Origin: Magnetospirillum sulfuroxidans
Lineage (GTDB): Bacteria; Pseudomonadota; Alphaproteobacteria; Rhodospirillales; Magnetospirillaceae
Assembly: GCF_018224925.1 (NCBI RefSeq)
Contig: NZ_JAGTUF010000019.1
Location: 1-60,333, forward strand
Reading direction: 5' to 3'
Length of the DNA: 60,333 bases
The notes beneath the pieces were generated by a model. That model was not told the DNA's origin. It saw nothing but the letters and a program-made list of their open reading frames with translations, and did no database searches. Below, in pieces: positions 1-60,333 of this stretch (positions are counted from its first letter, which is position 1; every line of letters begins with the position of its first letter). A program made the translations under genes and the position numbers.

Positions 1-103
1 CTCGTCGACGCCGCTGAACGCTTCGGACCGACGGGGAAAGGGGGCGCGAACACGCCTTTTTCCGCACCCTGCTAAAGCCTGATGCCTTCGATGCGGGCCG
101 GTC

Positions 104-565
104 TTAGGCCCCCGGCCACAACCTTTGCCCGGCCGAGCGACTGCGCAGACCATCATCGCTCAGCGCGCGCGTCATCTGCCGGCGCAATTCCGGCAGAAAC
201 GCCCGCTTGTGCCGCAATTGCCAGCGCTCCAACCGCCATTCCGGCGCGGCCGAGGTGATGCCGGGCGGGCAGACGAAGATGTGGGCGGCCACGGGACCGG
301 TCGCGGTTTCCAGCCGAAACGGCTGCAATTCGTATTCCCACCCTTCGTAAATTTGCAGGCGCCGTACACTCTCCGCCTCGACATCTTCCGCCACCACCCC
401 GGCAATCCGGCCCCCCGGCTGCTGGACCAACATGGGATAGTGCCGCCCGGCCACATGCGGACGCCGCCAGCCGCGCAGCAATGCCGGCCGCACCAGGACG
501 GCACGGCCGCAGACAATGGCCCGCACCTCTTCGTCCATCAGGGTGCCGAAAAAGAACAGATTCAT
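104..565 (-). CDS. AIG2/GGCT-like (gamma-glutamylcyclotransferase fold) protein
   Basis: A 153-residue protein whose N-terminus [14 protein letters not shown] carries the F/Y-G-(S/T)-L substrate-pocket signature of the AIG2/gamma-glutamylcyclotransferase fold. The segment around YEGWEYE fits the acidic part of that family's active site. It is probably a small cytosolic cyclotransferase or related enzyme; the substrate cannot be told from sequence. Its ATG overlaps the TGA of the upstream phosphomannomutase gene as ATGA, so it is very likely co-transcribed and translationally coupled with it. The fold assignment is fairly secure, the reaction is not. Confidence 0.8.
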
Positions 566-1938
566 GCCGGCAACGTTACCCCGCTTGCAGTGAGTTGCGC
601 TTCAAGCACCGCCCGCAGCCGGGTCAGCCCGGCCTCGTCCGCCGCTTCGCAGCGGGCCACCAACACCGCCTGGGTATTGGACGCCCGCAGCAGCCACCAG
701 CCATCGGCGGTATCGACGCGAACGCCGTCAATGGAATTGACGTTGGCGCCTTCGGCCGCCAGCCGGTCGCGCACTTCGGCAACCACCTGGAACTTGCGCT
801 CCTCGGCGCAGTCAAAACGCATTTCCGGGGTATTGACCAAATGGGGCAGCGCATCCTTGCGCGCCGCCAGGGTCATTTCGGGCCAGCGGTCAATGATCCC
901 CAACAGCCGCACGGCGGCATACAACGCATCGTCAAAGCCGTAATAGCGGTCGGCGAAAAAGATATGGCCGCTCATTTCCCCGGCCAAGGGCGCGCCGATC
1001 TCGGCCATCTGGGTCTTGATCAATGAATGGCCGGTGCGGCCCATCACCGGATTGCCGCCCAAGCGGGCCACTTCGTCGAAAAACGCTTTCGATGCCTTGA
1101 CGTCGGCGATGATGGTGGCGCCGGGATGGGTCTTGAGCAGATCCTCGGCCAGGATCACCAGAATCTGGTCGCCCCACAAAATCCGCCCCAGCCCATCAAT
1201 CACGCCGATGCGGTCGCCATCGCCGTCAAAGGCGATGCCGATATCGGCGCGCCGGGCCGCCACCGCCTGTTGCAGGTCGATCAGATTGTGCGGCTCGGTC
1301 GGGTCCGGGTGATGATTGGGAAAACTGCCGTCGATATCGCCGAACAAAATGGTGTGTTCACCCGGCAGCAAACGCACCAACTTGCCCAAGATTTCGCCGG
1401 CAGCGCCATTGCCGCAATCCCAAACCACGCGAAGACCGCGCTGACCGTCGAAATCATGCGCCAGCCGAGCCGCGTATTCATCGGCGACATCGTCATCGCG
1501 GACCGACCCCGAACCGGCGGCATAAGCCCCACTGGCGGCGATCCGCCCCAAATCCTTGATGTCAGGGCCGAAAAACGGTTTTCCCGCCAACACCATCTTG
1601 AAACCGTTATGGTTGGGCGGGTTGTGGCTGCCGGTCACCATGATGCCGCCATCGGCGCCGCGCGCCTTGGCGGCGTAATACAGCATGGGGGTTGGGCCGC
1701 GTCCGATTTTGCGCACGGCGCAGCCGCTCTCCATCAACCCGGCAACCACGGCATCGGCCAGTTGCGGCGATGACAGCCGGCCATCCCAGCCGACACACAC
1801 CAGCGAGCCGCCATTGGCGCGCACGCGGGTGCCAAAAGCGGCGCCGATGGCCTGGGCATCCGCCGCCGACAGGGTTTCCCCGATGATGCCGCGAATGTCG
1901 TATTCGCGCAGGATGGTGGGGTGGAAGGTGTGGGTCAT
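562..1938 (-). CDS. manB: phosphomannomutase/phosphoglucomutase
   Basis: A 458-residue alpha-D-phosphohexomutase of the ManB/AlgC type, which interconverts mannose-6-P/mannose-1-P and often also glucose-6-P/glucose-1-P. All four family motifs are visible: the phosphoserine loop TGSHNPP with Ser about 104, the Mg loop DGDGDR at about 238-243, the sugar-recognition loop GEMSGH at about 320-325, and the phosphate-binding loop RASNTQ at about 418-423. I start at the ATG at 1938, which overlaps the preceding TGA as TGATG; a GTG one codon upstream (1941) is the alternative. It lies in a tight leftward group with the small gene upstream and the GGCT-like gene downstream. It likely supplies precursors for surface polysaccharide. 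Confidence 0.93.
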
Positions 1939-2309
1939 CACTGTGACTTTCGTTTATTCAAAAAATTTATGGTAGAGACGAGTTCGTCGAGAAGCTCAGG
2001 CTTTCCACTATCTTTCCAATCATCTTGAAGTTTTTTAAGAACTTTGATCGACATCTGTGCATATGAAGGATAGTTACGTAGTTCAAAGATGATCGCCATC
2101 TGACTGACCATTTTCCCCTTGCCGTCAAAACCAGTGGCAAGATCGTGGAGGAGCCGATGGTAGTTCTCGAACTCTCGTTGCCGCAAATCTGCATTGCGCA
2201 CGGCCATGTAGCGTGAAGCCTGAAAGGCGATTCCCGCGACCGAACCAGCCGCGATGACAAACCCCAGGATTGTCGCCCAAGCCGCCGCTTGATCGAGAAC
2301 CTCGCTCAT
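1938..2309 (-). CDS. small single-pass membrane protein, function unknown
   Basis: A 123-residue protein that I do not recognise. It has one predicted membrane segment near the N-terminus (about residues 9-28, [19 protein letters not shown]), then a charged, probably helical C-terminal part with a basic tail ending NKRKSQ. The DNA from about 1945 to 2130 is clearly more AT-rich than its neighbours, with runs such as caaaaaattta, which suggests recent acquisition. Its stop overlaps the manB start, so it would be translated just ahead of manB. No catalytic motif is visible. N-out/C-in topology is a guess from the basic residues after the segment. Confidence 0.6.
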
Positions 2310-2419
2310 CTCTCTCCCCGCGCTCTGTCACCCCTGCGCAGGCAGTGGCCCAGGGGGGCACGCTTGCCTCGGGGTGATTCCTGGATGCCCGTCTTTGCGG
2401 ACATGGCGGGAAAGGTAGA

Positions 2420-2513
2420 CCACAGAGACACAGAGGCACAGAGAGATTTTATCAGACGGCACACGCCGGCCTTCCCACCCGAACAGCCTCTCTGTGCCTC
2501 TGTGTCTCTGTGG
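2420..2513. repeat. 26-bp perfect inverted repeat (dispersed palindromic element)
   Basis: The arms 2420-2445 (starting ccacagagacacagaggcac) and 2488-2513 are exact reverse complements of 26 nt, separated by 42 nt. The element sits between the GC-poor small gene and the phosphoglucomutase stop. Read on the minus strand, the right arm gives the peptide NHRDTEAQR, a familiar spurious-ORF signature of a dispersed palindrome found in many bacterial genomes. Just left of it, around 2375-2410, is sequence of the type that decodes as AKTGIQESP, another common dispersed-repeat signature. It may also act as a hairpin at the 3' end of the phosphoglucomutase transcript. Confidence 0.85.
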
Positions 2514-2522
2514 TTCAAAAAA

Positions 2523-4250
<1,728 letters not shown>

Positions 4251-4381
4251 TCACCCCCACATTCATAAGCCGTTCAAAAATCGGCAAAAACGTGCATCCC
4301 ATATAAATAATAAGGTTGAATTCCCGACTGAATTGGTCAAGCTTATAAAACCAAAGTATGCAACGTCTGTTCGGGGTCGCC

Positions 4382-6541
4382 ATGCGTGTCAATGAACCTG
4401 TCACCAATCATGAAATCGTCATCTCCGACGACGCGATGCTGGTCTCGCGGACCGATACCGATGGAAATATTTCCTTCGTCAATCAGGCCTTCATCGACAT
4501 CAGCGGCTTCACCCGAGACGAACTCATCGGCCAGCCCCACAATATGGTCCGCCACCCACACATGCCCAAAGAAGCCTTCGCCGACCTGTGGGCGACCGTC
4601 AAGGCCGGGCGCCCCTGGGAAGGCTTGGTCAAAAACCGGTGTAAGAACGGTGACTTTTATTGGGTCCGCGCCAACGTCACCCCCTTCGTCGAAAATGGCC
4701 GGATCACCGGCTATGTTTCGATCCGCACCAAACCGACGCGGGAGCAGGTGGCGGCAACCGACGCCGTTTATGCCCGTTTTCGCAATGGCACGGCGCATGG
4801 GCTGGCCATGCGCGACGGTCGAGTGATAGAGACCGGTTTGGCCGCCCGCGGCAAGATCTTTGCCGCCAGCATCCGCGGCCGCATGGCCGGAGTTCTGACC
4901 ACCATGATCGCCACCGTCGCCGTGGTCGGCGGCCTGGGCCTCGCCGGAATGAACGAGCTGAAGGACAATGTCGAAAGCCTGTACCGGGATAATACCGTGG
5001 CCTTGCTTCGGCTTGCCTCTGTCGCCGGACTGATGCAGGACAATTTTGAAAATATCCTGGCGGCCGAAATTCAGCTTTTGACCAACGTCACGTGGCAGTC
5101 CATGCCCGACCGCGCCAAGCGCATGGAAGACAATATCAGCCAGATCAATCAGAACTGGGATGCCTATGCATCCGGTGAGCACCCGGCCGACGAACACGCC
5201 TTGGCCACCGATTTCAACCAAAAGCGGGCTGATTTCATCGCCAGCGGGTTACGCCCTGCCATGGATCTGGCCCTCAAGGGGGATGCGGAAGCCTTGGGCC
5301 ACTTTATCGGCGCCACCGCGCGACCGAAATTCAAGGCCGCCTCTGCCGCCCAAGAAAAGCTGATGCGCTATCAGCAGATCGACGCCCAGCACACCCACGA
5401 GACCGCCACCACCGAACTGGACCACGCGGCCATGCTGGTGATCGGCGCCCTGATCATCTCCGTCGTCTTGGCCCTTCTGCTGGGGACTTGGCTGCTGCGC
5501 TTCGTCCGCCGGCCCATGACCATCATGGAGAAGCATTTCGACGCGATCGCCCGTGGCGACTTGGCCTATGAAATTCCGCCGGCCACGGTGATGGAATTCG
5601 ACGCCATGAACGCCCTGCTGCGCGCCACCAAGGCCAAGCTGGGATACGGTCGGCTGGAAACCCAGGAAACCGAGATCCAAGCCGAGCGCAAGCGTCACGA
5701 CGAGATGGAACGTCTCGCCCAATCCTTGGACAACCGTGTCGCCAACATCGTCGAGTTGATCCAGATGTCGGCGGACAACTTGCTCGGCAATTCGCAAACC
5801 CTGTCGGGCAATGCCGATCAGACCATGGTGCAGGCCGACAACGTCAGCGCCCTGACCGGCCAAGTCACCGGCAATGTTCAGGCGGTATCGGCGGCGACCC
5901 ATGAATTGTCGTCGTCGGTGGATGAAATCTCGCGTCAGGTCTCGCACGCCGCCGTGATTTCCCGCGACGCGGTGGAACAGGCCGGCAAGACCGATACCGT
6001 GGTGCGCGGCCTGTCGGAAGCCGCCACCCGCATCGGTGAAGTGGTCAAGCTGATCAATGACATTGCCAGCCAAACCAATCTGTTGGCGCTGAACGCGACC
6101 ATCGAGGCGGCACGAGCCGGTGACGCCGGCAAAGGCTTCGCCGTGGTCGCCAACGAAGTCAAGTCGCTGGCCAATCAGACGGCCAAGGCCACCGATGAAA
6201 TCGGCAGCCAAATCGCCGGCATCCAATCGGAAACCCGCATCGCGGTGGACGCCATCCGCGCCATCACCGGCACCATCGAGAACATCAACGAATTGTCATC
6301 GGCCATCTCGGCGGCGGTGGAAGAACAAGGCGCCGCCACCATGGAAATCGCCCGCAGCGTTTCTCAAGCGGCCGAAGGCACCCACCATGCGGCGGAAAAC
6401 GTCTCCATCGTTGCCGGCGCGGCGGAAGAAACCAAGCTGATGGCCGATCAGGTCACCGGCGCGGCGCAAACCCTGCAACAGGTATCCCAACAATTGGCCG
6501 ACGAAGTCCGCGGCTTCCTGGCTGAAATCCGGGCCGCCTAA
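4382..6541 (+). CDS. Aer-like PAS-containing methyl-accepting chemotaxis protein
   Basis: A 719-residue chemoreceptor. Residues about 10-125 are an Aer-type PAS domain ([21 protein letters not shown] and [15 protein letters not shown] closely resemble Escherichia coli Aer). TM1 is about 168-190, a periplasmic helical bundle follows, and TM2 is about 351-373. Next come a HAMP linker and a coiled-coil signalling domain whose hairpin region reads [20 protein letters not shown]. Unlike Aer it has a sizeable periplasmic domain between two membrane segments. At the flavin-contacting RHPD motif of Aer it reads RHPH (His60 for Asp60), so cofactor binding may differ. The start at 4382 makes residue numbers coincide with Aer; 4358 is an alternative. 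It likely senses redox or energy state. Confidence 0.88.
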
Positions 6542-6578
6542 GCATAGGCGTACTGATTATCGTCTCGGCATGAAAAAT

Positions 6579-6603
6579 GGGGGCGTTCCGATGGAGCGCC
6601 CCC
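6579..6603. terminator. hairpin terminator between converging genes
   Basis: The arms 6579-6589 and 6593-6603 form an 11-bp stem (ggggg...ccccc, one G-U type mismatch) with a 3-nt loop. It is followed on the + strand by ttgattttt and preceded by aaaaa, so it can work in both directions. It lies between the chemoreceptor stop and the ugd stop. Confidence 0.8.
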
Positions 6604-6629
6604 TTGATTTTTACCGAACCCCAAGAAGA

Positions 6630-7934
6630 TCAGGGCCGGCCAATGCTGATATACTCGAAACCCGTTTCGCGCATTTCCGCCGGATCGTAAACATTGCGCA
6701 GATCGATCACCACCGGGGATTTCAGCGCCGCTTTCACCTTGGACAGGTTAAGGGCACGAAATTCATTCCATTCGGTGACCAGAACCAAACAATCGGCGCC
6801 GGCCAAGGTGTCATAGGAATCATCGCAATAGGTGATGTCCGGCAGCAACTTCTTGGCCTCTTCCATCCCTTCGGGATCGAAAGCCTTGACGATGGCGCCG
6901 GCCGCCTTGAGCGCCGGAACGATGTCCAGGGACGGGCTATCGCGCATGTCGTCGGTGTTGGGCTTGAAGGTCAGACCCAGCACGGCGATGGTCTTGCCCG
7001 ACACCGAGCCGCCACAGGCGGCGACGACCTTGTCGGCCATGGCCTTCTTCCGCTTATCGTTGACATCGACCACGGTTTCGATGATGCGCAACGGCGCGCC
7101 GAAATCGCGGGCGGTCTTGACCAGGGCCAGGGTGTCCTTGGGGAAGCACGAGCCGCCGTAACCGGGACCGGGATGCAAGAACTTCTTGCCGATGCGGCCG
7201 TCCAGGCCGATGCCCTTGGCCACGTCATGGACGTTGGCGCCGACTTTTTCGCACAGATCGGCGATTTCATTGATGAAAGTGATCTTGGTCGCCAGAAAGG
7301 TATTGCCGGCATACTTGATCAGTTCCGAGGTCCGGCGCGAGGTGAAGACGATGGGCGTCTCGATCAGGTACAGCACCCGATAAAGCTGCTTCATCACCGC
7401 GCGCGCGCGGTCCGCCTCGGTGCCGATGACCACGCGATCGGGCCGCATGAAATCGTTGATGGCCGAGCCTTCCCGCAGGAATTCCGGGTTGGAGACCACG
7501 TCGAATTCAGCATCGGGCCGCCGTTTGCGGATAATCGCCTCGACCTCGTCGCCGGTGCCCACCGGCACGGTCGACTTGGTCACCACCACGGTATAGCCGG
7601 TCATGGCATCGGCGATTTCCTCGGCCGCGGCATAGACATAGGATAAATCAGCGTGACCATCGCCGCGCCGCGACGGCGTGCCGACGGCGATGAACACCGC
7701 GTCGGCATCCTTGACCGCCGCCTTAAGGTCGGTGGTAAAGGACAGCCGCCCGGCTTTCACATTGTCGGCGACCAATTCGTCCAAGCCCGGTTCGTAGATG
7801 GGCATGACGTTTTCGTGCAGCAATTCGATCTTGCGGGCGTCCTTGTCGACGCAAACCACGTCAATGCCGAATTCCGAGAAACAGGTTCCCGACACCAGCC
7901 CCACATAGCCGGTGCCGATCATGGCGATACGCAT
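6630..7934 (-). CDS. ugd: UDP-glucose 6-dehydrogenase
   Basis: A 434-residue cytosolic NAD-dependent enzyme that oxidises UDP-glucose to UDP-glucuronate for polysaccharide or lipid decoration. The Rossmann motif GTGYVGLVSG is at residues about 7-16. The catalytic cysteine is Cys263 in GPGYGGSCFPKDT, and the conserved EFLREGSAI follows the nucleotide domain. The gene starts 18 bp after the galU stop, so galU-ugd is an operon producing and then oxidising UDP-glucose. Confidence 0.96.
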   Translation of the reverse strand: MRIAMIGTGYVGLVSGTCFSEFGIDVVCVDKDARKIELLHENVMPIYEPGLDELVADNVKAGRLSFTTDLKAAVKDADAVFIAVGTPSRRGDGHADLSYVYAAAEEIADAMTGYTVVVTKSTVPVGTGDEVEAIIRKRRPDAEFDVVSNPEFLREGSAINDFMRPDRVVIGTEADRARAVMKQLYRVLYLIETPIVFTSRRTSELIKYAGNTFLATKITFINEIADLCEKVGANVHDVAKGIGLDGRIGKKFLHPGPGYGGSCFPKDTLALVKTARDFGAPLRIIETVVDVNDKRKKAMADKVVAACGGSVSGKTIAVLGLTFKPNTDDMRDSPSLDIVPALKAAGAIVKAFDPEGMEEAKKLLPDITYCDDSYDTLAGADCLVLVTEWNEFRALNLSKVKAALKSPVVIDLRNVYDPAEMRETGFEYISIGRP

Positions 7935-7952
7935 GAAGTGCGATCCTTAAGG

Positions 7953-8825
7953 TTAGAATTTGTACTTAGCCAGGGCTTCGCGCACGGAATCCCCGATATC
8001 CTCGCGATCAAGGGCGAAAGCGATATTGGCTTCCAACCAACCAACCTTGTCGCCGCAATCGAAGCGCTGCCCATCGAAACGCAAGCCATGGAACGGAACC
8101 ATGCCGATGGTCTGGCTGATGGCGTCAGTCAGCTGAATCTCACCGCCCGCGCCTTTTTCTTTTTTGTCGAGCACGTCGAACACCGCCGGATGCAAGATAT
8201 AGCGGCCAATGATCGACAGGGTCGACGGCGCCACCTCGGGCTCGGGCTTTTCCACCAGACCACGGGCCTTGGCGATGCGGCCGTTATCGTGTTCCACGTC
8301 CAAGATGCCGTAGCGCTTGGTGTGCTCACGCGGGACGTCGGTGACGGCGACCACATGGCCGCCCACTTCGGTGTGCACGGCGACCATCTGCTTCAGACAG
8401 GCGGTCTTGGCCAAGATCAGATCGTCGGGCAGCAATACGGCGAAGGGTTCATCCTCCACCAGATCGCGGGCGCACCAGACGGCATGGCCCAGGCCCAGCG
8501 GCTCGGTCTGGCGGGTATAGCTCATTTGCCCGGATTTCGGCATCCAGCTGGTCACCGCTTCGACCAGATCGAACTTTCCGCGCTCCTTGAGCGTGCGTTC
8601 CAGTTCCGGATTGTGATCGAAATGATCTTCCAGCGCGTTCTTGCCGCGCCCGGTGACAAAGATGAAATGCTCGCAACCGGCGGCGGCGGCTTCTTCGACG
8701 GCATATTGAATCAGCGGCTTGTCAACCACCGGCAACATTTCCTTGGGCATCGCCTTGGTGGCGGGCAGGAAACGGGTGCCCATGCCGCCAACGGGAAACA
8801 CAGCCTTGCGAATGCGACGTGCCAT
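7953..8825 (-). CDS. galU: UTP--glucose-1-phosphate uridylyltransferase
   Basis: A 290-residue nucleotidyltransferase making UDP-glucose from UTP and glucose-1-P. The signature GGMGTRFLPATKAMPKEML is at about residues 13-31, and DDLI and VEKPEPE elements follow. I use the ATG at 8825, which has a strong AAGGAG 6 nt upstream; the open frame continues to 8981 but that extension is not part of the family. It is the first gene of the galU-ugd pair and takes its substrate from the phosphoglucomutase encoded at 2.5-4.2 kb. Confidence 0.96.
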   Translation of the reverse strand: MARRIRKAVFPVGGMGTRFLPATKAMPKEMLPVVDKPLIQYAVEEAAAAGCEHFIFVTGRGKNALEDHFDHNPELERTLKERGKFDLVEAVTSWMPKSGQMSYTRQTEPLGLGHAVWCARDLVEDEPFAVLLPDDLILAKTACLKQMVAVHTEVGGHVVAVTDVPREHTKRYGILDVEHDNGRIAKARGLVEKPEPEVAPSTLSIIGRYILHPAVFDVLDKKEKGAGGEIQLTDAISQTIGMVPFHGLRFDGQRFDCGDKVGWLEANIAFALDREDIGDSVREALAKYKF

Positions 8826-8919
8826 GAAGAGCTCCTTGGAGATCGTTAATCCACAGTGAAAATGCGGATGGTCGATGTTTTGCCATGGCCCCGCGCCGGA
8901 AGCAACGCCGCTGAATGGT

Positions 8920-9411
8920 TCACGACAACAAGCGGTCGCGGGCCTGATTAAGGCGCGAGGCAATCCAGTTGGAACCGCCACGGTCGGGATGATTGGCTTC
9001 CATCAGCCGGCGATGGGCGGATTTTATGGCGGCGGTGTCGGCATTGGCGTCAACCCCCAGAACCTCGCGCGCTTCTTCCACGCTCATGCCATTGCTTGGC
9101 CGCGGCGTCGGTGGCGGCGGCGGCGGCGGCGGTGGCGCATTCTGCCGCTGACCAAGGAAGTCGCGCGCACTTTTCCAAACGGAATGCAGCTTGACCGCCC
9201 GCCCCAACCACGGCGCCAACCCGGCGCCGATGGCGGCCAGACCGGCCAGCTTGCCGGTCAGGACCAGCCAAACGCCAGCGACCACCAACGCCGCCAGGCC
9301 AAAGGCCGTCATCACCTTGGCGGCATGGCGCGGATGGACGCGTTTCAGCCAGCCGAACAACAGCCAAGCGACGACGACAAGCCCAAGGACAATGAGAAGC
9401 GGCATGATCAT
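8920..9411 (-). CDS. membrane-anchored J-domain protein
   Basis: A 163-residue protein with two predicted membrane helices (about 3-21 and 36-52), a basic stretch, a run of ten prolines (about 93-101 region), and a C-terminal J-domain of about 60 residues with the HPD motif at about 141-143 in EANHPDRGGS. The layout resembles Tim14/Pam18-type or DjlC-like membrane J-proteins that recruit DnaK to the membrane. The ATG at 9411 (MIMPLL) or 9405 is likely. No Shine-Dalgarno is visible, while a TATAAT hexamer ends 9 nt upstream, so the mRNA may be leaderless. The client is unknown. Confidence 0.82.
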   Translation of the reverse strand: MIMPLLIVLGLVVVAWLLFGWLKRVHPRHAAKVMTAFGLAALVVAGVWLVLTGKLAGLAAIGAGLAPWLGRAVKLHSVWKSARDFLGQRQNAPPPPPPPPPTPRPSNGMSVEEAREVLGVDANADTAAIKSAHRRLMEANHPDRGGSNWIASRLNQARDRLLS

Positions 9412-9420
9412 GTGATGAGC

Positions 9421-9447
9421 ATTATAGGCGCGAAAAGCCGGGATCAA
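9421..9447 (-). promoter_or_regulatory. candidate promoter for the J-domain gene
   Basis: On the minus strand TATAAT occupies 9426-9421 and TTGATC lies 15 nt upstream (about 9447-9442). The -10 is consensus; the spacer is short. It overlaps the hairpin at 9437-9457, so termination after flgH and initiation here would share sequence. Confidence 0.45.
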
Positions 9448-9457
9448 GCATCCCGGC
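9437..9457 (-). terminator. hairpin downstream of flgH
   Basis: An 8-bp perfect stem (gccgggat/atcccggc, 9437-9444 and 9450-9457) with a 5-nt loop, followed on the minus strand by TTTT. It fits a short intrinsic terminator for flgF-G-A-H. Confidence 0.55.
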
Positions 9458-9474
9458 AAAAATTTCCGCCTTTT

Positions 9475-9501
9475 CCCGGTGGGCGTTTTTTGCCCACCGG
9501 G
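9475..9501 (-). terminator. second hairpin after the flgH stop
   Basis: Perfect 10-bp stem cccggtgggc/gcccaccggg (9475-9484 and 9492-9501) around a T-rich 7-nt loop, only 14 nt after the flgH stop. It lacks a U-tract of its own. It probably works with the hairpin at 9437-9457 or protects the mRNA 3' end. Confidence 0.5.
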
Positions 9502-9514
9502 ATATCCGCGATCA

Positions 9515-10270
9515 TCAGAACGGCAGGATCACGTCCAGCAATTGCTGGCCATAGCGGGGCTGGGTCAGGTCGGAATTGACGCCGCGGCCCCCGTAATAGA
9601 TGCGGGCTTCGGCGATCTTGTCGTAGGTCACCGAATTGGACGACGAAATATCCTCGGGCCGGATGATGCCTTGGACGTTCAATTCGCGCATTTCGTAATT
9701 GACCCGGATCTCCTGCTTGCCGGAAATCACCAGATTGCCGTTGGGCAGCACCTGGGTGATGACCGCCGCCAGCTTGACGGTCAGGCTTTCGGCGCGGCCG
9801 GTGGTGCCGGCATTGGTGTTGGTGCTGGCCCCGGTGGTGCCCACCAGATTGGTCGGATCGACCGCATCGGGCAAAATCTTGTTCAGCGAATTCTCGAAGC
9901 CCAACAGACCGGTGATGCCGGCATCCTCGGACGAAGCCCGCGACCGCGTCAGGGTCGAGTTGAAGCTGGCCCCTTCGTTGCTCAGCGCCACCGCCACGGT
10001 CAGGATATCGCCGATTTCCTTGGCCCGCTGGTCCTTGAAGAACGCGCGCGAGCCCGGACGCCACAACGAATTCGCGTTTTGCGGCGGCGCCACCGGCTGC
10101 GGCATCGGCATGGCCACCGGTTGATAGCCGGCTCTTTGTGTCGGGTCCTCGATCTTGGAAACGGTGGGGCCAGAGCCGACTTCCGACAGCCGCGACAGCG
10201 CGTTGCAGGCGGACAGGGATCCCACGGCCAAAGCGATTACGGTGGTGCGGAGAAGGATGCGGGAAATCAT
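9515..10270 (-). CDS. flgH: flagellar L-ring protein FlgH
   Basis: A 251-residue outer-membrane lipoprotein that forms the L-ring of the flagellar basal body. The signal sequence ends in a lipobox LSAC with the lipidated cysteine at about residue 22. The conserved SLWRPGSRAFFKDQRA, the NLVISGKQEIRVNYE segment and the C-terminal GQQLLDVILPF are typical of FlgH. It is the last gene of flgF-flgG-flgA-flgH, 20 bp after flgA. Confidence 0.96.
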   Translation of the reverse strand: MISRILLRTTVIALAVGSLSACNALSRLSEVGSGPTVSKIEDPTQRAGYQPVAMPMPQPVAPPQNANSLWRPGSRAFFKDQRAKEIGDILTVAVALSNEGASFNSTLTRSRASSEDAGITGLLGFENSLNKILPDAVDPTNLVGTTGASTNTNAGTTGRAESLTVKLAAVITQVLPNGNLVISGKQEIRVNYEMRELNVQGIIRPEDISSSNSVTYDKIAEARIYYGGRGVNSDLTQPRYGQQLLDVILPF

Positions 10271-10290
10271 GGGACGCTCCTGTCAGCGGA

Positions 10291-11250
10291 TTAGTTGGAC
10301 AGCAGGCGGGGGCCGCCAGGGGTCACCGAAACCAGGCCGGGGCCCTCGATGACGGCTTCCACCGTGCGCTTGGATTGCAGATTGGTGATACGAATGACGT
10401 CACCCTTGCCGCCCGCTTCCTGGGCCTTGCCCTGGGTGGTCAGCGACATGAACGGCGTGCGCAGGGCCACGGTCACCAAGGCGTTGCGATCGACCAGCAC
10501 CGGACGGCGCAACTCGTTGGTGCGCAAGGGGGTTTCAGCCCGGACCGGATTGCGGGGTTCCTGGCCGATGATCTGGTCGGCATCGACAATGATGTCGCGA
10601 CGCGCCACGTCGGCGCGGATTTCAATCCACTTGATGTCGCTTTCCGCGATCACGTCGCCCCGATTCATGGCCCGCGACAACACCGGCACCCGGGCGACCT
10701 GGAACACTCGGCCGTTGACCCGCTGGCGCACCGCATTGGGCGAATCGGCGGGCACTTCAATGGTGGCGGCGAAACGATTGTTGCGCACATCCAGCACCAC
10801 ATCGCGCACGGCGATCATGTTCGAGCCTTCGGCCGGCACCGTGATATTCAGCGCCGAGCGGTTGGAAACTTCCATGTCGAAGGCGCCGGTCAGCCCTTCC
10901 ATCGCCAGGGCGTCGCGCAATTCCACCTCGATCAGGCGAACATCAACCATCTGGCCAGCGCGTTCGATGACGATGCGGTCAAAGGCCGAGGCCGGCTGCC
11001 AGTCGATGGCGTTAGCCTGGGCAACGGCAGCCAGCCAACGGGCATCGGCGACGATGCGCTTGCCCAATTGCGGCGCTCCGGCCAGGACCACGTCGGCCTT
11101 GGCCCCCAGGTTCTCCCACAGATCGCCCAATTTGACCACGTCGCCCTGGACCGAGGCATTGGCCTTGAGGGTGACCGGCAGATCAGCGGCCCAAACCTGG
11201 GCGGCCGAAGCGGCGAGGATTAGCACGGTGGCGAAGAAGCGCTTCATCAT
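10291..11250 (-). CDS. flgA: flagellar P-ring assembly chaperone FlgA
   Basis: About 319 residues with a Sec signal peptide (MMKRFFATVLILAASAAQVWA) and the C-terminal SAF-like domain of FlgA (LSRAMNRGDVIAESDIKW, then EPRNPVRAETPLRTNELRRP). It is a periplasmic chaperone for P-ring assembly. I prefer the ATG at 11250 with AGTGAGG upstream; a GTG at 11259 would overlap the flgG stop by 4 bp and add three residues. At 319 residues it is longer than the enterobacterial protein, as in many alphaproteobacteria. Confidence 0.92.
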   Translation of the reverse strand: MMKRFFATVLILAASAAQVWAADLPVTLKANASVQGDVVKLGDLWENLGAKADVVLAGAPQLGKRIVADARWLAAVAQANAIDWQPASAFDRIVIERAGQMVDVRLIEVELRDALAMEGLTGAFDMEVSNRSALNITVPAEGSNMIAVRDVVLDVRNNRFAATIEVPADSPNAVRQRVNGRVFQVARVPVLSRAMNRGDVIAESDIKWIEIRADVARRDIIVDADQIIGQEPRNPVRAETPLRTNELRRPVLVDRNALVTVALRTPFMSLTTQGKAQEAGGKGDVIRITNLQSKRTVEAVIEGPGLVSVTPGGPRLLSN

Positions 11251-11255
11251 ACGCC

Positions 11256-12041
11256 TCACTTGAGCTGGTTGATGGTGGACATCATTTCATCCGAGGTCTG
11301 AATGACCTTCGAATTCATTTCATAGGCGCGCTGGGCGCTGATCAGGTTGGTGACTTCGGCCACCACGTTGACGTTCGAGGTTTCCAGATACCCCTGCAAC
11401 AGCGTGCCATAGCCGGGCGAACCGGGATTGCCGGTCAGCACGCCGCCCGAAGCCGGGGTTTCCATGAACAAATTGTCGCCACGGGCTTCCAGACCGGCTT
11501 CGTTGGCGAAATTGGCCAATTGCAGCTGGCCGACGATGCTTTGGTCGATGGAGCCGTCGGTCTTGACCATCACCTGACCCGAAGCGTTGATGGACACGCC
11601 CACCGCGTTGGACGGCACGGTGATGCCGGGTAGAACGGTATAGCCTTCGTGGGTGACGATCTGGCCTTGGTCGGACAATTGGAACGAACCGTCACGGGTA
11701 TAGGCGGTCTCGCCCGAGGGCAACTGGATGCGGAAATAGCCCTTGCCCTGGACGGCCACGTCCAAGGTGTTGTCGGTGGATTGCACCGATCCCTGCTCGG
11801 TGATGCGATACACCGCCGTGGTCTTCACGCCCAGGCCCAATTGCACGCCGGTCGGCACGATGGTGCCGGCATCGGACGACGCGGCGCCGACGCGGCGCAG
11901 GTTCTGGTACAAAAGATCGCTGAATTCCGGCCGCCGCTTGGTATAGGCGGTGGTGTTCATGTTGGCGATGTTGTTCGAAATGACTTCGACGTTGGTCTGT
12001 TGGGCCAGCATGCCCGTGGCGGCGATATTGAGCGAACGCAT
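11256..12041 (-). CDS. flgG: flagellar distal rod protein FlgG
   Basis: A 261-residue rod protein, the normal length. The N-terminal SLNIAATGMLAQQTNVEVISNNIANMNT and the C-terminal EVTNLISAQRAYEMNSKVI are the D0 helices of the flagellar rod/hook family. The central TRDGSFQLSDQGQIVTHEGY segment is typical of FlgG. A GAGGAGTAAGAGAG purine-rich Shine-Dalgarno precedes the ATG. It follows flgF by 23 bp and overlaps the GTG version of flgA. Confidence 0.97.
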   Translation of the reverse strand: MRSLNIAATGMLAQQTNVEVISNNIANMNTTAYTKRRPEFSDLLYQNLRRVGAASSDAGTIVPTGVQLGLGVKTTAVYRITEQGSVQSTDNTLDVAVQGKGYFRIQLPSGETAYTRDGSFQLSDQGQIVTHEGYTVLPGITVPSNAVGVSINASGQVMVKTDGSIDQSIVGQLQLANFANEAGLEARGDNLFMETPASGGVLTGNPGSPGYGTLLQGYLETSNVNVVAEVTNLISAQRAYEMNSKVIQTSDEMMSTINQLK

Positions 12042-12064
12042 CTCTCTTACTCCTCAAACGGGCA

Positions 12065-12799
12065 TTAATTACGGGAAACGAAGACGTCCATCGCCTTCAT
12101 CTGCCGTTCGTGTTCTTTTTCCAACATGTTCTGCAACGATTGATACTGGCGCAGAACCTCGGTCATCTTGGTGATTTCAAGCACCGGCTGAACGTTGGAC
12201 TCCTCCATCATCCCCTGGATGATGCTGGGTCGGGCGACGACTTCCGGGTCTTGGGTGGTCTCGTACAGGCTGTCACCGATCTTGCGCATGTCTTGATCAT
12301 TGGCGAAGCGCACCACCTTGAGCTTGGCGACGATGCCGTTCTCGGTCGAGACCGAACCGTCGGGGGTAATGGTGATATTGGCCTCGTTCGGGGCCAAAAT
12401 GATCGGGTTGTCGCCGGAATCCATCACCGCCTGGCCCTGGGAATTGACCAGCATGCCGCCTTCGTCGAGACGGAAATGGCCGTTGCGGGTGTAGCGCATG
12501 CCGGCTTCGGTCTCGATCTGGAAGAAACCGTCATTGTGCAAGGACAGGTCCAGCGGATTGTCGGTCTTGGTGAAGGCGCCTTCGCGGGTATCGCGCAGCA
12601 AGCCAACGTCTTGGACATAGGACAACTTGGTGCCTTTGGCCCGATCGCTGGAACGGGTGTCCATCAGGTATTCGCGAAACATCATCTGCTCGCTTTTGTA
12701 CGCCGGCGTATTGGCATTGGCCATGTTGCCGGCGATGACGTCGAGCTGACGCCACAGGGCGTTCTGACGTGATAGCGCGATGTATGATGTGTTTTCCAT
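12065..12799 (-). CDS. flgF: flagellar proximal rod protein FlgF
   Basis: A 244-residue rod protein related to FlgG, with the N-terminal MENTSYIALSRQNALWRQLD and NMANANTPAYKSEQ of the rod family, a TRNGHFRLDEGGMLVNSQG core and a C-terminal coiled segment (EITKMTEVLRQYQSLQNML). I start at 12799; the open frame to 12985 encodes unrelated basic/proline sequence. It is the first gene of the leftward flagellar operon and is divergent from fliL. Confidence 0.95.
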   Translation of the reverse strand: MENTSYIALSRQNALWRQLDVIAGNMANANTPAYKSEQMMFREYLMDTRSSDRAKGTKLSYVQDVGLLRDTREGAFTKTDNPLDLSLHNDGFFQIETEAGMRYTRNGHFRLDEGGMLVNSQGQAVMDSGDNPIILAPNEANITITPDGSVSTENGIVAKLKVVRFANDQDMRKIGDSLYETTQDPEVVARPSIIQGMMEESNVQPVLEITKMTEVLRQYQSLQNMLEKEHERQMKAMDVFVSRN

Positions 12800-13080
12800 G
12801 ATCGAATACCTGTCGAGAAAACGTTCGGCAATCCATCTTGCACAGCCCATGCCAACTGCGGATATCGGCGGATTTCCGCCATTCTTGTTTTTTCTCGCCG
12901 GTTCACGGGCAGCCCCTGCCGGGCAGATATTGCCGCTTGGCCCGGCTCTGGCTATGGTCCGGGGTGCGGCTGGGCCTGGGGGCAACGTTCTGTTAACCCC
13001 GCAAGGCGTAGTTTAGAGGTCCGGGTGTGCGGCCGACCGCGAACGCATGCGTGGACACATTTACCGTCAGGCGGGGAAAA
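12800..13080. promoter_or_regulatory. divergent flgF / fliL control region (281 bp)
   Basis: This gene-free stretch must hold promoters for the leftward flgFGAH and rightward fliL operons. I see a small hairpin ggcgga-tt-tccgcc at 12867-12880 followed by attcttgtttttt, and TTAA at about 12994. I found no convincing sigma-54, sigma-28 or paired TTAA-N7-TTAA site. Confidence 0.5.
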
Positions 13081-13629
13081 ATGGCCGAAGACCTGGAAGA
13101 AGATTTCGACGAAGGCGAAGGTCTAGAGGACCTGCCGCCATCGGGATCGAAAAAGTCTCCCATCAAAAAAATTCTGCTGATCGTGCTGCCCATCTTGCTG
13201 CTGCTGGGTGCGGGCGCCGGTCTGTTCTTCTCGGGCGTGCTCGACGGCCTGATGGGCAAGGGCGAACACAAAGAGGAAGCCGCGCACGAAGCGCCAAGGG
13301 CCGACGGCCCCAAGACGGTGGGACCGGCGGTGTTCTACAACTTGCCGGAAATGCTGGTGAACCTGCAAAGCAATGGTCGCAAGCAGTCATTTCTGAAGAT
13401 TTTGGTGGCGCTTGAGCTGGAAAGTCCGCTGGATGAACCCAAGGTGGTGCAGGTTCTGCCGCGCATCGTCGATGCGTTCCAGGTCTACCTGCGCGAATTG
13501 CGGGTCGAGGATCTGCAAGGCGCCGCCGGCATGCACCTTCTGCGCGAGGAATTGCTGACCCGGGTACAAGCGGCGGTCAAGCCGGTCAAGGTCAATGATG
13601 TGTTGTTCCGCGAGATGCTGGTCCAATAG
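13081..13629 (+). CDS. fliL: flagellar basal body-associated protein FliL
   Basis: A 182-residue inner-membrane protein with a very acidic cytoplasmic N-terminus (residues 1-18), a lysine patch, one membrane helix (about 31-50) and a periplasmic stomatin-like FliL domain (VFYNLPEMLVNLQSNG, then the C-terminal VNDVLFREMLVQ). FliL rings associate with the stator. I start at 13081, preceded by GGGGAA; the earlier frame start at 13027 encodes non-family sequence. It begins the fliL-fliM-DUF6468-motE operon. Confidence 0.94.
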   Translation: MAEDLEEDFDEGEGLEDLPPSGSKKSPIKKILLIVLPILLLLGAGAGLFFSGVLDGLMGKGEHKEEAAHEAPRADGPKTVGPAVFYNLPEMLVNLQSNGRKQSFLKILVALELESPLDEPKVVQVLPRIVDAFQVYLRELRVEDLQGAAGMHLLREELLTRVQAAVKPVKVNDVLFREMLVQ

Positions 13630-13638
13630 GCGAACCAC

Positions 13639-14799
13639 ATGGCGATGGATGAAGACGGCGGCGAAAACCGCACGACGGACGACGAAGAAGCCCTGATGAA
13701 GGAATGGGCTGCCATGGCCGGTGACGACACCGGCGATGGCGGCGGCGAGGGCGGAGGCGAGTCCGATGCCATGGCGGCCGAATGGGAAGCCATGCTGGGC
13801 GGCGACGACGACGGCGGCGGCGGCGGCGACGACACCCCCAAGGATTCCACCCGCGTCCTCAATCAGGACGAAATCGATTCGCTGCTGGGCTTCGACGACG
13901 ACCAGGGGCACGGCGACGACAAGTCGGGTATCCAGGCGATCCTCAATTCCGCCCTGGTGTCCTACGAACGCCTTCCCATGCTGGAGGTGGTGTTCGACCG
14001 TCTGGTCCGCATGATGTCGACCTCCATGCGTAACTTCACCTCGGACAACGTGGAAGTTTCGCTCGACAACATCTTGAGCTTGCGCTTCGGCGATTACCTG
14101 AACTCGATCCCGCTGCCGGCCATGCTGGCGGTGTTCAAGGCCGAGGAATGGGACAATTACGGCCTGCTGACCGTCGATTCATCCTTGATCTATTCCATCG
14201 TCGATGTGTTGCTGGGCGGACGGCGCGGCACCGCGGCCATGCGGATCGAAGGTCGCCCCTATACCACCATCGAACGCAATCTGGTCGAACGCATGGTCCA
14301 TGTGGTGCTGTCCGATCTTTCGGCCGCCTTTGACCCGCTGTCGCCGGTGACCTTCCGTTTCGACCGCCTGGAAACCAACCCGCGTTTCGCCACCATCTCG
14401 CGTCCCAGCAACGCCGCCATCGTCGCCAAGCTGCGCATCGACATGGAAGATCGCGGCGGCCGCCTGGAATTGCTGCTGCCCTACGCCACCTTGGAACCTG
14501 TCCGCGAGCTGTTGCTCCAGATGTTCATGGGTGAAAAATTCGGCCGTGACTCGATTTGGGAAACCCACTTGGCGGAAGAATTGTGGCTGACCGAAGTACA
14601 AATGGAAGCGGTGCTGGACGAGCAGGTCATGGGACTGCGGGAAGTCCTGGCCTGGAAGGTCGGCTCGAAGATCATGCTCAATGCTCAACCCAATTCGCCC
14701 ATCGACCTGCGTTGCGGCGACGTTTCCATGTTTCGGGGGCGCATGGGCCGCAAGGGTCAACATATCGCCATCCGCGTCGACGACAAGCTTAAGGGTTAG
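13639..14799 (+). CDS. fliM: flagellar motor switch protein FliM with long acidic N-terminus
   Basis: A 386-residue C-ring switch protein. The CheY-binding and middle domain signatures are clear: LNQDEIDSLLGF at 75-85, the CheC-like core with LRFGDYLNSIPLPAMLAVF, and a FliN-like C-terminal domain ending GQHIAIRVDDKLKG. In E. coli the EIDxLL peptide is at the very N-terminus; here it is preceded by about 70 residues rich in Asp and Gly. That extension contains two related copies of an amphipathic motif, ALMKEWAAMAGDD at about 18-30 and AMAAEWEAMLGGDD at about 44-57. It starts 9 bp after fliL. Confidence 0.96.
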   Translation: MAMDEDGGENRTTDDEEALMKEWAAMAGDDTGDGGGEGGGESDAMAAEWEAMLGGDDDGGGGGDDTPKDSTRVLNQDEIDSLLGFDDDQGHGDDKSGIQAILNSALVSYERLPMLEVVFDRLVRMMSTSMRNFTSDNVEVSLDNILSLRFGDYLNSIPLPAMLAVFKAEEWDNYGLLTVDSSLIYSIVDVLLGGRRGTAAMRIEGRPYTTIERNLVERMVHVVLSDLSAAFDPLSPVTFRFDRLETNPRFATISRPSNAAIVAKLRIDMEDRGGRLELLLPYATLEPVRELLLQMFMGEKFGRDSIWETHLAEELWLTEVQMEAVLDEQVMGLREVLAWKVGSKIMLNAQPNSPIDLRCGDVSMFRGRMGRKGQHIAIRVDDKLKG

Positions 14800-14803
14800 G
14801 GCC

Positions 14804-15352
14804 ATGCTGGATTGGAAGATCATTCTTGATCTGTTGGTCTCGGTCTTGCTGGTGGCCACCATCGGCTATGCGGTCATGCTGAACCAGCGGCTGACCCAGT
14901 TGCGCCGCAATCGCGACGACCTGGCCAAGATCATCGTCAGCTTCAACGAAGCCACCGTGCGGGCCGAATCCTCGATCCCGAAACTGCGCAAGGCCGCCGA
15001 CGATGCCGGCCAGTCGCTGCAAGACCGGGTGGAAAAGGCGCAAAGCCTGCGCGACGACCTCGCCTTCATGATCGAACGCGCCGACACCATGGCCAACCGC
15101 CTGGAAAACGCCGTCCGTTCAGCCCGGACCGAAGTCAAGGGCGGTCCGGCCCCGGCGCCGCCGCCGGCCCCGCGCGCTCAGACCGGTGGCGCGGCTTCGG
15201 CGACAAGCGGCCCGGCCTCGGGCGGGGGCTTCGGTCATTCCTCGGCCCGTGCGGCCACCATGGCCGCCGCCGCCGCCGCCAGTGAACAAGACGCCGACGA
15301 ACGCTCGGAAGCCGAGCGCGAATTGTTGCGCGCCCTGCAATCCATGAGGTGA
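14804..15352 (+). CDS. DUF6468 membrane protein of the flagellar operon
   Basis: A 182-residue protein with an N-terminal membrane helix (about 6-25), a long heptad-rich helical segment (LTQLRRNRDDLAKIIVSFNEATVRAE and onwards to about 100), an Ala/Pro/Gly-rich linker and an acidic helical end (EAERELLRALQSMR). This architecture and its place right after fliM match the DUF6468 family, which to my memory includes the Caulobacter flagellar-positioning protein PflI; I hold that link loosely. The start at 14804 lies 4 bp after fliM. Confidence 0.78.
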   Translation: MLDWKIILDLLVSVLLVATIGYAVMLNQRLTQLRRNRDDLAKIIVSFNEATVRAESSIPKLRKAADDAGQSLQDRVEKAQSLRDDLAFMIERADTMANRLENAVRSARTEVKGGPAPAPPPAPRAQTGGAASATSGPASGGGFGHSSARAATMAAAAAASEQDADERSEAERELLRALQSMR

Positions 15353-15358
15353 TCCATC

Positions 15359-16075
15359 ATGGCCCGCGCAGCCCCACAAAAACCACCCCGCACCCCCTTC
15401 ATCCGCCTGCTGCCCGTGCTGATCGCGGTGGCGGCGCTGATGCTGTCCGTCCGCGTCATCGACATCCGCAAAGGTTTCCTTGACCTGTCCAGCGTCCGCC
15501 TTGCCGGCGAGCTGCAGGCCCAACAGCCGCCGCCGGTGGCCGCCCCCCAGCCGACTGCGCCCAATGCCGCCACGCCCCCCGGCCCGGCTCCGGCCCAATC
15601 CCCCCGGCCCGAGCAACAGGCCTCGGTGCCGTCGGATACCGGCGCTTTCAGCCCGACGGAACTGGATGTGTTGCAGAAACTCCAGGAACGCCGGGGCACC
15701 TTGGACGCCCGTGAACGCGACATCGAACGGCGCGAATCGCTGCAAAAAGCAGCCGAGAACCAAATCGAACGCAAAATAACCGAAATGAAAACGCTGCAAA
15801 GCACCATCGAGGGTTTGCTGCGTCAGTATAATGATCAGGAAGATTCAAAAATGCGTTCCCTGGTCAAGATTTATGAAAACATGAAACCAAAGGATGCCGC
15901 GAAAATTTTCGAGCAGTTGGAAATGGCCATCATGCTCGAAGTGGTCGAGCGGATGAAAGAACAGAAAGTTGCGCCAATTCTGGCGGAAATGGATCCCACC
16001 AAGGCCAGAAACCTCACATCCGAGCTGGCGCAGCGTCGTCAAATGCCGGCGCCAAAACCGGCAAACGGTGGATAA
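15359..16075 (+). CDS. motE: MotE-like flagellar protein (MgtE-N-like domain)
   Basis: A 238-residue protein with an N-terminal membrane anchor (about 15-31), a proline-rich linker, a coiled coil (about 104-160) and a C-terminal MgtE intracellular-N-like domain (MKPKDAAKIFEQLEMAIMLEVVERM, then MDPTKARNLTSEL). This is the MotE layout; MotE is a periplasmic chaperone for the MotC motility protein in rhizobia. It is seven bp behind the DUF6468 gene and ends the operon. The name rests on architecture and context. Confidence 0.8.
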   Translation: MARAAPQKPPRTPFIRLLPVLIAVAALMLSVRVIDIRKGFLDLSSVRLAGELQAQQPPPVAAPQPTAPNAATPPGPAPAQSPRPEQQASVPSDTGAFSPTELDVLQKLQERRGTLDARERDIERRESLQKAAENQIERKITEMKTLQSTIEGLLRQYNDQEDSKMRSLVKIYENMKPKDAAKIFEQLEMAIMLEVVERMKEQKVAPILAEMDPTKARNLTSELAQRRQMPAPKPANGG

Positions 16076-16202
16076 GTGTTCGTTTATTGGTGAAACGGGT
16101 GAAAAATGCCTTGCGTGACCCCGCTTCCCTATCTTAACTAGGCAAACTCGCGCCGGCGGGTCTATTGGATTTGGCGGCTAGTGCTTCGAAGGAGCTTTTT
16201 GG

Positions 16203-16592
16203 ATGGCTGTCGACAAGAATATGAATGTGCTCATCGTCGACGATTACAAGACGATGCTGCGAATCATCCGCAACCTATTGAAGCAGCTTGGCTTCAACAA
16301 TGTGGACGAGGCCACCGATGGCTCCATGGCGCTTCAGATGCTGCGCGTGGGCAATTATGGCCTGATCATTTCTGACTGGAACATGGAACCGATGACCGGT
16401 TTGCAGTTGCTGCGTGAAGTGCGCGCCGACGCCAAGCTGAAATCCATCCCCTTCATCATGGTCACGGCCGAATCGAAGTCGGAAAACGTCATCGCCGCCA
16501 AGGAAGCCGGCGTTTCCAACTACATCGTCAAGCCGTTCAACGCCGAAACGCTGAAGACCAAGATGTCTTCCGTTCTCGGCGATTTCGCCTAA
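16203..16592 (+). CDS. cheY: chemotaxis response regulator CheY
   Basis: A 129-residue single receiver domain. The acidic pair is Asp13/Asp14, the phosphoacceptor Asp58 in ISDWNMEPMTG, the switch Thr88 in MVTAE and Lys110 in IVKPFN. The ISDWNMEP sequence is the CheY hallmark. An AAGGAGC Shine-Dalgarno lies about 8 nt before the ATG. It is followed 18 bp later by cheZ, giving a kinase-signal/phosphatase pair acting on FliM. Confidence 0.95.
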   Translation: MAVDKNMNVLIVDDYKTMLRIIRNLLKQLGFNNVDEATDGSMALQMLRVGNYGLIISDWNMEPMTGLQLLREVRADAKLKSIPFIMVTAESKSENVIAAKEAGVSNYIVKPFNAETLKTKMSSVLGDFA

Positions 16593-16610
16593 GCGGCTTA
16601 GGGGGGAACC

Positions 16611-17252
16611 ATGGCGGTGAAAGGCGTGGACCGCGACCTGGAATTGCGTCTCGACGCCATTCGCCGCGAACATGGGGATACCGTTGGCGTGGAAAAGATC
16701 GCCGAAGTGGTGCGGGCGATGCTCGACACCATGACCGGCGATATTGACGGCGGCGATCTTAAGCTGTTCCGCGAAGTGGAATCGCTGGCCGATTACATCC
16801 ATGCCGCCAAGGCCGAGATCGCGGCCTTGCGCCCCGGCGAAATCAAGAACGAATTCATCGCCTCGGCCACCGACGAGTTGGACGCCATTGTCGGCGCCAC
16901 CGAAGCGGCGACCAATGAGATCATGGATTCGGCGGAACATCTTGAATCCCTGGCGCCGATGATGGATGCCGAAGTGGCGGAACGGCTGACCGAGATCACC
17001 ACCCGGATCTTCGAGGCCTGCACCTTCCAAGACATCACCGGCCAGCGCATCACCAAGGTGGTGCGCATGCTCAAGGAAATCGAGACCCGCGTGGAAAGCT
17101 TGGTCAAGGCGTTCGGCGGCGAGATCGAAGCCAGCGCCCCCCGCCAGGAAAAAGCGCCGGTCACCGACGAAGATTTGTTGAACGGCCCGCAGCTTCCATC
17201 CGGCGCCGCAGATCAGGCCGAGATCGACAGGCTGCTGGCGAGCTTCGACTGA
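16611..17252 (+). CDS. cheZ: CheY-P phosphatase CheZ
   Basis: A 213-residue all-helical protein. The catalytic helix reads FQDITGQRITKV at about 139-150, with Asp141 and Gln145 matching the Asp/Gln pair that CheZ inserts into CheY-P. The C-terminus AEIDRLLASFD resembles the tethered CheY-binding peptide of CheZ and is preceded by a flexible linker. It accelerates CheY-P dephosphorylation. GGGGGAACC lies before the start. Many alphaproteobacteria use a phosphate-sink CheY instead, so its presence is informative. Confidence 0.92.
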   Translation: MAVKGVDRDLELRLDAIRREHGDTVGVEKIAEVVRAMLDTMTGDIDGGDLKLFREVESLADYIHAAKAEIAALRPGEIKNEFIASATDELDAIVGATEAATNEIMDSAEHLESLAPMMDAEVAERLTEITTRIFEACTFQDITGQRITKVVRMLKEIETRVESLVKAFGGEIEASAPRQEKAPVTDEDLLNGPQLPSGAADQAEIDRLLASFD

Positions 17253-17305
17253 CCTTCATGACGGCTTTCGGCCAAGCTGGAAAATGGGGGCGGGCAACGT
17301 TACCC

Positions 17306-20300
17306 ATGGCCGCTTCGGCCGCACGGATCGCCATGCTGTCGTTTTTACGTTCCTTCGCGCTGTTATTGCTGATGACCCTACTGCTGGGCGGCGGGTCCCT
17401 GTCCGCCTGGGCGCAGACCAGTCCGCGCGGGGCCGAACACGAAACCTTTGGCCGCATGGTGTTCGATTGGAACGGGCCGGTGCAATGGTCGGCCGACGTC
17501 AGCGCCGACAACAAGCTGGCCGTGCGCTTCGACAAGCCGCTGTCTGGCGATCCCAAGACATTGCTGAAAGCGCTGCCCAAATACCTTAAGACCGCCACCT
17601 TGGCCGCCGACCGCCGCAGCGTCAGCTTCGATCTCGCTCGACCGGTGCAGCTAAAGACCTTCCAGTTGGGCAACGCGACGGTCATCGACATGACGGACGC
17701 CAAGCCGGCAGAGACCAAGGCCGCCGAGACAAAAGCCGCCGAAACAAAAGCCACCGGGGCGGCGAAACCGTCCCTGCCGGTCACCGATTTGATGGTGCGC
17801 GGCGGCGAACACACCGGCTTTAACCGTCTGGTCTTCGATTGGCCGAAAACCGTCGGCTATACCGTCGCATCGACCGAAGGCAGCGCCACCATCGCCTTTG
17901 ACCGTCCGGCCAAGGTCAACACCACGGCTTTGGCCGCGGCGTTGCCTGCCGATGTTCGGGTCTCCGAGATCAAGCCCCAAGACAATGGCACCGCCATCGT
18001 CCTGGCCCTGCCGGCCGGCATGCGGCTGCGTCACTTCACCAGTGGCCCCAAGGTCGCCGTCGATCTGGTTCGCGCCGCCGGAACCGAACCGCCCGCCCGC
18101 AGCGATGGCGCGCCGCCGCCGCCGCTGGCCCCGGCCATGGGCACATCGGAACCCTTGCCGACGCCCGCCCCCGCCCCTGACTCCCCCTCCGCCCCCATCA
18201 AGGCGGAACCCCCGGCGCCAATGCCGTCCTCCCCGGCCGCACCGACACTCTCCCCGCCGCCACTGGTTCGGCCAGAACCCACCGCCGCCGAGCCGCCGCC
18301 GCCGCCGCCCAAACCGGTGGCCCTGGTCAGTCTGGGGGTGCCTTTCGATCAGCCGACCGGCGCCGCAATCTTCCGCCGCGCCGGCTGGCTGTGGCTCGTC
18401 TTCGACCGCAAAACCGAAGTCGATACCAAATTGCTGCGCCGGACCGGCGGCGACGTGGTCACCCAGGTGGAACAGGTTCCCGGCCTGAAAACCGGCACGG
18501 CCCTGCGCTTGCTGACCCGCACCGGCTATAATCCGTCGGTACGCAAGGAAGGCAGCTTGTGGGTGTTCGACATGGCCGAACAGCCGTTGACGCCCAAGGC
18601 CACCTTGCCGGTGAACCGGCAATTCGATTTCGAGGATCGCGGCCGCCTGTTGATCCCAGTGGCCGACGCCCCGGCAAAGCCCATCATCTTCCGCGATCCG
18701 GAAGTCGGTGATCAAATTCAGGTCATGCCGGTCCCGGCCATCGGCGCCGGCATCCGCGACCATCTGGTGATCCCTGGGGCTGAATTGCTGCCCACCGGTC
18801 AAGGCATCGCCTTGCTGCCGCTTGCCGATGGCGTCCGCCTTGACGCCGACCGCAATGGCGTCGAAGTCTCCATGCCCGGCGGTCTCTACCTGTCGCGCGA
18901 CCTGCCCGCGCCGGGCAGCGCCCCGGGCGCCGGATCCGAGGGCGAGGGCGCCCTGATTTCGCCCGGCGGTCCGGTGGACCTTAGCCGCTGGATGCGCGGC
19001 GGCACCGATAAATTCGTGCCGGAACATCAAAAATTGATGAACCGCATGGCCTATATCCGTCCCGAGGAAAAGAACGGCCAGCGTCTGGAAGTGGCGCGGC
19101 ATTATCTGGCCAACGGCATGGCGGCCGAAGCCTTGGGGGTTTTACGGCTGATCGCCCAGACCGATCCGACCATGGTCGACACCGCCAATTTCGCCGGCGT
19201 GCACGGCGTCGCCCAATACATGATGGGCCATTATCCCGAGGCCGAGCGCGACCTCTCCAACCCGGCCCTGGCCAAGGACCCGCAGGCGCAATTATGGCTG
19301 GCCGCCGCCCGGTCGAAACAATCGGACCAACCCTCCAAACAGGCTTTGCTGCTGCGTCTGGCGCCCGAGGACATGAAGGGGTTGCACGCCCGCCTGCGCA
19401 TGGCGCTGGGGACCGAGGCGGTGCGCTCGACCGCGGCGGCCGGCGATTCCAAGGGCGCCAACCGGATCATCGAGGCCATGGCCGGCCCCGGCCTGTCGCC
19501 GCGTGACCTCGGCACCATCAGCCACATGCAGGGCATCGCCGCCCAGGCGGGCAAGCAATGGGATCAAGCCATCGCCAAATACCAAGAAGCCGAGGATTCC
19601 CAAAGCCGCCCGGATCGGGCCTATGCCGCCCGCGCCCGCATCGAGTTGCAGCTCAAGCGCGGCCTGATTTCCACCGGCGAGGCCATCCATCAGTTGGAAA
19701 AATTGCGCTTTGCCTGGCGCGGCGAGGATTTCGAGTACCAATTACTCAAGCGTCTGGGGGAATTGCTGGTCACCGATGGCCGCTATGCCGAGGCGCTGCG
19801 GATGATGCGTTCGGTGGTCGGCAACTTCCCCGAACATCCCGATGTCGCCACCGTCCAGCAAGCCATGTCCGACACCTTCGAAAAATTGTTCCTGGGCGGA
19901 TTGGCCGACACTCTGTCCCCGGTCGCCGCCATCGGCCTGTATGACGAATTTCAGGACCTGACGCCGTCGGGAACCAAGGGCGACGAGATGATCCGCAAGC
20001 TGGCCGACCGGTTGGCCGCCGTCGATCTGCTGGACCGTTCGGCCGAATTGCTGCGCCATCAGGTGCGTTTCCGCCTCAGCGGGGTGGAAAAGGCCCGCGT
20101 CGGCGCCCGCCTTGCCTTCCTGCAATTGTCCGACCGCAAACCCGGCCCGGCGCTGGAAGCCCTTGACACCAGCGAGGTGCCCGACCAGCCGGCCGAACTT
20201 TACGACCAGCGCCGCTATATGCGAGTCCGCGCCCTCGCCGATCTTGGCCGCTCGGCCGAAGCCTTGGCCCTGATCCTCAACGACAATTCCGAACGGGCCA

Positions 20301-20677
20301 AGGAATTGCGGGCGGAAATCTTCCAGGAACAAAAGCGTTGGCCGGAAGTGGTCACCGCCCTTGAACAAATGGTCGAACCCCCCTTCGGTAATCTGCCGAT
20401 CGAGCCAAAGATGGCGCGACGGCTGATTGATCTGGCCACCGCCATGATCCTGGCCCGCGACGAACGCGGTCTCGCCCGGCTGCGCCGCACCTTCGGCCCC
20501 AAGATGGCCAAGACCGATTTCCGCGAAGCCTTCGCCCTGCTGACCGCCGAACCCGAGCGCGGGATCATCGATCCGGCCTCGGTCGCCGACAAGATCAAGC
20601 AGGTGCAAAGCTATCAAAGCTTCATGGCCGATTGGACCAAGCGCATGCAAAGCCAGGGCTTATCGTCGATCAACTAA
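17306..20677 (+). CDS. large exported TPR protein with AMIN-like N-terminal repeats
   Basis: About 1123 residues. A signal peptide or anchor (MLSFLRSFALLLLMTLLLGG..SAWA) is followed by three related beta-rich modules at roughly 17430-17690, 17790-18080 and 18330-18570. Each contains a G-x-x-x-T/A-x-x-x-R-x-V/L-F-D-W-like strand, reminiscent of AMIN/secretin-associated domains. The second and third are separated by a proline-rich linker (18100-18330). The rest, from about 19050 to 20560, is helical with tetratricopeptide-like pairs. It follows cheZ, suggesting a periplasmic or envelope role in motility. The start is uncertain (17258, 17306 or 17333). Function unknown. Confidence 0.75.
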   Translation: MAASAARIAMLSFLRSFALLLLMTLLLGGGSLSAWAQTSPRGAEHETFGRMVFDWNGPVQWSADVSADNKLAVRFDKPLSGDPKTLLKALPKYLKTATLAADRRSVSFDLARPVQLKTFQLGNATVIDMTDAKPAETKAAETKAAETKATGAAKPSLPVTDLMVRGGEHTGFNRLVFDWPKTVGYTVASTEGSATIAFDRPAKVNTTALAAALPADVRVSEIKPQDNGTAIVLALPAGMRLRHFTSGPKVAVDLVRAAGTEPPARSDGAPPPPLAPAMGTSEPLPTPAPAPDSPSAPIKAEPPAPMPSSPAAPTLSPPPLVRPEPTAAEPPPPPPKPVALVSLGVPFDQPTGAAIFRRAGWLWLVFDRKTEVDTKLLRRTGGDVVTQVEQVPGLKTGTALRLLTRTGYNPSVRKEGSLWVFDMAEQPLTPKATLPVNRQFDFEDRGRLLIPVADAPAKPIIFRDPEVGDQIQVMPVPAIGAGIRDHLVIPGAELLPTGQGIALLPLADGVRLDADRNGVEVSMPGGLYLSRDLPAPGSAPGAGSEGEGALISPGGPVDLSRWMRGGTDKFVPEHQKLMNRMAYIRPEEKNGQRLEVARHYLANGMAAEALGVLRLIAQTDPTMVDTANFAGVHGVAQYMMGHYPEAERDLSNPALAKDPQAQLWLAAARSKQSDQPSKQALLLRLAPEDMKGLHARLRMALGTEAVRSTAAAGDSKGANRIIEAMAGPGLSPRDLGTISHMQGIAAQAGKQWDQAIAKYQEAEDSQSRPDRAYAARARIELQLKRGLISTGEAIHQLEKLRFAWRGEDFEYQLLKRLGELLVTDGRYAEALRMMRSVVGNFPEHPDVATVQQAMSDTFEKLFLGGLADTLSPVAAIGLYDEFQDLTPSGTKGDEMIRKLADRLAAVDLLDRSAELLRHQVRFRLSGVEKARVGARLAFLQLSDRKPGPALEALDTSEVPDQPAELYDQRRYMRVRALADLGRSAEALALILNDNSERAKELRAEIFQEQKRWPEVVTALEQMVEPPFGNLPIEPKMARRLIDLATAMILARDERGLARLRRTFGPKMAKTDFREAFALLTAEPERGIIDPASVADKIKQVQSYQSFMADWTKRMQSQGLSSIN

Positions 20678-20739
20678 AGCGTTTTCCGATCCGTTGGGAT
20701 CAGCTTGGAAAGCACGACGAGCCCCCCCCCTCAAGCATC

Positions 20740-20940
20740 TCAGCGCCAAAACGGCTTGCGGCTTTCCTGTTCGGCCTGACAGCGGGTCAGACCGATATCA
20801 TCCAATTGATGCGCCGTCATAGCGCGTAATCGCGTCCGCTGCTGGCAGCGCTGCGGCCAGATCACCAGCACCAGCCATCCCCATCGCCACAGTAAGGCAG
20901 GCACCCCTGATCGCGGCGGGAAAGGCGGTATGGCGGCCAT
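20740..20940 (-). CDS. DUF1127 small basic protein
   Basis: A 66-residue protein with a tryptophan-rich hydrophobic N-terminal half and the DUF1127 signature at its C-terminus (MTAHQLDDIGLTRCQAEQES, then RKPFWR). DUF1127 proteins are small, arginine-rich and in some alphaproteobacteria take part in RNA or phosphate/carbon metabolism; the role here is unknown. Start 20940 has GAGAGAG at Shine-Dalgarno distance; the ATG at 20946 is possible. It is divergent from the ArsR-type gene. Confidence 0.75.
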   Translation of the reverse strand: MAAIPPFPPRSGVPALLWRWGWLVLVIWPQRCQQRTRLRAMTAHQLDDIGLTRCQAEQESRKPFWR

Positions 20941-21064
20941 GGACATCTCTCTCGGTCCGATATCGACGAGAAGCCTTCTTATCGCACTTCCGCGCCGCGA
21001 TGTTTCGGCGCCGGCCGAACCATGCCCGGCTGACGCCAGCGACACCGGCTGTTATCTTCTGCGC

Positions 21065-21784
21065 ATGCCCAATATCGCCTCGGCCAACGCTATCGCCGAA
21101 ATCGCCGCCCTGATCGGCGACGCCGCCCGCACCAATATGCTGTCCGCCTTGATGGGCGGACAGGCCCTGACGGCGGGCGAGTTGGCCGGCCACGCCAGTG
21201 TGACGGCGCAGACCGCCAGCGGCCACCTCGCCAAGATGCTGGCGGCCGGACTGCTCGCCCTGGAAAAGCAAGGCCGACACCGTTATTACCGATTGGCTTC
21301 CCCCGAAATCGCCCAGGCCCTGCAAGCCCTCATGGTCGTCGCCGCCTCCAGCCCCCGGCGTCACCACCCCATCGGCCCGCGCGATCAGGCATTGCGCCTC
21401 GCCCGCACCTGCTACGACCATCTGGCCGGACGGTTGGCGATCGCCATCACCGATTCACTTTACGCCGGCGGGCATGTCGTGCTGAACGACGGCGCCGCCC
21501 TGATCACCGCCAGCGGCACACGTTTCTTCGCCGAATTCGGAATCGAGCTCGGAACCGACACGTCGTCCCGCCGCGCCCTGTGCCGAACCTGTCTGGACTG
21601 GAGCGAACGCCGGCCGCATCTCGCCGGCCGCCTGGGGGCCGGCCTATTGTTGCGACTGCTGGAACTGGGCTGGATCACCCGGATCGCCGGGACTCGGGCA
21701 TTGGAAATCAGCCGGGCTGGAACCATCGGCCTAAGCACGGCCTTCCACCTGCCCGATGGATGGCAAATCCCTCCCTCTCCTTAA
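21065..21784 (+). CDS. ArsR-type winged-helix transcriptional regulator
   Basis: A 239-residue protein. Residues about 5-95 form an ArsR-like winged helix (DAARTNMLSALMGGQALTAG, AQTASGHLAKMLAAGLLALE, GRHRYYRLASPEIAQALQAL). The C-terminal half continues with RRHHPIGPRDQALRLARTCY and ALCRTCLDWSERRPHLAGRL, a module often fused to this subgroup. The two cysteines in CRTC could sense redox or metal, but no classical ArsR metal site is visible. The start at 21065 gives the family N-terminus. Its likely target is the shared region with the divergent DUF1127 gene, or its own promoter. Confidence 0.88.
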   Translation: MPNIASANAIAEIAALIGDAARTNMLSALMGGQALTAGELAGHASVTAQTASGHLAKMLAAGLLALEKQGRHRYYRLASPEIAQALQALMVVAASSPRRHHPIGPRDQALRLARTCYDHLAGRLAIAITDSLYAGGHVVLNDGAALITASGTRFFAEFGIELGTDTSSRRALCRTCLDWSERRPHLAGRLGAGLLLRLLELGWITRIAGTRALEISRAGTIGLSTAFHLPDGWQIPPSP

Positions 21785-21788
21785 AACC

Positions 21789-21822
21789 ATATCCCGCTGA
21801 TCGGGACCGATCAGCGGGATAT
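21789..21822. terminator. 16-bp perfect inverted repeat between arsR-type gene and speD
   Basis: The arms 21789-21804 (atatcccgctgatcgg) and 21807-21822 are perfect reverse complements with only 2 nt between. It lies 5 bp after the regulator stop, with AAAA to its left and only a weak T-run 12 nt to its right. It may be a terminator or an operator for the speD transcript. Confidence 0.55.
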
Positions 21823-21946
21823 GATCAACGTCCTTTTCTCGACGCTCCGCCGACCGATAGCGTCATTCTCGGGGTTTTTCCTTGCATCGCACGCCCCTTT
21901 GGGGGATAACCCGCCCCTTGTCCATCTACTGGTTTGGAGGGGAGCA

Positions 21947-22438
21947 ATGGCTCAGGCTCTTGCCCGACTGGGGATGAACTCGGCGGTCGATCCGAGGAAT
22001 ACCCAAGACAGCACCGTCGTTGACATCAAGCCCGAGGCCAAGTCATGGCCCGAGGCTGACAACGGCAAGGATTATTACGTGTCGCGCAATGGCGTCAAAT
22101 TTGCCGGCACGCATCTGTTGATCGACCTGTGGGGCGCCAGCAAGCTTGATGATATCGAGCTGGTGGAACAGGCTTTGCGCCGTTGCGCCATCGAAGGTGG
22201 CGCCACTATTTTGCATTGCCATCTGCATCACTTTCAGCCCAACGGCGGCATTTCCGGCGTTCTGGTGCTGGCGGAAAGCCATATTTCCATCCATTCATGG
22301 CCGGAACGCGGCTATGCGGCGCTGGATATCTTCATGTGCGGCGAGTGCGACCCTTACAAGGCCGTTCCGATCCTCAAAGAAGCCTTTTCCCCCGATTACG
22401 TCACCTTGGCGGAAAACAAGCGGGGCCTGACGCCGTGA
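21947..22438 (+). CDS. speD: S-adenosylmethionine decarboxylase proenzyme
   Basis: A 163-residue bacterial class 1 AdoMet decarboxylase. Autocleavage before Ser111 in LAE-SHISIHSWPE yields the pyruvoyl group; the surrounding HSWPERGYAALDIFMCGEC is the family signature. The enzyme makes decarboxylated AdoMet, the aminopropyl donor for spermidine. Start 21947 has a strong GGAGGGGAG upstream. The stop overlaps the speE GTG start as GTGA, so the two are coupled. Confidence 0.96.
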   Translation: MAQALARLGMNSAVDPRNTQDSTVVDIKPEAKSWPEADNGKDYYVSRNGVKFAGTHLLIDLWGASKLDDIELVEQALRRCAIEGGATILHCHLHHFQPNGGISGVLVLAESHISIHSWPERGYAALDIFMCGECDPYKAVPILKEAFSPDYVTLAENKRGLTP

Positions 22439-23292
22439 ATGAGGAATGGTTCCGCGAGGAATTGTATCCCCATTGGCGCCAAAGCTTCCAGATCACCCGG
22501 GAGCTTTACCGCGCCAATGACGGCTTGCAGGACATCGTCTTGTTCGAAACCCCCGGCTTCGGCCGGGTGTTGACCCTGGACGGGGTGATCCAAGTCACCA
22601 CCGGCGATGAATTCGTTTATCACGAGATGTTGGCCCATGTGCCGATCTACGCCCATGGCGCGGTCAAATCCGCCTGTGTCGTCGGTGGCGGCGATGGCGG
22701 CATGCTGCGGGAAATCCTTAAGCATGCCAGCGTCGAGCAGGTGGTTCTGGTCGAAATCGACGCCGCCGTGGTCGAATTCTGCCGCCAACACATGCCGACC
22801 GTCTCGGCCGGCGCCTTCGATGATCCGCGTACCGAGATCGTGATCGCCGACGGCTTGAAATACATGGCCGAAACCACCCGCAGATTCGATCTGATCGTCA
22901 TCGATTCCACCGATCCCATCGGCCCCGGCGGCGTCTTGTTCACCGAGCAATTCTATAAGGATTGCGCCCGCTGCCTGACCGCCGAAGGCATCGTCGTCAA
23001 CCAGAACGGCGTCCCCTTCCTGCAAGGCGAGGAAGTGACCGACACCTATCTGCGACGCCGCCCCCATTACGCCGATGTCGGTTTTTACATGGCCGCTGTA
23101 CCCACTTATGTCGGTGGCCTGATGGCCTTGGGCTGGGCCTCGGCCAGTTCGCGCCCTCGCGGGGAAACCGTGGAAACTATCGCCGCCCGCTTTCAGGCGG
23201 CACCCGTGACGACCCGCTATTACACCCCAGAGATTCACAAAGCCGCCTTTGCTCTGCCCCAATACGTCCAGGCGCTGATCCCGCGGGATTAG
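22435..23292 (+). CDS. speE: spermidine synthase
   Basis: A 285-residue aminopropyltransferase. The decarboxylated-AdoMet site GGGDGG is at about 84-89, the acidic VLVEIDA follows, and the catalytic aspartate lies in VIDSTDPIGPGG (Asp157/160). I start at the GTG at 22435, which overlaps the speD stop by 4 bp; the open frame begins earlier but that part is the speD shadow. It uses the product of speD and putrescine. Confidence 0.96.
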   Translation: MNEEWFREELYPHWRQSFQITRELYRANDGLQDIVLFETPGFGRVLTLDGVIQVTTGDEFVYHEMLAHVPIYAHGAVKSACVVGGGDGGMLREILKHASVEQVVLVEIDAAVVEFCRQHMPTVSAGAFDDPRTEIVIADGLKYMAETTRRFDLIVIDSTDPIGPGGVLFTEQFYKDCARCLTAEGIVVNQNGVPFLQGEEVTDTYLRRRPHYADVGFYMAAVPTYVGGLMALGWASASSRPRGETVETIAARFQAAPVTTRYYTPEIHKAAFALPQYVQALIPRD

Positions 23293-23656
23293 CGCGTTCG
23301 CCGACCTCGCCGGGCCATTGCTTGCAAGAACACGCGCCGATGGCCCCGCATCGGCTGTGATGCCCGCGCCACGCCGCGGGGAGATCGCTTGCTGGAAAGC
23401 TTGCCCAGGATTTCACGCTTCCCCTCTCGCGCAATGTTCCTGTCGCCCTTGACGCCCGCGCGCCCGATCCCCAATTGTCTTTACGATAGAGGTCTATTGA
23501 TTTAAGAATAAGACTTCGCCACTTTTTCCACCATAAAGTGCCGAACTCATCGGGAGGTCTGATGCTCTCCGCCCCTGGTTCATCGACCGTCTTGGGTCCC
23601 CCTCCCTGCGTCCGCCCCCTTGGCAGGCACGGCCGGCTTCGGCCTTAGCGACGCAC
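23293..23656. other. 364-bp intergenic region upstream of the hybrid kinase
   Basis: No gene is convincing here. The left part is GC-rich; from about 23475 to 23545 it becomes AT-rich (tctttacgatagag, attgatttaagaataag), which is where I would look for the kinase promoter. No clear hairpin terminator follows speE. Confidence 0.4.
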
Positions 23657-26600
23657 ATGGAGAGACTAACCTCGACGAACGCCGAAATGCATGGCCGAAA
23701 AGCGGGGATGGTCGATGGCATGGGGTCGAAGGGACTGCACCCCCTGAAACTTTTCCTGCCTCTGGCGACCTTGATCATCGCGGTGGCTCTTTTCATCAGC
23801 TCTGTGCTGATTGGCAGCGATCTGGACCGGATCGCGACCCAACGCGCCAACCTTGTCCGTTCCGGCATGGTCAAGTTGGGCGATACTCTCAGAGTGCCGC
23901 TACACCATCTGCTGTCATTGCCGAATGAACGGCAAGTCCGCGCCGCCATCGAGATGCCAACCCCCACGACCTTGGCCGGCATGGCCGAGGGACTTTTGAC
24001 GTTACTGCAACGCAATCCCCAATACGATCAGGCCCGCTGGCTTGATGAACGCGGGCAGGAACGGGTCAGGATTGAACGTGGAGCATACGGCGGCGCGCCG
24101 GTGGTCGTGCCCGCGACCAAGCTACAAAACAAAGCCGACCGGACCTATTTCACCAAAACCGCCGAGCAGGATATCGGCACCGTCTATACGTCCGAATTCG
24201 ACCTGAATGTCGAGAACGGCAAAATCGAGGTCCCATTTAAACCGGCCCTGCGCATCGCCACCCCGGTTGCCGATCGCACCGGCACCCGGCGCGGCATCAT
24301 CATCGTCAACATCCTGGGCCAGCCGGCGTTGGATGCGTTCAACCGTGTGGTCAATGCCGACGACAACCATGTCATGCTGCTCAACCAAGGGGGGTACTGG
24401 CTCTCCAGCCCGGATGCCGGGGATTCGTGGGGCTTCATGTTCGGGCGAACCGAAACCTTTGCCACACGCTATCCCGAAATCTGGAAGCGCATAACCCAAG
24501 CTGAAACCGGGCAAATCCTTGATGCCAGCGGCTTGTGGAATTGGCAGACGGTCACGGCGGAAACCGCCGGAAGAGCGGGGGCGAACCGGCAAGATGAACC
24601 CTATTGGCGGGTGGTGTCGCACCTGCCGGCGGATAAAATCACCGCGGTCATTCTCGGGACCGCCGTCGTCGCCGCATCAATCACCCTATCGCTGCTGATC
24701 ATCGTCGGCATCATGAGCTGGCAATTGGCCGCCCGCTCGAGATTGCGGCTCGAAGCCCTGGAGGCCCGCGCCAAAGCCGAAGCCGAAGCCGAAGAGCGCC
24801 AGCGTAAATTGGTCGAACTCGAGCGCGCCCAACGCGTTAGCGCAACACTCAACGCCATCGTGGATTCTTCGGAAGACGCGGTCATCAGCAAAACCCTGGA
24901 CGGCGTCATTACCAGTTGGAACCCCGGAGCCGAACGATTATTCGGATTTGCCGCCGACGAAGCCATCGGCCGGGCGATGACCATACTGTTTCCACGCGAC
25001 ATGGAGCACGAGGAACGACAGATCCTGGAGCGCCTGGCCAAGGGCGAAGCCGTCAGTCATTTTGAAACCGTTCGCCGCCATAAGGACGGCCATCTCATTC
25101 CGGTTTCAGTAACCATTTCACCCATCCGCGACGCCGAAGGCCGCGTCGTCGGCGCGTCAAAAATCGCCCGCGACATCAGCGAAGCCAAGAAAATCCAGGC
25201 TGAACTGGAACGACACCGCGCCCACCTCGAATCCCTGGTCGATCAGCGCACCGCGCAATTATCGCAAACCAACGACCTTCTTTGCCTCCGCGACAAGTTC
25301 ATCACCACCGTCACGGACAATCTTCCCGGCATGGTCGGCTACTGGGATCGGGATTTGCGCTGCCGCTTCGCCAATCGAGCCTATGTCGAGTGGTTCGGCA
25401 AACCTTCCCAACAGATCCTCGGCAGGTCAATGCACGAGCTGTTGGGGGAAGCTTTCTGCCAAGAAAGCCAGCCCCTTATTACCGCGGTGCTGGCCGGCGA
25501 AACCCAACAATTCGAAAGAAGCGTCACCACCGCCTCCGGTGCGAGCCACTTTGTCCTCGCCTATTACATTCCTGATTTCGACGGCGATTCGGTGATCGGC
25601 TTTTTCGTTCTGGTCACCAATGTGACGCCGATCAAGCAGGCCGAGGTCGAACTGCGCACGGCCAACGAAAAACTTAGCGCCGCCTATGCCGAGACCAAGG
25701 CGGCCGATCTCGCCAAAAGCCAATTCCTCGCCAATATGAGCCACGAGATCCGCACGCCGATGAACGCCATTCTTGGCTTCGCCGAAGTGTTGCGCCAAGA
25801 CAGCGAGATTTCGCCCAAAAGCGCCCGTTACGTTCAAACCATTTTGCATTCCGCCCAAGCTTTGCTGGCGATCATCAACGATATTCTTGATGTTTCGAAG
25901 CTGGAGAGCGGCAAGTTCGCGCTTGAGGTCGTGAGCTTCCACCTGCCCAACGCCTTGGCCGATGTCTTGAATTTGGTGGAACAGCGGGCGGCGGAAAACA
26001 GTTTGCAGATCGTCATGGAATACGATGTCGGCTTGCCTGTCCGGGTCATGGGCGATCCGACCCGACTGCGCCAAGTGATCCTCAATTTAGTCGGCAACGC
26101 CATCAAATTTACCCCAAAGGGGGGGGTCCACATCACCATCCAGGCCGCAGAACAGCCGGAAATGATGCATTTCTGCGTCACCGACACCGGCATTGGCATG
26201 ACCGCCGAACAGCTGAGCAAGGTCTTTCAACCGTTTTCCCAAGCCGATGCCAGCACCACCCGCCGCTTTGGCGGAACCGGCCTGGGCACGACGATCTCCA
26301 AGCAGATCGTCGAGATGATGCAAGGACGGATATGGGCCGAGAGCGAATACGGCAAGGGGGCCGCCTTTCATTTCACCGCTCATCTGCCGGCAGCCCCCGA
26401 AGGCATGAAATGCTTGTACGAAGACGGCGGCGCCTCGACCGTCGGCTACGTCTCCCCCCGGCTTTTCAAGGTCTTGCTGGCCGAAGATATCGAGGTCAAC
26501 GCCACCTTGGCCATGCTCCGCCTGCGGGAACAAGGCCACCAGGTCGATTGGGTCAAGACCGGACGAGAAGCTGTCGCCGCCTATGAAGCGGACAGTTACG

Positions 26601-27493
26601 ACCTTGTGCTCATGGATGTGATGATGCCGGACATGGATGGATTAGAGGCAACGCGGCGGATACGGGCGCTGGAAGCGCAAGGGGGGCCCCCCATTTCCAT
26701 CCTTGCCCTGACCGCCAGCGTCATGCGCGAAGACAACGAAAAGTGCATCGCCGCCGGAATGGACGGCATCGAAGCCAAGCCCATTGATTTCGGCCGCCTG
26801 TTCGCGACCATCGAACAGACCGTCCCCAAGGGGGTGGGCCAGCCCTGCACGGTTCTGAGAAGTGAATTCATCGCGCCGACGCAAGCTCTCGATTTCAGCG
26901 GGCTCGACGGCGTCGCCGATCTGGAAAAGGCGCTCCTGAACTGGCGCATCCCCGAGGCCTATGCCAAGGCCCTGATATCCTTTGCCGGGGAACACGGCGA
27001 TAGCGTCGCGGCGATAGAGCGCCTGCTTTTTGACACCCCCGACAGCGCGGAACCGGCCCGCGCCCTGCTTCACGCCTTGAAAGGGGTCGCCGGCAACCTT
27101 GCCCTGAACAAAATCGCCGATCTCGCCGCCAGTATCGATTCCGATCTCAAGGCCAAGAACCGCGCCAAGGCCGCAATGACGCTTCCCGCCTTGCAAGCCG
27201 CCCTGCGCCAAGCGGTCGATGCCATTGCCAACCTCGCCCGGCAAGACGGCGAAAGCAACCATGCGCCAGACAGCGCAACCGCCGAGGCCGTGCGGCAGCT
27301 GTTGTTGGATTTGCTGGTGGCGTTGGAAAGCCTTGACCCCGATCGCATCGAACCGGTTTTCGACACGCTGTCCCAGCACCTGCCCAAAGCCAAGCTCACC
27401 GTGATCGGAAAACGAATAGAGGCCTTCGACTTTGACGCGGCGGCGGCCGAAACCCGAAGGCTTGCCGCCGACCTTGGCGCCAGACTGGATTGA
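23657..27493 (+). CDS. hybrid sensor histidine kinase (dCache-like, 2 PAS, HisKA, HATPase, REC, Hpt)
   Basis: A 1278-residue membrane kinase. TM1 is about 31-52, a Cache-like periplasmic sensor (with FKPALRIATPVAD) runs to about 325, and TM2 is about 328-352. Two PAS domains span about 395-510 and 548-665. HisKA carries SHEIRTPMN (His696). The HATPase region has NLVGNAIKF, DTGIGM and GGTGLGT. A receiver domain has Asp987 in LMDVMMPDMDG, and an Hpt domain has His1139 in LLHALKGVAGN. It is a complete unorthodox phosphorelay. The HD-GYP response regulator begins 7 bp after its stop and is the obvious output partner. Confidence 0.94.
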   Translation: MERLTSTNAEMHGRKAGMVDGMGSKGLHPLKLFLPLATLIIAVALFISSVLIGSDLDRIATQRANLVRSGMVKLGDTLRVPLHHLLSLPNERQVRAAIEMPTPTTLAGMAEGLLTLLQRNPQYDQARWLDERGQERVRIERGAYGGAPVVVPATKLQNKADRTYFTKTAEQDIGTVYTSEFDLNVENGKIEVPFKPALRIATPVADRTGTRRGIIIVNILGQPALDAFNRVVNADDNHVMLLNQGGYWLSSPDAGDSWGFMFGRTETFATRYPEIWKRITQAETGQILDASGLWNWQTVTAETAGRAGANRQDEPYWRVVSHLPADKITAVILGTAVVAASITLSLLIIVGIMSWQLAARSRLRLEALEARAKAEAEAEERQRKLVELERAQRVSATLNAIVDSSEDAVISKTLDGVITSWNPGAERLFGFAADEAIGRAMTILFPRDMEHEERQILERLAKGEAVSHFETVRRHKDGHLIPVSVTISPIRDAEGRVVGASKIARDISEAKKIQAELERHRAHLESLVDQRTAQLSQTNDLLCLRDKFITTVTDNLPGMVGYWDRDLRCRFANRAYVEWFGKPSQQILGRSMHELLGEAFCQESQPLITAVLAGETQQFERSVTTASGASHFVLAYYIPDFDGDSVIGFFVLVTNVTPIKQAEVELRTANEKLSAAYAETKAADLAKSQFLANMSHEIRTPMNAILGFAEVLRQDSEISPKSARYVQTILHSAQALLAIINDILDVSKLESGKFALEVVSFHLPNALADVLNLVEQRAAENSLQIVMEYDVGLPVRVMGDPTRLRQVILNLVGNAIKFTPKGGVHITIQAAEQPEMMHFCVTDTGIGMTAEQLSKVFQPFSQADASTTRRFGGTGLGTTISKQIVEMMQGRIWAESEYGKGAAFHFTAHLPAAPEGMKCLYEDGGASTVGYVSPRLFKVLLAEDIEVNATLAMLRLREQGHQVDWVKTGREAVAAYEADSYDLVLMDVMMPDMDGLEATRRIRALEAQGGPPISILALTASVMREDNEKCIAAGMDGIEAKPIDFGRLFATIEQTVPKGVGQPCTVLRSEFIAPTQALDFSGLDGVADLEKALLNWRIPEAYAKALISFAGEHGDSVAAIERLLFDTPDSAEPARALLHALKGVAGNLALNKIADLAASIDSDLKAKNRAKAAMTLPALQAALRQAVDAIANLARQDGESNHAPDSATAEAVRQLLLDLLVALESLDPDRIEPVFDTLSQHLPKAKLTVIGKRIEAFDFDAAAAETRRLAADLGARLD

Positions 27494-27499
27494 CGCACC

Positions 27500-28486
27500 A
27501 TGACCAAGAAGATCCTCGCCGTCGATGACGTCCCCAACAATCTCCAGATTCTTCGTCAGATTTTGCGCGACCATTACCAACTGATCTTTGCCGCCAATGG
27601 CGAAAAGGCCCTGGAGGCGGCGGCCAAGCATCACCCTGACCTCATTCTCCTTGACGTCATGATGCCCAACATGGGCGGCTACGAAGTGTGCCGCAAGCTC
27701 AAGGAAAATCCGACGACACGGGATATCCCAGTGATCTTCGTCACCGCCATGAGCGAAATGGAAGACGAAGCGCAAGGCTTTGATGCCGGCGCGGTGGATT
27801 ACATCCTCAAACCGGTATCCGCCCCGATCTTGCTGCGCAGAATACAGACTCACCTGTCCTTGGTGCGGGCACAGGAACTTGAAGCCAGCCACCGGCAGGC
27901 GATTTTCATGCTGGGGAAGGCCGGCCATTACAACGACAACGATACCGGCCTGCATATCTGGCGCATGGCGGCCTATGCCCGCGCCCTGGCGGTGGCGGCG
28001 GGGTGGCCCGAACATATGGCCGAGCGGCTGGAACTGGCCGCCCCCATGCACGACACCGGCAAGATCGGCATTCCCGATTCCATTTTAAAGGCGCCCCGCG
28101 CATTGACGGCGGAGGAATGGGCGATCATGAAGCGGCACACCGAAATCGGCCACGGCATCATGAGCCAATCCGAGAGTCCGATCTTCGTGATGGCGGCGGA
28201 AATCGCTCTTTGTCATCACGAGAAATGGGATGGCAGCGGCTATCCTGCCGGCCGCGTCGGCGCGGCGATCCCCGAATCGGCCCGCATCGTCGCCGTCGCC
28301 GACGTCTTTGACGCCTTGACCACCAAACGCCCCTATAAGGAAGCTTGGAGCGTGAAAGACAGCATGGCGGAAATCCGAAAAAACACCGGCAGTCATTTTG
28401 AACCGCGACTGAGCGCACTCTTCGACGAGATCTTGCCCGAGATCTTGCTGATCAAGGATGAATGGAACGCCAAGGAAGCCGAATAA
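27500..28486 (+). CDS. response regulator with HD-GYP domain (predicted c-di-GMP phosphodiesterase)
   Basis: A 328-residue protein. The N-terminal receiver has Asp52 in LLDVMMPNMGG and Lys104 in ILKPVS. The C-terminal HD-GYP domain has HDTGKIGIPD (184-185) and HHEKWDGSGYP, with GYP at 247-249, so the metal and GYP motifs are intact. The family hydrolyses c-di-GMP, which would favour swimming over sessile growth. Encoded 7 bp after the hybrid kinase; its receiver is the likely acceptor of phosphate from the kinase Hpt domain. Confidence 0.94.
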   Translation: MTKKILAVDDVPNNLQILRQILRDHYQLIFAANGEKALEAAAKHHPDLILLDVMMPNMGGYEVCRKLKENPTTRDIPVIFVTAMSEMEDEAQGFDAGAVDYILKPVSAPILLRRIQTHLSLVRAQELEASHRQAIFMLGKAGHYNDNDTGLHIWRMAAYARALAVAAGWPEHMAERLELAAPMHDTGKIGIPDSILKAPRALTAEEWAIMKRHTEIGHGIMSQSESPIFVMAAEIALCHHEKWDGSGYPAGRVGAAIPESARIVAVADVFDALTTKRPYKEAWSVKDSMAEIRKNTGSHFEPRLSALFDEILPEILLIKDEWNAKEAE

Positions 28487-28507
28487 GGGGGCTTGCCCCC
28501 CTCTCTT
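28487..28507 (+). terminator. short GC hairpin after the HD-GYP gene
   Basis: ggggg-cttg-ccccc directly after the stop codon, followed by ctctctt. It is weak but well placed. Confidence 0.4.
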
Positions 28508-28533
28508 CAAAGCCTTGACTCTGTTTTTCCTCC

Positions 28534-29838
28534 ATGCGCCAAATTCGGTCTTTGCGCATGGGCTTTGGGGGCACCGTGGTGAGCGTTTTCAATATCCTGA
28601 TCAGGTCTTCCCGCAATCGGCCGATGGCCGCGATCTTGGGCCTGGGCCTGGGCCTCGCCCTGTTCTCGTGCCCGGCCTGGGCCGATCGCGCCGACCGTCA
28701 GATCTTGCGCCAAGCTTTTGAAAAAGCCGGCAGCCTCGACCCCCAAGCCGAAGCCAGGATCGAATTGCTCGACGAGATCATCGAGGCTTTCGCCAGCCGC
28801 CATGTGGATGTCCGCGATCCCCATCTCCTCAGCCAAAAAGCCGCCACCGTCATCGCCGCCAAGCCGATGCCCGCCGATGACGCCTTCAAGGAAGCGCTGA
28901 CCGAGTTAAGCCACACCCTTGATCCCCACACCGCCTATCTGTCGGTGGCCGAGTGGAACGACATGCAGGTGTCGGTGTCGGGCAAGTTCAGCGGCGTCGG
29001 CATGGAATTGGCCATGAAGGACAAAATGGTGGTGGTGGTCGCCCCCATCGACGGCAGTCCCGCCGCTCAGGCCGGAATCCAGCCCGAGGACCGGGTCTTG
29101 GCGGTGGATGGCCAAACCATCGAAGGCTTGTCGCTGACCCAGGTGGTCAACCGTATCCGTGGCCCCGTCGGCCGCAAGGTCGCGTTGCGGCTGGCCAATT
29201 CCGCCGGCCAGGAACGCGAGGTCACCATCATCCGCGACCTTATCCGCTTGCACCCGGTCAGCGGACGGCTCGAGGGGGATGTCGCCATTATCCGCGTCAG
29301 CCAGTTTTCCGGCGGTGTCACCGCCTTGTTGCGCAATCAGGTGATCGACCTGCAAAAGCAAGCGGCTTTCGGCCTCAAGGGCATGGTGCTGGATTTGCGC
29401 CGCAACCCTGGCGGCCTGCTGGACGAAGCGGTCAGGATGGCCGATCTGTTCCTTGGCGACGTTCCCATCGTCTCGACCAAGGCCCGCAATCCCGACGATG
29501 ACGAGCACCGTTCCGGCCATGTCGGGGAAATTCTGCCCGGCGTTCCCATGGTGGTGTTGATCGATGGCGGCAGCGCCTCGGCTTCGGAAATCGTCGCCGG
29601 CGCCTTGAAGGATCATCACCGCGCCATCCTGGTCGGGCAAAAAAGCTATGGCAAAGGCAGCGTGCAAGTGCTGGAAAAGCTCTCGGAAGGGGGCGTGCGG
29701 GTAACCATCGCCCGCTATTTCCGCCCCAGCGATCAGCCGGTCGACGGCATCGGCATCACCCCGGATCAGGAGGTCGCCCCGGCCGAAGGCAGCGACCCCC
29801 AGCTTGAAAAGGCCCTGGAAACGGTGCGGAAACGCTGA
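28534..29838 (+). CDS. ctpA: C-terminal processing protease, S41 family
   Basis: About 434 residues. An N-terminal signal region (MAAILGLGLGLALFSCPAWA) is followed by a helical segment, a PDZ domain (VVVVAPIDGSPAAQAGIQPE, DRVLAVDG) and the S41 catalytic core. The core contains GGSASASEIVAGAL with the nucleophile Ser and GQKSYGKGSVQ with the general-base Lys. It cleaves C-terminal tails of envelope proteins. The start is uncertain among 28534, 28558 and 28624; the signal peptide is retained in all. Confidence 0.93.
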   Translation: MRQIRSLRMGFGGTVVSVFNILIRSSRNRPMAAILGLGLGLALFSCPAWADRADRQILRQAFEKAGSLDPQAEARIELLDEIIEAFASRHVDVRDPHLLSQKAATVIAAKPMPADDAFKEALTELSHTLDPHTAYLSVAEWNDMQVSVSGKFSGVGMELAMKDKMVVVVAPIDGSPAAQAGIQPEDRVLAVDGQTIEGLSLTQVVNRIRGPVGRKVALRLANSAGQEREVTIIRDLIRLHPVSGRLEGDVAIIRVSQFSGGVTALLRNQVIDLQKQAAFGLKGMVLDLRRNPGGLLDEAVRMADLFLGDVPIVSTKARNPDDDEHRSGHVGEILPGVPMVVLIDGGSASASEIVAGALKDHHRAILVGQKSYGKGSVQVLEKLSEGGVRVTIARYFRPSDQPVDGIGITPDQEVAPAEGSDPQLEKALETVRKR

Positions 29839-29976
29839 TTCCCAAGTTCCTGTCATCGACGGCCGGCGAAAGCTACAATTTCACCTCACAGCCCTGAAAA
29901 TGGCAGCTTTCTTTTGGTTCACCCCCCAAGAGACGCTAAGCTGAATTCGATGATAGCCCTCACCTGAACGGTGCCC

Positions 29977-31191
29977 ATGTCCGCGTCGATAAAAACCCCC
30001 CCTCGCATCGAAAAAATAAAAATCAAAAATTTTCGGGTGTTGCGAGATGTAACCTTTGAAGGACTTCTCCCTCTGACCGTTTTGCTGGGCGCTAACGGCA
30101 GCGGCAAGTCCACCTTCTTTGACGTCTTCGCGTTTTTATCCGATTGCTTCTCGGAAGGACTGCGCCGGGCGATCGGCAAACGTGGCCACGGGCTAAAAGA
30201 CTTGCGCAGCCGGGATTCGGCCGGCCCCATCAGCTTCGAAATCGCCTATCGCGAAGGATATTACAAAACCAAGGGCCAGTCTCAACCCCCCTTGATAACC
30301 TATTACCTGGAAATCGATGAGGATGGCGGCCGCCCTGTGGTGGCGCGCGAATGGATGCGCTGGCGCCGGAACAAAAAGGTCGGCAATCCCTTCCAATTCC
30401 TGACCTATGAACGCGGCCAGGGGTCGGTGGTTACCGGGGAACTGCCAGAGGCCAAGGATCAGCGGGTGGAAAGGGCCTTGGCCGGCCCGGACATTTTAGC
30501 GGTCAGTACTTTGGGCAATCTGGCGGAAAACCCACGGGTCAAGGCCTTGCGCGAATTCATTACCGACTGGCACCTGTCGCACCTGTCATCCCAGGATATG
30601 CGCGGAATTCCCGAAGGCGGCCCGCAGGAGCGCCTGTCGAAAAGCGGCGACAACCTCGTCAACGTCATCGAATATCTGCACGAACGCCACCCCGACCGAC
30701 TGGAGGCGATCTTTCAGGCCTTGCGCCGCCGCATCCCGCAAATTGAAAAAGTCATTCCCCAGCCCTTGCCCACCGGGCAATTGCTGCTGATGGTCAAAGA
30801 CGCCCCCTTTTCGGAAGGGATACAGGCTCGTTACGCGTCAGATGGGACCATGAAATTGCTGGCTTATCTGGTTCAGCTTCACGACCCCAACCCCGCCCCG
30901 ATGATCGGCATCGAAGAGCCTGAGAATTTTTTGCACCCGAAATTGCTGCGGGAATTGGCCGAAGAGTGCGAGCAGGCGACCGCCCATTCGCAATTGATCG
31001 TCACCACCCATTCCCCCTTCTTCATCAACGCCCTTGCGCCACGCCAGGTCTGGGCCATCGCCCGCGACCAATCGGGCTACACGATCAACCGCCAAGTCTC
31101 CGCCATGGACGGTGTCCAGGCCATGCTCGACAACGGCGCCGTCCTCGGCGACTTGTGGATGGAAGGTTATTTCGAGATGGGCAATCCATGA
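29977..31191 (+). CDS. AAA/ABC-type ATPase (AAA_21, OLD/RecF-like) of a two-gene module
   Basis: A 404-residue SMC/RecF-like ATPase. Walker [14 protein letters not shown] is at about 37-49, an ABC-type signature-like [11 protein letters not shown] at about 287, Walker [14 protein letters not shown] at about 309, and an H-loop TTHSPFF at about 343. The insertion between them contains [12 protein letters not shown] typical of the AAA_21/COG4637 group. These ATPases pair with TOPRIM-like nucleases in OLD, PARIS and related defence systems. The stop overlaps the DUF4276 gene as ATGA. The ATG at 29977 is preferred over a GTG at 29971. The 5' end is more AT-rich than the neighbourhood. Confidence 0.88.
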
Positions 31192-31808
31192 CCCTTTTCG
31201 TCCACGTTGAAGAGGATTCCATGGAAAGCGCCTTGCAAGCGCTGATTCCCCGTCTTCTCAACACCCACGACCACAAAATCATCAACCATGGGTCAAAGGA
31301 TAAATTATTGAAAACCCTGCCGGCACGCCTGAAGGGCTATGCGGCATGGAATGCGCCAGACCTGCGCATTTTGATCTTGGTGGATCGAGACAACGACGAT
31401 TGCCGCGTCCTCAAGAAGCAACTGGAAGACATGGCCAGCGCTGTAGGCCTGTCCACCAAGACATCCCCCGCCCAGGACGGAACGTTCAAGGTGGTCAACC
31501 GGATCGTGGTCGAGGAATTGGAGGCTTGGTTCTTCGGCGATGTCCCCGCCCTTGCCAGGGTCTATCCAGGCATCCCCCTGTCCTTGGAGAAAAAGGCCGG
31601 CTATCGCGATCCCGACGCCATCAAGGGGGGCACCTGGGAAAAACTTTTGAAGGTCCTGCAAGAAGCCGGACATTATGCACCGGCGGAGAGGCTGCCCAAG
31701 GGCGAAGTCGCCAGAAAGATGGCTCCGCAGTTGGACTTGGCCGCCAACCGCTCGGCCAGTTTTCAACACTTTCACAGCGGTCTTCTGGCGTTGATCGCAA
31801 AACAATAA
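31188..31808 (+). CDS. DUF4276 TOPRIM-like protein, partner of the ATPase
   Basis: A 206-residue protein. The N-terminal strand [10 protein letters not shown] supplies the conserved glutamate and [12 protein letters not shown] (Asp66/Asp68) the DxD of a TOPRIM-like metal site. [11 protein letters not shown] and [11 protein letters not shown] are further conserved-looking blocks of the DUF4276 family. It overlaps the ATPase gene by 4 bp (ATGA), so equal, coupled synthesis is expected. By analogy with OLD-family enzymes, where ATPase and TOPRIM are fused, this looks like a split ATPase-nuclease. The activity is not established by sequence alone. Confidence 0.85.
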
Positions 31809-31809
31809 C

Positions 31810-31845
31810 GCGGCCCCCTTCTGGGGGCCGCCCGCTGCTGTTTTT
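31810..31845. terminator. terminator between the DUF4276 gene and alaS
   Basis: A 9-bp perfect stem gcggccccc/gggggccgc (31810-31818 and 31823-31831, loop ttct). TTTTT lies at 31841-31845, offset by nine nucleotides. It separates the converging ATPase module and alaS. Confidence 0.7.
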
Positions 31846-34489
31846 ACCCGGCCAAGGCCGCTTCGATCCTATCGACCGCGTCCTGGGCCTTGTCGGCGTC
31901 GGGACCGCCGGCCTGGGCCATGTCGGGACGGCCGCCACCGCCCTTGCCGCCCACCGCTTCCGAGCCGATGCGAACCAGATCGACGGCGGAATACGTGGCG
32001 GTCAAATCCTCGGTGACGGCGACCACCACCGAGGCCTTGCCGCCGTCATTGGAAACCAGCACGACCACGCCCGAGCCGATCTGCTTCTTGATCTCGTCGG
32101 CCATGCCCTTCAAATCCTTGGCCGGCACCCCGTCCATCACCCGTCCGGCATAGGTCACGCCGTTGACAACCTTGGTCGCCGCCCCCTGGCCACCGCCGGT
32201 GGCCAATTGCTTGCGGGTTTCCGACAATTCGCGTTCCAGCTTGCGGCGGTCTTCGACCAATTGGGCGATCCGGGCCGGCAATTCGGCCGGAGCCGCTTTC
32301 AACGCGTTGGCGGCACGGGCGACCAGTTCTTCTTGTTCGATGGCCCAGGCCAGGAAGGCCGGGCCGGTCACCGCCTCGACCCGGCGCACGCCGGAAGCCA
32401 CGGCACTTTCCGACAAGATCTTGAAGCCGCCGATGTCGCCGACCCGGCGCACATGAGTACCGCCGCACAATTCCACCGAGAACGGATTGGGCTTGGCATC
32501 GTCGCCGCCCATGGAAACCACACGCACTTCCTCGCCATATTTCTCGCCGAACAGCGCCATCGCCCCGGCGGTAATGGCGTCGTCCGGGGTCATCAGCTTG
32601 GTCACCACCTCGCGGTTCTTGCGGATCTGGCGGTTGACCTCGGCCTCGACGGCGCGAATTTCCTCGACACTCATCGCCTTGGGATGAGCGAAGTCGAAGC
32701 GCAGACGGTCGGGGCCGACCTGGCTGCCCTTTTGCGTCACATGCTCGCCCAGGGCGTCGCGCAGGGCCTGATGCAACAGGTGGGTGGCCGAGTGGTGGCC
32801 ACGGGTGGCGTCGCGGCGGCTTTCATCGACGGCGAAATGGGCGTCCTCGCCCAAAGCCACCGGGCCGCCCTCGACGGTGCCGAGGTGGACGATCAGATCG
32901 CCCAGCTTCTTTAAGGTGTCCTTGACGACGATGCGGGCCTTGCCGCCGGCGACGGTGATCACGCCGCAATCGCCCATCTGGCCGCCGGATTCGCCATAGA
33001 ACGGCGTCTGATTGGCGACCACCATGACTTCGGCACCGGGCTGGACGGTTTGCACACTGGCCCCGGCTTCGACCAGAGCGACGATCTGACCTTCGGCGCC
33101 GATGGTGTCATAGCCCAGGAATTCCGAGGCACCGACCTTGTCCTTGACCTCGAACCACAAGGTTTCGGTCGCCGCCTCGCCCGAGCCGGACCACGCCTTG
33201 CGCGCTTCGGCCCGCTGACGTTCCATGGCGGTGGCGAAGCCGTCGGTATCGACGCCGATGCCCTTGGCCTTCAACGCATCCTCAGTCAGATCCAGCGGGA
33301 AGCCATAGGTGTCATAAAGCTTGAACGCCACTTCGCCGGCCAGCTTGGCGCCGGGAACCAGATGGATCAGTTCGTCGTCCAAGAGCTTCAGACCCTTGTC
33401 GAGCGTGGTCTTGAAGCGGGTTTCCTCCAGCTTCAAGGTTTCGGTGATCAGGGCGCTGGCCCGGCCCAATTCGGGATAGGCCTCGCCCATCTGCTTGGCC
33501 AAAGCCGGGAACAGACGCCACAGCAACGGCTGCTCGCAGCCCATCAGATGGGCGTGGCGCATGGCCCGGCGCATGATCCGGCGCAGGACATAGCCGCGGC
33601 CTTCATTGCTGGGCAGCACGCCGTCGGCGATCAGGAAGCACGATGAGCGCAGATGGTCGGCGACGACGCGGTGCGACACCTTGTGCGGGCCGTCGGGATC
33701 GGTCCCCGATTCGTGCGCCGACGCCTCGATCAGGGCGCGCAGCAAATCGACGTCGTAATTGTCGTGCTGGCCTTGCAGCACGGCGGCCAGACGTTCCAGC
33801 CCCATGCCGGTGTCGATGCTGGGCTTGGGCAGGGCCAAGCGAGTCTGCTTGTCCACCTGCTCGAACTGCATGAACACCAGATTCCAGATTTCGATGAAGC
33901 GATCGCCATCCTGGTCGGGACTGCCGGGCGGGCCGCCGGGAATGTGTTCGCCGTGATCGTAAAAAATCTCCGAACACGGACCGCAGGGACCGGTATCGCC
34001 CATGGACCAGAAATTATCGCTGGTGGGGATGCGGATGATGCGGTCGTCCGACAAGCCGGCGACCTTTTTCCAAATCTTAAAAGCCTCGTCATCGTCGTGA
34101 TAGACAGTGACCAGCAGCTTGTCCTTGGCCAGGCCGAATTCCTTGGTGATCAGGTTCCAGGCCAGGGCGATGGCATCGTCCTTGAAATAATCGCCGAAGG
34201 AGAAATTGCCGAGCATCTCGAAGAAAGTATGGTGGCGCGCCGTATAGCCGACATTATCCAGATCATTGTGCTTGCCGCCAGCACGCACGCATTTCTGCGA
34301 GGTGGTGGCACGGGTGTAATCGCGCTTTTCCACCCCGGTGAACACGTTCTTGAACTGAACCATGCCGGCATTGGTGAACATCAGCGTCGGATCGTTGCGC
34401 GGCACCAGCGGACTGGAGGACACCACTTCATGGCCGTTCTTGGCGAAGTAGTCGAGAAAGGCGCGGCGGATGGTGTTGGCAGTCTGCAT
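31844..34489 (-). CDS. alaS: alanyl-tRNA synthetase
   Basis: An 881-residue class II synthetase of normal length. The aminoacylation domain begins [19 protein letters not shown] and contains [20 protein letters not shown]. The editing domain has HHSATHLLH (about 562) and CGGTHV (about 673), the zinc-binding residues that clear Ser-tRNA(Ala). The C-Ala domain ends [15 protein letters not shown]. It charges tRNA-Ala, one gene for which lies at 45.07 kb. Confidence 0.98.
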
Positions 34490-34540
34490 GGGACCTTCGC
34501 TGGGTTCGGCGGGCTAAACGAACAGGCTTTTTACCCTTGA

Positions 34541-34570
34541 TTGGCCTTTGCTGTCCAGTTGGGCTACAGT
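34541..34570 (+). promoter_or_regulatory. candidate promoter for the SNase-like gene
   Basis: TTGGCC (34541-34546), an 18-nt spacer and TACAGT (34565-34570) end 7 nt before the ATG at 34578, which has no Shine-Dalgarno. This fits a leaderless transcript. Confidence 0.4.
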
Positions 34571-34577
34571 GCCCTTC

Positions 34578-35087
34578 ATGCGTGCACCCATCTTGACCGT
34601 GACCACCTTGCTGCTTTTATCGCTTCCCGCCCTTGCCGCCCCCATCCGTTGCGGCGATGACGGCGATGGCGGCGCCTGTGTCTGGGGCAAGGTCGAGGGC
34701 TATGACGCCGCCTCGGTGCAAATTCGCGGGCTGACCCTGCAAATCGCCGGCATCATTGTGCCGCACCGCCGCGATTTGTGTCAGAACAAGACGGCCAAGA
34801 CCACTTTTGACTGCGCCAAGCCGGCCCGCAAGCGCATGGGCGAATTGCTGACCAAGGGCATCGCCTGCGACATTGTCGATGTGGCCGGCGATAAGCTGAT
34901 CGCCCGCTGCGCCGTGACCGAGGGGGATCTGGGCCAGGCCCTGGTCGCCTCGGGCGTCGCCCGCGCCGACCGAACCGGCCCCTATGATCCCGATCAGGCG
35001 GCGGCCTTGAGCGGGAAAAAAGGATTGTGGGCCGCCGACATGATCATCCCCAAGGATTGGGACGTGATCCGCAAGAAAAGCGAATGA
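34578..35087 (+). CDS. exported SNase-like (thermonuclease-fold) protein, probably inactive
   Basis: A 169-residue protein with a Sec signal peptide (MRAPILTVTTLLLLSLPALA). A short cysteine-bearing stretch leads into a staphylococcal-nuclease-like OB fold (ASVQIRGLTLQIAGIIVPHR). The fold ends with GDLGQALVASGVARADR and GLWAAD, the usual SNase tail. The catalytic Arg and the Glu of the D-x-P-E turn are not where expected: the segment reads IVPHRR. Nuclease activity is therefore doubtful. It converges on rlmN with no gap. Confidence 0.8.
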   Translation: MRAPILTVTTLLLLSLPALAAPIRCGDDGDGGACVWGKVEGYDAASVQIRGLTLQIAGIIVPHRRDLCQNKTAKTTFDCAKPARKRMGELLTKGIACDIVDVAGDKLIARCAVTEGDLGQALVASGVARADRTGPYDPDQAAALSGKKGLWAADMIIPKDWDVIRKKSE

Positions 35088-36236
35088 TCACGCCACCGCC
35101 ACCGGGTGATGCACGTCGTCGGTCACGCCGGCGGCGATGCGGTCATAGAGGCGCGAGCATTTCTGCCGCTGGCTTTCCGAACGCAACTGACCGCAGGCGG
35201 CCAGGATGTCGGCGCCGCGCGATTTGCGGATCGGGGCCGAATAGCCGTTGTCTTGGATCAGGTCGGAAAAGGCGCGAATGTCCTTCATCGACGAACACTC
35301 GAATTCCGAGCCCGGCCATGGATTGAACGGGATCAGGTTGAACTTGGCCGGCAGCCCCTTGACCAGACGCAGCAATTGGCGCGCATCGGCCAGACTGTCG
35401 TTGACGCCCTTCAGCATGACATATTCAAAGGTGATGCGGCGGGCGTTGGAAGCGCCGGGGTAATCGCGGCAGGCCTGCATCAGATCCTTCAACGGGTACT
35501 TCTTGTTGATCGGCATGATCTGATTGCGTACCTCGTCGGTGACCGCATGCAGGGAAATAGCCAGATTGACGCCCAATTCGGCTCCGGCGCGGCCCATCAT
35601 CGGCACCACCCCCGACGTCGACAGGGTGATGCGGCGACGCGAGATGCCGATGCCTTCGCCATCCATGATGATTTTCAGCGCGGTGGCGACGTTGTCGAAA
35701 TTATACAGCGGCTCGCCCATGCCCATCATGACGATGTTGGACAACAGCCGGGTGGTGTCGTCGGGGGTTGGCCACTCGCCATAGGAATCGCGGGCCAGCA
35801 TGAATTGACCGACGATTTCGGCCGCGGTCAGATTGCGCACCAGAAGCTGGGTGCCGGTATGGCAGAACTTGCAGGTCAGGGTACAGCCGACCTGCGATGA
35901 AATGCACACCGCGCCCCGTTGTTCGTCCTCGTCCGGGATATAGACGGTTTCCGCCTCGTTGCCGTCGGCGAATTTCAGCAGCCATTTGCGGGTGGTATCG
36001 ACACTGGTCAGTTCGCGTTCGACCAGCGGCCGCCGCGCCTCATAGCGTTCGGCCAACCGTTCCTGCATGACCTTGGAAATCGAGGTCATCTTGAGGAAAT
36101 CGGTTTCGCCGCGATTGTACAGCCAATGCCAAAGCTGTTTGGCGCGAAACGGCTTTTCGCCGATGGACGCCATCTCGGCGGTCAGTTCATCGCGGGAAAG
36201 CCCGATCAGGTTGGTTTTTTGGGTGCTGTCGCTCAT
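35088..36236 (-). CDS. rlmN: dual-specificity 23S rRNA/tRNA adenine C2-methyltransferase RlmN
   Basis: A 382-residue radical-SAM enzyme that methylates A2503 of 23S rRNA and A37 of some tRNAs. The cluster motif CTLTCKFC (Cys118, 122, 125) is the CX3CX2C of the family. Further matches are [13 protein letters not shown] and the C-terminal [16 protein letters not shown], which contains the catalytic cysteine. The start at 36236 ([10 protein letters not shown]) gives the right length; the extra 18 codons upstream do not belong. Confidence 0.96.
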
Positions 36237-36260
36237 GGCGCGATACTTAGGGATTTGGCG

Positions 36261-36290
36261 GTGAAATTGCAATGTTTGCCGCAATTTCAC
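36261..36290. promoter_or_regulatory. 10-bp dyad between divergent rlmN and uvrD
   Basis: gtgaaattgc (36261-36270) and gcaatttcac (36281-36290) are exact inverted copies with a 10-nt spacer, giving 20-bp centre-to-centre spacing. Its place in the 93-bp divergent promoter region suggests an operator. The cognate factor is unknown. Confidence 0.45.
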
Positions 36291-36329
36291 ACTGCCATCG
36301 GGGAAAGGTTCTCGTTATAGTCCCACCCT

Positions 36330-38567
36330 ATGAGCGATCCCTTCGACCTTGACGACGACATCCCCAATCCGTTCCAGCCGGCGCCCCGCCGGGCCGAGCC
36401 GGCGCCGGTCCCCGCCGATGCCGTGTGGCTGGTCGGCCTGAACCCGGAACAGACCGAGGCGGTGACCACCACCGAAGGCCCGGTTCTGGTGCTGTCCGGC
36501 GCCGGCACCGGCAAGACCCGGGTGCTGACCAGCCGGCTGGCTCAGATCCTGGCCGGCCGTCGGGCCCAGCCGTGGCAAATCCTGTCGGTGACCTTCACCA
36601 ACAGGGCGGCGCGCGAGATGAAGGAGCGCGTTGGTCATCTGGTCGGGCCAGCGGCCGAATCGCTGTGGCTGGGCACGTTCCATTCCCTGTGCGTGCGCAT
36701 CTTGCGCCGCCACGCCGAGGCGGTGGGGCTGAAATCCAATTTCACCATCTTGGATTCCGACGACCAGCTCCGCCTGCTCAAGCAGGTGATGGAAGGCGAA
36801 CATATCGATACCAAGAAATGGCCGGCGCAGGCGCTGATGGGGGCGATCCAGCGCTGGAAGGACCGTGGCCTGACACCCGACAAGATCGGCCCCGACCTGG
36901 CCGGCGATCTGGCCGGCGGCCGGGCGCAGGTGCTCTACCGGCATTATCAGGAACGGCTGCTGACCCTGAACGCCGCCGATTTTGGCGATCTTCTGCTTCA
37001 TTGCCTGACCTTGTTCCTGTCCCACCCCGACGCCCTGGCCCAGTATCAGGACCAGTTCCGCTATATCCTGGTCGACGAATACCAAGACACCAACGTGGCG
37101 CAATATCTGTGGCTGCGCCTGCTGGCGCAAAAGCACAAGAACATCTGCTGCGTCGGTGACGACGACCAAAGCATCTATTCCTGGCGCGGGGCGGAAGTCG
37201 GCAACATCTTGAAATTCGAGCGCGATTTCCCCGGCGCCAAGGTGGTGCGGCTGGAAAGCAATTACCGCTCGACCCCGCACATCCTGGCCGCCGCCAGCGG
37301 CCTGATCGCCAACAATGCCGATCGCCTGGGCAAGACCCTGCGCCCCGGCATCCGCCATGATCCATCCGAGGTGGAAAAGGTGCGGGTGCGCGGCGTCTGG
37401 GACGGCCCGGAAGAAGCCCGCGTCGTCATCGAGGAAATCGAGGCCTTGCAGCGCAAGGGCTGTTCCGCCGCCACCATCGCCATTCTGGTCCGCGCCGGCT
37501 TTCAGACCCGCGAATTCGAGGAACGGCTGATCACCACCGGCATCCCCTATCGGGTCATCGGCGGTCCGCGTTTCTATGAACGCCAGGAAATCCGCGACGC
37601 CATGGCTTATTTACGGCTGGTCAACTCGCCCGATGACGGCTTGGCCTTCGAACGCATCGTCAACCTGCCCAAGCGCGGCCTGGGCGACGCCGCCCTGCAA
37701 GCGGTGCACGCGGTGGCGCGGGCACGGGCTTTTCCCTTGTTCGAAGCCGCCCGCCTGCTGGTGGAAACCGACGAATTGAAGCCCAAGCCCCGTGGCGCCC
37801 TGACCAAGTTCTGCGCCGACGTGCTGCGCTGGCGCGGCTTGTTGGACGATCTGCCGCATACCGAGCTGGCCGAGATGATCTTGGACGAATCCGGCTATGT
37901 CGAGATGTGGAAGAACGACAAAAGCGCCGAAGCGCCGGGCCGGGTGGAAAACCTGAAGGAACTGGTCCGCGCCCTGGCCGATTACGAGAACCTGCAAAGC
38001 TTTCTCGAACACGTCGCCCTGGTGATGGAAAACGACCAAAAGGACGGCGTCGACAAGGTCACCATCATGACCCTGCACGGGGCCAAGGGGCTGGAATTCG
38101 ACAATGTCTTCCTGCCCGGCTGGGAAGAAGGGGTGTTCCCGCACCAACGCGCCATGGACGAAGGCGGCAATGCCGGCCTGGAAGAAGAACGCCGCCTCGC
38201 TTATGTCGGCCTGACCCGCGCCCGCAAACGCGTCCTGGTCACCTTCGCCGCCAACCGCCGCATCTATAACCAGTGGCAAAGCGCGCTGCCGTCGCGTTTT
38301 CTCGACGAATTGCCCGCCGCCGATATCGACCGCGACGCCGAACGCGGCCTGATCGGCTCGTGGCAACAATCCTCCCGCCCCAAGCAGCCCGCCGCCTGGG
38401 CGGCGCCGCTCCGCGACCAGGCCGGCGATTTCGAAGCCGGCGACCGCGTCTTCCATCAGAAATTCGGCGGCGGCGTCGTGCTGGCCGTCGATGGCGACAA
38501 GCTGGAAATCGAATTCGACCAGGCCGGCATCAAGAAGGTGCTGGACAGTTTCGTCGAGCCCGCTTAA
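36330..38567 (+). CDS. uvrD: UvrD/PcrA-type superfamily 1 DNA helicase
   Basis: A 745-residue helicase of mismatch and nucleotide excision repair. Walker A LSGAGTGKTR is at about 56-64, motif II DEYQDTN at about 249, motif III GDDDQSIYSWRGA, motif V TLHGAKGLEFDNVFLPGW and motif VI EERRLAYVGLTRARK. The C-terminus has a Tudor-like GDRVFHQKFGGGVVLAVDG segment found in PcrA/UvrD. No Shine-Dalgarno is visible; TATAGT lies 8 nt before the ATG, so the mRNA may be leaderless. The gene product works with UvrC, encoded at 49-51 kb. Confidence 0.95.
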   Translation: MSDPFDLDDDIPNPFQPAPRRAEPAPVPADAVWLVGLNPEQTEAVTTTEGPVLVLSGAGTGKTRVLTSRLAQILAGRRAQPWQILSVTFTNRAAREMKERVGHLVGPAAESLWLGTFHSLCVRILRRHAEAVGLKSNFTILDSDDQLRLLKQVMEGEHIDTKKWPAQALMGAIQRWKDRGLTPDKIGPDLAGDLAGGRAQVLYRHYQERLLTLNAADFGDLLLHCLTLFLSHPDALAQYQDQFRYILVDEYQDTNVAQYLWLRLLAQKHKNICCVGDDDQSIYSWRGAEVGNILKFERDFPGAKVVRLESNYRSTPHILAAASGLIANNADRLGKTLRPGIRHDPSEVEKVRVRGVWDGPEEARVVIEEIEALQRKGCSAATIAILVRAGFQTREFEERLITTGIPYRVIGGPRFYERQEIRDAMAYLRLVNSPDDGLAFERIVNLPKRGLGDAALQAVHAVARARAFPLFEAARLLVETDELKPKPRGALTKFCADVLRWRGLLDDLPHTELAEMILDESGYVEMWKNDKSAEAPGRVENLKELVRALADYENLQSFLEHVALVMENDQKDGVDKVTIMTLHGAKGLEFDNVFLPGWEEGVFPHQRAMDEGGNAGLEEERRLAYVGLTRARKRVLVTFAANRRIYNQWQSALPSRFLDELPAADIDRDAERGLIGSWQQSSRPKQPAAWAAPLRDQAGDFEAGDRVFHQKFGGGVVLAVDGDKLEIEFDQAGIKKVLDSFVEPA

Positions 38568-38596
38568 GGGGAACCAGCCCAACCGGAGTTGCTGTC

Positions 38597-39496
38597 ATGC
38601 CCATCGTCTTCCCCGATATCTGGCACCTGCGTCTGATCGTCGCCCCCGAGGCGGTCGATGCCTTCGAAGAGGTGTTCGACCGTTTCGCCGAATCGGTGAC
38701 CATGTTCATGGAAGACAAATCGGGCATTTCCGATGGCGATTGCCTGTGGCACCTGGAAGGCTATTCGCGCACGCCGCCTGATCGCGCCCAGATCACCGCC
38801 GCCCTGGCCGCGGTCGCCGCCGCCACCGGCCACGATTTGCCGGCATTGGAAGTCGAGCGCCTGCCCAACGTCGATTGGGTGTTGGAAAATCTGCGCGACT
38901 TCCCCCCCATCGACGCCGGCCGCTTCTTCGTTCGCGGCTCGCATTGGGACGGCAAGGTGCCGGTGGGCCGCACCGAATTGCTGGTCGACGCCGGCACCGC
39001 CTTCGGCTCGGGCGAGCACGCCACCACGCGGGGCTGCCTGACCATGCTCGACATGCTGGCCAAGCGCCGCCGCTTCCTGCATCCGCTCGATCTGGGCTCG
39101 GGCTCGGGCATCTTGGGCATCGGCATGGCCAAGATGTGGGCGGTCGATGTGCTGGCCACCGATATCGACCCCTCGGCGGTCAAGGTCTGCGCCAACAACG
39201 CCCGCATGAACGGCGTCGGCGCCCGCTTCACCTCCGTCGTCTCTGACGGCTATCGCAATCCGGCGCTGAAAAAGGGCAAACCCTTCGACATCATCGTCGC
39301 CAACATCTTGGCCAAGCCGTTGATGCGCATGGCCAAGGATCTGGCCGCCCATCTCGCCCCCGACGGCGTCGCCGTCCTCTCCGGCCTGCTCGACTGGCAA
39401 GAACGCATGGTCATGGGCGCGCACGAGCCGCAAGGGCTGCGCCTGCGCCAGCGCTTGGTCATCGACGGCTGGGCCACCTTGCTGATCGGACGCTGA
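38597..39496 (+). CDS. prmA: ribosomal protein L11 methyltransferase
   Basis: A 299-residue AdoMet-dependent enzyme trimethylating L11. The family signatures are FGSGEHATTRGCL and the AdoMet loop DLGSGSGILGIG from about residue 165, then DIIVANILAKPL. I start at 38597; the open frame extends far upstream inside uvrD but that is a shadow. It is 29 bp after uvrD, possibly co-transcribed. Confidence 0.94.
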   Translation: MPIVFPDIWHLRLIVAPEAVDAFEEVFDRFAESVTMFMEDKSGISDGDCLWHLEGYSRTPPDRAQITAALAAVAAATGHDLPALEVERLPNVDWVLENLRDFPPIDAGRFFVRGSHWDGKVPVGRTELLVDAGTAFGSGEHATTRGCLTMLDMLAKRRRFLHPLDLGSGSGILGIGMAKMWAVDVLATDIDPSAVKVCANNARMNGVGARFTSVVSDGYRNPALKKGKPFDIIVANILAKPLMRMAKDLAAHLAPDGVAVLSGLLDWQERMVMGAHEPQGLRLRQRLVIDGWATLLIGR

Positions 39497-39525
39497 TCCC
39501 CGCCGGCAACCATTGTTTCACGAGG

Positions 39526-39554
39526 TTGCCCGCCCCTCCCGAAAGGCTTAAACT
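39526..39554 (+). promoter_or_regulatory. candidate sigma-70-type promoter for the SPOR-like lipoprotein
   Basis: TTGCCC (39526-39531) and TAAACT (39549-39554) are spaced by exactly 17 nt, 33 nt before the ATG at 39588, which has AGGGG upstream. Confidence 0.5.
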
Positions 39555-39587
39555 GCCGATTCGGGGCTGGGTTACAGGGGTATCCGC

Positions 39588-40388
39588 ATGAATCCTATTG
39601 CCGCATTGTGCGCCGCATCGACGGTACTTGCCTTGGCCGCCTGCGCCTCGGAACCGCAACCCATGATGACCGCGCAGGTCAAGCGGGCGGTGACGCCCCC
39701 TGGCGGCCAATGGGAAGTGACCGACGCCACGGCCATCGAACCGGCCGGAACCGACACGTCACCCTATCTTGGCCAGAAAATGGCCCTGTACGAGGCCAGT
39801 GCCGGCGATCCCGCCGGCCGCAGCTGCGCCAAGCCGGTTTATATGGGCTGGGAAGGCAGCGCCGCCAGCGTGGTCGGAACCGCAGCCCCCGCCGGCGACG
39901 CGACCTCTCCGGTCATGGAAGTCACCTGTGACGGCCAGCCTTTCGGCACCTATGTCGGCTTGGCCGATGGCAGCTTGATGACCCGGATCAACACCTGGGC
40001 CTTGACCCTTAAGCGGGTCTCGGCCGAGGCCATGGTCAAGACGCCGGAACCGGCCCCCATGCCAATGGCCGAACCGATGAAGAGCGACGGGCCCAAGACC
40101 GAAAAGGTCATGCCCGAACCGGCCAAAGCGATGGAGCCCAATAAGGGCAGCATCGTTTATCTGGCGTCGTACAAGACGGAAAAATCGGCGCATTCGGGCT
40201 GGAAGGTCCTGGCGAAAAAATCGCCGATCCTGGCCAAGCAGCAACCGGTCATCACCCCGGTCGACCTGGGCAAAAAAGGCAAATGGATCCGCCTGTACGG
40301 GCTGGCCGCCGACGAGACCGAACGCGGCGTTATCTGCAAGCAATTGGGCAAGCTGGTGGACGAATGCGGTTCGCGCTTGCGCGAATAG
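39588..40388 (+). CDS. lipoprotein with C-terminal SPOR-like domain
   Basis: A 266-residue protein. Its signal peptide ends in lipobox LAAC with Cys19. The central region is Cys- and Gly-containing and unassigned, followed by a Pro/Met/Ala/Lys-rich linker (about 150-185). The C-terminus (IVYLASYKTEKSAHSGW then WIRLYGLAADETERGVICKQ) resembles a SPOR domain, which binds denuded septal peptidoglycan. I infer an envelope lipoprotein linked to cell division or peptidoglycan. SPOR assignment is by eye. Confidence 0.72.
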   Translation: MNPIAALCAASTVLALAACASEPQPMMTAQVKRAVTPPGGQWEVTDATAIEPAGTDTSPYLGQKMALYEASAGDPAGRSCAKPVYMGWEGSAASVVGTAAPAGDATSPVMEVTCDGQPFGTYVGLADGSLMTRINTWALTLKRVSAEAMVKTPEPAPMPMAEPMKSDGPKTEKVMPEPAKAMEPNKGSIVYLASYKTEKSAHSGWKVLAKKSPILAKQQPVITPVDLGKKGKWIRLYGLAADETERGVICKQLGKLVDECGSRLRE

Positions 40389-40429
40389 CTTCAGTCCAAG
40401 CCCGGCGGCGCCGTCCCGGCGATCACGCC

Positions 40430-40466
40430 AAAAGAAAAGGCCCGCCCCTGTCGCCAGGGGCGGGCC
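40430..40466 (-). terminator. rpsA terminator
   Basis: A perfect 12-bp stem ggcccgcccctg/caggggcgggcc (40439-40450 and 40455-40466, loop tcgc) follows the rpsA stop and is trailed on the minus strand by CCTTTTCTTTTGG. It is a textbook intrinsic terminator. Confidence 0.88.
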
Positions 40467-40495
40467 AATCCTTATGCTCTTAGGCGAAGAGACGA

Positions 40496-42178
40496 TTACT
40501 TGTCGTCTTGAGCCTGAGCCCGGCGCATGGCCGCACCCAAGATATCGCCCAGCGAAGCGCCGGAATCGGACGAACCGTACTCGGCCATGGCGGCCTTTTC
40601 TTCGTCGAATTCACGCGCCTTGACCGACAGAGTGACCTTGCGGGCGCCCTTTTCGATCATGGTCACCTTGGCGTCCAGCTTTTCGCCGACGGCGAAACGC
40701 TCGGGGCGCTGTTCGGAACGCTCACGCGACAGCTCGGACTTGCGGATGAAGCCGGACATGCCGTCCACCTGAACTTCCAGGCCGTTTTCGGTGACCTGGG
40801 TGACGGTGCAGGTGACGATGTCGCCCTTCTTCATGGAAGCGACGGCGTCCTGGAACGGATCGGAACCCAGCTGCTTGATGCCGAGGCTGATACGTTCCTT
40901 TTCCACGTCCACGTCCAGAACCTTGGCCTGAACCATGTCGCCCTTCTTGTACTCGGCGATGGCGGCGTCGCCCGACTTGTCCCACGACAGGTCCGACATG
41001 TGAACCATGCCGTCGATGTCGCCGGACAGACCGATGAACAGACCGAATTCGGTGATGTTCTTGACTTCGCCCTCGACCAGGGTACCGACCGGGAACTTCT
41101 CGACGAAGGATTCCCACGGATTGGCCAGGCACTGCTTGAGACCGAGCGAGATGCGACGCTTCTGCGGATCGACGTCCAGCACCATCACTTCGACTTCCTG
41201 CGAGGTCGAAACGATCTTGCCGGGGTGGACGTTCTTCTTGGTCCAGCTCATTTCGGAGACGTGGACCAGACCTTCGACACCCGGCTCCAGTTCCACGAAC
41301 GCGCCGTAATCGGTGATGTTGGTGACACGGCCGACGAACTTGGCCTGCACCGGGTACTTGGCTTCGACACCTTCCCACGGATCGGCGTCCAGCTGCTTGA
41401 TGCCGAGCGAGATGCGCTGGGTTTCCGGGTTGAAGCGGATGACCTGGACCTTGACGGTCTGGCCGATGTGCAGCGCTTCGGACGGATGGTTGATGCGCTT
41501 CCAGGCGATATCGGTGACATGCAGCAAGCCGTCAACGCCACCCAGGTCAACGAACGCGCCGTAATCGGTGATGTTCTTGACGACGCCTTCCAGAATCTGG
41601 CCTTCCTTCAGGTTCTCGATCAATTCGGAACGCTGTTCGGCGCGGGTTTCCTCGAGGACGGCGCGACGCGAGACAACGATGTTGCCGCGCGAACGATCCA
41701 TCTTGAGGATCTGGAACGGCTGGGGCGAACCCAGCAACGGGGTGATGTCGCGGACCGGGCGGATGTCCACCTGGGAACCGGGCAAGAAGGCGACGGCGCC
41801 GGACAGGTCGACGGTGAAACCGCCCTTGACGCGGCCGAAGATGACGCCGGTGACGCGCTGGTTGTCCTGGAAGGACTTTTCCAACAAGGTCCAGGCTTCT
41901 TCGCGCTTGGCCTTTTCACGCGACAGAACGACTTCACCGTTCTTGTCTTCGTAACGCTCGACGAACACGTCGATAGCGTCGCCGGCCTTGATTTCCGGCG
42001 CACGGCCGGCGGTGGCGAATTCCTTGAGCAGCACGCGGCCTTCCGACTTCAAGCCGACGTCGATGACGGCGAAATCGTTTTCAACGCGTACAATGATGCC
42101 CTTGATGACCGAACCCTCGAACGGGTTGGAAACGCCCAGGGTCTCATCCAGCAGGGCAGCAAAATCTTCCATAGTCAT
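40496..42178 (-). CDS. rpsA: 30S ribosomal protein S1
   Basis: A 560-residue protein with six S1/OB repeats. Repeating phrases VKNITDYGAFVDLGGVDGLLHVTDIAW, RRISLGLKQCLANPWE and similar mark the RNA-binding repeats. The start ATG at 42178 (MTMEDFAALL) has AAGGAAG upstream; a TTG two codons earlier is unlikely. The conserved order aroA-cmk-rpsA is present. Confidence 0.97.
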   Translation of the reverse strand: MTMEDFAALLDETLGVSNPFEGSVIKGIIVRVENDFAVIDVGLKSEGRVLLKEFATAGRAPEIKAGDAIDVFVERYEDKNGEVVLSREKAKREEAWTLLEKSFQDNQRVTGVIFGRVKGGFTVDLSGAVAFLPGSQVDIRPVRDITPLLGSPQPFQILKMDRSRGNIVVSRRAVLEETRAEQRSELIENLKEGQILEGVVKNITDYGAFVDLGGVDGLLHVTDIAWKRINHPSEALHIGQTVKVQVIRFNPETQRISLGIKQLDADPWEGVEAKYPVQAKFVGRVTNITDYGAFVELEPGVEGLVHVSEMSWTKKNVHPGKIVSTSQEVEVMVLDVDPQKRRISLGLKQCLANPWESFVEKFPVGTLVEGEVKNITEFGLFIGLSGDIDGMVHMSDLSWDKSGDAAIAEYKKGDMVQAKVLDVDVEKERISLGIKQLGSDPFQDAVASMKKGDIVTCTVTQVTENGLEVQVDGMSGFIRKSELSRERSEQRPERFAVGEKLDAKVTMIEKGARKVTLSVKAREFDEEKAAMAEYGSSDSGASLGDILGAAMRRAQAQDDK

Positions 42179-42305
42179 AATCAATACTTCCTTTCACATC
42201 TTCTATTCGGGCCTGCCGGTTGTGTCCGGCGGTCTTGCGCGGATAAAAGCAAACCGCCCCCAAGCCGCGCGGCAAGGGGGAGGAAATGGTCAAATTGTCC
42301 CGATG

Positions 42306-42935
42306 TCAGAACCTGGATTTCACATAGTCCAGCGCCACGGCAAAAGCCTGATCGGCGTCCAGATCCGAGCTATCCAGCACAAAAGCATCGTCGGCGGCTT
42401 TCAGCGGCGCGGCAGAGCGGTTTGAATCCCGCTCATCCCGCTCGCGCATATCCGCCAGGACAGCACTCTGTATAGCGTCGAGCCCCCGCGACTGCAACTC
42501 TTTCAGCCGTCGCTCAGCCCGCTTTTCCACCGACGCCGTGACAAACAGCTTGGCGGTGGCGTCGGGACAAACCACGGTGCCGATGTCGCGGCCGTCCAGC
42601 ACCGCGCCCTGCCCGCCGGGCGGCTGGGCGGCGAACTGGCGCTGGAAGTCCAAAAGGGCGGCACGCACGCCAGGCACCACCGCCACTTTCGACGCGGCTT
42701 GCGCTGCATCGTCGCTGCGCAGATCGCCGGCGGTCAAATCGGCCGGCGTCAAGGCGCGGGCAAGGGTTTCGGCCTTTTCCCCATCGGCCGGGTCAAGCCC
42801 GGCGCGCAGCATGGACATGCCGACGGCGCGATAGATCAAGCCGGTATCCAGATAATCGAAACCCAGCTGCGCGGCCAGTCGCCGCGCCAGAGTGCCCTTG
42901 CCGGCGGCCGCCGGCCCATCGATGGCGATGATCAT
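42306..42935 (-). CDS. cmk: cytidylate kinase
   Basis: A 209-residue NMP kinase phosphorylating CMP and dCMP. The P-loop GPAAAGKGT is at about 7-15, FDYLDTGLIYRAVG follows, and GRDIGTVVCPDA and the RDERDSNRSAAPL lid region are conserved. It lies between aroA and rpsA in the classical order, with 127 bp before rpsA that could hold a second promoter. Confidence 0.96.
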   Translation of the reverse strand: MIIAIDGPAAAGKGTLARRLAAQLGFDYLDTGLIYRAVGMSMLRAGLDPADGEKAETLARALTPADLTAGDLRSDDAAQAASKVAVVPGVRAALLDFQRQFAAQPPGGQGAVLDGRDIGTVVCPDATAKLFVTASVEKRAERRLKELQSRGLDAIQSAVLADMRERDERDSNRSAAPLKAADDAFVLDSSDLDADQAFAVALDYVKSRF

Positions 42936-42986
42936 GATGACATATTCCCCAAGCGCCAGGCGCGGCGCGGCCGCCGCCCGTGCTGT

Positions 42987-44327
42987 TTAGATGATGGCGT
43001 CGGTCGCGGAAATCTTCGCCCCCAGGCGATTCATCAACGAGACGAAACCGGGGAACGAGGTATCGATGGCCTCGGCGTCATCGACGGCCACCGCATCGGT
43101 CGACGCCATGCCCAGCACCAGGAAGGCCATGGCGATGCGGTGATCCAGATTGACGGCGATGGTGGCGCCGCCCAGCGGCGGCTTGCCGGTGCCGTGAACG
43201 ATCAGCGTATCGCCCTCTTCCTCGACATCGACGCCGCAGGCGGCCAAGCCGCGCAAAGTGGCGGTGAAGCGATCGCTTTCCTTCACCCGCAATTCCGACA
43301 GCCCGGACATCCGGGTGGTGCCGGTGGCAAAGGCGGCGGCCACCGCCAATACCGGGTATTCGTCGATCATCGACGGCGCCCGTTCGGCCGGCACGTCGAC
43401 GCCCATCAGGGCGGAATGACGCACACGCAGATCGGCCACCGGCTCGCCGCCGTCTTCACGTTGGTTTTCAATGGTGATGTCGGCGCCCATCTCCCGCAGG
43501 GTCTGGTACAGGCCGGTGCGCAAGGGATTCATGCCGACGCCGGACAAAACGATGTCCGAGCCCGGAACCACCAGACCGGCGACGGCGGGAAAAGCGGCCG
43601 AGCTGGGGTCGGCGGGGACGATGACATGGCGGCCGGTCAGTTCGGGGAAACCGGTGACGGTGATGATGCGTTCGCCGGCGGCCCCATGTTCGACATCGAC
43701 CTGAGCGCCGAAAGTGCGCAGCATCAGCTCGGTGTGATCGCGGGTCGCCTCGCGCTCGATCACCGTGGTCTGGCCCGGCGTGTTGAGGCCGGCGAGCAAG
43801 ATGGCCGATTTCACCTGGGCCGAGGCCACCGGCAATTCATAGGTGATCGGCAAGGGGGTGCCGGTGCCGACCACCGCCATGGGCAAACGGCCGCCGTCAC
43901 GGCCAAAAAAGCGGGCGCCCATCTGCGACAAGGGCGCCGACACCCGCTTCATCGGCCGCGAGCGCAACGAGGCGTCGCCGGTGAAAAGGGTGGTGAAGGG
44001 ATGGGTGGCGACCAAGCCCATCATCAGCCGGGCGCCAGTCCCGGAATTGCCCAGGTCCAAGACGTCCTCGGGCTCTTTCAACCCACCGACGCCACGTCCG
44101 AACAGACGCCAACTGCCATCGTCTTGCCGTTCGACCTCGGCCCCCAAGGCCCGCATGGCGGCGGCGGTGCGCAAAACATCATCGCCTTCCAGCAGCCCCT
44201 CGACCCGGCTTTCGCCCACGGCCAGGGCGCCGAACATCAGAGCGCGATGCGACACCGATTTGTCGCCAGGCACCTTGGCCGAACCGGAAAGGGCGGCGGC
44301 ACGGCGGGAAATCAACGGTTTGGACAT
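42987..44327 (-). CDS. aroA: 3-phosphoshikimate 1-carboxyvinyltransferase (EPSP synthase)
   Basis: A 446-residue shikimate-pathway enzyme. Key elements are [18 protein letters not shown] (Lys23), [14 protein letters not shown] at about 92-105, [19 protein letters not shown] and [15 protein letters not shown]. The sequence resembles the long alphaproteobacterial (class II-like) enzymes, but the residue corresponding to the well-known Gly96 is glycine here. It is divergent from the TIGR02300 gene and leads aroA-cmk-rpsA. Confidence 0.96.
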
Positions 44328-44601
44328 GACGGCTCCATAAATCCAGGCAGGTTTGATCTAACACACATGGCCGCATCCCGCCTAGTGCACTGATTCATCC
44401 GGACAGTATGGCCTCCAGCCGGCGCATGTGGGCGCAATTCATTGATTCCGTGGACCGATTCACCTGACATAAGATCGATCCCACGCCCCCCGCGTCAGGA
44501 TCGGAACATCAGAGTCTGGCGGGAATCGCGTTTTCGTTTTGACATGGGGGGGCGAACATGGCAAATGCCGCCTCTAGCTAGTTTCGAAGGAGGATTTCGC
44601 C

Positions 44602-44958
44602 GTGGCCAAGCCGGAATGGGGCCAGAAGCGCACGTGCACCAGTTGTGGGTGCCGCTTCTATGACTTGACCCGCTCTCCCATCACCTGCCCCAAGTGCGGT
44701 GCGACGGTGGAACCGGAGATGCCCTTCAAGGTCCGTCGCAGCAGCGTGCCGGCGGAAGCCAAGGCCGCCGCCCGCGCCGCGGCCGAGAAGGTGGTGGTCA
44801 AGGACGTCGTTGATGACGAGACGCTTGACGCCGAAGAAGAGACCCCCGAGGAAGACGAAAGCGGCCTGATGGAAGACGCTTCGGACCTGGGTGAGGACGA
44901 TGACGACATGGCCGAGGTCATGGAACACATGGATGAAGGCCTGGAAGAGGAAATCTGA
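44602..44958 (+). CDS. TIGR02300 family zinc-ribbon protein (FYDLN acid)
   Basis: A 118-residue protein. A zinc ribbon with CTSC (Cys12/15) and CPKC (Cys29/32) surrounds the RFYDL signature. The C-terminal half is extremely acidic, including GEDDDDMAEVMEHMDEGLEE. The start is a GTG at 44602 with a strong AAGGAGG. Its position divergent from aroA is typical of alphaproteobacteria. Function unknown. Confidence 0.93.
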   Translation: MAKPEWGQKRTCTSCGCRFYDLTRSPITCPKCGATVEPEMPFKVRRSSVPAEAKAAARAAAEKVVVKDVVDDETLDAEEETPEEDESGLMEDASDLGEDDDDMAEVMEHMDEGLEEEI

Positions 44959-44999
44959 CCCGGCTTGAAAAAAGTTTTCGGAACGGTGTTTTTTTGGGC

Positions 45000-45028
45000 T
45001 TGACCCCCGTCTTCGAAATCCATATGTT
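45000..45028 (+). promoter_or_regulatory. promoter for tRNA-Ala
   Basis: TTGACC (45000-45005), a 17-nt spacer and TATGTT (45023-45028) give a near-consensus promoter about 45 nt before the tRNA. Confidence 0.65.
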
Positions 45029-45073
45029 CCGCCTCCACCGACGGACGCCCAAGACCGACGGTAACGAGATAAA

Positions 45074-45149
<76 letters not shown>

Positions 45150-45156
45150 AGATCAG

Positions 45157-45186
45157 CCCCCAGGTTCGCCTGGGGGTTTTTCTTTT
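45157..45186 (+). terminator. tRNA-Ala terminator
   Basis: cccccagg-ttcg-cctggggg (45157-45176) is followed directly by tttttctttt, a strong intrinsic terminator with a UUCG tetraloop. Confidence 0.93.
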
Positions 45187-45268
45187 GCCTTTTGTTAACT
45201 CCATATCGTCATAATGGTTGTGCCCCGCAGAAGCTGGGGCCCGATTACGGCAGAAGCTGGAGGATCTG

Positions 45269-45880
45269 ATGGCAATGACCATTATGCGCAGTACTGCGCT
45301 GGAAATGGCGCTCACGACCTTGCGCACCAGCAAGGAAGGCCTGTCCAAGGAAAAGCTGGAAGAGCTGACCGAGAAGGTCAAAAAAGATCAAGAGGTCCTG
45401 GACAAGGTTCAGATGGCCCGCAAACAGGCGCGTAAAGAGCGCAAGAGCAATGCCGGCAAGAAACTCGAAGAGATCAAGAAGCGCATCGAAATGCTCAAGC
45501 GCTTCGCCCTGACCTCGGAAGGCGCGGCGCGCGAATTGGCGCGGCTGGCGCGGGAACTCAAGCAGGCCGCCCGCGAATTCCGCCAGAGCGGCGCCGCTTC
45601 CGATATCACCACCAGCACGTCGACACCGGAAAGCGTCGCGGCCGAGCGCCAATCCGAGGCCAAGGCCGACAAGGAATTCGCCAACGAAGTCCGCAAGATC
45701 GCCCAGATTCTCAAGGCCATGATCCGGCGCAACAAGCCAGACAAGAATTCCGACGAAGAACGCGGCTTGGAACAGGCGCGCAAGGACATCAAATCCGCCA
45801 CCGACGACGCCGGCGCCATCATCACCGAAGCCGATGGCGGCGGCGGTGGTCTGGGCGATGTCGGCGGATTGCTGGTTTAG
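45269..45880 (+). CDS. charged coiled-coil protein, function unknown
   Basis: A 203-residue protein that I do not recognise. Residues about 10-105 are almost wholly helical and rich in Lys/Glu/Arg with heptad spacing (SKEKLEELTEKVKKDQEVLD, KKLEEIKKRIEMLKRF). A Ser/Thr linker at 108-122 precedes a second helical segment (FANEVRKIAQILKAMIRRNK), and the tail is glycine-rich (DGGGGGLGDVGGLLV). There is no signal peptide or membrane segment. GGAGG lies 6 nt before the ATG at 45269. It stands alone between tRNA-Ala and the converging moaE. Confidence 0.72.
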   Translation: MAMTIMRSTALEMALTTLRTSKEGLSKEKLEELTEKVKKDQEVLDKVQMARKQARKERKSNAGKKLEEIKKRIEMLKRFALTSEGAARELARLARELKQAAREFRQSGAASDITTSTSTPESVAAERQSEAKADKEFANEVRKIAQILKAMIRRNKPDKNSDEERGLEQARKDIKSATDDAGAIITEADGGGGGLGDVGGLLV

Positions 45881-45934
45881 GCCCGTCGCGGCGATCACAC
45901 GATCGGCGGCGGATCGCTCGGCCGACCGAAATTC

Positions 45935-46402
45935 TTATTTCTTGTTCCAGCGATCGGCGGCGCAATCGTCTTGGTCCTTGGCCGCGACCCATTGATCGCC
46001 GCCATCGGTGTGCTCGATCTTCCAAAACGGCGCCTTGGTCTTGAGCCAGTCCATGAGGAAATGGCAGGACTGGAACGCAGCTTCCCGATGGGACGAGGCG
46101 GTGGCGACCAAGACGATGCGCGCCCCGGCTTCCAGCCGGCCATAACGGTGAATGATCAGCACCTCATGCAGGGGCCAGCGGTCACGAGCCTCGGCCTCGA
46201 TGGCCGCCAATTGCCGTTCGGTCATGCCGGGATAATGTTCCAGCGTCATGCCGCGCACGTTCGCGGCCGCGCCCGGTTCGTCGCCCAGATAATCGCGCAC
46301 CAGCCCCAAGAACATGCAGACGCCGCCAACCTTGCCATTGCCGGCGGAGAAAGCGGCCAGTTCAGCCCCAGGATCGAAATCGTCAGCCTGAACCCGAATC
46401 AT
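45935..46402 (-). CDS. moaE: molybdopterin synthase catalytic subunit MoaE
   Basis: A 155-residue protein that converts precursor Z (cPMP) to molybdopterin with MoaD. The conserved FLGLVRDY, RYGRLEAG, SSHREAAFQSC and the catalytic lysines in KTKAPFWKIEH are present. It lies 3 bp after moaD at the end of the uvrC-pgsA-mobB-moeA-moaD-moaE operon. Confidence 0.95.
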   Translation of the reverse strand: MIRVQADDFDPGAELAAFSAGNGKVGGVCMFLGLVRDYLGDEPGAAANVRGMTLEHYPGMTERQLAAIEAEARDRWPLHEVLIIHRYGRLEAGARIVLVATASSHREAAFQSCHFLMDWLKTKAPFWKIEHTDGGDQWVAAKDQDDCAADRWNKK

Positions 46403-46405
46403 CGC

Positions 46406-46657
46406 TCAGCCCCCGGTCACGGGCGGGAAAAAGGCGATTTCATCGCCGGTGGCGATGGGGTGATCCCAGCCGACATAGTCCTGATTGACGGCGACACGAA
46501 CCACGGTGAGATCGGCGAAAGCCAGAGCATGACCATCCGAGCGCGTCTTGAGCCACGCGACCAAACTCCCCACGGTGGTTATCCCGGCCGGCGGGGTCAC
46601 CCTTTCTTCGCCCTGCCCCACCGTGCCGCGCAACCAGGCGAAATACAAAATATTCAT
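46406..46657 (-). CDS. moaD: molybdopterin synthase sulfur carrier MoaD
   Basis: An 83-residue ubiquitin-like sulfur carrier. ILYFAWLRG at the start, AVNQDYV and the end DEIAFFPPVTGG are typical; the C-terminal Gly-Gly is thiocarboxylated. Its ATG overlaps the moeA stop by 4 bp. Confidence 0.95.
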   Translation of the reverse strand: MNILYFAWLRGTVGQGEERVTPPAGITTVGSLVAWLKTRSDGHALAFADLTVVRVAVNQDYVGWDHPIATGDEIAFFPPVTGG

Positions 46658-47883
46658 CGCAGCACCTCGGTGAAGGAAACAAAGTCCAAGCGATCACCGC
46701 AGGCGACGTCGGCGCTTTCCTCGGGCACCGCCACCAACCCTTCGGCCCAGACCATGGACGACAACACCCCGGAACTTTCCACCGGGTATTTTTCCGCCCA
46801 CAGGCCATCGTCGCGGCTGACCAGCCGCGCCCGCAACCATTCCCGCCGCCCCGGCTTGTGCCGGAAACCAAAGGCGGCGCGCACCGGTATGCGGGGCGGC
46901 TCAAGCTGAACCGCGCCCATCAGGCGCAACAGCAGCGGCCGCGCCAGCAACATGAAACACACCATCACCGCCACCGGGTTGCCGGGCAAACCGATGAAGG
47001 TCTTGCCGGCGACCTCGCCCAGCGCCACCGGTTTTCCCGGCTTGATGGCCAGACGCCAGAAATGCAGGCTGCCCTGGGATTGCACCGCCGCCTTGACGTG
47101 ATCCTCGTCGCCCACCGACACCCCGCCCGAGGTCAAGATGACGTCATGATCGACGGCGGCGGCGGCCAAAGCGGCGGCGATAACGGCGCGGTCATCGGCA
47201 AGAATGCCGAGATCGGTGACCCCCAGCCCCAGCGAGCGCAGCAGGGCCGAGGCGGTGAAGCGGTTGGAATCATAGATGCCGCCGGGCGGCAGCACCGTGC
47301 CGGGTTCGTTGATTTCATCCCCGGTGGAAAACACGGCGGCGCGCAAGGGCCGATAGACCCGCAACGCGGTCCGCCCCACCGCCGCGGCCAAGCCCAAATC
47401 CTGGGGCCGCAGGCGGATTCCAGCCCCCAGCACAGCGGCGCCGATCCGAACATCCTCGCCCGCCGAACGACAATTGGCCCCGGCCTTAAGCGTCGTCGGC
47501 ACAATGACGTCCTCGCCCTCCACCGCGCAGTCTTCCTGCATGGCCACCGTATCGACGCTGGCGGGCACCATGGCGCCGGTAAGGATGCGGATGCACTCAC
47601 CCTCACCGACCACGCCGTCAAAGGGCTGACCGGCGGCGGAACGGCCGATACGGCGCAGTCTGCCGGTCGGCGGCAGGGGAGCGGCGGAAAAGGCGTAGCC
47701 ATCCATGGCTGAATTATCGTGCGGCGGCACATTGACCGGCGACACCACGTCCTCGGCCAGAATTCGGCCCAAGGCCTGGGCCAGCGTCACCATTTCGGTC
47801 TGGTCGGTGGGCCGCGCCCGTTCGGCCAGCAGCGCCAGCGCTTGTTCCACCGACATCATCTTGTCGCCGGCATCAAAGCCCAT
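46654..47883 (-). CDS. moeA: molybdopterin molybdenumtransferase MoeA
   Basis: A 409-residue enzyme inserting molybdenum into adenylylated molybdopterin. NVPPHDNSAMDGYAF, ILTGAMVPASVDTVAMQEDC, STGDEI, the VILTSGGVSVGDEDHVK loop and LPGNPVAVMVCF are all conserved. It starts 2 bp after mobB and overlaps moaD. Confidence 0.95.
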   Translation of the reverse strand: MGFDAGDKMMSVEQALALLAERARPTDQTEMVTLAQALGRILAEDVVSPVNVPPHDNSAMDGYAFSAAPLPPTGRLRRIGRSAAGQPFDGVVGEGECIRILTGAMVPASVDTVAMQEDCAVEGEDVIVPTTLKAGANCRSAGEDVRIGAAVLGAGIRLRPQDLGLAAAVGRTALRVYRPLRAAVFSTGDEINEPGTVLPPGGIYDSNRFTASALLRSLGLGVTDLGILADDRAVIAAALAAAAVDHDVILTSGGVSVGDEDHVKAAVQSQGSLHFWRLAIKPGKPVALGEVAGKTFIGLPGNPVAVMVCFMLLARPLLLRLMGAVQLEPPRIPVRAAFGFRHKPGRREWLRARLVSRDDGLWAEKYPVESSGVLSSMVWAEGLVAVPEESADVACGDRLDFVSFTEVLR

Positions 47884-47885
47884 GT

Positions 47886-48380
47886 TTATAATCCTGTCTG
47901 TTCCAGGACGAAGCGCGCAATGGAATCGGCTTCATCCAGGGCCAACAACGGCACGTTCAGGTTCTCGGGACAATCGGGCGAGGCCACCGCCACCACCACC
48001 GGATCGGTGGGAAACAATGGGGGCTTGCCCACGGCGCGCCGCCAGACCTCGATGCGCGGGTGCGGCCAATGGCGAAATCCTTCGACCAGGACCAGATCGA
48101 CCGGGCTCATGCGGGCCAATAAGTGTTCCATGCTCAATTCCGGCTCGCCCCGGTATTCGTGCATCAAGGCCCAACGCTTGGCCGAGGCGACCAGCACTTC
48201 CTTGGCCCCGGCGGCCCGGTGTTCATAGGAATCCTTGCCCGGCTTGTCCGCGTCAAAACCGGCATTGGCCTGCTTGATGGTCGATACCCGCAGGCCACCA
48301 GCCACCAGCAGCGGCACCAGCTTGACCATCAACGTGGTCTTGCCGCTGCCGGAATGGCCGCATAACCCGAAAACCTTCAT
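47886..48380 (-). CDS. mobB: molybdopterin-guanine dinucleotide biosynthesis protein MobB
   Basis: A 164-residue P-loop GTPase-like protein with GHSGSGKTT at 8-16 and VEGFRHWPHPRIEVWRR. It assists MobA in making the guanine dinucleotide cofactor. Its start overlaps the pgsA stop by 4 bp. Confidence 0.93.
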   Translation of the reverse strand: MKVFGLCGHSGSGKTTLMVKLVPLLVAGGLRVSTIKQANAGFDADKPGKDSYEHRAAGAKEVLVASAKRWALMHEYRGEPELSMEHLLARMSPVDLVLVEGFRHWPHPRIEVWRRAVGKPPLFPTDPVVVAVASPDCPENLNVPLLALDEADSIARFVLEQTGL

Positions 48381-48940
48381 GGAAGCGGCCCGGTCAGATG
48401 CTTAAGCCCGGCCCGCAGGTAATCCCAGCCGGTGATCAACGTCAGCACCGCCGCCACCCACAAAAAACCTTCGCCGATTTCCTGCACCGGCAGAATATCG
48501 GGGCCGGCCGGCCCGACCAGCAACACCGGCAGCGCCACCATCTGAAAACCGGTCTTCCACTTGGCCAACTTGGTCACCGGCATGCCAACGCGGATTTCGG
48601 CGAGAAACTCGCGCAGGCCGGACACCAGGATTTCGCGCAGCAAGATGACCAGGGCCGGCAATTCGCTCCACTGGCTGACCCGATCAAAGGCGACCAGCAT
48701 GAACAAAACGGCGGCGACCAGCAATTTGTCGGCGATGGGGTCAAGAAAGCGGCCAAAGGCGGAAACCTGATTCCACGAGCGCGCCAGCCAACCATCGAAC
48801 CAATCGGTGATGGCGGCGGCGGCGAACAGCCCGCAGGCGGCCCAATGGGTCCAGGCGCCTTCGAGATAGAAGGTCAGGATGACCAGGGGGATGACAAAGA
48901 TCCGCGACAAGGTCAAGAGATTGGGCAGGCTGGTCAGCAT
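48377..48940 (-). CDS. pgsA: CDP-diacylglycerol--glycerol-3-phosphate 3-phosphatidyltransferase
   Basis: A 187-residue integral-membrane enzyme of phosphatidylglycerol synthesis. The CDP-alcohol phosphotransferase motif DGWLAR..FGRFLDPIADK is intact, and there are four hydrophobic helices. It follows uvrC by 9 bp and overlaps mobB by 4 bp. The uvrC-pgsA link is widespread in proteobacteria. Confidence 0.95.
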   Translation of the reverse strand: MLTSLPNLLTLSRIFVIPLVILTFYLEGAWTHWAACGLFAAAAITDWFDGWLARSWNQVSAFGRFLDPIADKLLVAAVLFMLVAFDRVSQWSELPALVILLREILVSGLREFLAEIRVGMPVTKLAKWKTGFQMVALPVLLVGPAGPDILPVQEIGEGFLWVAAVLTLITGWDYLRAGLKHLTGPLP

Positions 48941-48949
48941 GGCGGGATA

Positions 48950-50845
48950 TTAACCGTGCGGATGGAAATGGTCATAGATTTTTTTGGCCATGGCTTTCGA
49001 GATTCCGGGCACGGCCTCGACATCACCCAAGGCCGCCGCCGCCACGTCGCGCGCCGAACCGAAATGATGCAGCAGCGCTTTTTTCCGTGCCGCGCCGATG
49101 CCATCGATTTCATCCAAGGGCGAGCGGACCATGTCGCCGGCCCGACGGGTGCGATGGGCGCCGATGGCGAAGCGATGGGCCTCGTCACGCAATCGCTGCA
49201 AAAAATACAGCACCGGGTCCTTCATCGGCAGCGAGATCGGCTCTTTGCCGGGCAGAAAAAAGCGTTCGCGGCCGGCATTGCGATCCGGCCCCTTGGCAAT
49301 CGAAACCAGGGCCACGTCGTCGATCCCCAATTCGGTGAAGACGCCCAGCGTCGCGTTCAACTGGCCCAAGCCGCCATCGATCAACACCAGATCGGGCCAT
49401 TGACCGCGATCACGGTCGGGGTCTTCCTTTTGCGCCCGCTGAAACCGCCGGGTCAGCACTTCGCGCATCATGGCGAAATCATCGCCCGGCGTCAGTTCAG
49501 TCGAGCGGATGTTGAATTTGCGATAGGCCGCCTTCATCAAGCCATCGGCACCGGCAACGATCATGCCGCCGACGGCGTTGGTCCCCTGAATATGGCTGTT
49601 GTCATAAACCTCGATGCGATTGGGCCGCCCGTCCAGGCCAAACACCTCGGCAACACCGTCCAGCAATTTCCCCTGCGCCGAGGATTCGGCCATGCGCCGC
49701 CCCAACGCCTCGCGGGCGTTATCGTGGGCATGCTCGATCAAGCGTTTGCGCTCGCCCCGCTTGGGGATGCTGACCGTGACCTTGCGGCCAGCCTTGGCCG
49801 ACAAGGCGGCGGCGACGATCTCCATCTCGGCCGCCTCTTGGCTCAGTAGAATTTCCTTGGGCGGCATCTTGTCGGCATAGAACTGACCCAAGAACGCCGC
49901 CATCACCTCGGCCGCCTCGGCGTCCTGGGCGTGTTGGGGAAAATACGAGCGATTGCCGTAATTGCAGCCCGAGCGGAAAAAGAACACCTGCACGCAGGTC
50001 TGGCCGCCAGCCTGGTACAGGGCGACGACATCGGCCTCGGGCAATTCGGCCGGGTTGATATCCTGATGGGCCTGGATGCGCGACAAAGCCCGCATGCGGT
50101 CACGATAGACCGCCGCCTGCTCATATTCCATGGCTTCCGCCGCCGCCTCCATGCGGGCGGCCAAATCCTTCTGCACCGCCTGCGATTGTCCGGACAAAAA
50201 GGCCCGCGCCTGGGCCAGCAGATCCATATAGGCGCCATGCTCGATGCGATCGACACACGGGGCGCTGCAACGCTTGATCTGAAACAACAGGCACGGCCGG
50301 GTGCGGCTGGAAAACACCGCATCCGTGCACGAGCGCAACAAGAACGCCCGCTGCAATGCCGATAAGGTCTGATTGACCGCCCCGGCCGAGGCGAAGGGAC
50401 CGAAATATTCCCCCTTGCGCGACCGCGCTCCCCGATGCTTCAGCACCTGCGGCCAGTCATGGTCGCCGGTCAGCAAAATATGGGGAAAGCTTTTGTCGTC
50501 TTTCAGCAAGATATTGTAGCGCGGCCCCAACGTCTTGATCAGGGTGCTTTCCAGCAGCAGCGCCTCCACCTCGGTGTGGGTGGTGATCACCTCCATCGAC
50601 GCGGTTTCGGCGATCATCCGCTGGATACGCAGGGTTTGGCGGTCGGGCTTGGTATAGGCGACCACCCGCTTTTTCAGATTCTTCGCCTTGCCGACATACA
50701 GCACATCGCCCTTGAGATTGAGCATGCGATACACCCCCGGCGACGCCGGCAAGGTGGCAAGAACCTGCTCGATCACCGTCACCCCCACGGCCAACGGGCG
50801 GTCAACGGCGTCACTTTTATCCATGTGCGTATCGGAGGCGGTCAT
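48950..50845 (-). CDS. uvrC: UvrABC nuclease subunit C
   Basis: A 631-residue excision-repair nuclease. It has an N-terminal GIY-YIG domain ([24 protein letters not shown], about 35-62) and a central UVR motif ([20 protein letters not shown]). The RNase H-like C-terminal nuclease has [16 protein letters not shown] and [16 protein letters not shown], and tandem helix-hairpin-helix motifs end the protein ([18 protein letters not shown]). First gene of the six-gene operon. Confidence 0.97.
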
Positions 50846-51222
50846 AATCCCATGATCAGTTTTTTGCGGTGAAGGAAAGAAAGTCAGGGAATCCGGGCCA
50901 TTAGCGGGATATCCACGCTTTCTGTGGATAAGTCTGTTGGCAAATTGTGGGAGGCATGTTCCACCCCTTGGGACTCCTTGGACTCCTCCGTATTGCCCAA
51001 ATTCTATGCAGAAATGTGACTTTGTTTGTTTTCAATGGCTTAGCGGCTGTCAAGAGTAAACGGTTTGTAAAAAAATACCTTTTCTCCTGGACTCTGCCGC
51101 TGGGATCGGGCAAATACCCCCTCCCCGCCGGGCTGTGTAAAACTTAACGCCCGAAATGGGTTTTCCCTGTCCGGCCAAGCCATTAGCCCCCTATCCTTTA
51201 GATTGTAGGTGCGCTGCGTCAT
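50846..51222. other. 377-bp AT-richer intergenic region with one DnaA-box match
   Basis: No gene is convincing. It contains an exact TTATCCACA on the minus strand (50923-50931) near ctgtggataag, and an AT-rich stretch around 51000-51085 (tttgtttgttttcaat, gtttgtaaaaaaata). It probably holds the uvrC promoter. A single DnaA box is not evidence of an origin. Confidence 0.45.
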
Positions 51223-52002
51223 TTATTCTTCGGCGACAAGATTGGCGGCAGCCGGCGCCCATTGCAAATGCTGCCCGCCATCCAGTGCAATCATCTGACC
51301 GGTAAACGACCGACACCCCAGGGCAAAGCGCAACGCCACCGCCACTTCATCGGGCGAGGTTCCGCGCCCAAGGGGGGTGCTCGCACATTGGGCATCGAAT
51401 TGGGCTTGGCTTTGGCGGACCGACGGCAATGCCGGACCGGGTCCGATTCCCACCACCCGAATGTGAGGGGCCAAGGCTAACGCCAACGTCTGCGTCAACG
51501 TCCACAGACCGGCCTTGGACAGGGTATAGGTGGTGAAATGCGGGGTCAGGTTCCACACCCGCTGATCGATCAGATTGACGATCACCGCCTCGGCCCCGGC
51601 AGGCAGACGAGCCGCCAAAGCCTGAGACAGCACGAAGGGGGCGCGCAAATTGACCTCCATATGGAAGTCCCAGCTTTCGCGGCTGGCGGTGTCCACTTCG
51701 TCGCGTTCAAAGGTCGAGGCATTGTTAATCAGCACGCCGACCGGCCCCAAGGCGGCCTCGGCCGCCGGCAACAGGGCCTGAACCTCGGCCTCGATCGCCA
51801 GATCAGCGGCCACCAGGGCCGCGCGCCCCCCGTGCGCGGTAATCTGGTCGGCCAGGCTTTGCGCCTCGGCCCCTGAGCGGGAATGATGGATGGCCACGGC
51901 AAAGCCGGCGCGGGACAATTCCAACGCCATGGCCCGCCCCAGGCGGCGAGCGCCCCCGGTCACCAAGGCGGTGCGGGGGATAGAAGATGCGATCTCGGTC
52001 AT
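51223..52002 (-). CDS. SDR oxidoreductase, pteridine reductase/FolM-like
   Basis: A 259-residue short-chain dehydrogenase. The cofactor loop is TGGARRLG (about 15-22), the TGxxxRxG form seen in pteridine reductase PTR1 and dihydromonapterin reductase FolM. The active site has Tyr158 and Lys162 (YTLSK), and the usual serine 13 residues before the tyrosine is Asp145 in NLIDQ, again as in PTR1. NNAS (about 92) is also conserved. It probably reduces a pterin with NADPH. Start 52002 is preferred; upstream in-frame ATGs lie at 52014 and within the repeat array. Confidence 0.82.
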   Translation of the reverse strand: MTEIASSIPRTALVTGGARRLGRAMALELSRAGFAVAIHHSRSGAEAQSLADQITAHGGRAALVAADLAIEAEVQALLPAAEAALGPVGVLINNASTFERDEVDTASRESWDFHMEVNLRAPFVLSQALAARLPAGAEAVIVNLIDQRVWNLTPHFTTYTLSKAGLWTLTQTLALALAPHIRVVGIGPGPALPSVRQSQAQFDAQCASTPLGRGTSPDEVAVALRFALGCRSFTGQMIALDGGQHLQWAPAAANLVAEE

Positions 52003-52031
52003 GGCCGCCAGCATGGCGAAGCCTGACCGGT

Positions 52032-52311
52032 GGCGCAAATAATATTGCGCCACCTTTCGTCAGGCGTCCGGCTCCGCCGGAACGGCGCAAATATTATTGC
52101 GCCACCTTTCGTCAGGCGTCCGGCTCCGCCGGAACGGCGCAAATATTATTGCGCCACCTTTCATCAGCCGTCCGGCTCCGCCGGAAAGGCGCAAATAATA
52201 TTGCGCCACCTTTTGTCAGACGTCCGGCTCCGCCGGAACGGCGCAAATAATATTGCGCCGCCTTTCGTCAGGCGTCCGGCTCTGCCGGAACGGCGCACAT
52301 ATTATTGCGCC
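52032..52311. repeat. 52-bp tandem repeat array, five full copies plus a partial, two hairpins each
   Basis: Units begin at 52032, 52084, 52136, 52188, 52240 and 52292, exactly 52 bp apart. Each starts with an inverted repeat ggcgcaa-N6-ttgcgcc, continues acctttcgtcaggcg, and contains a second hairpin tccggc-tcc-gccgga. Copies differ at a few positions, including an A/T change in the first loop (ataata or atatta). The last partial copy supplies the final codons and the stop of the kinase gene. The period is not a multiple of 3, so it is not a coding repeat. It lies between the kinase and the SDR, on their shared strand. Confidence 0.95.
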
Positions 52312-53192
52312 ACCGCCTTCTTTGGCACCACCACCATCGGCCGACGGACCGGCACCACTTGCACCTTGGGCTTGGCCAAGGCTTCCGCCGGCACCTGCCC
52401 CAAGGCCTGCATGAACGCCCCGGCATGGGCCGGACGCACCGCCGGGTCCGGGTCGGTCGCCTGGGCCACCAAGGCGACCAAGGCCGCCGCATGCTTCGCC
52501 GGCAGTTCCACCGCCCCGGCGGCCGGATCGGGCAACGTCCCGGTCAGCAGCCGATAGGTCAGCACCCCCAAGGAATAGACATCGGCGCGGGCATCAACCG
52601 CCGTCGCGTTTTCCCGCTGTTCGGGGGCGCAATATTCGGTCCCGCCCAGCCAATGATCGGGCAGGGGCGGATTGCGTTCCGCTAATTTGACCATGCTGAA
52701 ATCAGCCAACTTGATCTGACCGTTCTCACGCGCGGTCAACAACAGATTGCTGGGCTTGACCGCCCGATGGACCATTCCGCGGCGATGCAGGGCCATCAGC
52801 CCCGAGGAAAGCTGCTTCAACAAGCTCAGCGCCCGCGCCAACGGCAGCCGCCGGGCCTTGTCATCGCCTTCGACAATGCCATCCTTGCCGATTTCGAACG
52901 GAAGATGCGCCGCCATATAAGGCATGACAAAGAAAGGCCGGCCATCACTGCCGGTTTCCATGGTCTTGACGCCGATCAGGTGTGGATGGTCGAACGCAGC
53001 CAATGCCCGCGCCTCGGCCTGAAACCGCGCCAGCCATTGCGGTGCGCTCAACGGATCATCGTCACCGCCCTTGGGCGCGAAAACCTTCAGCGCCACCGGC
53101 ACCTGCAAATCCGGATCGCGGCAAAATACGATCTTGGCATAGCCGGTCGTCAACGCGCTTTTGTGGACGACATATTTGCCAATGCGTTCCAT
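52302..53192 (-). CDS. Hanks-type serine/threonine kinase-like protein, probable pseudokinase
   Basis: A 296-residue protein with a kinase fold: VALK (Lys36), helix-C Glu60 (FQAEARAL), EYCAPEQ (APE at 189-191) and ARADVYSLGV. The catalytic loop reads VHRAVKPSN, with Ala144 in place of the catalytic Asp. The DFG motif is DFS (164-166), and the glycine loop (about 13-20, ALTTGYAK) is degenerate. ATP binding may remain, but phosphotransfer is doubtful. A lysine/valine-rich tail follows the kinase domain. No membrane segment is seen. The start at 53192 has GGGGAAAA; the open frame upstream is a shadow of the RTX gene. Both neighbours lie on the same strand. Confidence 0.85.
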   Translation of the reverse strand: MERIGKYVVHKSALTTGYAKIVFCRDPDLQVPVALKVFAPKGGDDDPLSAPQWLARFQAEARALAAFDHPHLIGVKTMETGSDGRPFFVMPYMAAHLPFEIGKDGIVEGDDKARRLPLARALSLLKQLSSGLMALHRRGMVHRAVKPSNLLLTARENGQIKLADFSMVKLAERNPPLPDHWLGGTEYCAPEQRENATAVDARADVYSLGVLTYRLLTGTLPDPAAGAVELPAKHAAALVALVAQATDPDPAVRPAHAGAFMQALGQVPAEALAKPKVQVVPVRRPMVVVPKKAVAQ

Positions 53193-53257
53193 TTTTCCCC
53201 ACTTTCTGTCCCGCCAGCCCGATCCAGACTGACCCCTTGCTTTTCCCATGTCCAGTC

Positions 53258-53305
53258 CGCAAACAAACAAAGGACCTGCCTTGCCGAAGCAAGGCAGGTC
53301 CTTTG
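53258..53305 (-). terminator. terminator after the RTX gene
   Basis: A perfect 16-bp stem (53268-53283 and 53290-53305, loop ccgaag) follows the RTX stop and is trailed on the minus strand by TTTGTTTGTTTG. It is strong, and separates the giant gene from the kinase. Confidence 0.88.
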
Positions 53306-53325
53306 CCTGAACTAAACGCCCGTAA

Positions 53326-56300
53326 TTACCACTTGATCTGTTCGATGTTGTCGAAATCCACCACCGTCTCGCCATTGGCGGTGTTGAGATGGACTTCGCC
53401 ATCGACATTGCGGCCGATATCCAACGTGCCGTGATTTTCGCCATCCACCTGAATGGTCCAGCTATCGCCGCCCTCGGTGGTGATGACGAAGGTCTGGCCA
53501 ACGGCATCCGACAGATCCAAGGTGTCGGTCCAGCTACTACCGGTACCGCCATCAACAGTGTCATGGCCGGAATTGAAGTCGAACAAGAAGGTGTCGGAGC
53601 CATCGCCGCCGAACATCTTGTCATCCCCCGCCCCGCCAACCAGGGTGTCGTTGCCCGAACCACCGTACATGGTGTCGTTGCCCGTGCCGCCATCCAGGTA
53701 ATCGGCGCCGGCGTTGCCGCTCATGTAATCGTTGCCGGAACCACCCATCAGATAATCGTCGCCGTTATTGGCGAACACGGTGTCGTTGCCCGAACCGCCA
53801 TCCAGAGTGAACGAGTTGTAAGCACCGCCATCGCTGTAATTCATGTCGATGACGTCGTTGCCGGCACCGGCATTGATGCGCTCGACACTGCTGACATTGC
53901 TGATATGGATGAAATCGTTGCCATCGGTCATCTGCAAGGTGTCGTTGCCGTCACCGCCGATGAAGGTATCCGAAGTCGAGTTCAACCCTTCGATATTGAT
54001 GACAGCCCCGGTCCCGCCCGAGCCGTTGGCCCCTCCCTGATCGGCCGCCGTGGTGTAGTGGTCGCCGCCCATATAGAAGCTGGTGCCGTCGGCCGAGAAC
54101 ATGAAGGTGTCGTTGCCGGCCCCACCCGACAAGGTGTCGGTCCCCGCGCCGCCGGACAAGATGTCGTTGCCATCCTCGCCGAACAGCTTGTCGTTGCCCG
54201 AACCGCCGAGAATATAGTCGTTGCCGCCGCCGCCATAGACGGTGTCGCTGCCCGAACCGGCATCGATGTAATCGTTGCCGTCGCTGGACAAGGTCGGCAC
54301 CGCCAAGCTGGCACTGGAGCTGACGCTGGCCGATTGGCTGCCCAGATGGCTGGTGGCGGTCACTTCCAGATCAATGGTGGTGCCCGACAGGCTGCCCGGG
54401 ATCTTCAGCTGCAAGGTATCCAACTGATCGGTGGTCAGGTTGTAGACCCCATTCACCGCACTGATTTCGACGCCATCGACCAACAAGGTGACGCCCGCCG
54501 GCAGATCACTGACCTGGAAGGTCAGGGTCTCGCCCGCCGCCGGAGCGCCGTAATCGATGTCCAGTTCGGCGTAGACATAGGTGTCATGGCCACCCGAAGC
54601 GGCGCCGGCAAGGTTGTCGCCATAAATGACGTCATTGCCGCCCAGACCGTACAAGGTGTCGTGCCCGGTGCCACCTTGCAAGGTGTTGCTGTTGTCGGTG
54701 CCGGTGACCACGTCGCTTTCGAACGTGCCCGAACCATAGATCCCGGTTTGGACGTTGAAATTGGCGTCGTCGAAATCCTTATCGCCGCCGACGGTGATGT
54801 CTTCCCAATTCTGGTTGCCGATCAAATCGGTGTTATCGACGGCCGCCACCGTGTCGCCGGGGTTCAGTTCGGCGTTGTCGAACACCACGTTGGCGCCGCT
54901 GGTGCCGACCAGGGCATTGCCCTGAGAATCGATCACCTGCCAATTGCCGTGGCTATCTTGCCGGAAGCTCACCGATTCGCCGTCGGTGATCTTGCCCGAA
55001 TTCAGGCCGTCACCATCGGGAATAAGGAAGAAACCGACCCGTTCCGGATTGACGCCGTTGACCGTGAAGCTGCTGCCGACGGTGTCCTTGACGTCGCCCC
55101 AGATGATCTGGCCGCTGCTGGGATTGCCGTTGTCGTCCAAGATGTAATAGCCGTAGGACGAGTGATACGACGCTTCCTCGTTGCCCATGTTGGTCACGGT
55201 CAGCGCATTGCCGGACAATTCGGTGGAAACTTCCATGGTCGGCGCCGTCACTTCGGCATCCGAGGTGACGTCAATGGTCACCGTGGCCACCGACGTTCCG
55301 CCCTGACCATCGCTGACGGTGTATTCAAAGGTCGCCTCGCCCTCGAAACCGGCTTCGGGGGTGAAGGTGATGGTGCCATCGGCATTCAGCGTCACCGCCC
55401 CATGGGCCGCATTGCCGACACCGACGATGGACAAGGTGCCGCCATCGGGATCGCTGTCATTGGCCAGCAGGTCCGATGCCTTGAGCGTCAAGGCGGCGTC
55501 ATCGCTGGTGGCGATGGCTTCGTCGTTGACAATGTCCTGACTGACGCTGTTCTCGCCGATCACGGTGGTGACGGTGGTGTCGCCGCCATTGGCCTCGGTG
55601 GTGGTGATGCTGGTGCTCACCGCCGACAGATCCGGGGCGCTGCCGGTCGAAGACACCGTCAGGGTGGCGCTGCCCGCGCTGACATCCACCGTATAGGACC
55701 CATCGGCATTGGCGGTCAGCACATGACCATCCAAGCTGACGGTGGCGCCGGCGGGAATGCCGGTCACCGTCGCCGCCGACAACGTCTCGCTGCCATCGGT
55801 GTCGTTCAAGGCGGCGCTAATCGTAACGGGCGTCGAATAGGTGGTGGTGGTCACCGTCGTCGTCGTCGTGCCGGTATTGAAGTACGAATCGGCCGAACCG
55901 TCGGTGATCTTGATGCCGCTGCTGTTGATGATCGTGCCGTCCGAGAACTTGACGTACTCGAAGTTGCTGACATGGTTCTGAATTTGGTTGGTGTTGTTGG
56001 CCCACTGATTATAGCTGATGCCCGACAGATACAGAGCGTCGGTGCCGCTGCCGCCATCCAGCGAACCGTCCATGGTCGAGCCCTTGACCTCGACAAAGTC
56101 GTTGCCGCTGCCTGCGTCGATCTTGGCGCCGCCATTGAGGCCACCACCCAGGTGGATTTCATCGTTGCCGGAACCGCCGACAATCGACCCCCCCATGTTG
56201 CCGGTCCCGGTGACGTCGATATAATCGTTTCCAGCGCCGCCATCCAGGGTGACGCCGCCATTGACGATGCCGGTAACCCGCAATTGATCGTCGCCGCCCA

Positions 56301-59300
56301 CGCTTGAGGTGGATGTCGTATCCAGATAGACGCTGGCATCGGCATTTCCATTCACGTAGACGCTGTCATTGCCGGCCCCGGCAATGACGCTCGCGCCCCC
56401 GTTCAGCGTCCCATTGACCCACAATTGATCGTTGCCATCGCCCAGGTCGATCTTGGCGCCGGCCGCACCGCCCACATAGACGCTGTCGTCACCGCTGCCG
56501 GCCATGATGCTGGCGCCGCCGTTATTGGCGCCGTTGATATCCAAGACATCGTTGCCGTCGCCCAGATTGATCGCGGCATTGATGGCGGAACCGATCTTGA
56601 CCGTGTCATCACCGCTGCCGGCATCAATGACCGCCCCGCCATTGTTGGTGCCGCCGATCTGCAACGCGTCATTACCGCTGCCCAGGCTCAGCGAAGCATT
56701 GATCGAGCCGCCGATCTTGACGGTGTCATTGCCGTCACCGGCATCAATGGTGTCCCCGCCATTGGTGCTGCCGCCCACCACCAAGGTGTCGTTGCCGCCG
56801 TACAGGTTGGTCGATTTGTCGATGTTACCGGTGACCTTGACCGAGTCGGTCGCATAGCTCCCCAGGGATCCCGAGGAATAGTCGCCGTTGATGGTGGTCG
56901 TGGTGGTCGGGTTGAGATCAGCCAGCCGGTCGACGCTGAAATCGTGGGTGGTGGTCGTCGTCGTCGATGTCGTCACCGACGTCGACGTGGTCGTTCCGAA
57001 ATCCACGGCCAGATCAGCGCTTTGCGCCGTCACATCATACCGCGAGTCGTCAACGGCGATCGGCCCCTGATTATCGGACACATCGGCCAGATCCAAGGTG
57101 GCGCTGCCGCTGGTGCTGCCGCCCTGACCATCGCTGATGGTGTAGGTGAAGTTCACCTCGCCATAGTAATCGGTGGTCGGGGTAAAGGTGATGGTGCCAT
57201 CGCCATTATCGACGATGGTGCCGTGATCGGCGCTTATCGAAGCCAGCGACAAGGTATCGCCGTCCACGTCCGACGCATTGGCCAGCAAATCCGCCTTGCT
57301 GATGATCACCGACTGATCTTCCAAACCATTGCCCAGATCAATGGCGCCGGAATTGGTCGGGCCGTCGTTGACCGCGGCCAGATTCAGGGTCGCGCTGCCG
57401 CTGGCGGTGCCGCCATTGCCATCGCTGACGGTGTAATTCAGGGTCACCGCGCCATTGTAATTGGCCTCGGGGGTGAAGGTGACGGTGCCGTCGCCGTTAT
57501 CGACGATGGTGCCGTGATCGGCACTGATCGCCGTCGCCGACAAGGTGTCGCCGTCCACGTCCGAGGCATTGGCCAGCAAATCCGCCTTGCTGATGATCAC
57601 CGCATGATCTTCGGTGCCGGCGGCCAGCGGGGTGGTCATGCTGACCACCGGGGCGTCATTGGTCGGATCGACGGTGATGGTCAGGTCTTGGGTATAGGTA
57701 TTGCCCTCGCCATCGGTCAACTGCACCTGGAAGGTGTCGGTGCCGTTCCAATTGGCGTCCTCGGCGGTAAAGCTGAAGCTGCCGTCGGCATTGACCGTCA
57801 ACGCGCCATGATGATCACCACCGGCAATCACCGCAAACGAGACGATGCCGCCATCGGCATCGCTGGCAACGATCTGACCTTCGACCACGGTCGCCGTATC
57901 GGTGATGCTTTCCGCCCCTTCACCGCCAATGATGGTGATGCTGGCTTCATTGTCCACGTCCGCCACCGACACGGTGAACGGCTCGGTGGTGGCGGTGGCG
58001 CCGCTTTCGTCGGTGGCGGTCACCTGGATCTGGAATGCGCCGACGTCGGAATTGTCCGGCGTGCCGGTCAACTGGCCGGTGGTGGTGTCGAATTCCACCC
58101 AATCCGGAGTGGCGATGACATTGCCATCGGCATCCAGGAAGGTCAGTGAATAGGTCAGGCTGTCGCCCATGGCGCTGTCGGCATCGGTGAAGAATTGCGA
58201 CACGTCCAAGGTAAAGGCCTGGTCTTCGGTGGCGGCCTGATCGACCACCGCCGCCTCAACCACGTCGGGCGGACTGTTCAGATCGACGGCGACGCCATCG
58301 ACTTTGACGGTCAGCGCCTCGAAATTGCTGACCTTCAAGCCATCCAGGCTGTCGAAGGTGAAGCTTTTGCCGGCATTGGCCGGATTGGCCATGAAGTCCT
58401 TGAAGTCCAGCAATTCGGACCGCAATTCGGCCGTATACTGACTGCCGTCCAGATCGACGCGCAAGGTGTCGGTATCGGCGCCGCCGTCATAGACGTCACC
58501 CGCGGTTTCGCCGGCCACGGCAATCACCGTGTCATTGCCGGTCCCGCCCGAGACCACGTCGCTGCCGGCGCCACCATTCAAGGTGTCATCGCCGACGCCG
58601 CCGATCAGGACGTCATTGCCGCCGCTGGTCCAGATAATATCGTTGCCATAGCTGCCGTCGACGGTGACATCGCCGTACTGGAAGCGATCGCTGGTCAGAT
58701 CGACCACGTCGTCGCCCAGACCGGCATTGATGGATTCAACCCCCGACAACACCGGGCCGCCTTCGCCACGATCCAGGAAGATGGCGTCGCTGCCACTGGT
58801 CCCCTGCAACGTGTCGATACCGTCACCACCGATGATGGTGTCGGTCAGCTTGCCCATGCCGGCAACGCTGACACGATCGTCGGTGCCGTCGGTGCTGACG
58901 TCGCCCACGTCACGGGCCTGCGTGCCCGCGCCCCAGGTCCCATCATAGGCGCCCGAGCTGGTGCCCATCCTGAACACGTCGTTGCCGGCGCCGCCGTCCA
59001 ACACGTCGCTGCCGGCGCCACCGCCCAGGGTGTCGTTCCCTTCGCCGCCGAGAATGGTGTCGTTGCCGTCATCGCCGAACAGGGCGTCGTTGCCGGCGCC
59101 GCCGTCGATGGTCACATCGCCCAAGGTGACGGCGGAGCTGGTCAGATCGACCACGTCGTTGCCGGCGCCGGTGCTGATGACCTCGATGCCGTCGACCAGC
59201 ACCTTGCCGGCGCCGGTGGACAGAACCACGTCGTTGCCATCGGTCCCGACGATGGTATCGGTGCCTTCACCGCCGATGAAGGCGTCGGAGTTCATGTTCT

Positions 59301-60333
59301 TGCCGGACAGGCCCGCCCCATTGCCGCCCGACTGATAGCCACTGCCATAAACGCCATCGGCGCCGCCGGACAATTGGAAGGTGTCGTTGCCGGCGCCGCC
59401 GACCAGGGTATCGGCACCGGCATTGCCGGCCAGGGTGTCGTCACCGCCACCGCCGTAAATGGTGTCGTTGCCGTCGCCACCCGACAAGGTGTCGTTGCCA
59501 TCGACCACGCCACCGGTAAACGAGACGTGCAGGCTGTCGGAATCCAAGGTGACATCGTTGCCATCGCGGGTCTGGGCGGTAATACCCAGATCGAAGCCGT
59601 CGGCATCAACCTGAGTGACGGTCAGGGTCAGACCGTCCAGATCATCGGCCGACAGCGTCCAGGTGCCATCACCGTTATCGGTGCCGGCCGACAGGCTGGC
59701 CCCCTCGGGCACGCCCGAGATCGTGATGGCGGAAATGGATTCCGAGCCGTCCAGCTTGGTAACGTCCACATCCAAGGCCACGCTGTACGAGCCCGCGGCA
59801 TCGCCAGCGGCGTCGCCATAGATAACGTCGGCCCCGGCACCGCCAGAGACGATATCGTCGCCACCGCCACCCACCAGGGTTTCAGCCGCGTCGGTCCCCG
59901 TGATCACGTCATTGGTGGAATTGCCCAGATCGATCACCGCATCGGCCGCGTCGATGGTCACGCCATCGGCTTGGGCTTCCACGGTCACCGTCACCTGTTG
60001 TTCGGTGACGCCGCCATTGGCATCGGTGCTGCGCACGGTGAAGCTGTCGCTGCCGCTCCAGTTGTTGTCGGCGGCGGTGAAGGTATAAGTGCCATCGGCA
60101 TTCAGGACGACCGAACCATGCTCGCCCTGGCCAACCACTTCCAAGCTCACCGCGCCGTCAGCATCGGTGGCGGAAATGGAACCGGTGACCACGGTCGCCG
60201 CGTCGCTGGTGCTTTCCAGGCCGTTCCCACCGGTCGCGGTGATGACCGCTTCGTCCTCAACCGCCGTCACGTCCAGGCTGGCGGTGGCCGAGGTGGCGAC
60301 GCCGTCATCGGTGACCACGTCATAGCTGACGTC
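53326..60333 (-). CDS. giant RTX/cadherin-like secreted protein (partial; 5' end beyond window)
   Basis: At least 2335 residues, open to the right edge. From the N-terminal side of what is visible there is a VCBS-like domain, an RTX region (about 58500-59900) and cadherin-like/VCBS domains (about 57100-58250). Two of these are a 97-residue tandem duplication ([13 protein letters not shown] and [13 protein letters not shown]). Next are a Thr-rich stretch (about 56890-57000), an unusual 40-residue repeat block (56020-56799), further cadherin-like domains, a DUF4114-like domain (about 54700-55190, [11 protein letters not shown]) and C-terminal RTX nonapeptides (GGxGxDxL). The end [13 protein letters not shown] is typical of type I secretion signals. 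It is likely a calcium-binding surface or released adhesin. No secretion genes lie in the window. Confidence 0.9.
56020..56799 (-). repeat. 40-residue tandem repeat block inside the RTX protein (about 6.5 copies)
   Basis: Each 120-bp unit encodes two related 20-residue halves, GND-x-L-x-V/I-x-G-x-x-NGG-x-x-I-x-AG and x-GND-x-V-x-I/V-G-x-x-I/A-N-A-x-I/L-x-LG. The first three units are exactly 40 residues; later units have small insertions. This differs from the canonical 9-residue RTX repeat, which occurs on both sides. Confidence 0.85.
57130..57620 (-). repeat. 291-bp tandem duplication in the RTX gene
   Basis: Two adjacent cadherin-like segments are offset by exactly 291 bp (97 codons) and share long runs of identical DNA, for example around 57260-57300 and 57551-57591. 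The duplication appears relatively recent or homogenised. Confidence 0.8.

Follow-up and report, generated by a model that had tools for sequence, protein, structure and literature searches.

A stand-alone HEC-01-type gene pair in Magnetospirillum sulfuroxidans: an OLD-like ABC ATPase and a predicted Toprim nuclease as a probable conflict module

Between a ctpA-like gene and alaS, in the 60,333-nucleotide stretch of Magnetospirillum sulfuroxidans DNA that was analysed (contig NZ_JAGTUF010000019.1; hereafter the window), two overlapping genes encode an ABC ATPase (P1) and a DUF4276 protein (P2), a pair already catalogued in PADLOC-DB as the candidate anti-phage system HEC-01. We consider it likely that this stand-alone cassette is a conflict module used in defence, its OLD-type ABC ATPase keeping a separately encoded Toprim nuclease under control; this estimate spans two ways of working, namely a PARIS-like release of the nuclease and a stable complex that acts as a direct nuclease in the manner of OLD and Gabija. 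The reading is supported by the pairing of the two genes, the intact ATPase motifs, the Toprim-like predicted fold, purifying selection, a patchy distribution and the company of restriction and BREX genes (the features of the locus are collected in Table 1).

Table 1. Features of the gene pair and its surroundings (window coordinates; n, number of aligned proteins)
Feature	Position	Strand	Remarks
HEC-01A-type ABC ATPase (P1; AAA_21, OLD-like), 404 aa	29977..31191	+	Pfam, PADLOC HEC-01A, AlphaFold2 model with PtuA/GajA/OLD matches
Alternative in-frame start (GTG) of P1	29971	+	versus ATG at 29977
Walker A GANGSGKS (P1 residues 38-45)	30088..30111	+	G38, N40, G41, G43, K44 invariant (n=35)
SDGT signature-like loop (P1 residues 288-291)	30838..30849	+	S288-T291 all invariant (n=35)
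Acidic Walker B region (P1 E313, E314, P315, E316)	30913..30924	+	E313/E314/E316 invariant, P315 nearly (n=35)
H-loop histidine H345 of P1	31009..31011	+	invariant (n=35)
HEC-01B-type DUF4276 protein (P2), predicted Toprim nuclease, 206 aa	31188..31808	+	HEC-01B 250 bits; pLDDT 95.4; 6nk8 best solved match
P2 E8, predicted metal-A glutamate	31209..31211	+	invariant (n=60); putative role by comparison with OLD
P2 D66-R67-D68, predicted metal-A DxD	31383..31391	+	D66, D68 invariant (n=60); putative role
P2 E110-L111-E112, predicted metal-B pair	31515..31523	+	E112 invariant, E110 at least 90% (n=60); putative, from spacing
P2 K171, possible equivalent of OLD K562	31698..31700	+	at least 90% (n=60); putative, from spacing
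GC hairpin in the gap between the DUF4276 gene and the convergent alaS	31810..31831	.	its equivalent in G011 marks the point of the G008 insertion
Flank: ctpA-like gene, outside the cassette	28534..29838	+	named from sequence
Flank: alaS	31844..34489	-	3' end flanks the site both in the window and in G008; named from sequence
UvrD-like ORF, further off	36330-38567		named from its sequence

Much of what the original prediction had read from the letters holds: both reading frames are open, with the stop of the P1 gene and the start of the P2 gene overlapping as ATGA; the ATPase motifs that it listed are present, with their key residues invariant in 35 ATPases; and so are the conserved glutamate (FVHVEED) and DxD (LVDRDND) of the second protein, invariant in 60 DUF4276 proteins. 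The AAA_21/DUF4276 type that it named is likewise borne out by Pfam matches far over the cut-offs and well beyond chance (AAA_21 on P1, 106.5 bits, cut-off 27; DUF4276 on P2, 101.2 bits, cut-off 30.2). As it had also suggested, the cassette is AT-richer at its 5' end, where its GC content (0.536-0.608 in 250-base steps, against 0.604-0.684 in the displayed flanks, both ranges excluding the two steps that straddle the cassette ends, 0.576 and 0.664) reaches its minimum, and the cassette as a whole lies somewhat below its flanks. The description as an isolated cassette with its own terminator stood in its first part, the pair lying directly between the two flanking genes, but not in its second: the hairpin downstream of P2 is probably shared with alaS, and it is not significant by itself, since the region contains two terminator-like sites against a mean of 2.8 in shuffled sequence.

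The assignment to HEC-01, judged from the component models together with gene adjacency, covers both proteins nearly end to end (P1 versus PDLC04182, HEC-01A: 487 bits, residues 9-402 of 404; P2 versus PDLC04202, HEC-01B: 250 bits, residues 1-204 of 206). All 13 PADLOC models matched by P2 belong to HEC-01, as do the nine top models for P1, for which the tenth is AriA (106 bits) and the AbiLi and mad3 models also appear among the best 25 of 156 families. In the same database, the component letters of two models seem to be swapped, the 'HEC-01B' model of the pair PDLC04144/PDLC04143 matching the ATPase and the 'HEC-01A' one the DUF4276 protein. The relevant part of PMC12988326 spells out HEC as Hma-embedded candidate, and these candidates trace to a 2024 preprint of Payne and colleagues, as cited in sections of PMC11411939 and PMC12988326; the latter describes, in the same part, several of them (HEC-06 included) as antiviral, HEC-05 appears in a section of PMC11411939, and HEC-01 is listed among defence systems in a portion of PMC12724379. 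The name thus originates from an Hma/defence cluster, and the window copy instead stands alone between its two flanking genes. Our literature searches found no worked-out mechanism for the HEC-01 pair, no experiment on an ATPase/DUF4276 pair and no paper on DUF4276 (PF14103), so that the earlier view of a candidate module lacking a known mechanism is upheld as regards mechanism, but has to be amended in that the kind had already been catalogued.

The two genes travel together. A DUF4276 profile search of the genome collection, run with one peptide pattern, yielded at least 569 confirmed relatives, of which the best 80 were taken as loci; when these were joined by the four confirmed loci in viral contigs, an ATPase gene adjoined DUF4276 in 79 of 84 loci (the nearest relatives of the window pair rather than a random sample), and four of the five loci devoid of one start where their contig does. 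In the exception, L071 (Methanofollis MAG, 7974-8603), the 8 kb upstream hold no recognisable ATPase gene, and less than 1 kb separates the DUF4276 gene from the contig end downstream. Among the 20 other non-window loci from the genus and class searches, 19 have an ATPase by BLAST (E 1e-3), and in the remaining one (L012) it seems to be a decayed remnant. Furthermore, over the 70 rows in which P1 and P2 are both nearly complete (the window and 69 of the 82 loci L054-L135) their pairwise distances are correlated (r 0.78), a value reached in none of 1000 permutations (highest 0.19); in 99.6% of row pairs P1 shows the higher conservation. One genome of the class, G299, holds three DUF4276 matches within approximately 7.5 kb (C1:845974-853440; L009, L021 and L022), and L020 lies further along at 968467; all four are accompanied by ATPase genes of their own, which diverge from one another, i.e. 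a local cluster of different subfamilies.

The AlphaFold2 model of P2 is confident, and its top match among solved structures by Foldseek is 6nk8 (E 4.5e-3, probability 1.00, TM 0.54/0.56, rmsd 6.3, 215 gapped alignment columns), the C-terminal Toprim region of the class 2 OLD protein of Burkholderia pseudomallei; a Pyrococcus protein of unknown function (2p62) ranks second, and chain A of the PARIS complex 8ux9 (8ux9_A, its subunit not being stated) ranks fourth as a weak match (E 0.14). At E <= 0.001 Foldseek returned no match for P2 in the PDB, nor in the viral structure library, where a RloB-like phage protein ranks third, weakly; no PHROGs family matched it. Since the plain P2 sequence found nothing among solved structures up to E 1, and the DUF4276 profile found up to E 10 just six designed or unrelated proteins, the fold assignment rests on the predicted model. 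Alignments of DUF4276 by hhalign with OLD-like Toprim (16 pieces; probability 8% local, 11% global) and with the DUF4435 type (7 pieces; 18% local, 8% global) were weak, with the E and DxD motifs in register. The catalytic residues of OLD are given, in the part of PMC7049728 that treats them, as E400, D455 and D457 (metal A), E404, T506 and E508 (metal B) and K562; the steps from E400 through D455 and E508 to K562 are 55, 53 and 54 residues, and those from E8 through D66 and E112 to K171 in P2 are 58, 46 and 59, with D68 and E110 next to D66 and E112; at the offset of E404, P2 has no equivalent residue. From the order and spacing of these conserved residues, we infer that P2 may carry a Toprim site of the OLD type. 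We regard the predicted fold as Toprim-like with moderate confidence, given that E never reached 0.001; a structure prediction devoid of a Toprim fold or metal site, the outcome named beforehand as contrary to the original prediction, was not seen, 6nk8 being the best match and the acidic residues of the putative site invariant.

The model of P1 (pLDDT 91.7) is matched best by PtuA of retrons and Septu, with GajA at rank 38 and Thermus OLD at rank 39 (TM approximately 0.4-0.55), and 13 PHROGs families, mostly of unknown function, match its sequence. In a variant inside our main reading, which we hold to be possible rather than probable, a stable ATPase-Toprim complex would nick or degrade invading DNA directly, as in OLD or Gabija, with neither release of the nuclease nor cleavage of tRNA. 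It would agree with the structural match of P2 to the OLD C-terminal region, with the OLD-like arrangement of E8, D66, D68, E112 and K171, with the DNA cleavage that PMC7049728 describes, in part of its text, for OLD proteins, and with the existence of a fusion, i.e. a single 615-aa ORF matching both components (L118, from a MAG, in which a sequencing error is possible). On the other hand, of the 79 paired loci a single one departs from the arrangement as separate genes, which is PARIS-like rather than OLD-like, and unlike in Gabija no helicase gene lies directly beside the window pair.

Judged by profile, the pair is not PARIS: P2 matches, up to E 0.1, neither an AriB model nor a DUF4435 model (the type to which we take the PARIS nuclease AriB to belong). 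For P1, AriA is the best match outside HEC-01, its models scoring 106 and 75 bits, far below HEC-01A. The architecture, an ABC ATPase and a Toprim nuclease as separate proteins, is nevertheless shared with PARIS, in which a hexameric ABC ATPase sequesters the nuclease and frees it on sensing Ocr, whereupon the nuclease dimerises and cuts tRNA (PMC11455837; PMC12409363); the components of PARIS are sometimes fused, as mentioned in part of PMC12409363. With OLD of classes 1 and 2 (GajA) the pair shares the combination of ABC ATPase and Toprim, as well as the best structural match of P2, and differs from it in that OLD is one polypeptide, with the fusion noted above as the exception, and in that P2 does not match Pfam OLD-like_TOPRIM; the two ORFs of the window therefore do not qualify as a fused OLD. 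The earlier wording, 'split OLD-like or PARIS-like', fits as a description, but PARIS falls away by profile, and the structural likeness of P2 leans to OLD, the PARIS chain being a weak fourth. A review asks, in an excerpt, whether split-gene PARIS represents a fourth class of OLD (PMC10568477).

Further candidates were considered and rejected or set apart. The pair is not Gabija, as no GajB UvrD-like helicase stands beside it (it is bordered on one side by the ctpA-like gene and on the other by alaS), nor MADS, as P1 scores 114.2 bits against the cut-off of 420 of NCBIfam MADS3 (MAD3 equivalog). AbiL and MADS (MAD3) are grouped with OLD and PARIS as associations of ABC ATPases with Toprim in a section of PMC12409363; the AbiLi and mad3 models do match P1, and the difference lies in P2 with its exclusively HEC-01 models. 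Moreover, TOPRIM-linked ABC ATPases of the OLD type have been proposed as backup effectors in BREX loci by a 2026 study (PMC12839542, in part), which in the same portion also credits modules of this sort to Aravind and colleagues, who had described them earlier; the BREX company of such pairs is therefore not new in itself. These modules resemble our pair in joining an OLD-type ABC ATPase with a Toprim partner in BREX or BREX-related loci, and differ in that the main text of the study does not mention DUF4276.

In the 80 genome loci (the best of the at least 569 relatives), type I restriction genes accompany the pair on the same strand in 12 and BREX genes in five (together 17, with neither seen in the other 63), figures that are minima because flanks end at 8 kb or at a contig end. 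These by-locus counts cover type I restriction and BREX genes only, identified by BLAST to representatives, some of which were checked with PADLOC. Ten of the 12 loci with restriction genes show the gene order hsdS, P1, P2, hsdR, and L066 shows pglX, P1, P2, pglZ. The neighbour set comprised 235 ORFs of at least 100 aa, 135 of which adjoin the pair, and 66 of these do so on the same strand within 250 bases; of the 66, nine match models of type I restriction enzymes and five those of specificity subunits (PADLOC, best 25 of 206 families), four match PglZ (Pfam, best 25 of 84 families), and several match ordinary metabolic families. In a rough control (29 genomes of one class, any strand or distance, the same simple ORF rule), 58 neighbours of rlmN, named from its sequence, gave, at an equal match limit, two PADLOC matches (mad2 and ZorB) and no type I restriction, specificity or PglZ match. 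On a tree of the 70 concatenated P1+P2 pairs, built by a quick search with SH-aLRT as the sole support measure, 10 changes (gains or losses) are needed to explain the restriction label and five to explain the BREX label; well supported branches require seven and three of them, respectively. Shuffled labels are as clustered as the real ones in both cases. In a viral-classed contig (L134, IMGVR_UViG_3300045136_000824, 5404-11689) the pair likewise has a type I specificity gene on one side and a restriction gene on the other, and the contig's classification may be wrong or the cluster mobile.

As HEC-01 combines a PARIS-like architecture with similar company, the most likely division of labour, in our view, is that P1 acts as sensor and restraint and P2 as executor. 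By analogy with PARIS, an oligomer of P1 would hold the P2 nuclease inactive; P1 would recognise a phage product, perhaps an anti-restriction protein or one that disables restriction or BREX; the nuclease would then be released, and the released P2 might cut host or phage nucleic acid (DNA or tRNA), thereby stopping the infection. The complex, its trigger, the nuclease activity, its substrate and the effect on defence are all steps that we infer. A broader proposal, which we put forward tentatively and consider rather unlikely, is that HEC-01 is a general guard of type I restriction and BREX that evolved in parallel with PARIS: the ATPase would sense anti-restriction proteins, a nuclease with a site resembling that of OLD class 2 rather than AriB would execute abortive infection, the placement between hsdS and hsdR and beside pglX/pglZ would be the footprint of this role, and stand-alone copies would guard restriction encoded elsewhere. 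In the seven-row clade of the window no row is labelled restriction or BREX, so that for the window pair the guard idea is borrowed from relatives.

Within the genus, P2 was found in two of 13 genomes (the window's own and G008; a third genome, G003, is only 79% complete), and the pair adjoins alaS in two of the 12 in which the end of alaS was found. The universal conservation at this locus that had been named as contrary to the original prediction was thus not seen, and the G008 site is unoccupied in a relative: G008 and G011 are 91.6% identical over 944 bases on the alaS side and 89.8% over 912 bases beyond the pair, a glyoxalase-type gene included, and where G008 carries the pair between the alaS side and this gene, G011 has a terminator-like hairpin after alaS. 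Approximately 19 bases of this hairpin are present on both sides of the G008 pair (one copy degenerate), and G011 thus shows what the G008 site looks like without the pair. The 3' neighbour of alaS varies among these congeners, being the glyoxalase-type gene in G011 (L046), the pair followed by that gene in G008 (L053), and the pair followed by ctpA in the window, in which the glyoxalase-type gene has no match. We make no claim of a defence hotspot at alaS: seven of 10 ORFs scanned in relatives have no Pfam match at E 1e-4, and some alaS-adjacent ORFs there are perhaps not real genes. The genome of the window has a single P2 match and no match to the OLD-like Toprim or DUF4435 families.

The similarity between window and G008 extends from alaS to a few bases off the start of P1 and then ends. 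P1 is 91% and P2 69% identical between the two, and the dN/dS values (0.03 for P1 and 0.15 for P2, window genome G000 versus G008) place both alleles under purifying selection. The dS values of the cassette (P1 1.75, P2 1.47; NG86, near saturation at such heights) are 1.7 to 3.7 times those of four genes nearby (0.47-0.88, with just 174 residues compared for uvrD), which favours a separate arrival, or a replacement, of two old alleles and makes a single vertical insertion common to G000 and G008 doubtful as the sole account; with dS near saturation, the view that two old alleles came to one site separately or by replacement is a tentative one. A patchy cassette at an intergenic site would also suit a selfish, toxin-antitoxin-like addiction element, with a toxic nuclease kept in check by the ATPase and a pair that serves its own persistence instead of protecting its host, and the Pfam description of AAA_21 mentions a putative AbiEii type IV toxin-antitoxin. 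We consider this improbable, as the recurrence between hsdS and hsdR or beside pglX/pglZ points to defence, though the two ideas overlap.

Counting the genome of the window, 14 of the 289 class genomes contain DUF4276, as does none of 14 control genomes; a P2 relative was found in 10 of 72,556 plasmid records and in none of 50,697 phage records. The relatives occur in numerous bacterial and archaeal phyla. In the tree a Nitrospirota MAG groups with one from Rhodospirillales (98), and Ferrovum groups with Methanosarcina (100); unless a MAG was misbinned, these are signs of transfer between distant hosts. This distribution bears on the disfavoured and very improbable alternative of a DNA-repair or housekeeping pair of ATPase and nuclease: while an ATPase core of the SMC/RecF-like kind and the strong purifying selection on P1 would accord with it, the small share of class genomes, the 11 of 13 genus genomes with no P2 match (one of them the incomplete genome), the unoccupied state of the G008 site in a near relative and the spread across bacterial and archaeal phyla all argue against it.

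A conflict module in which P1 controls P2, as preferred here, gives DUF4276 a concrete and testable enzymatic assignment as a predicted nuclease, and renders the HEC-01 pair more amenable to experiment through a predicted fold, a predicted active site, a testable trigger and a genomic context. Moreover, the insertion site beside alaS allows the gain and loss of the cassette to be traced in one genus. If the guard idea were true, phages that disarm restriction or BREX would trigger a second layer of defence, by way of a family other than PARIS.
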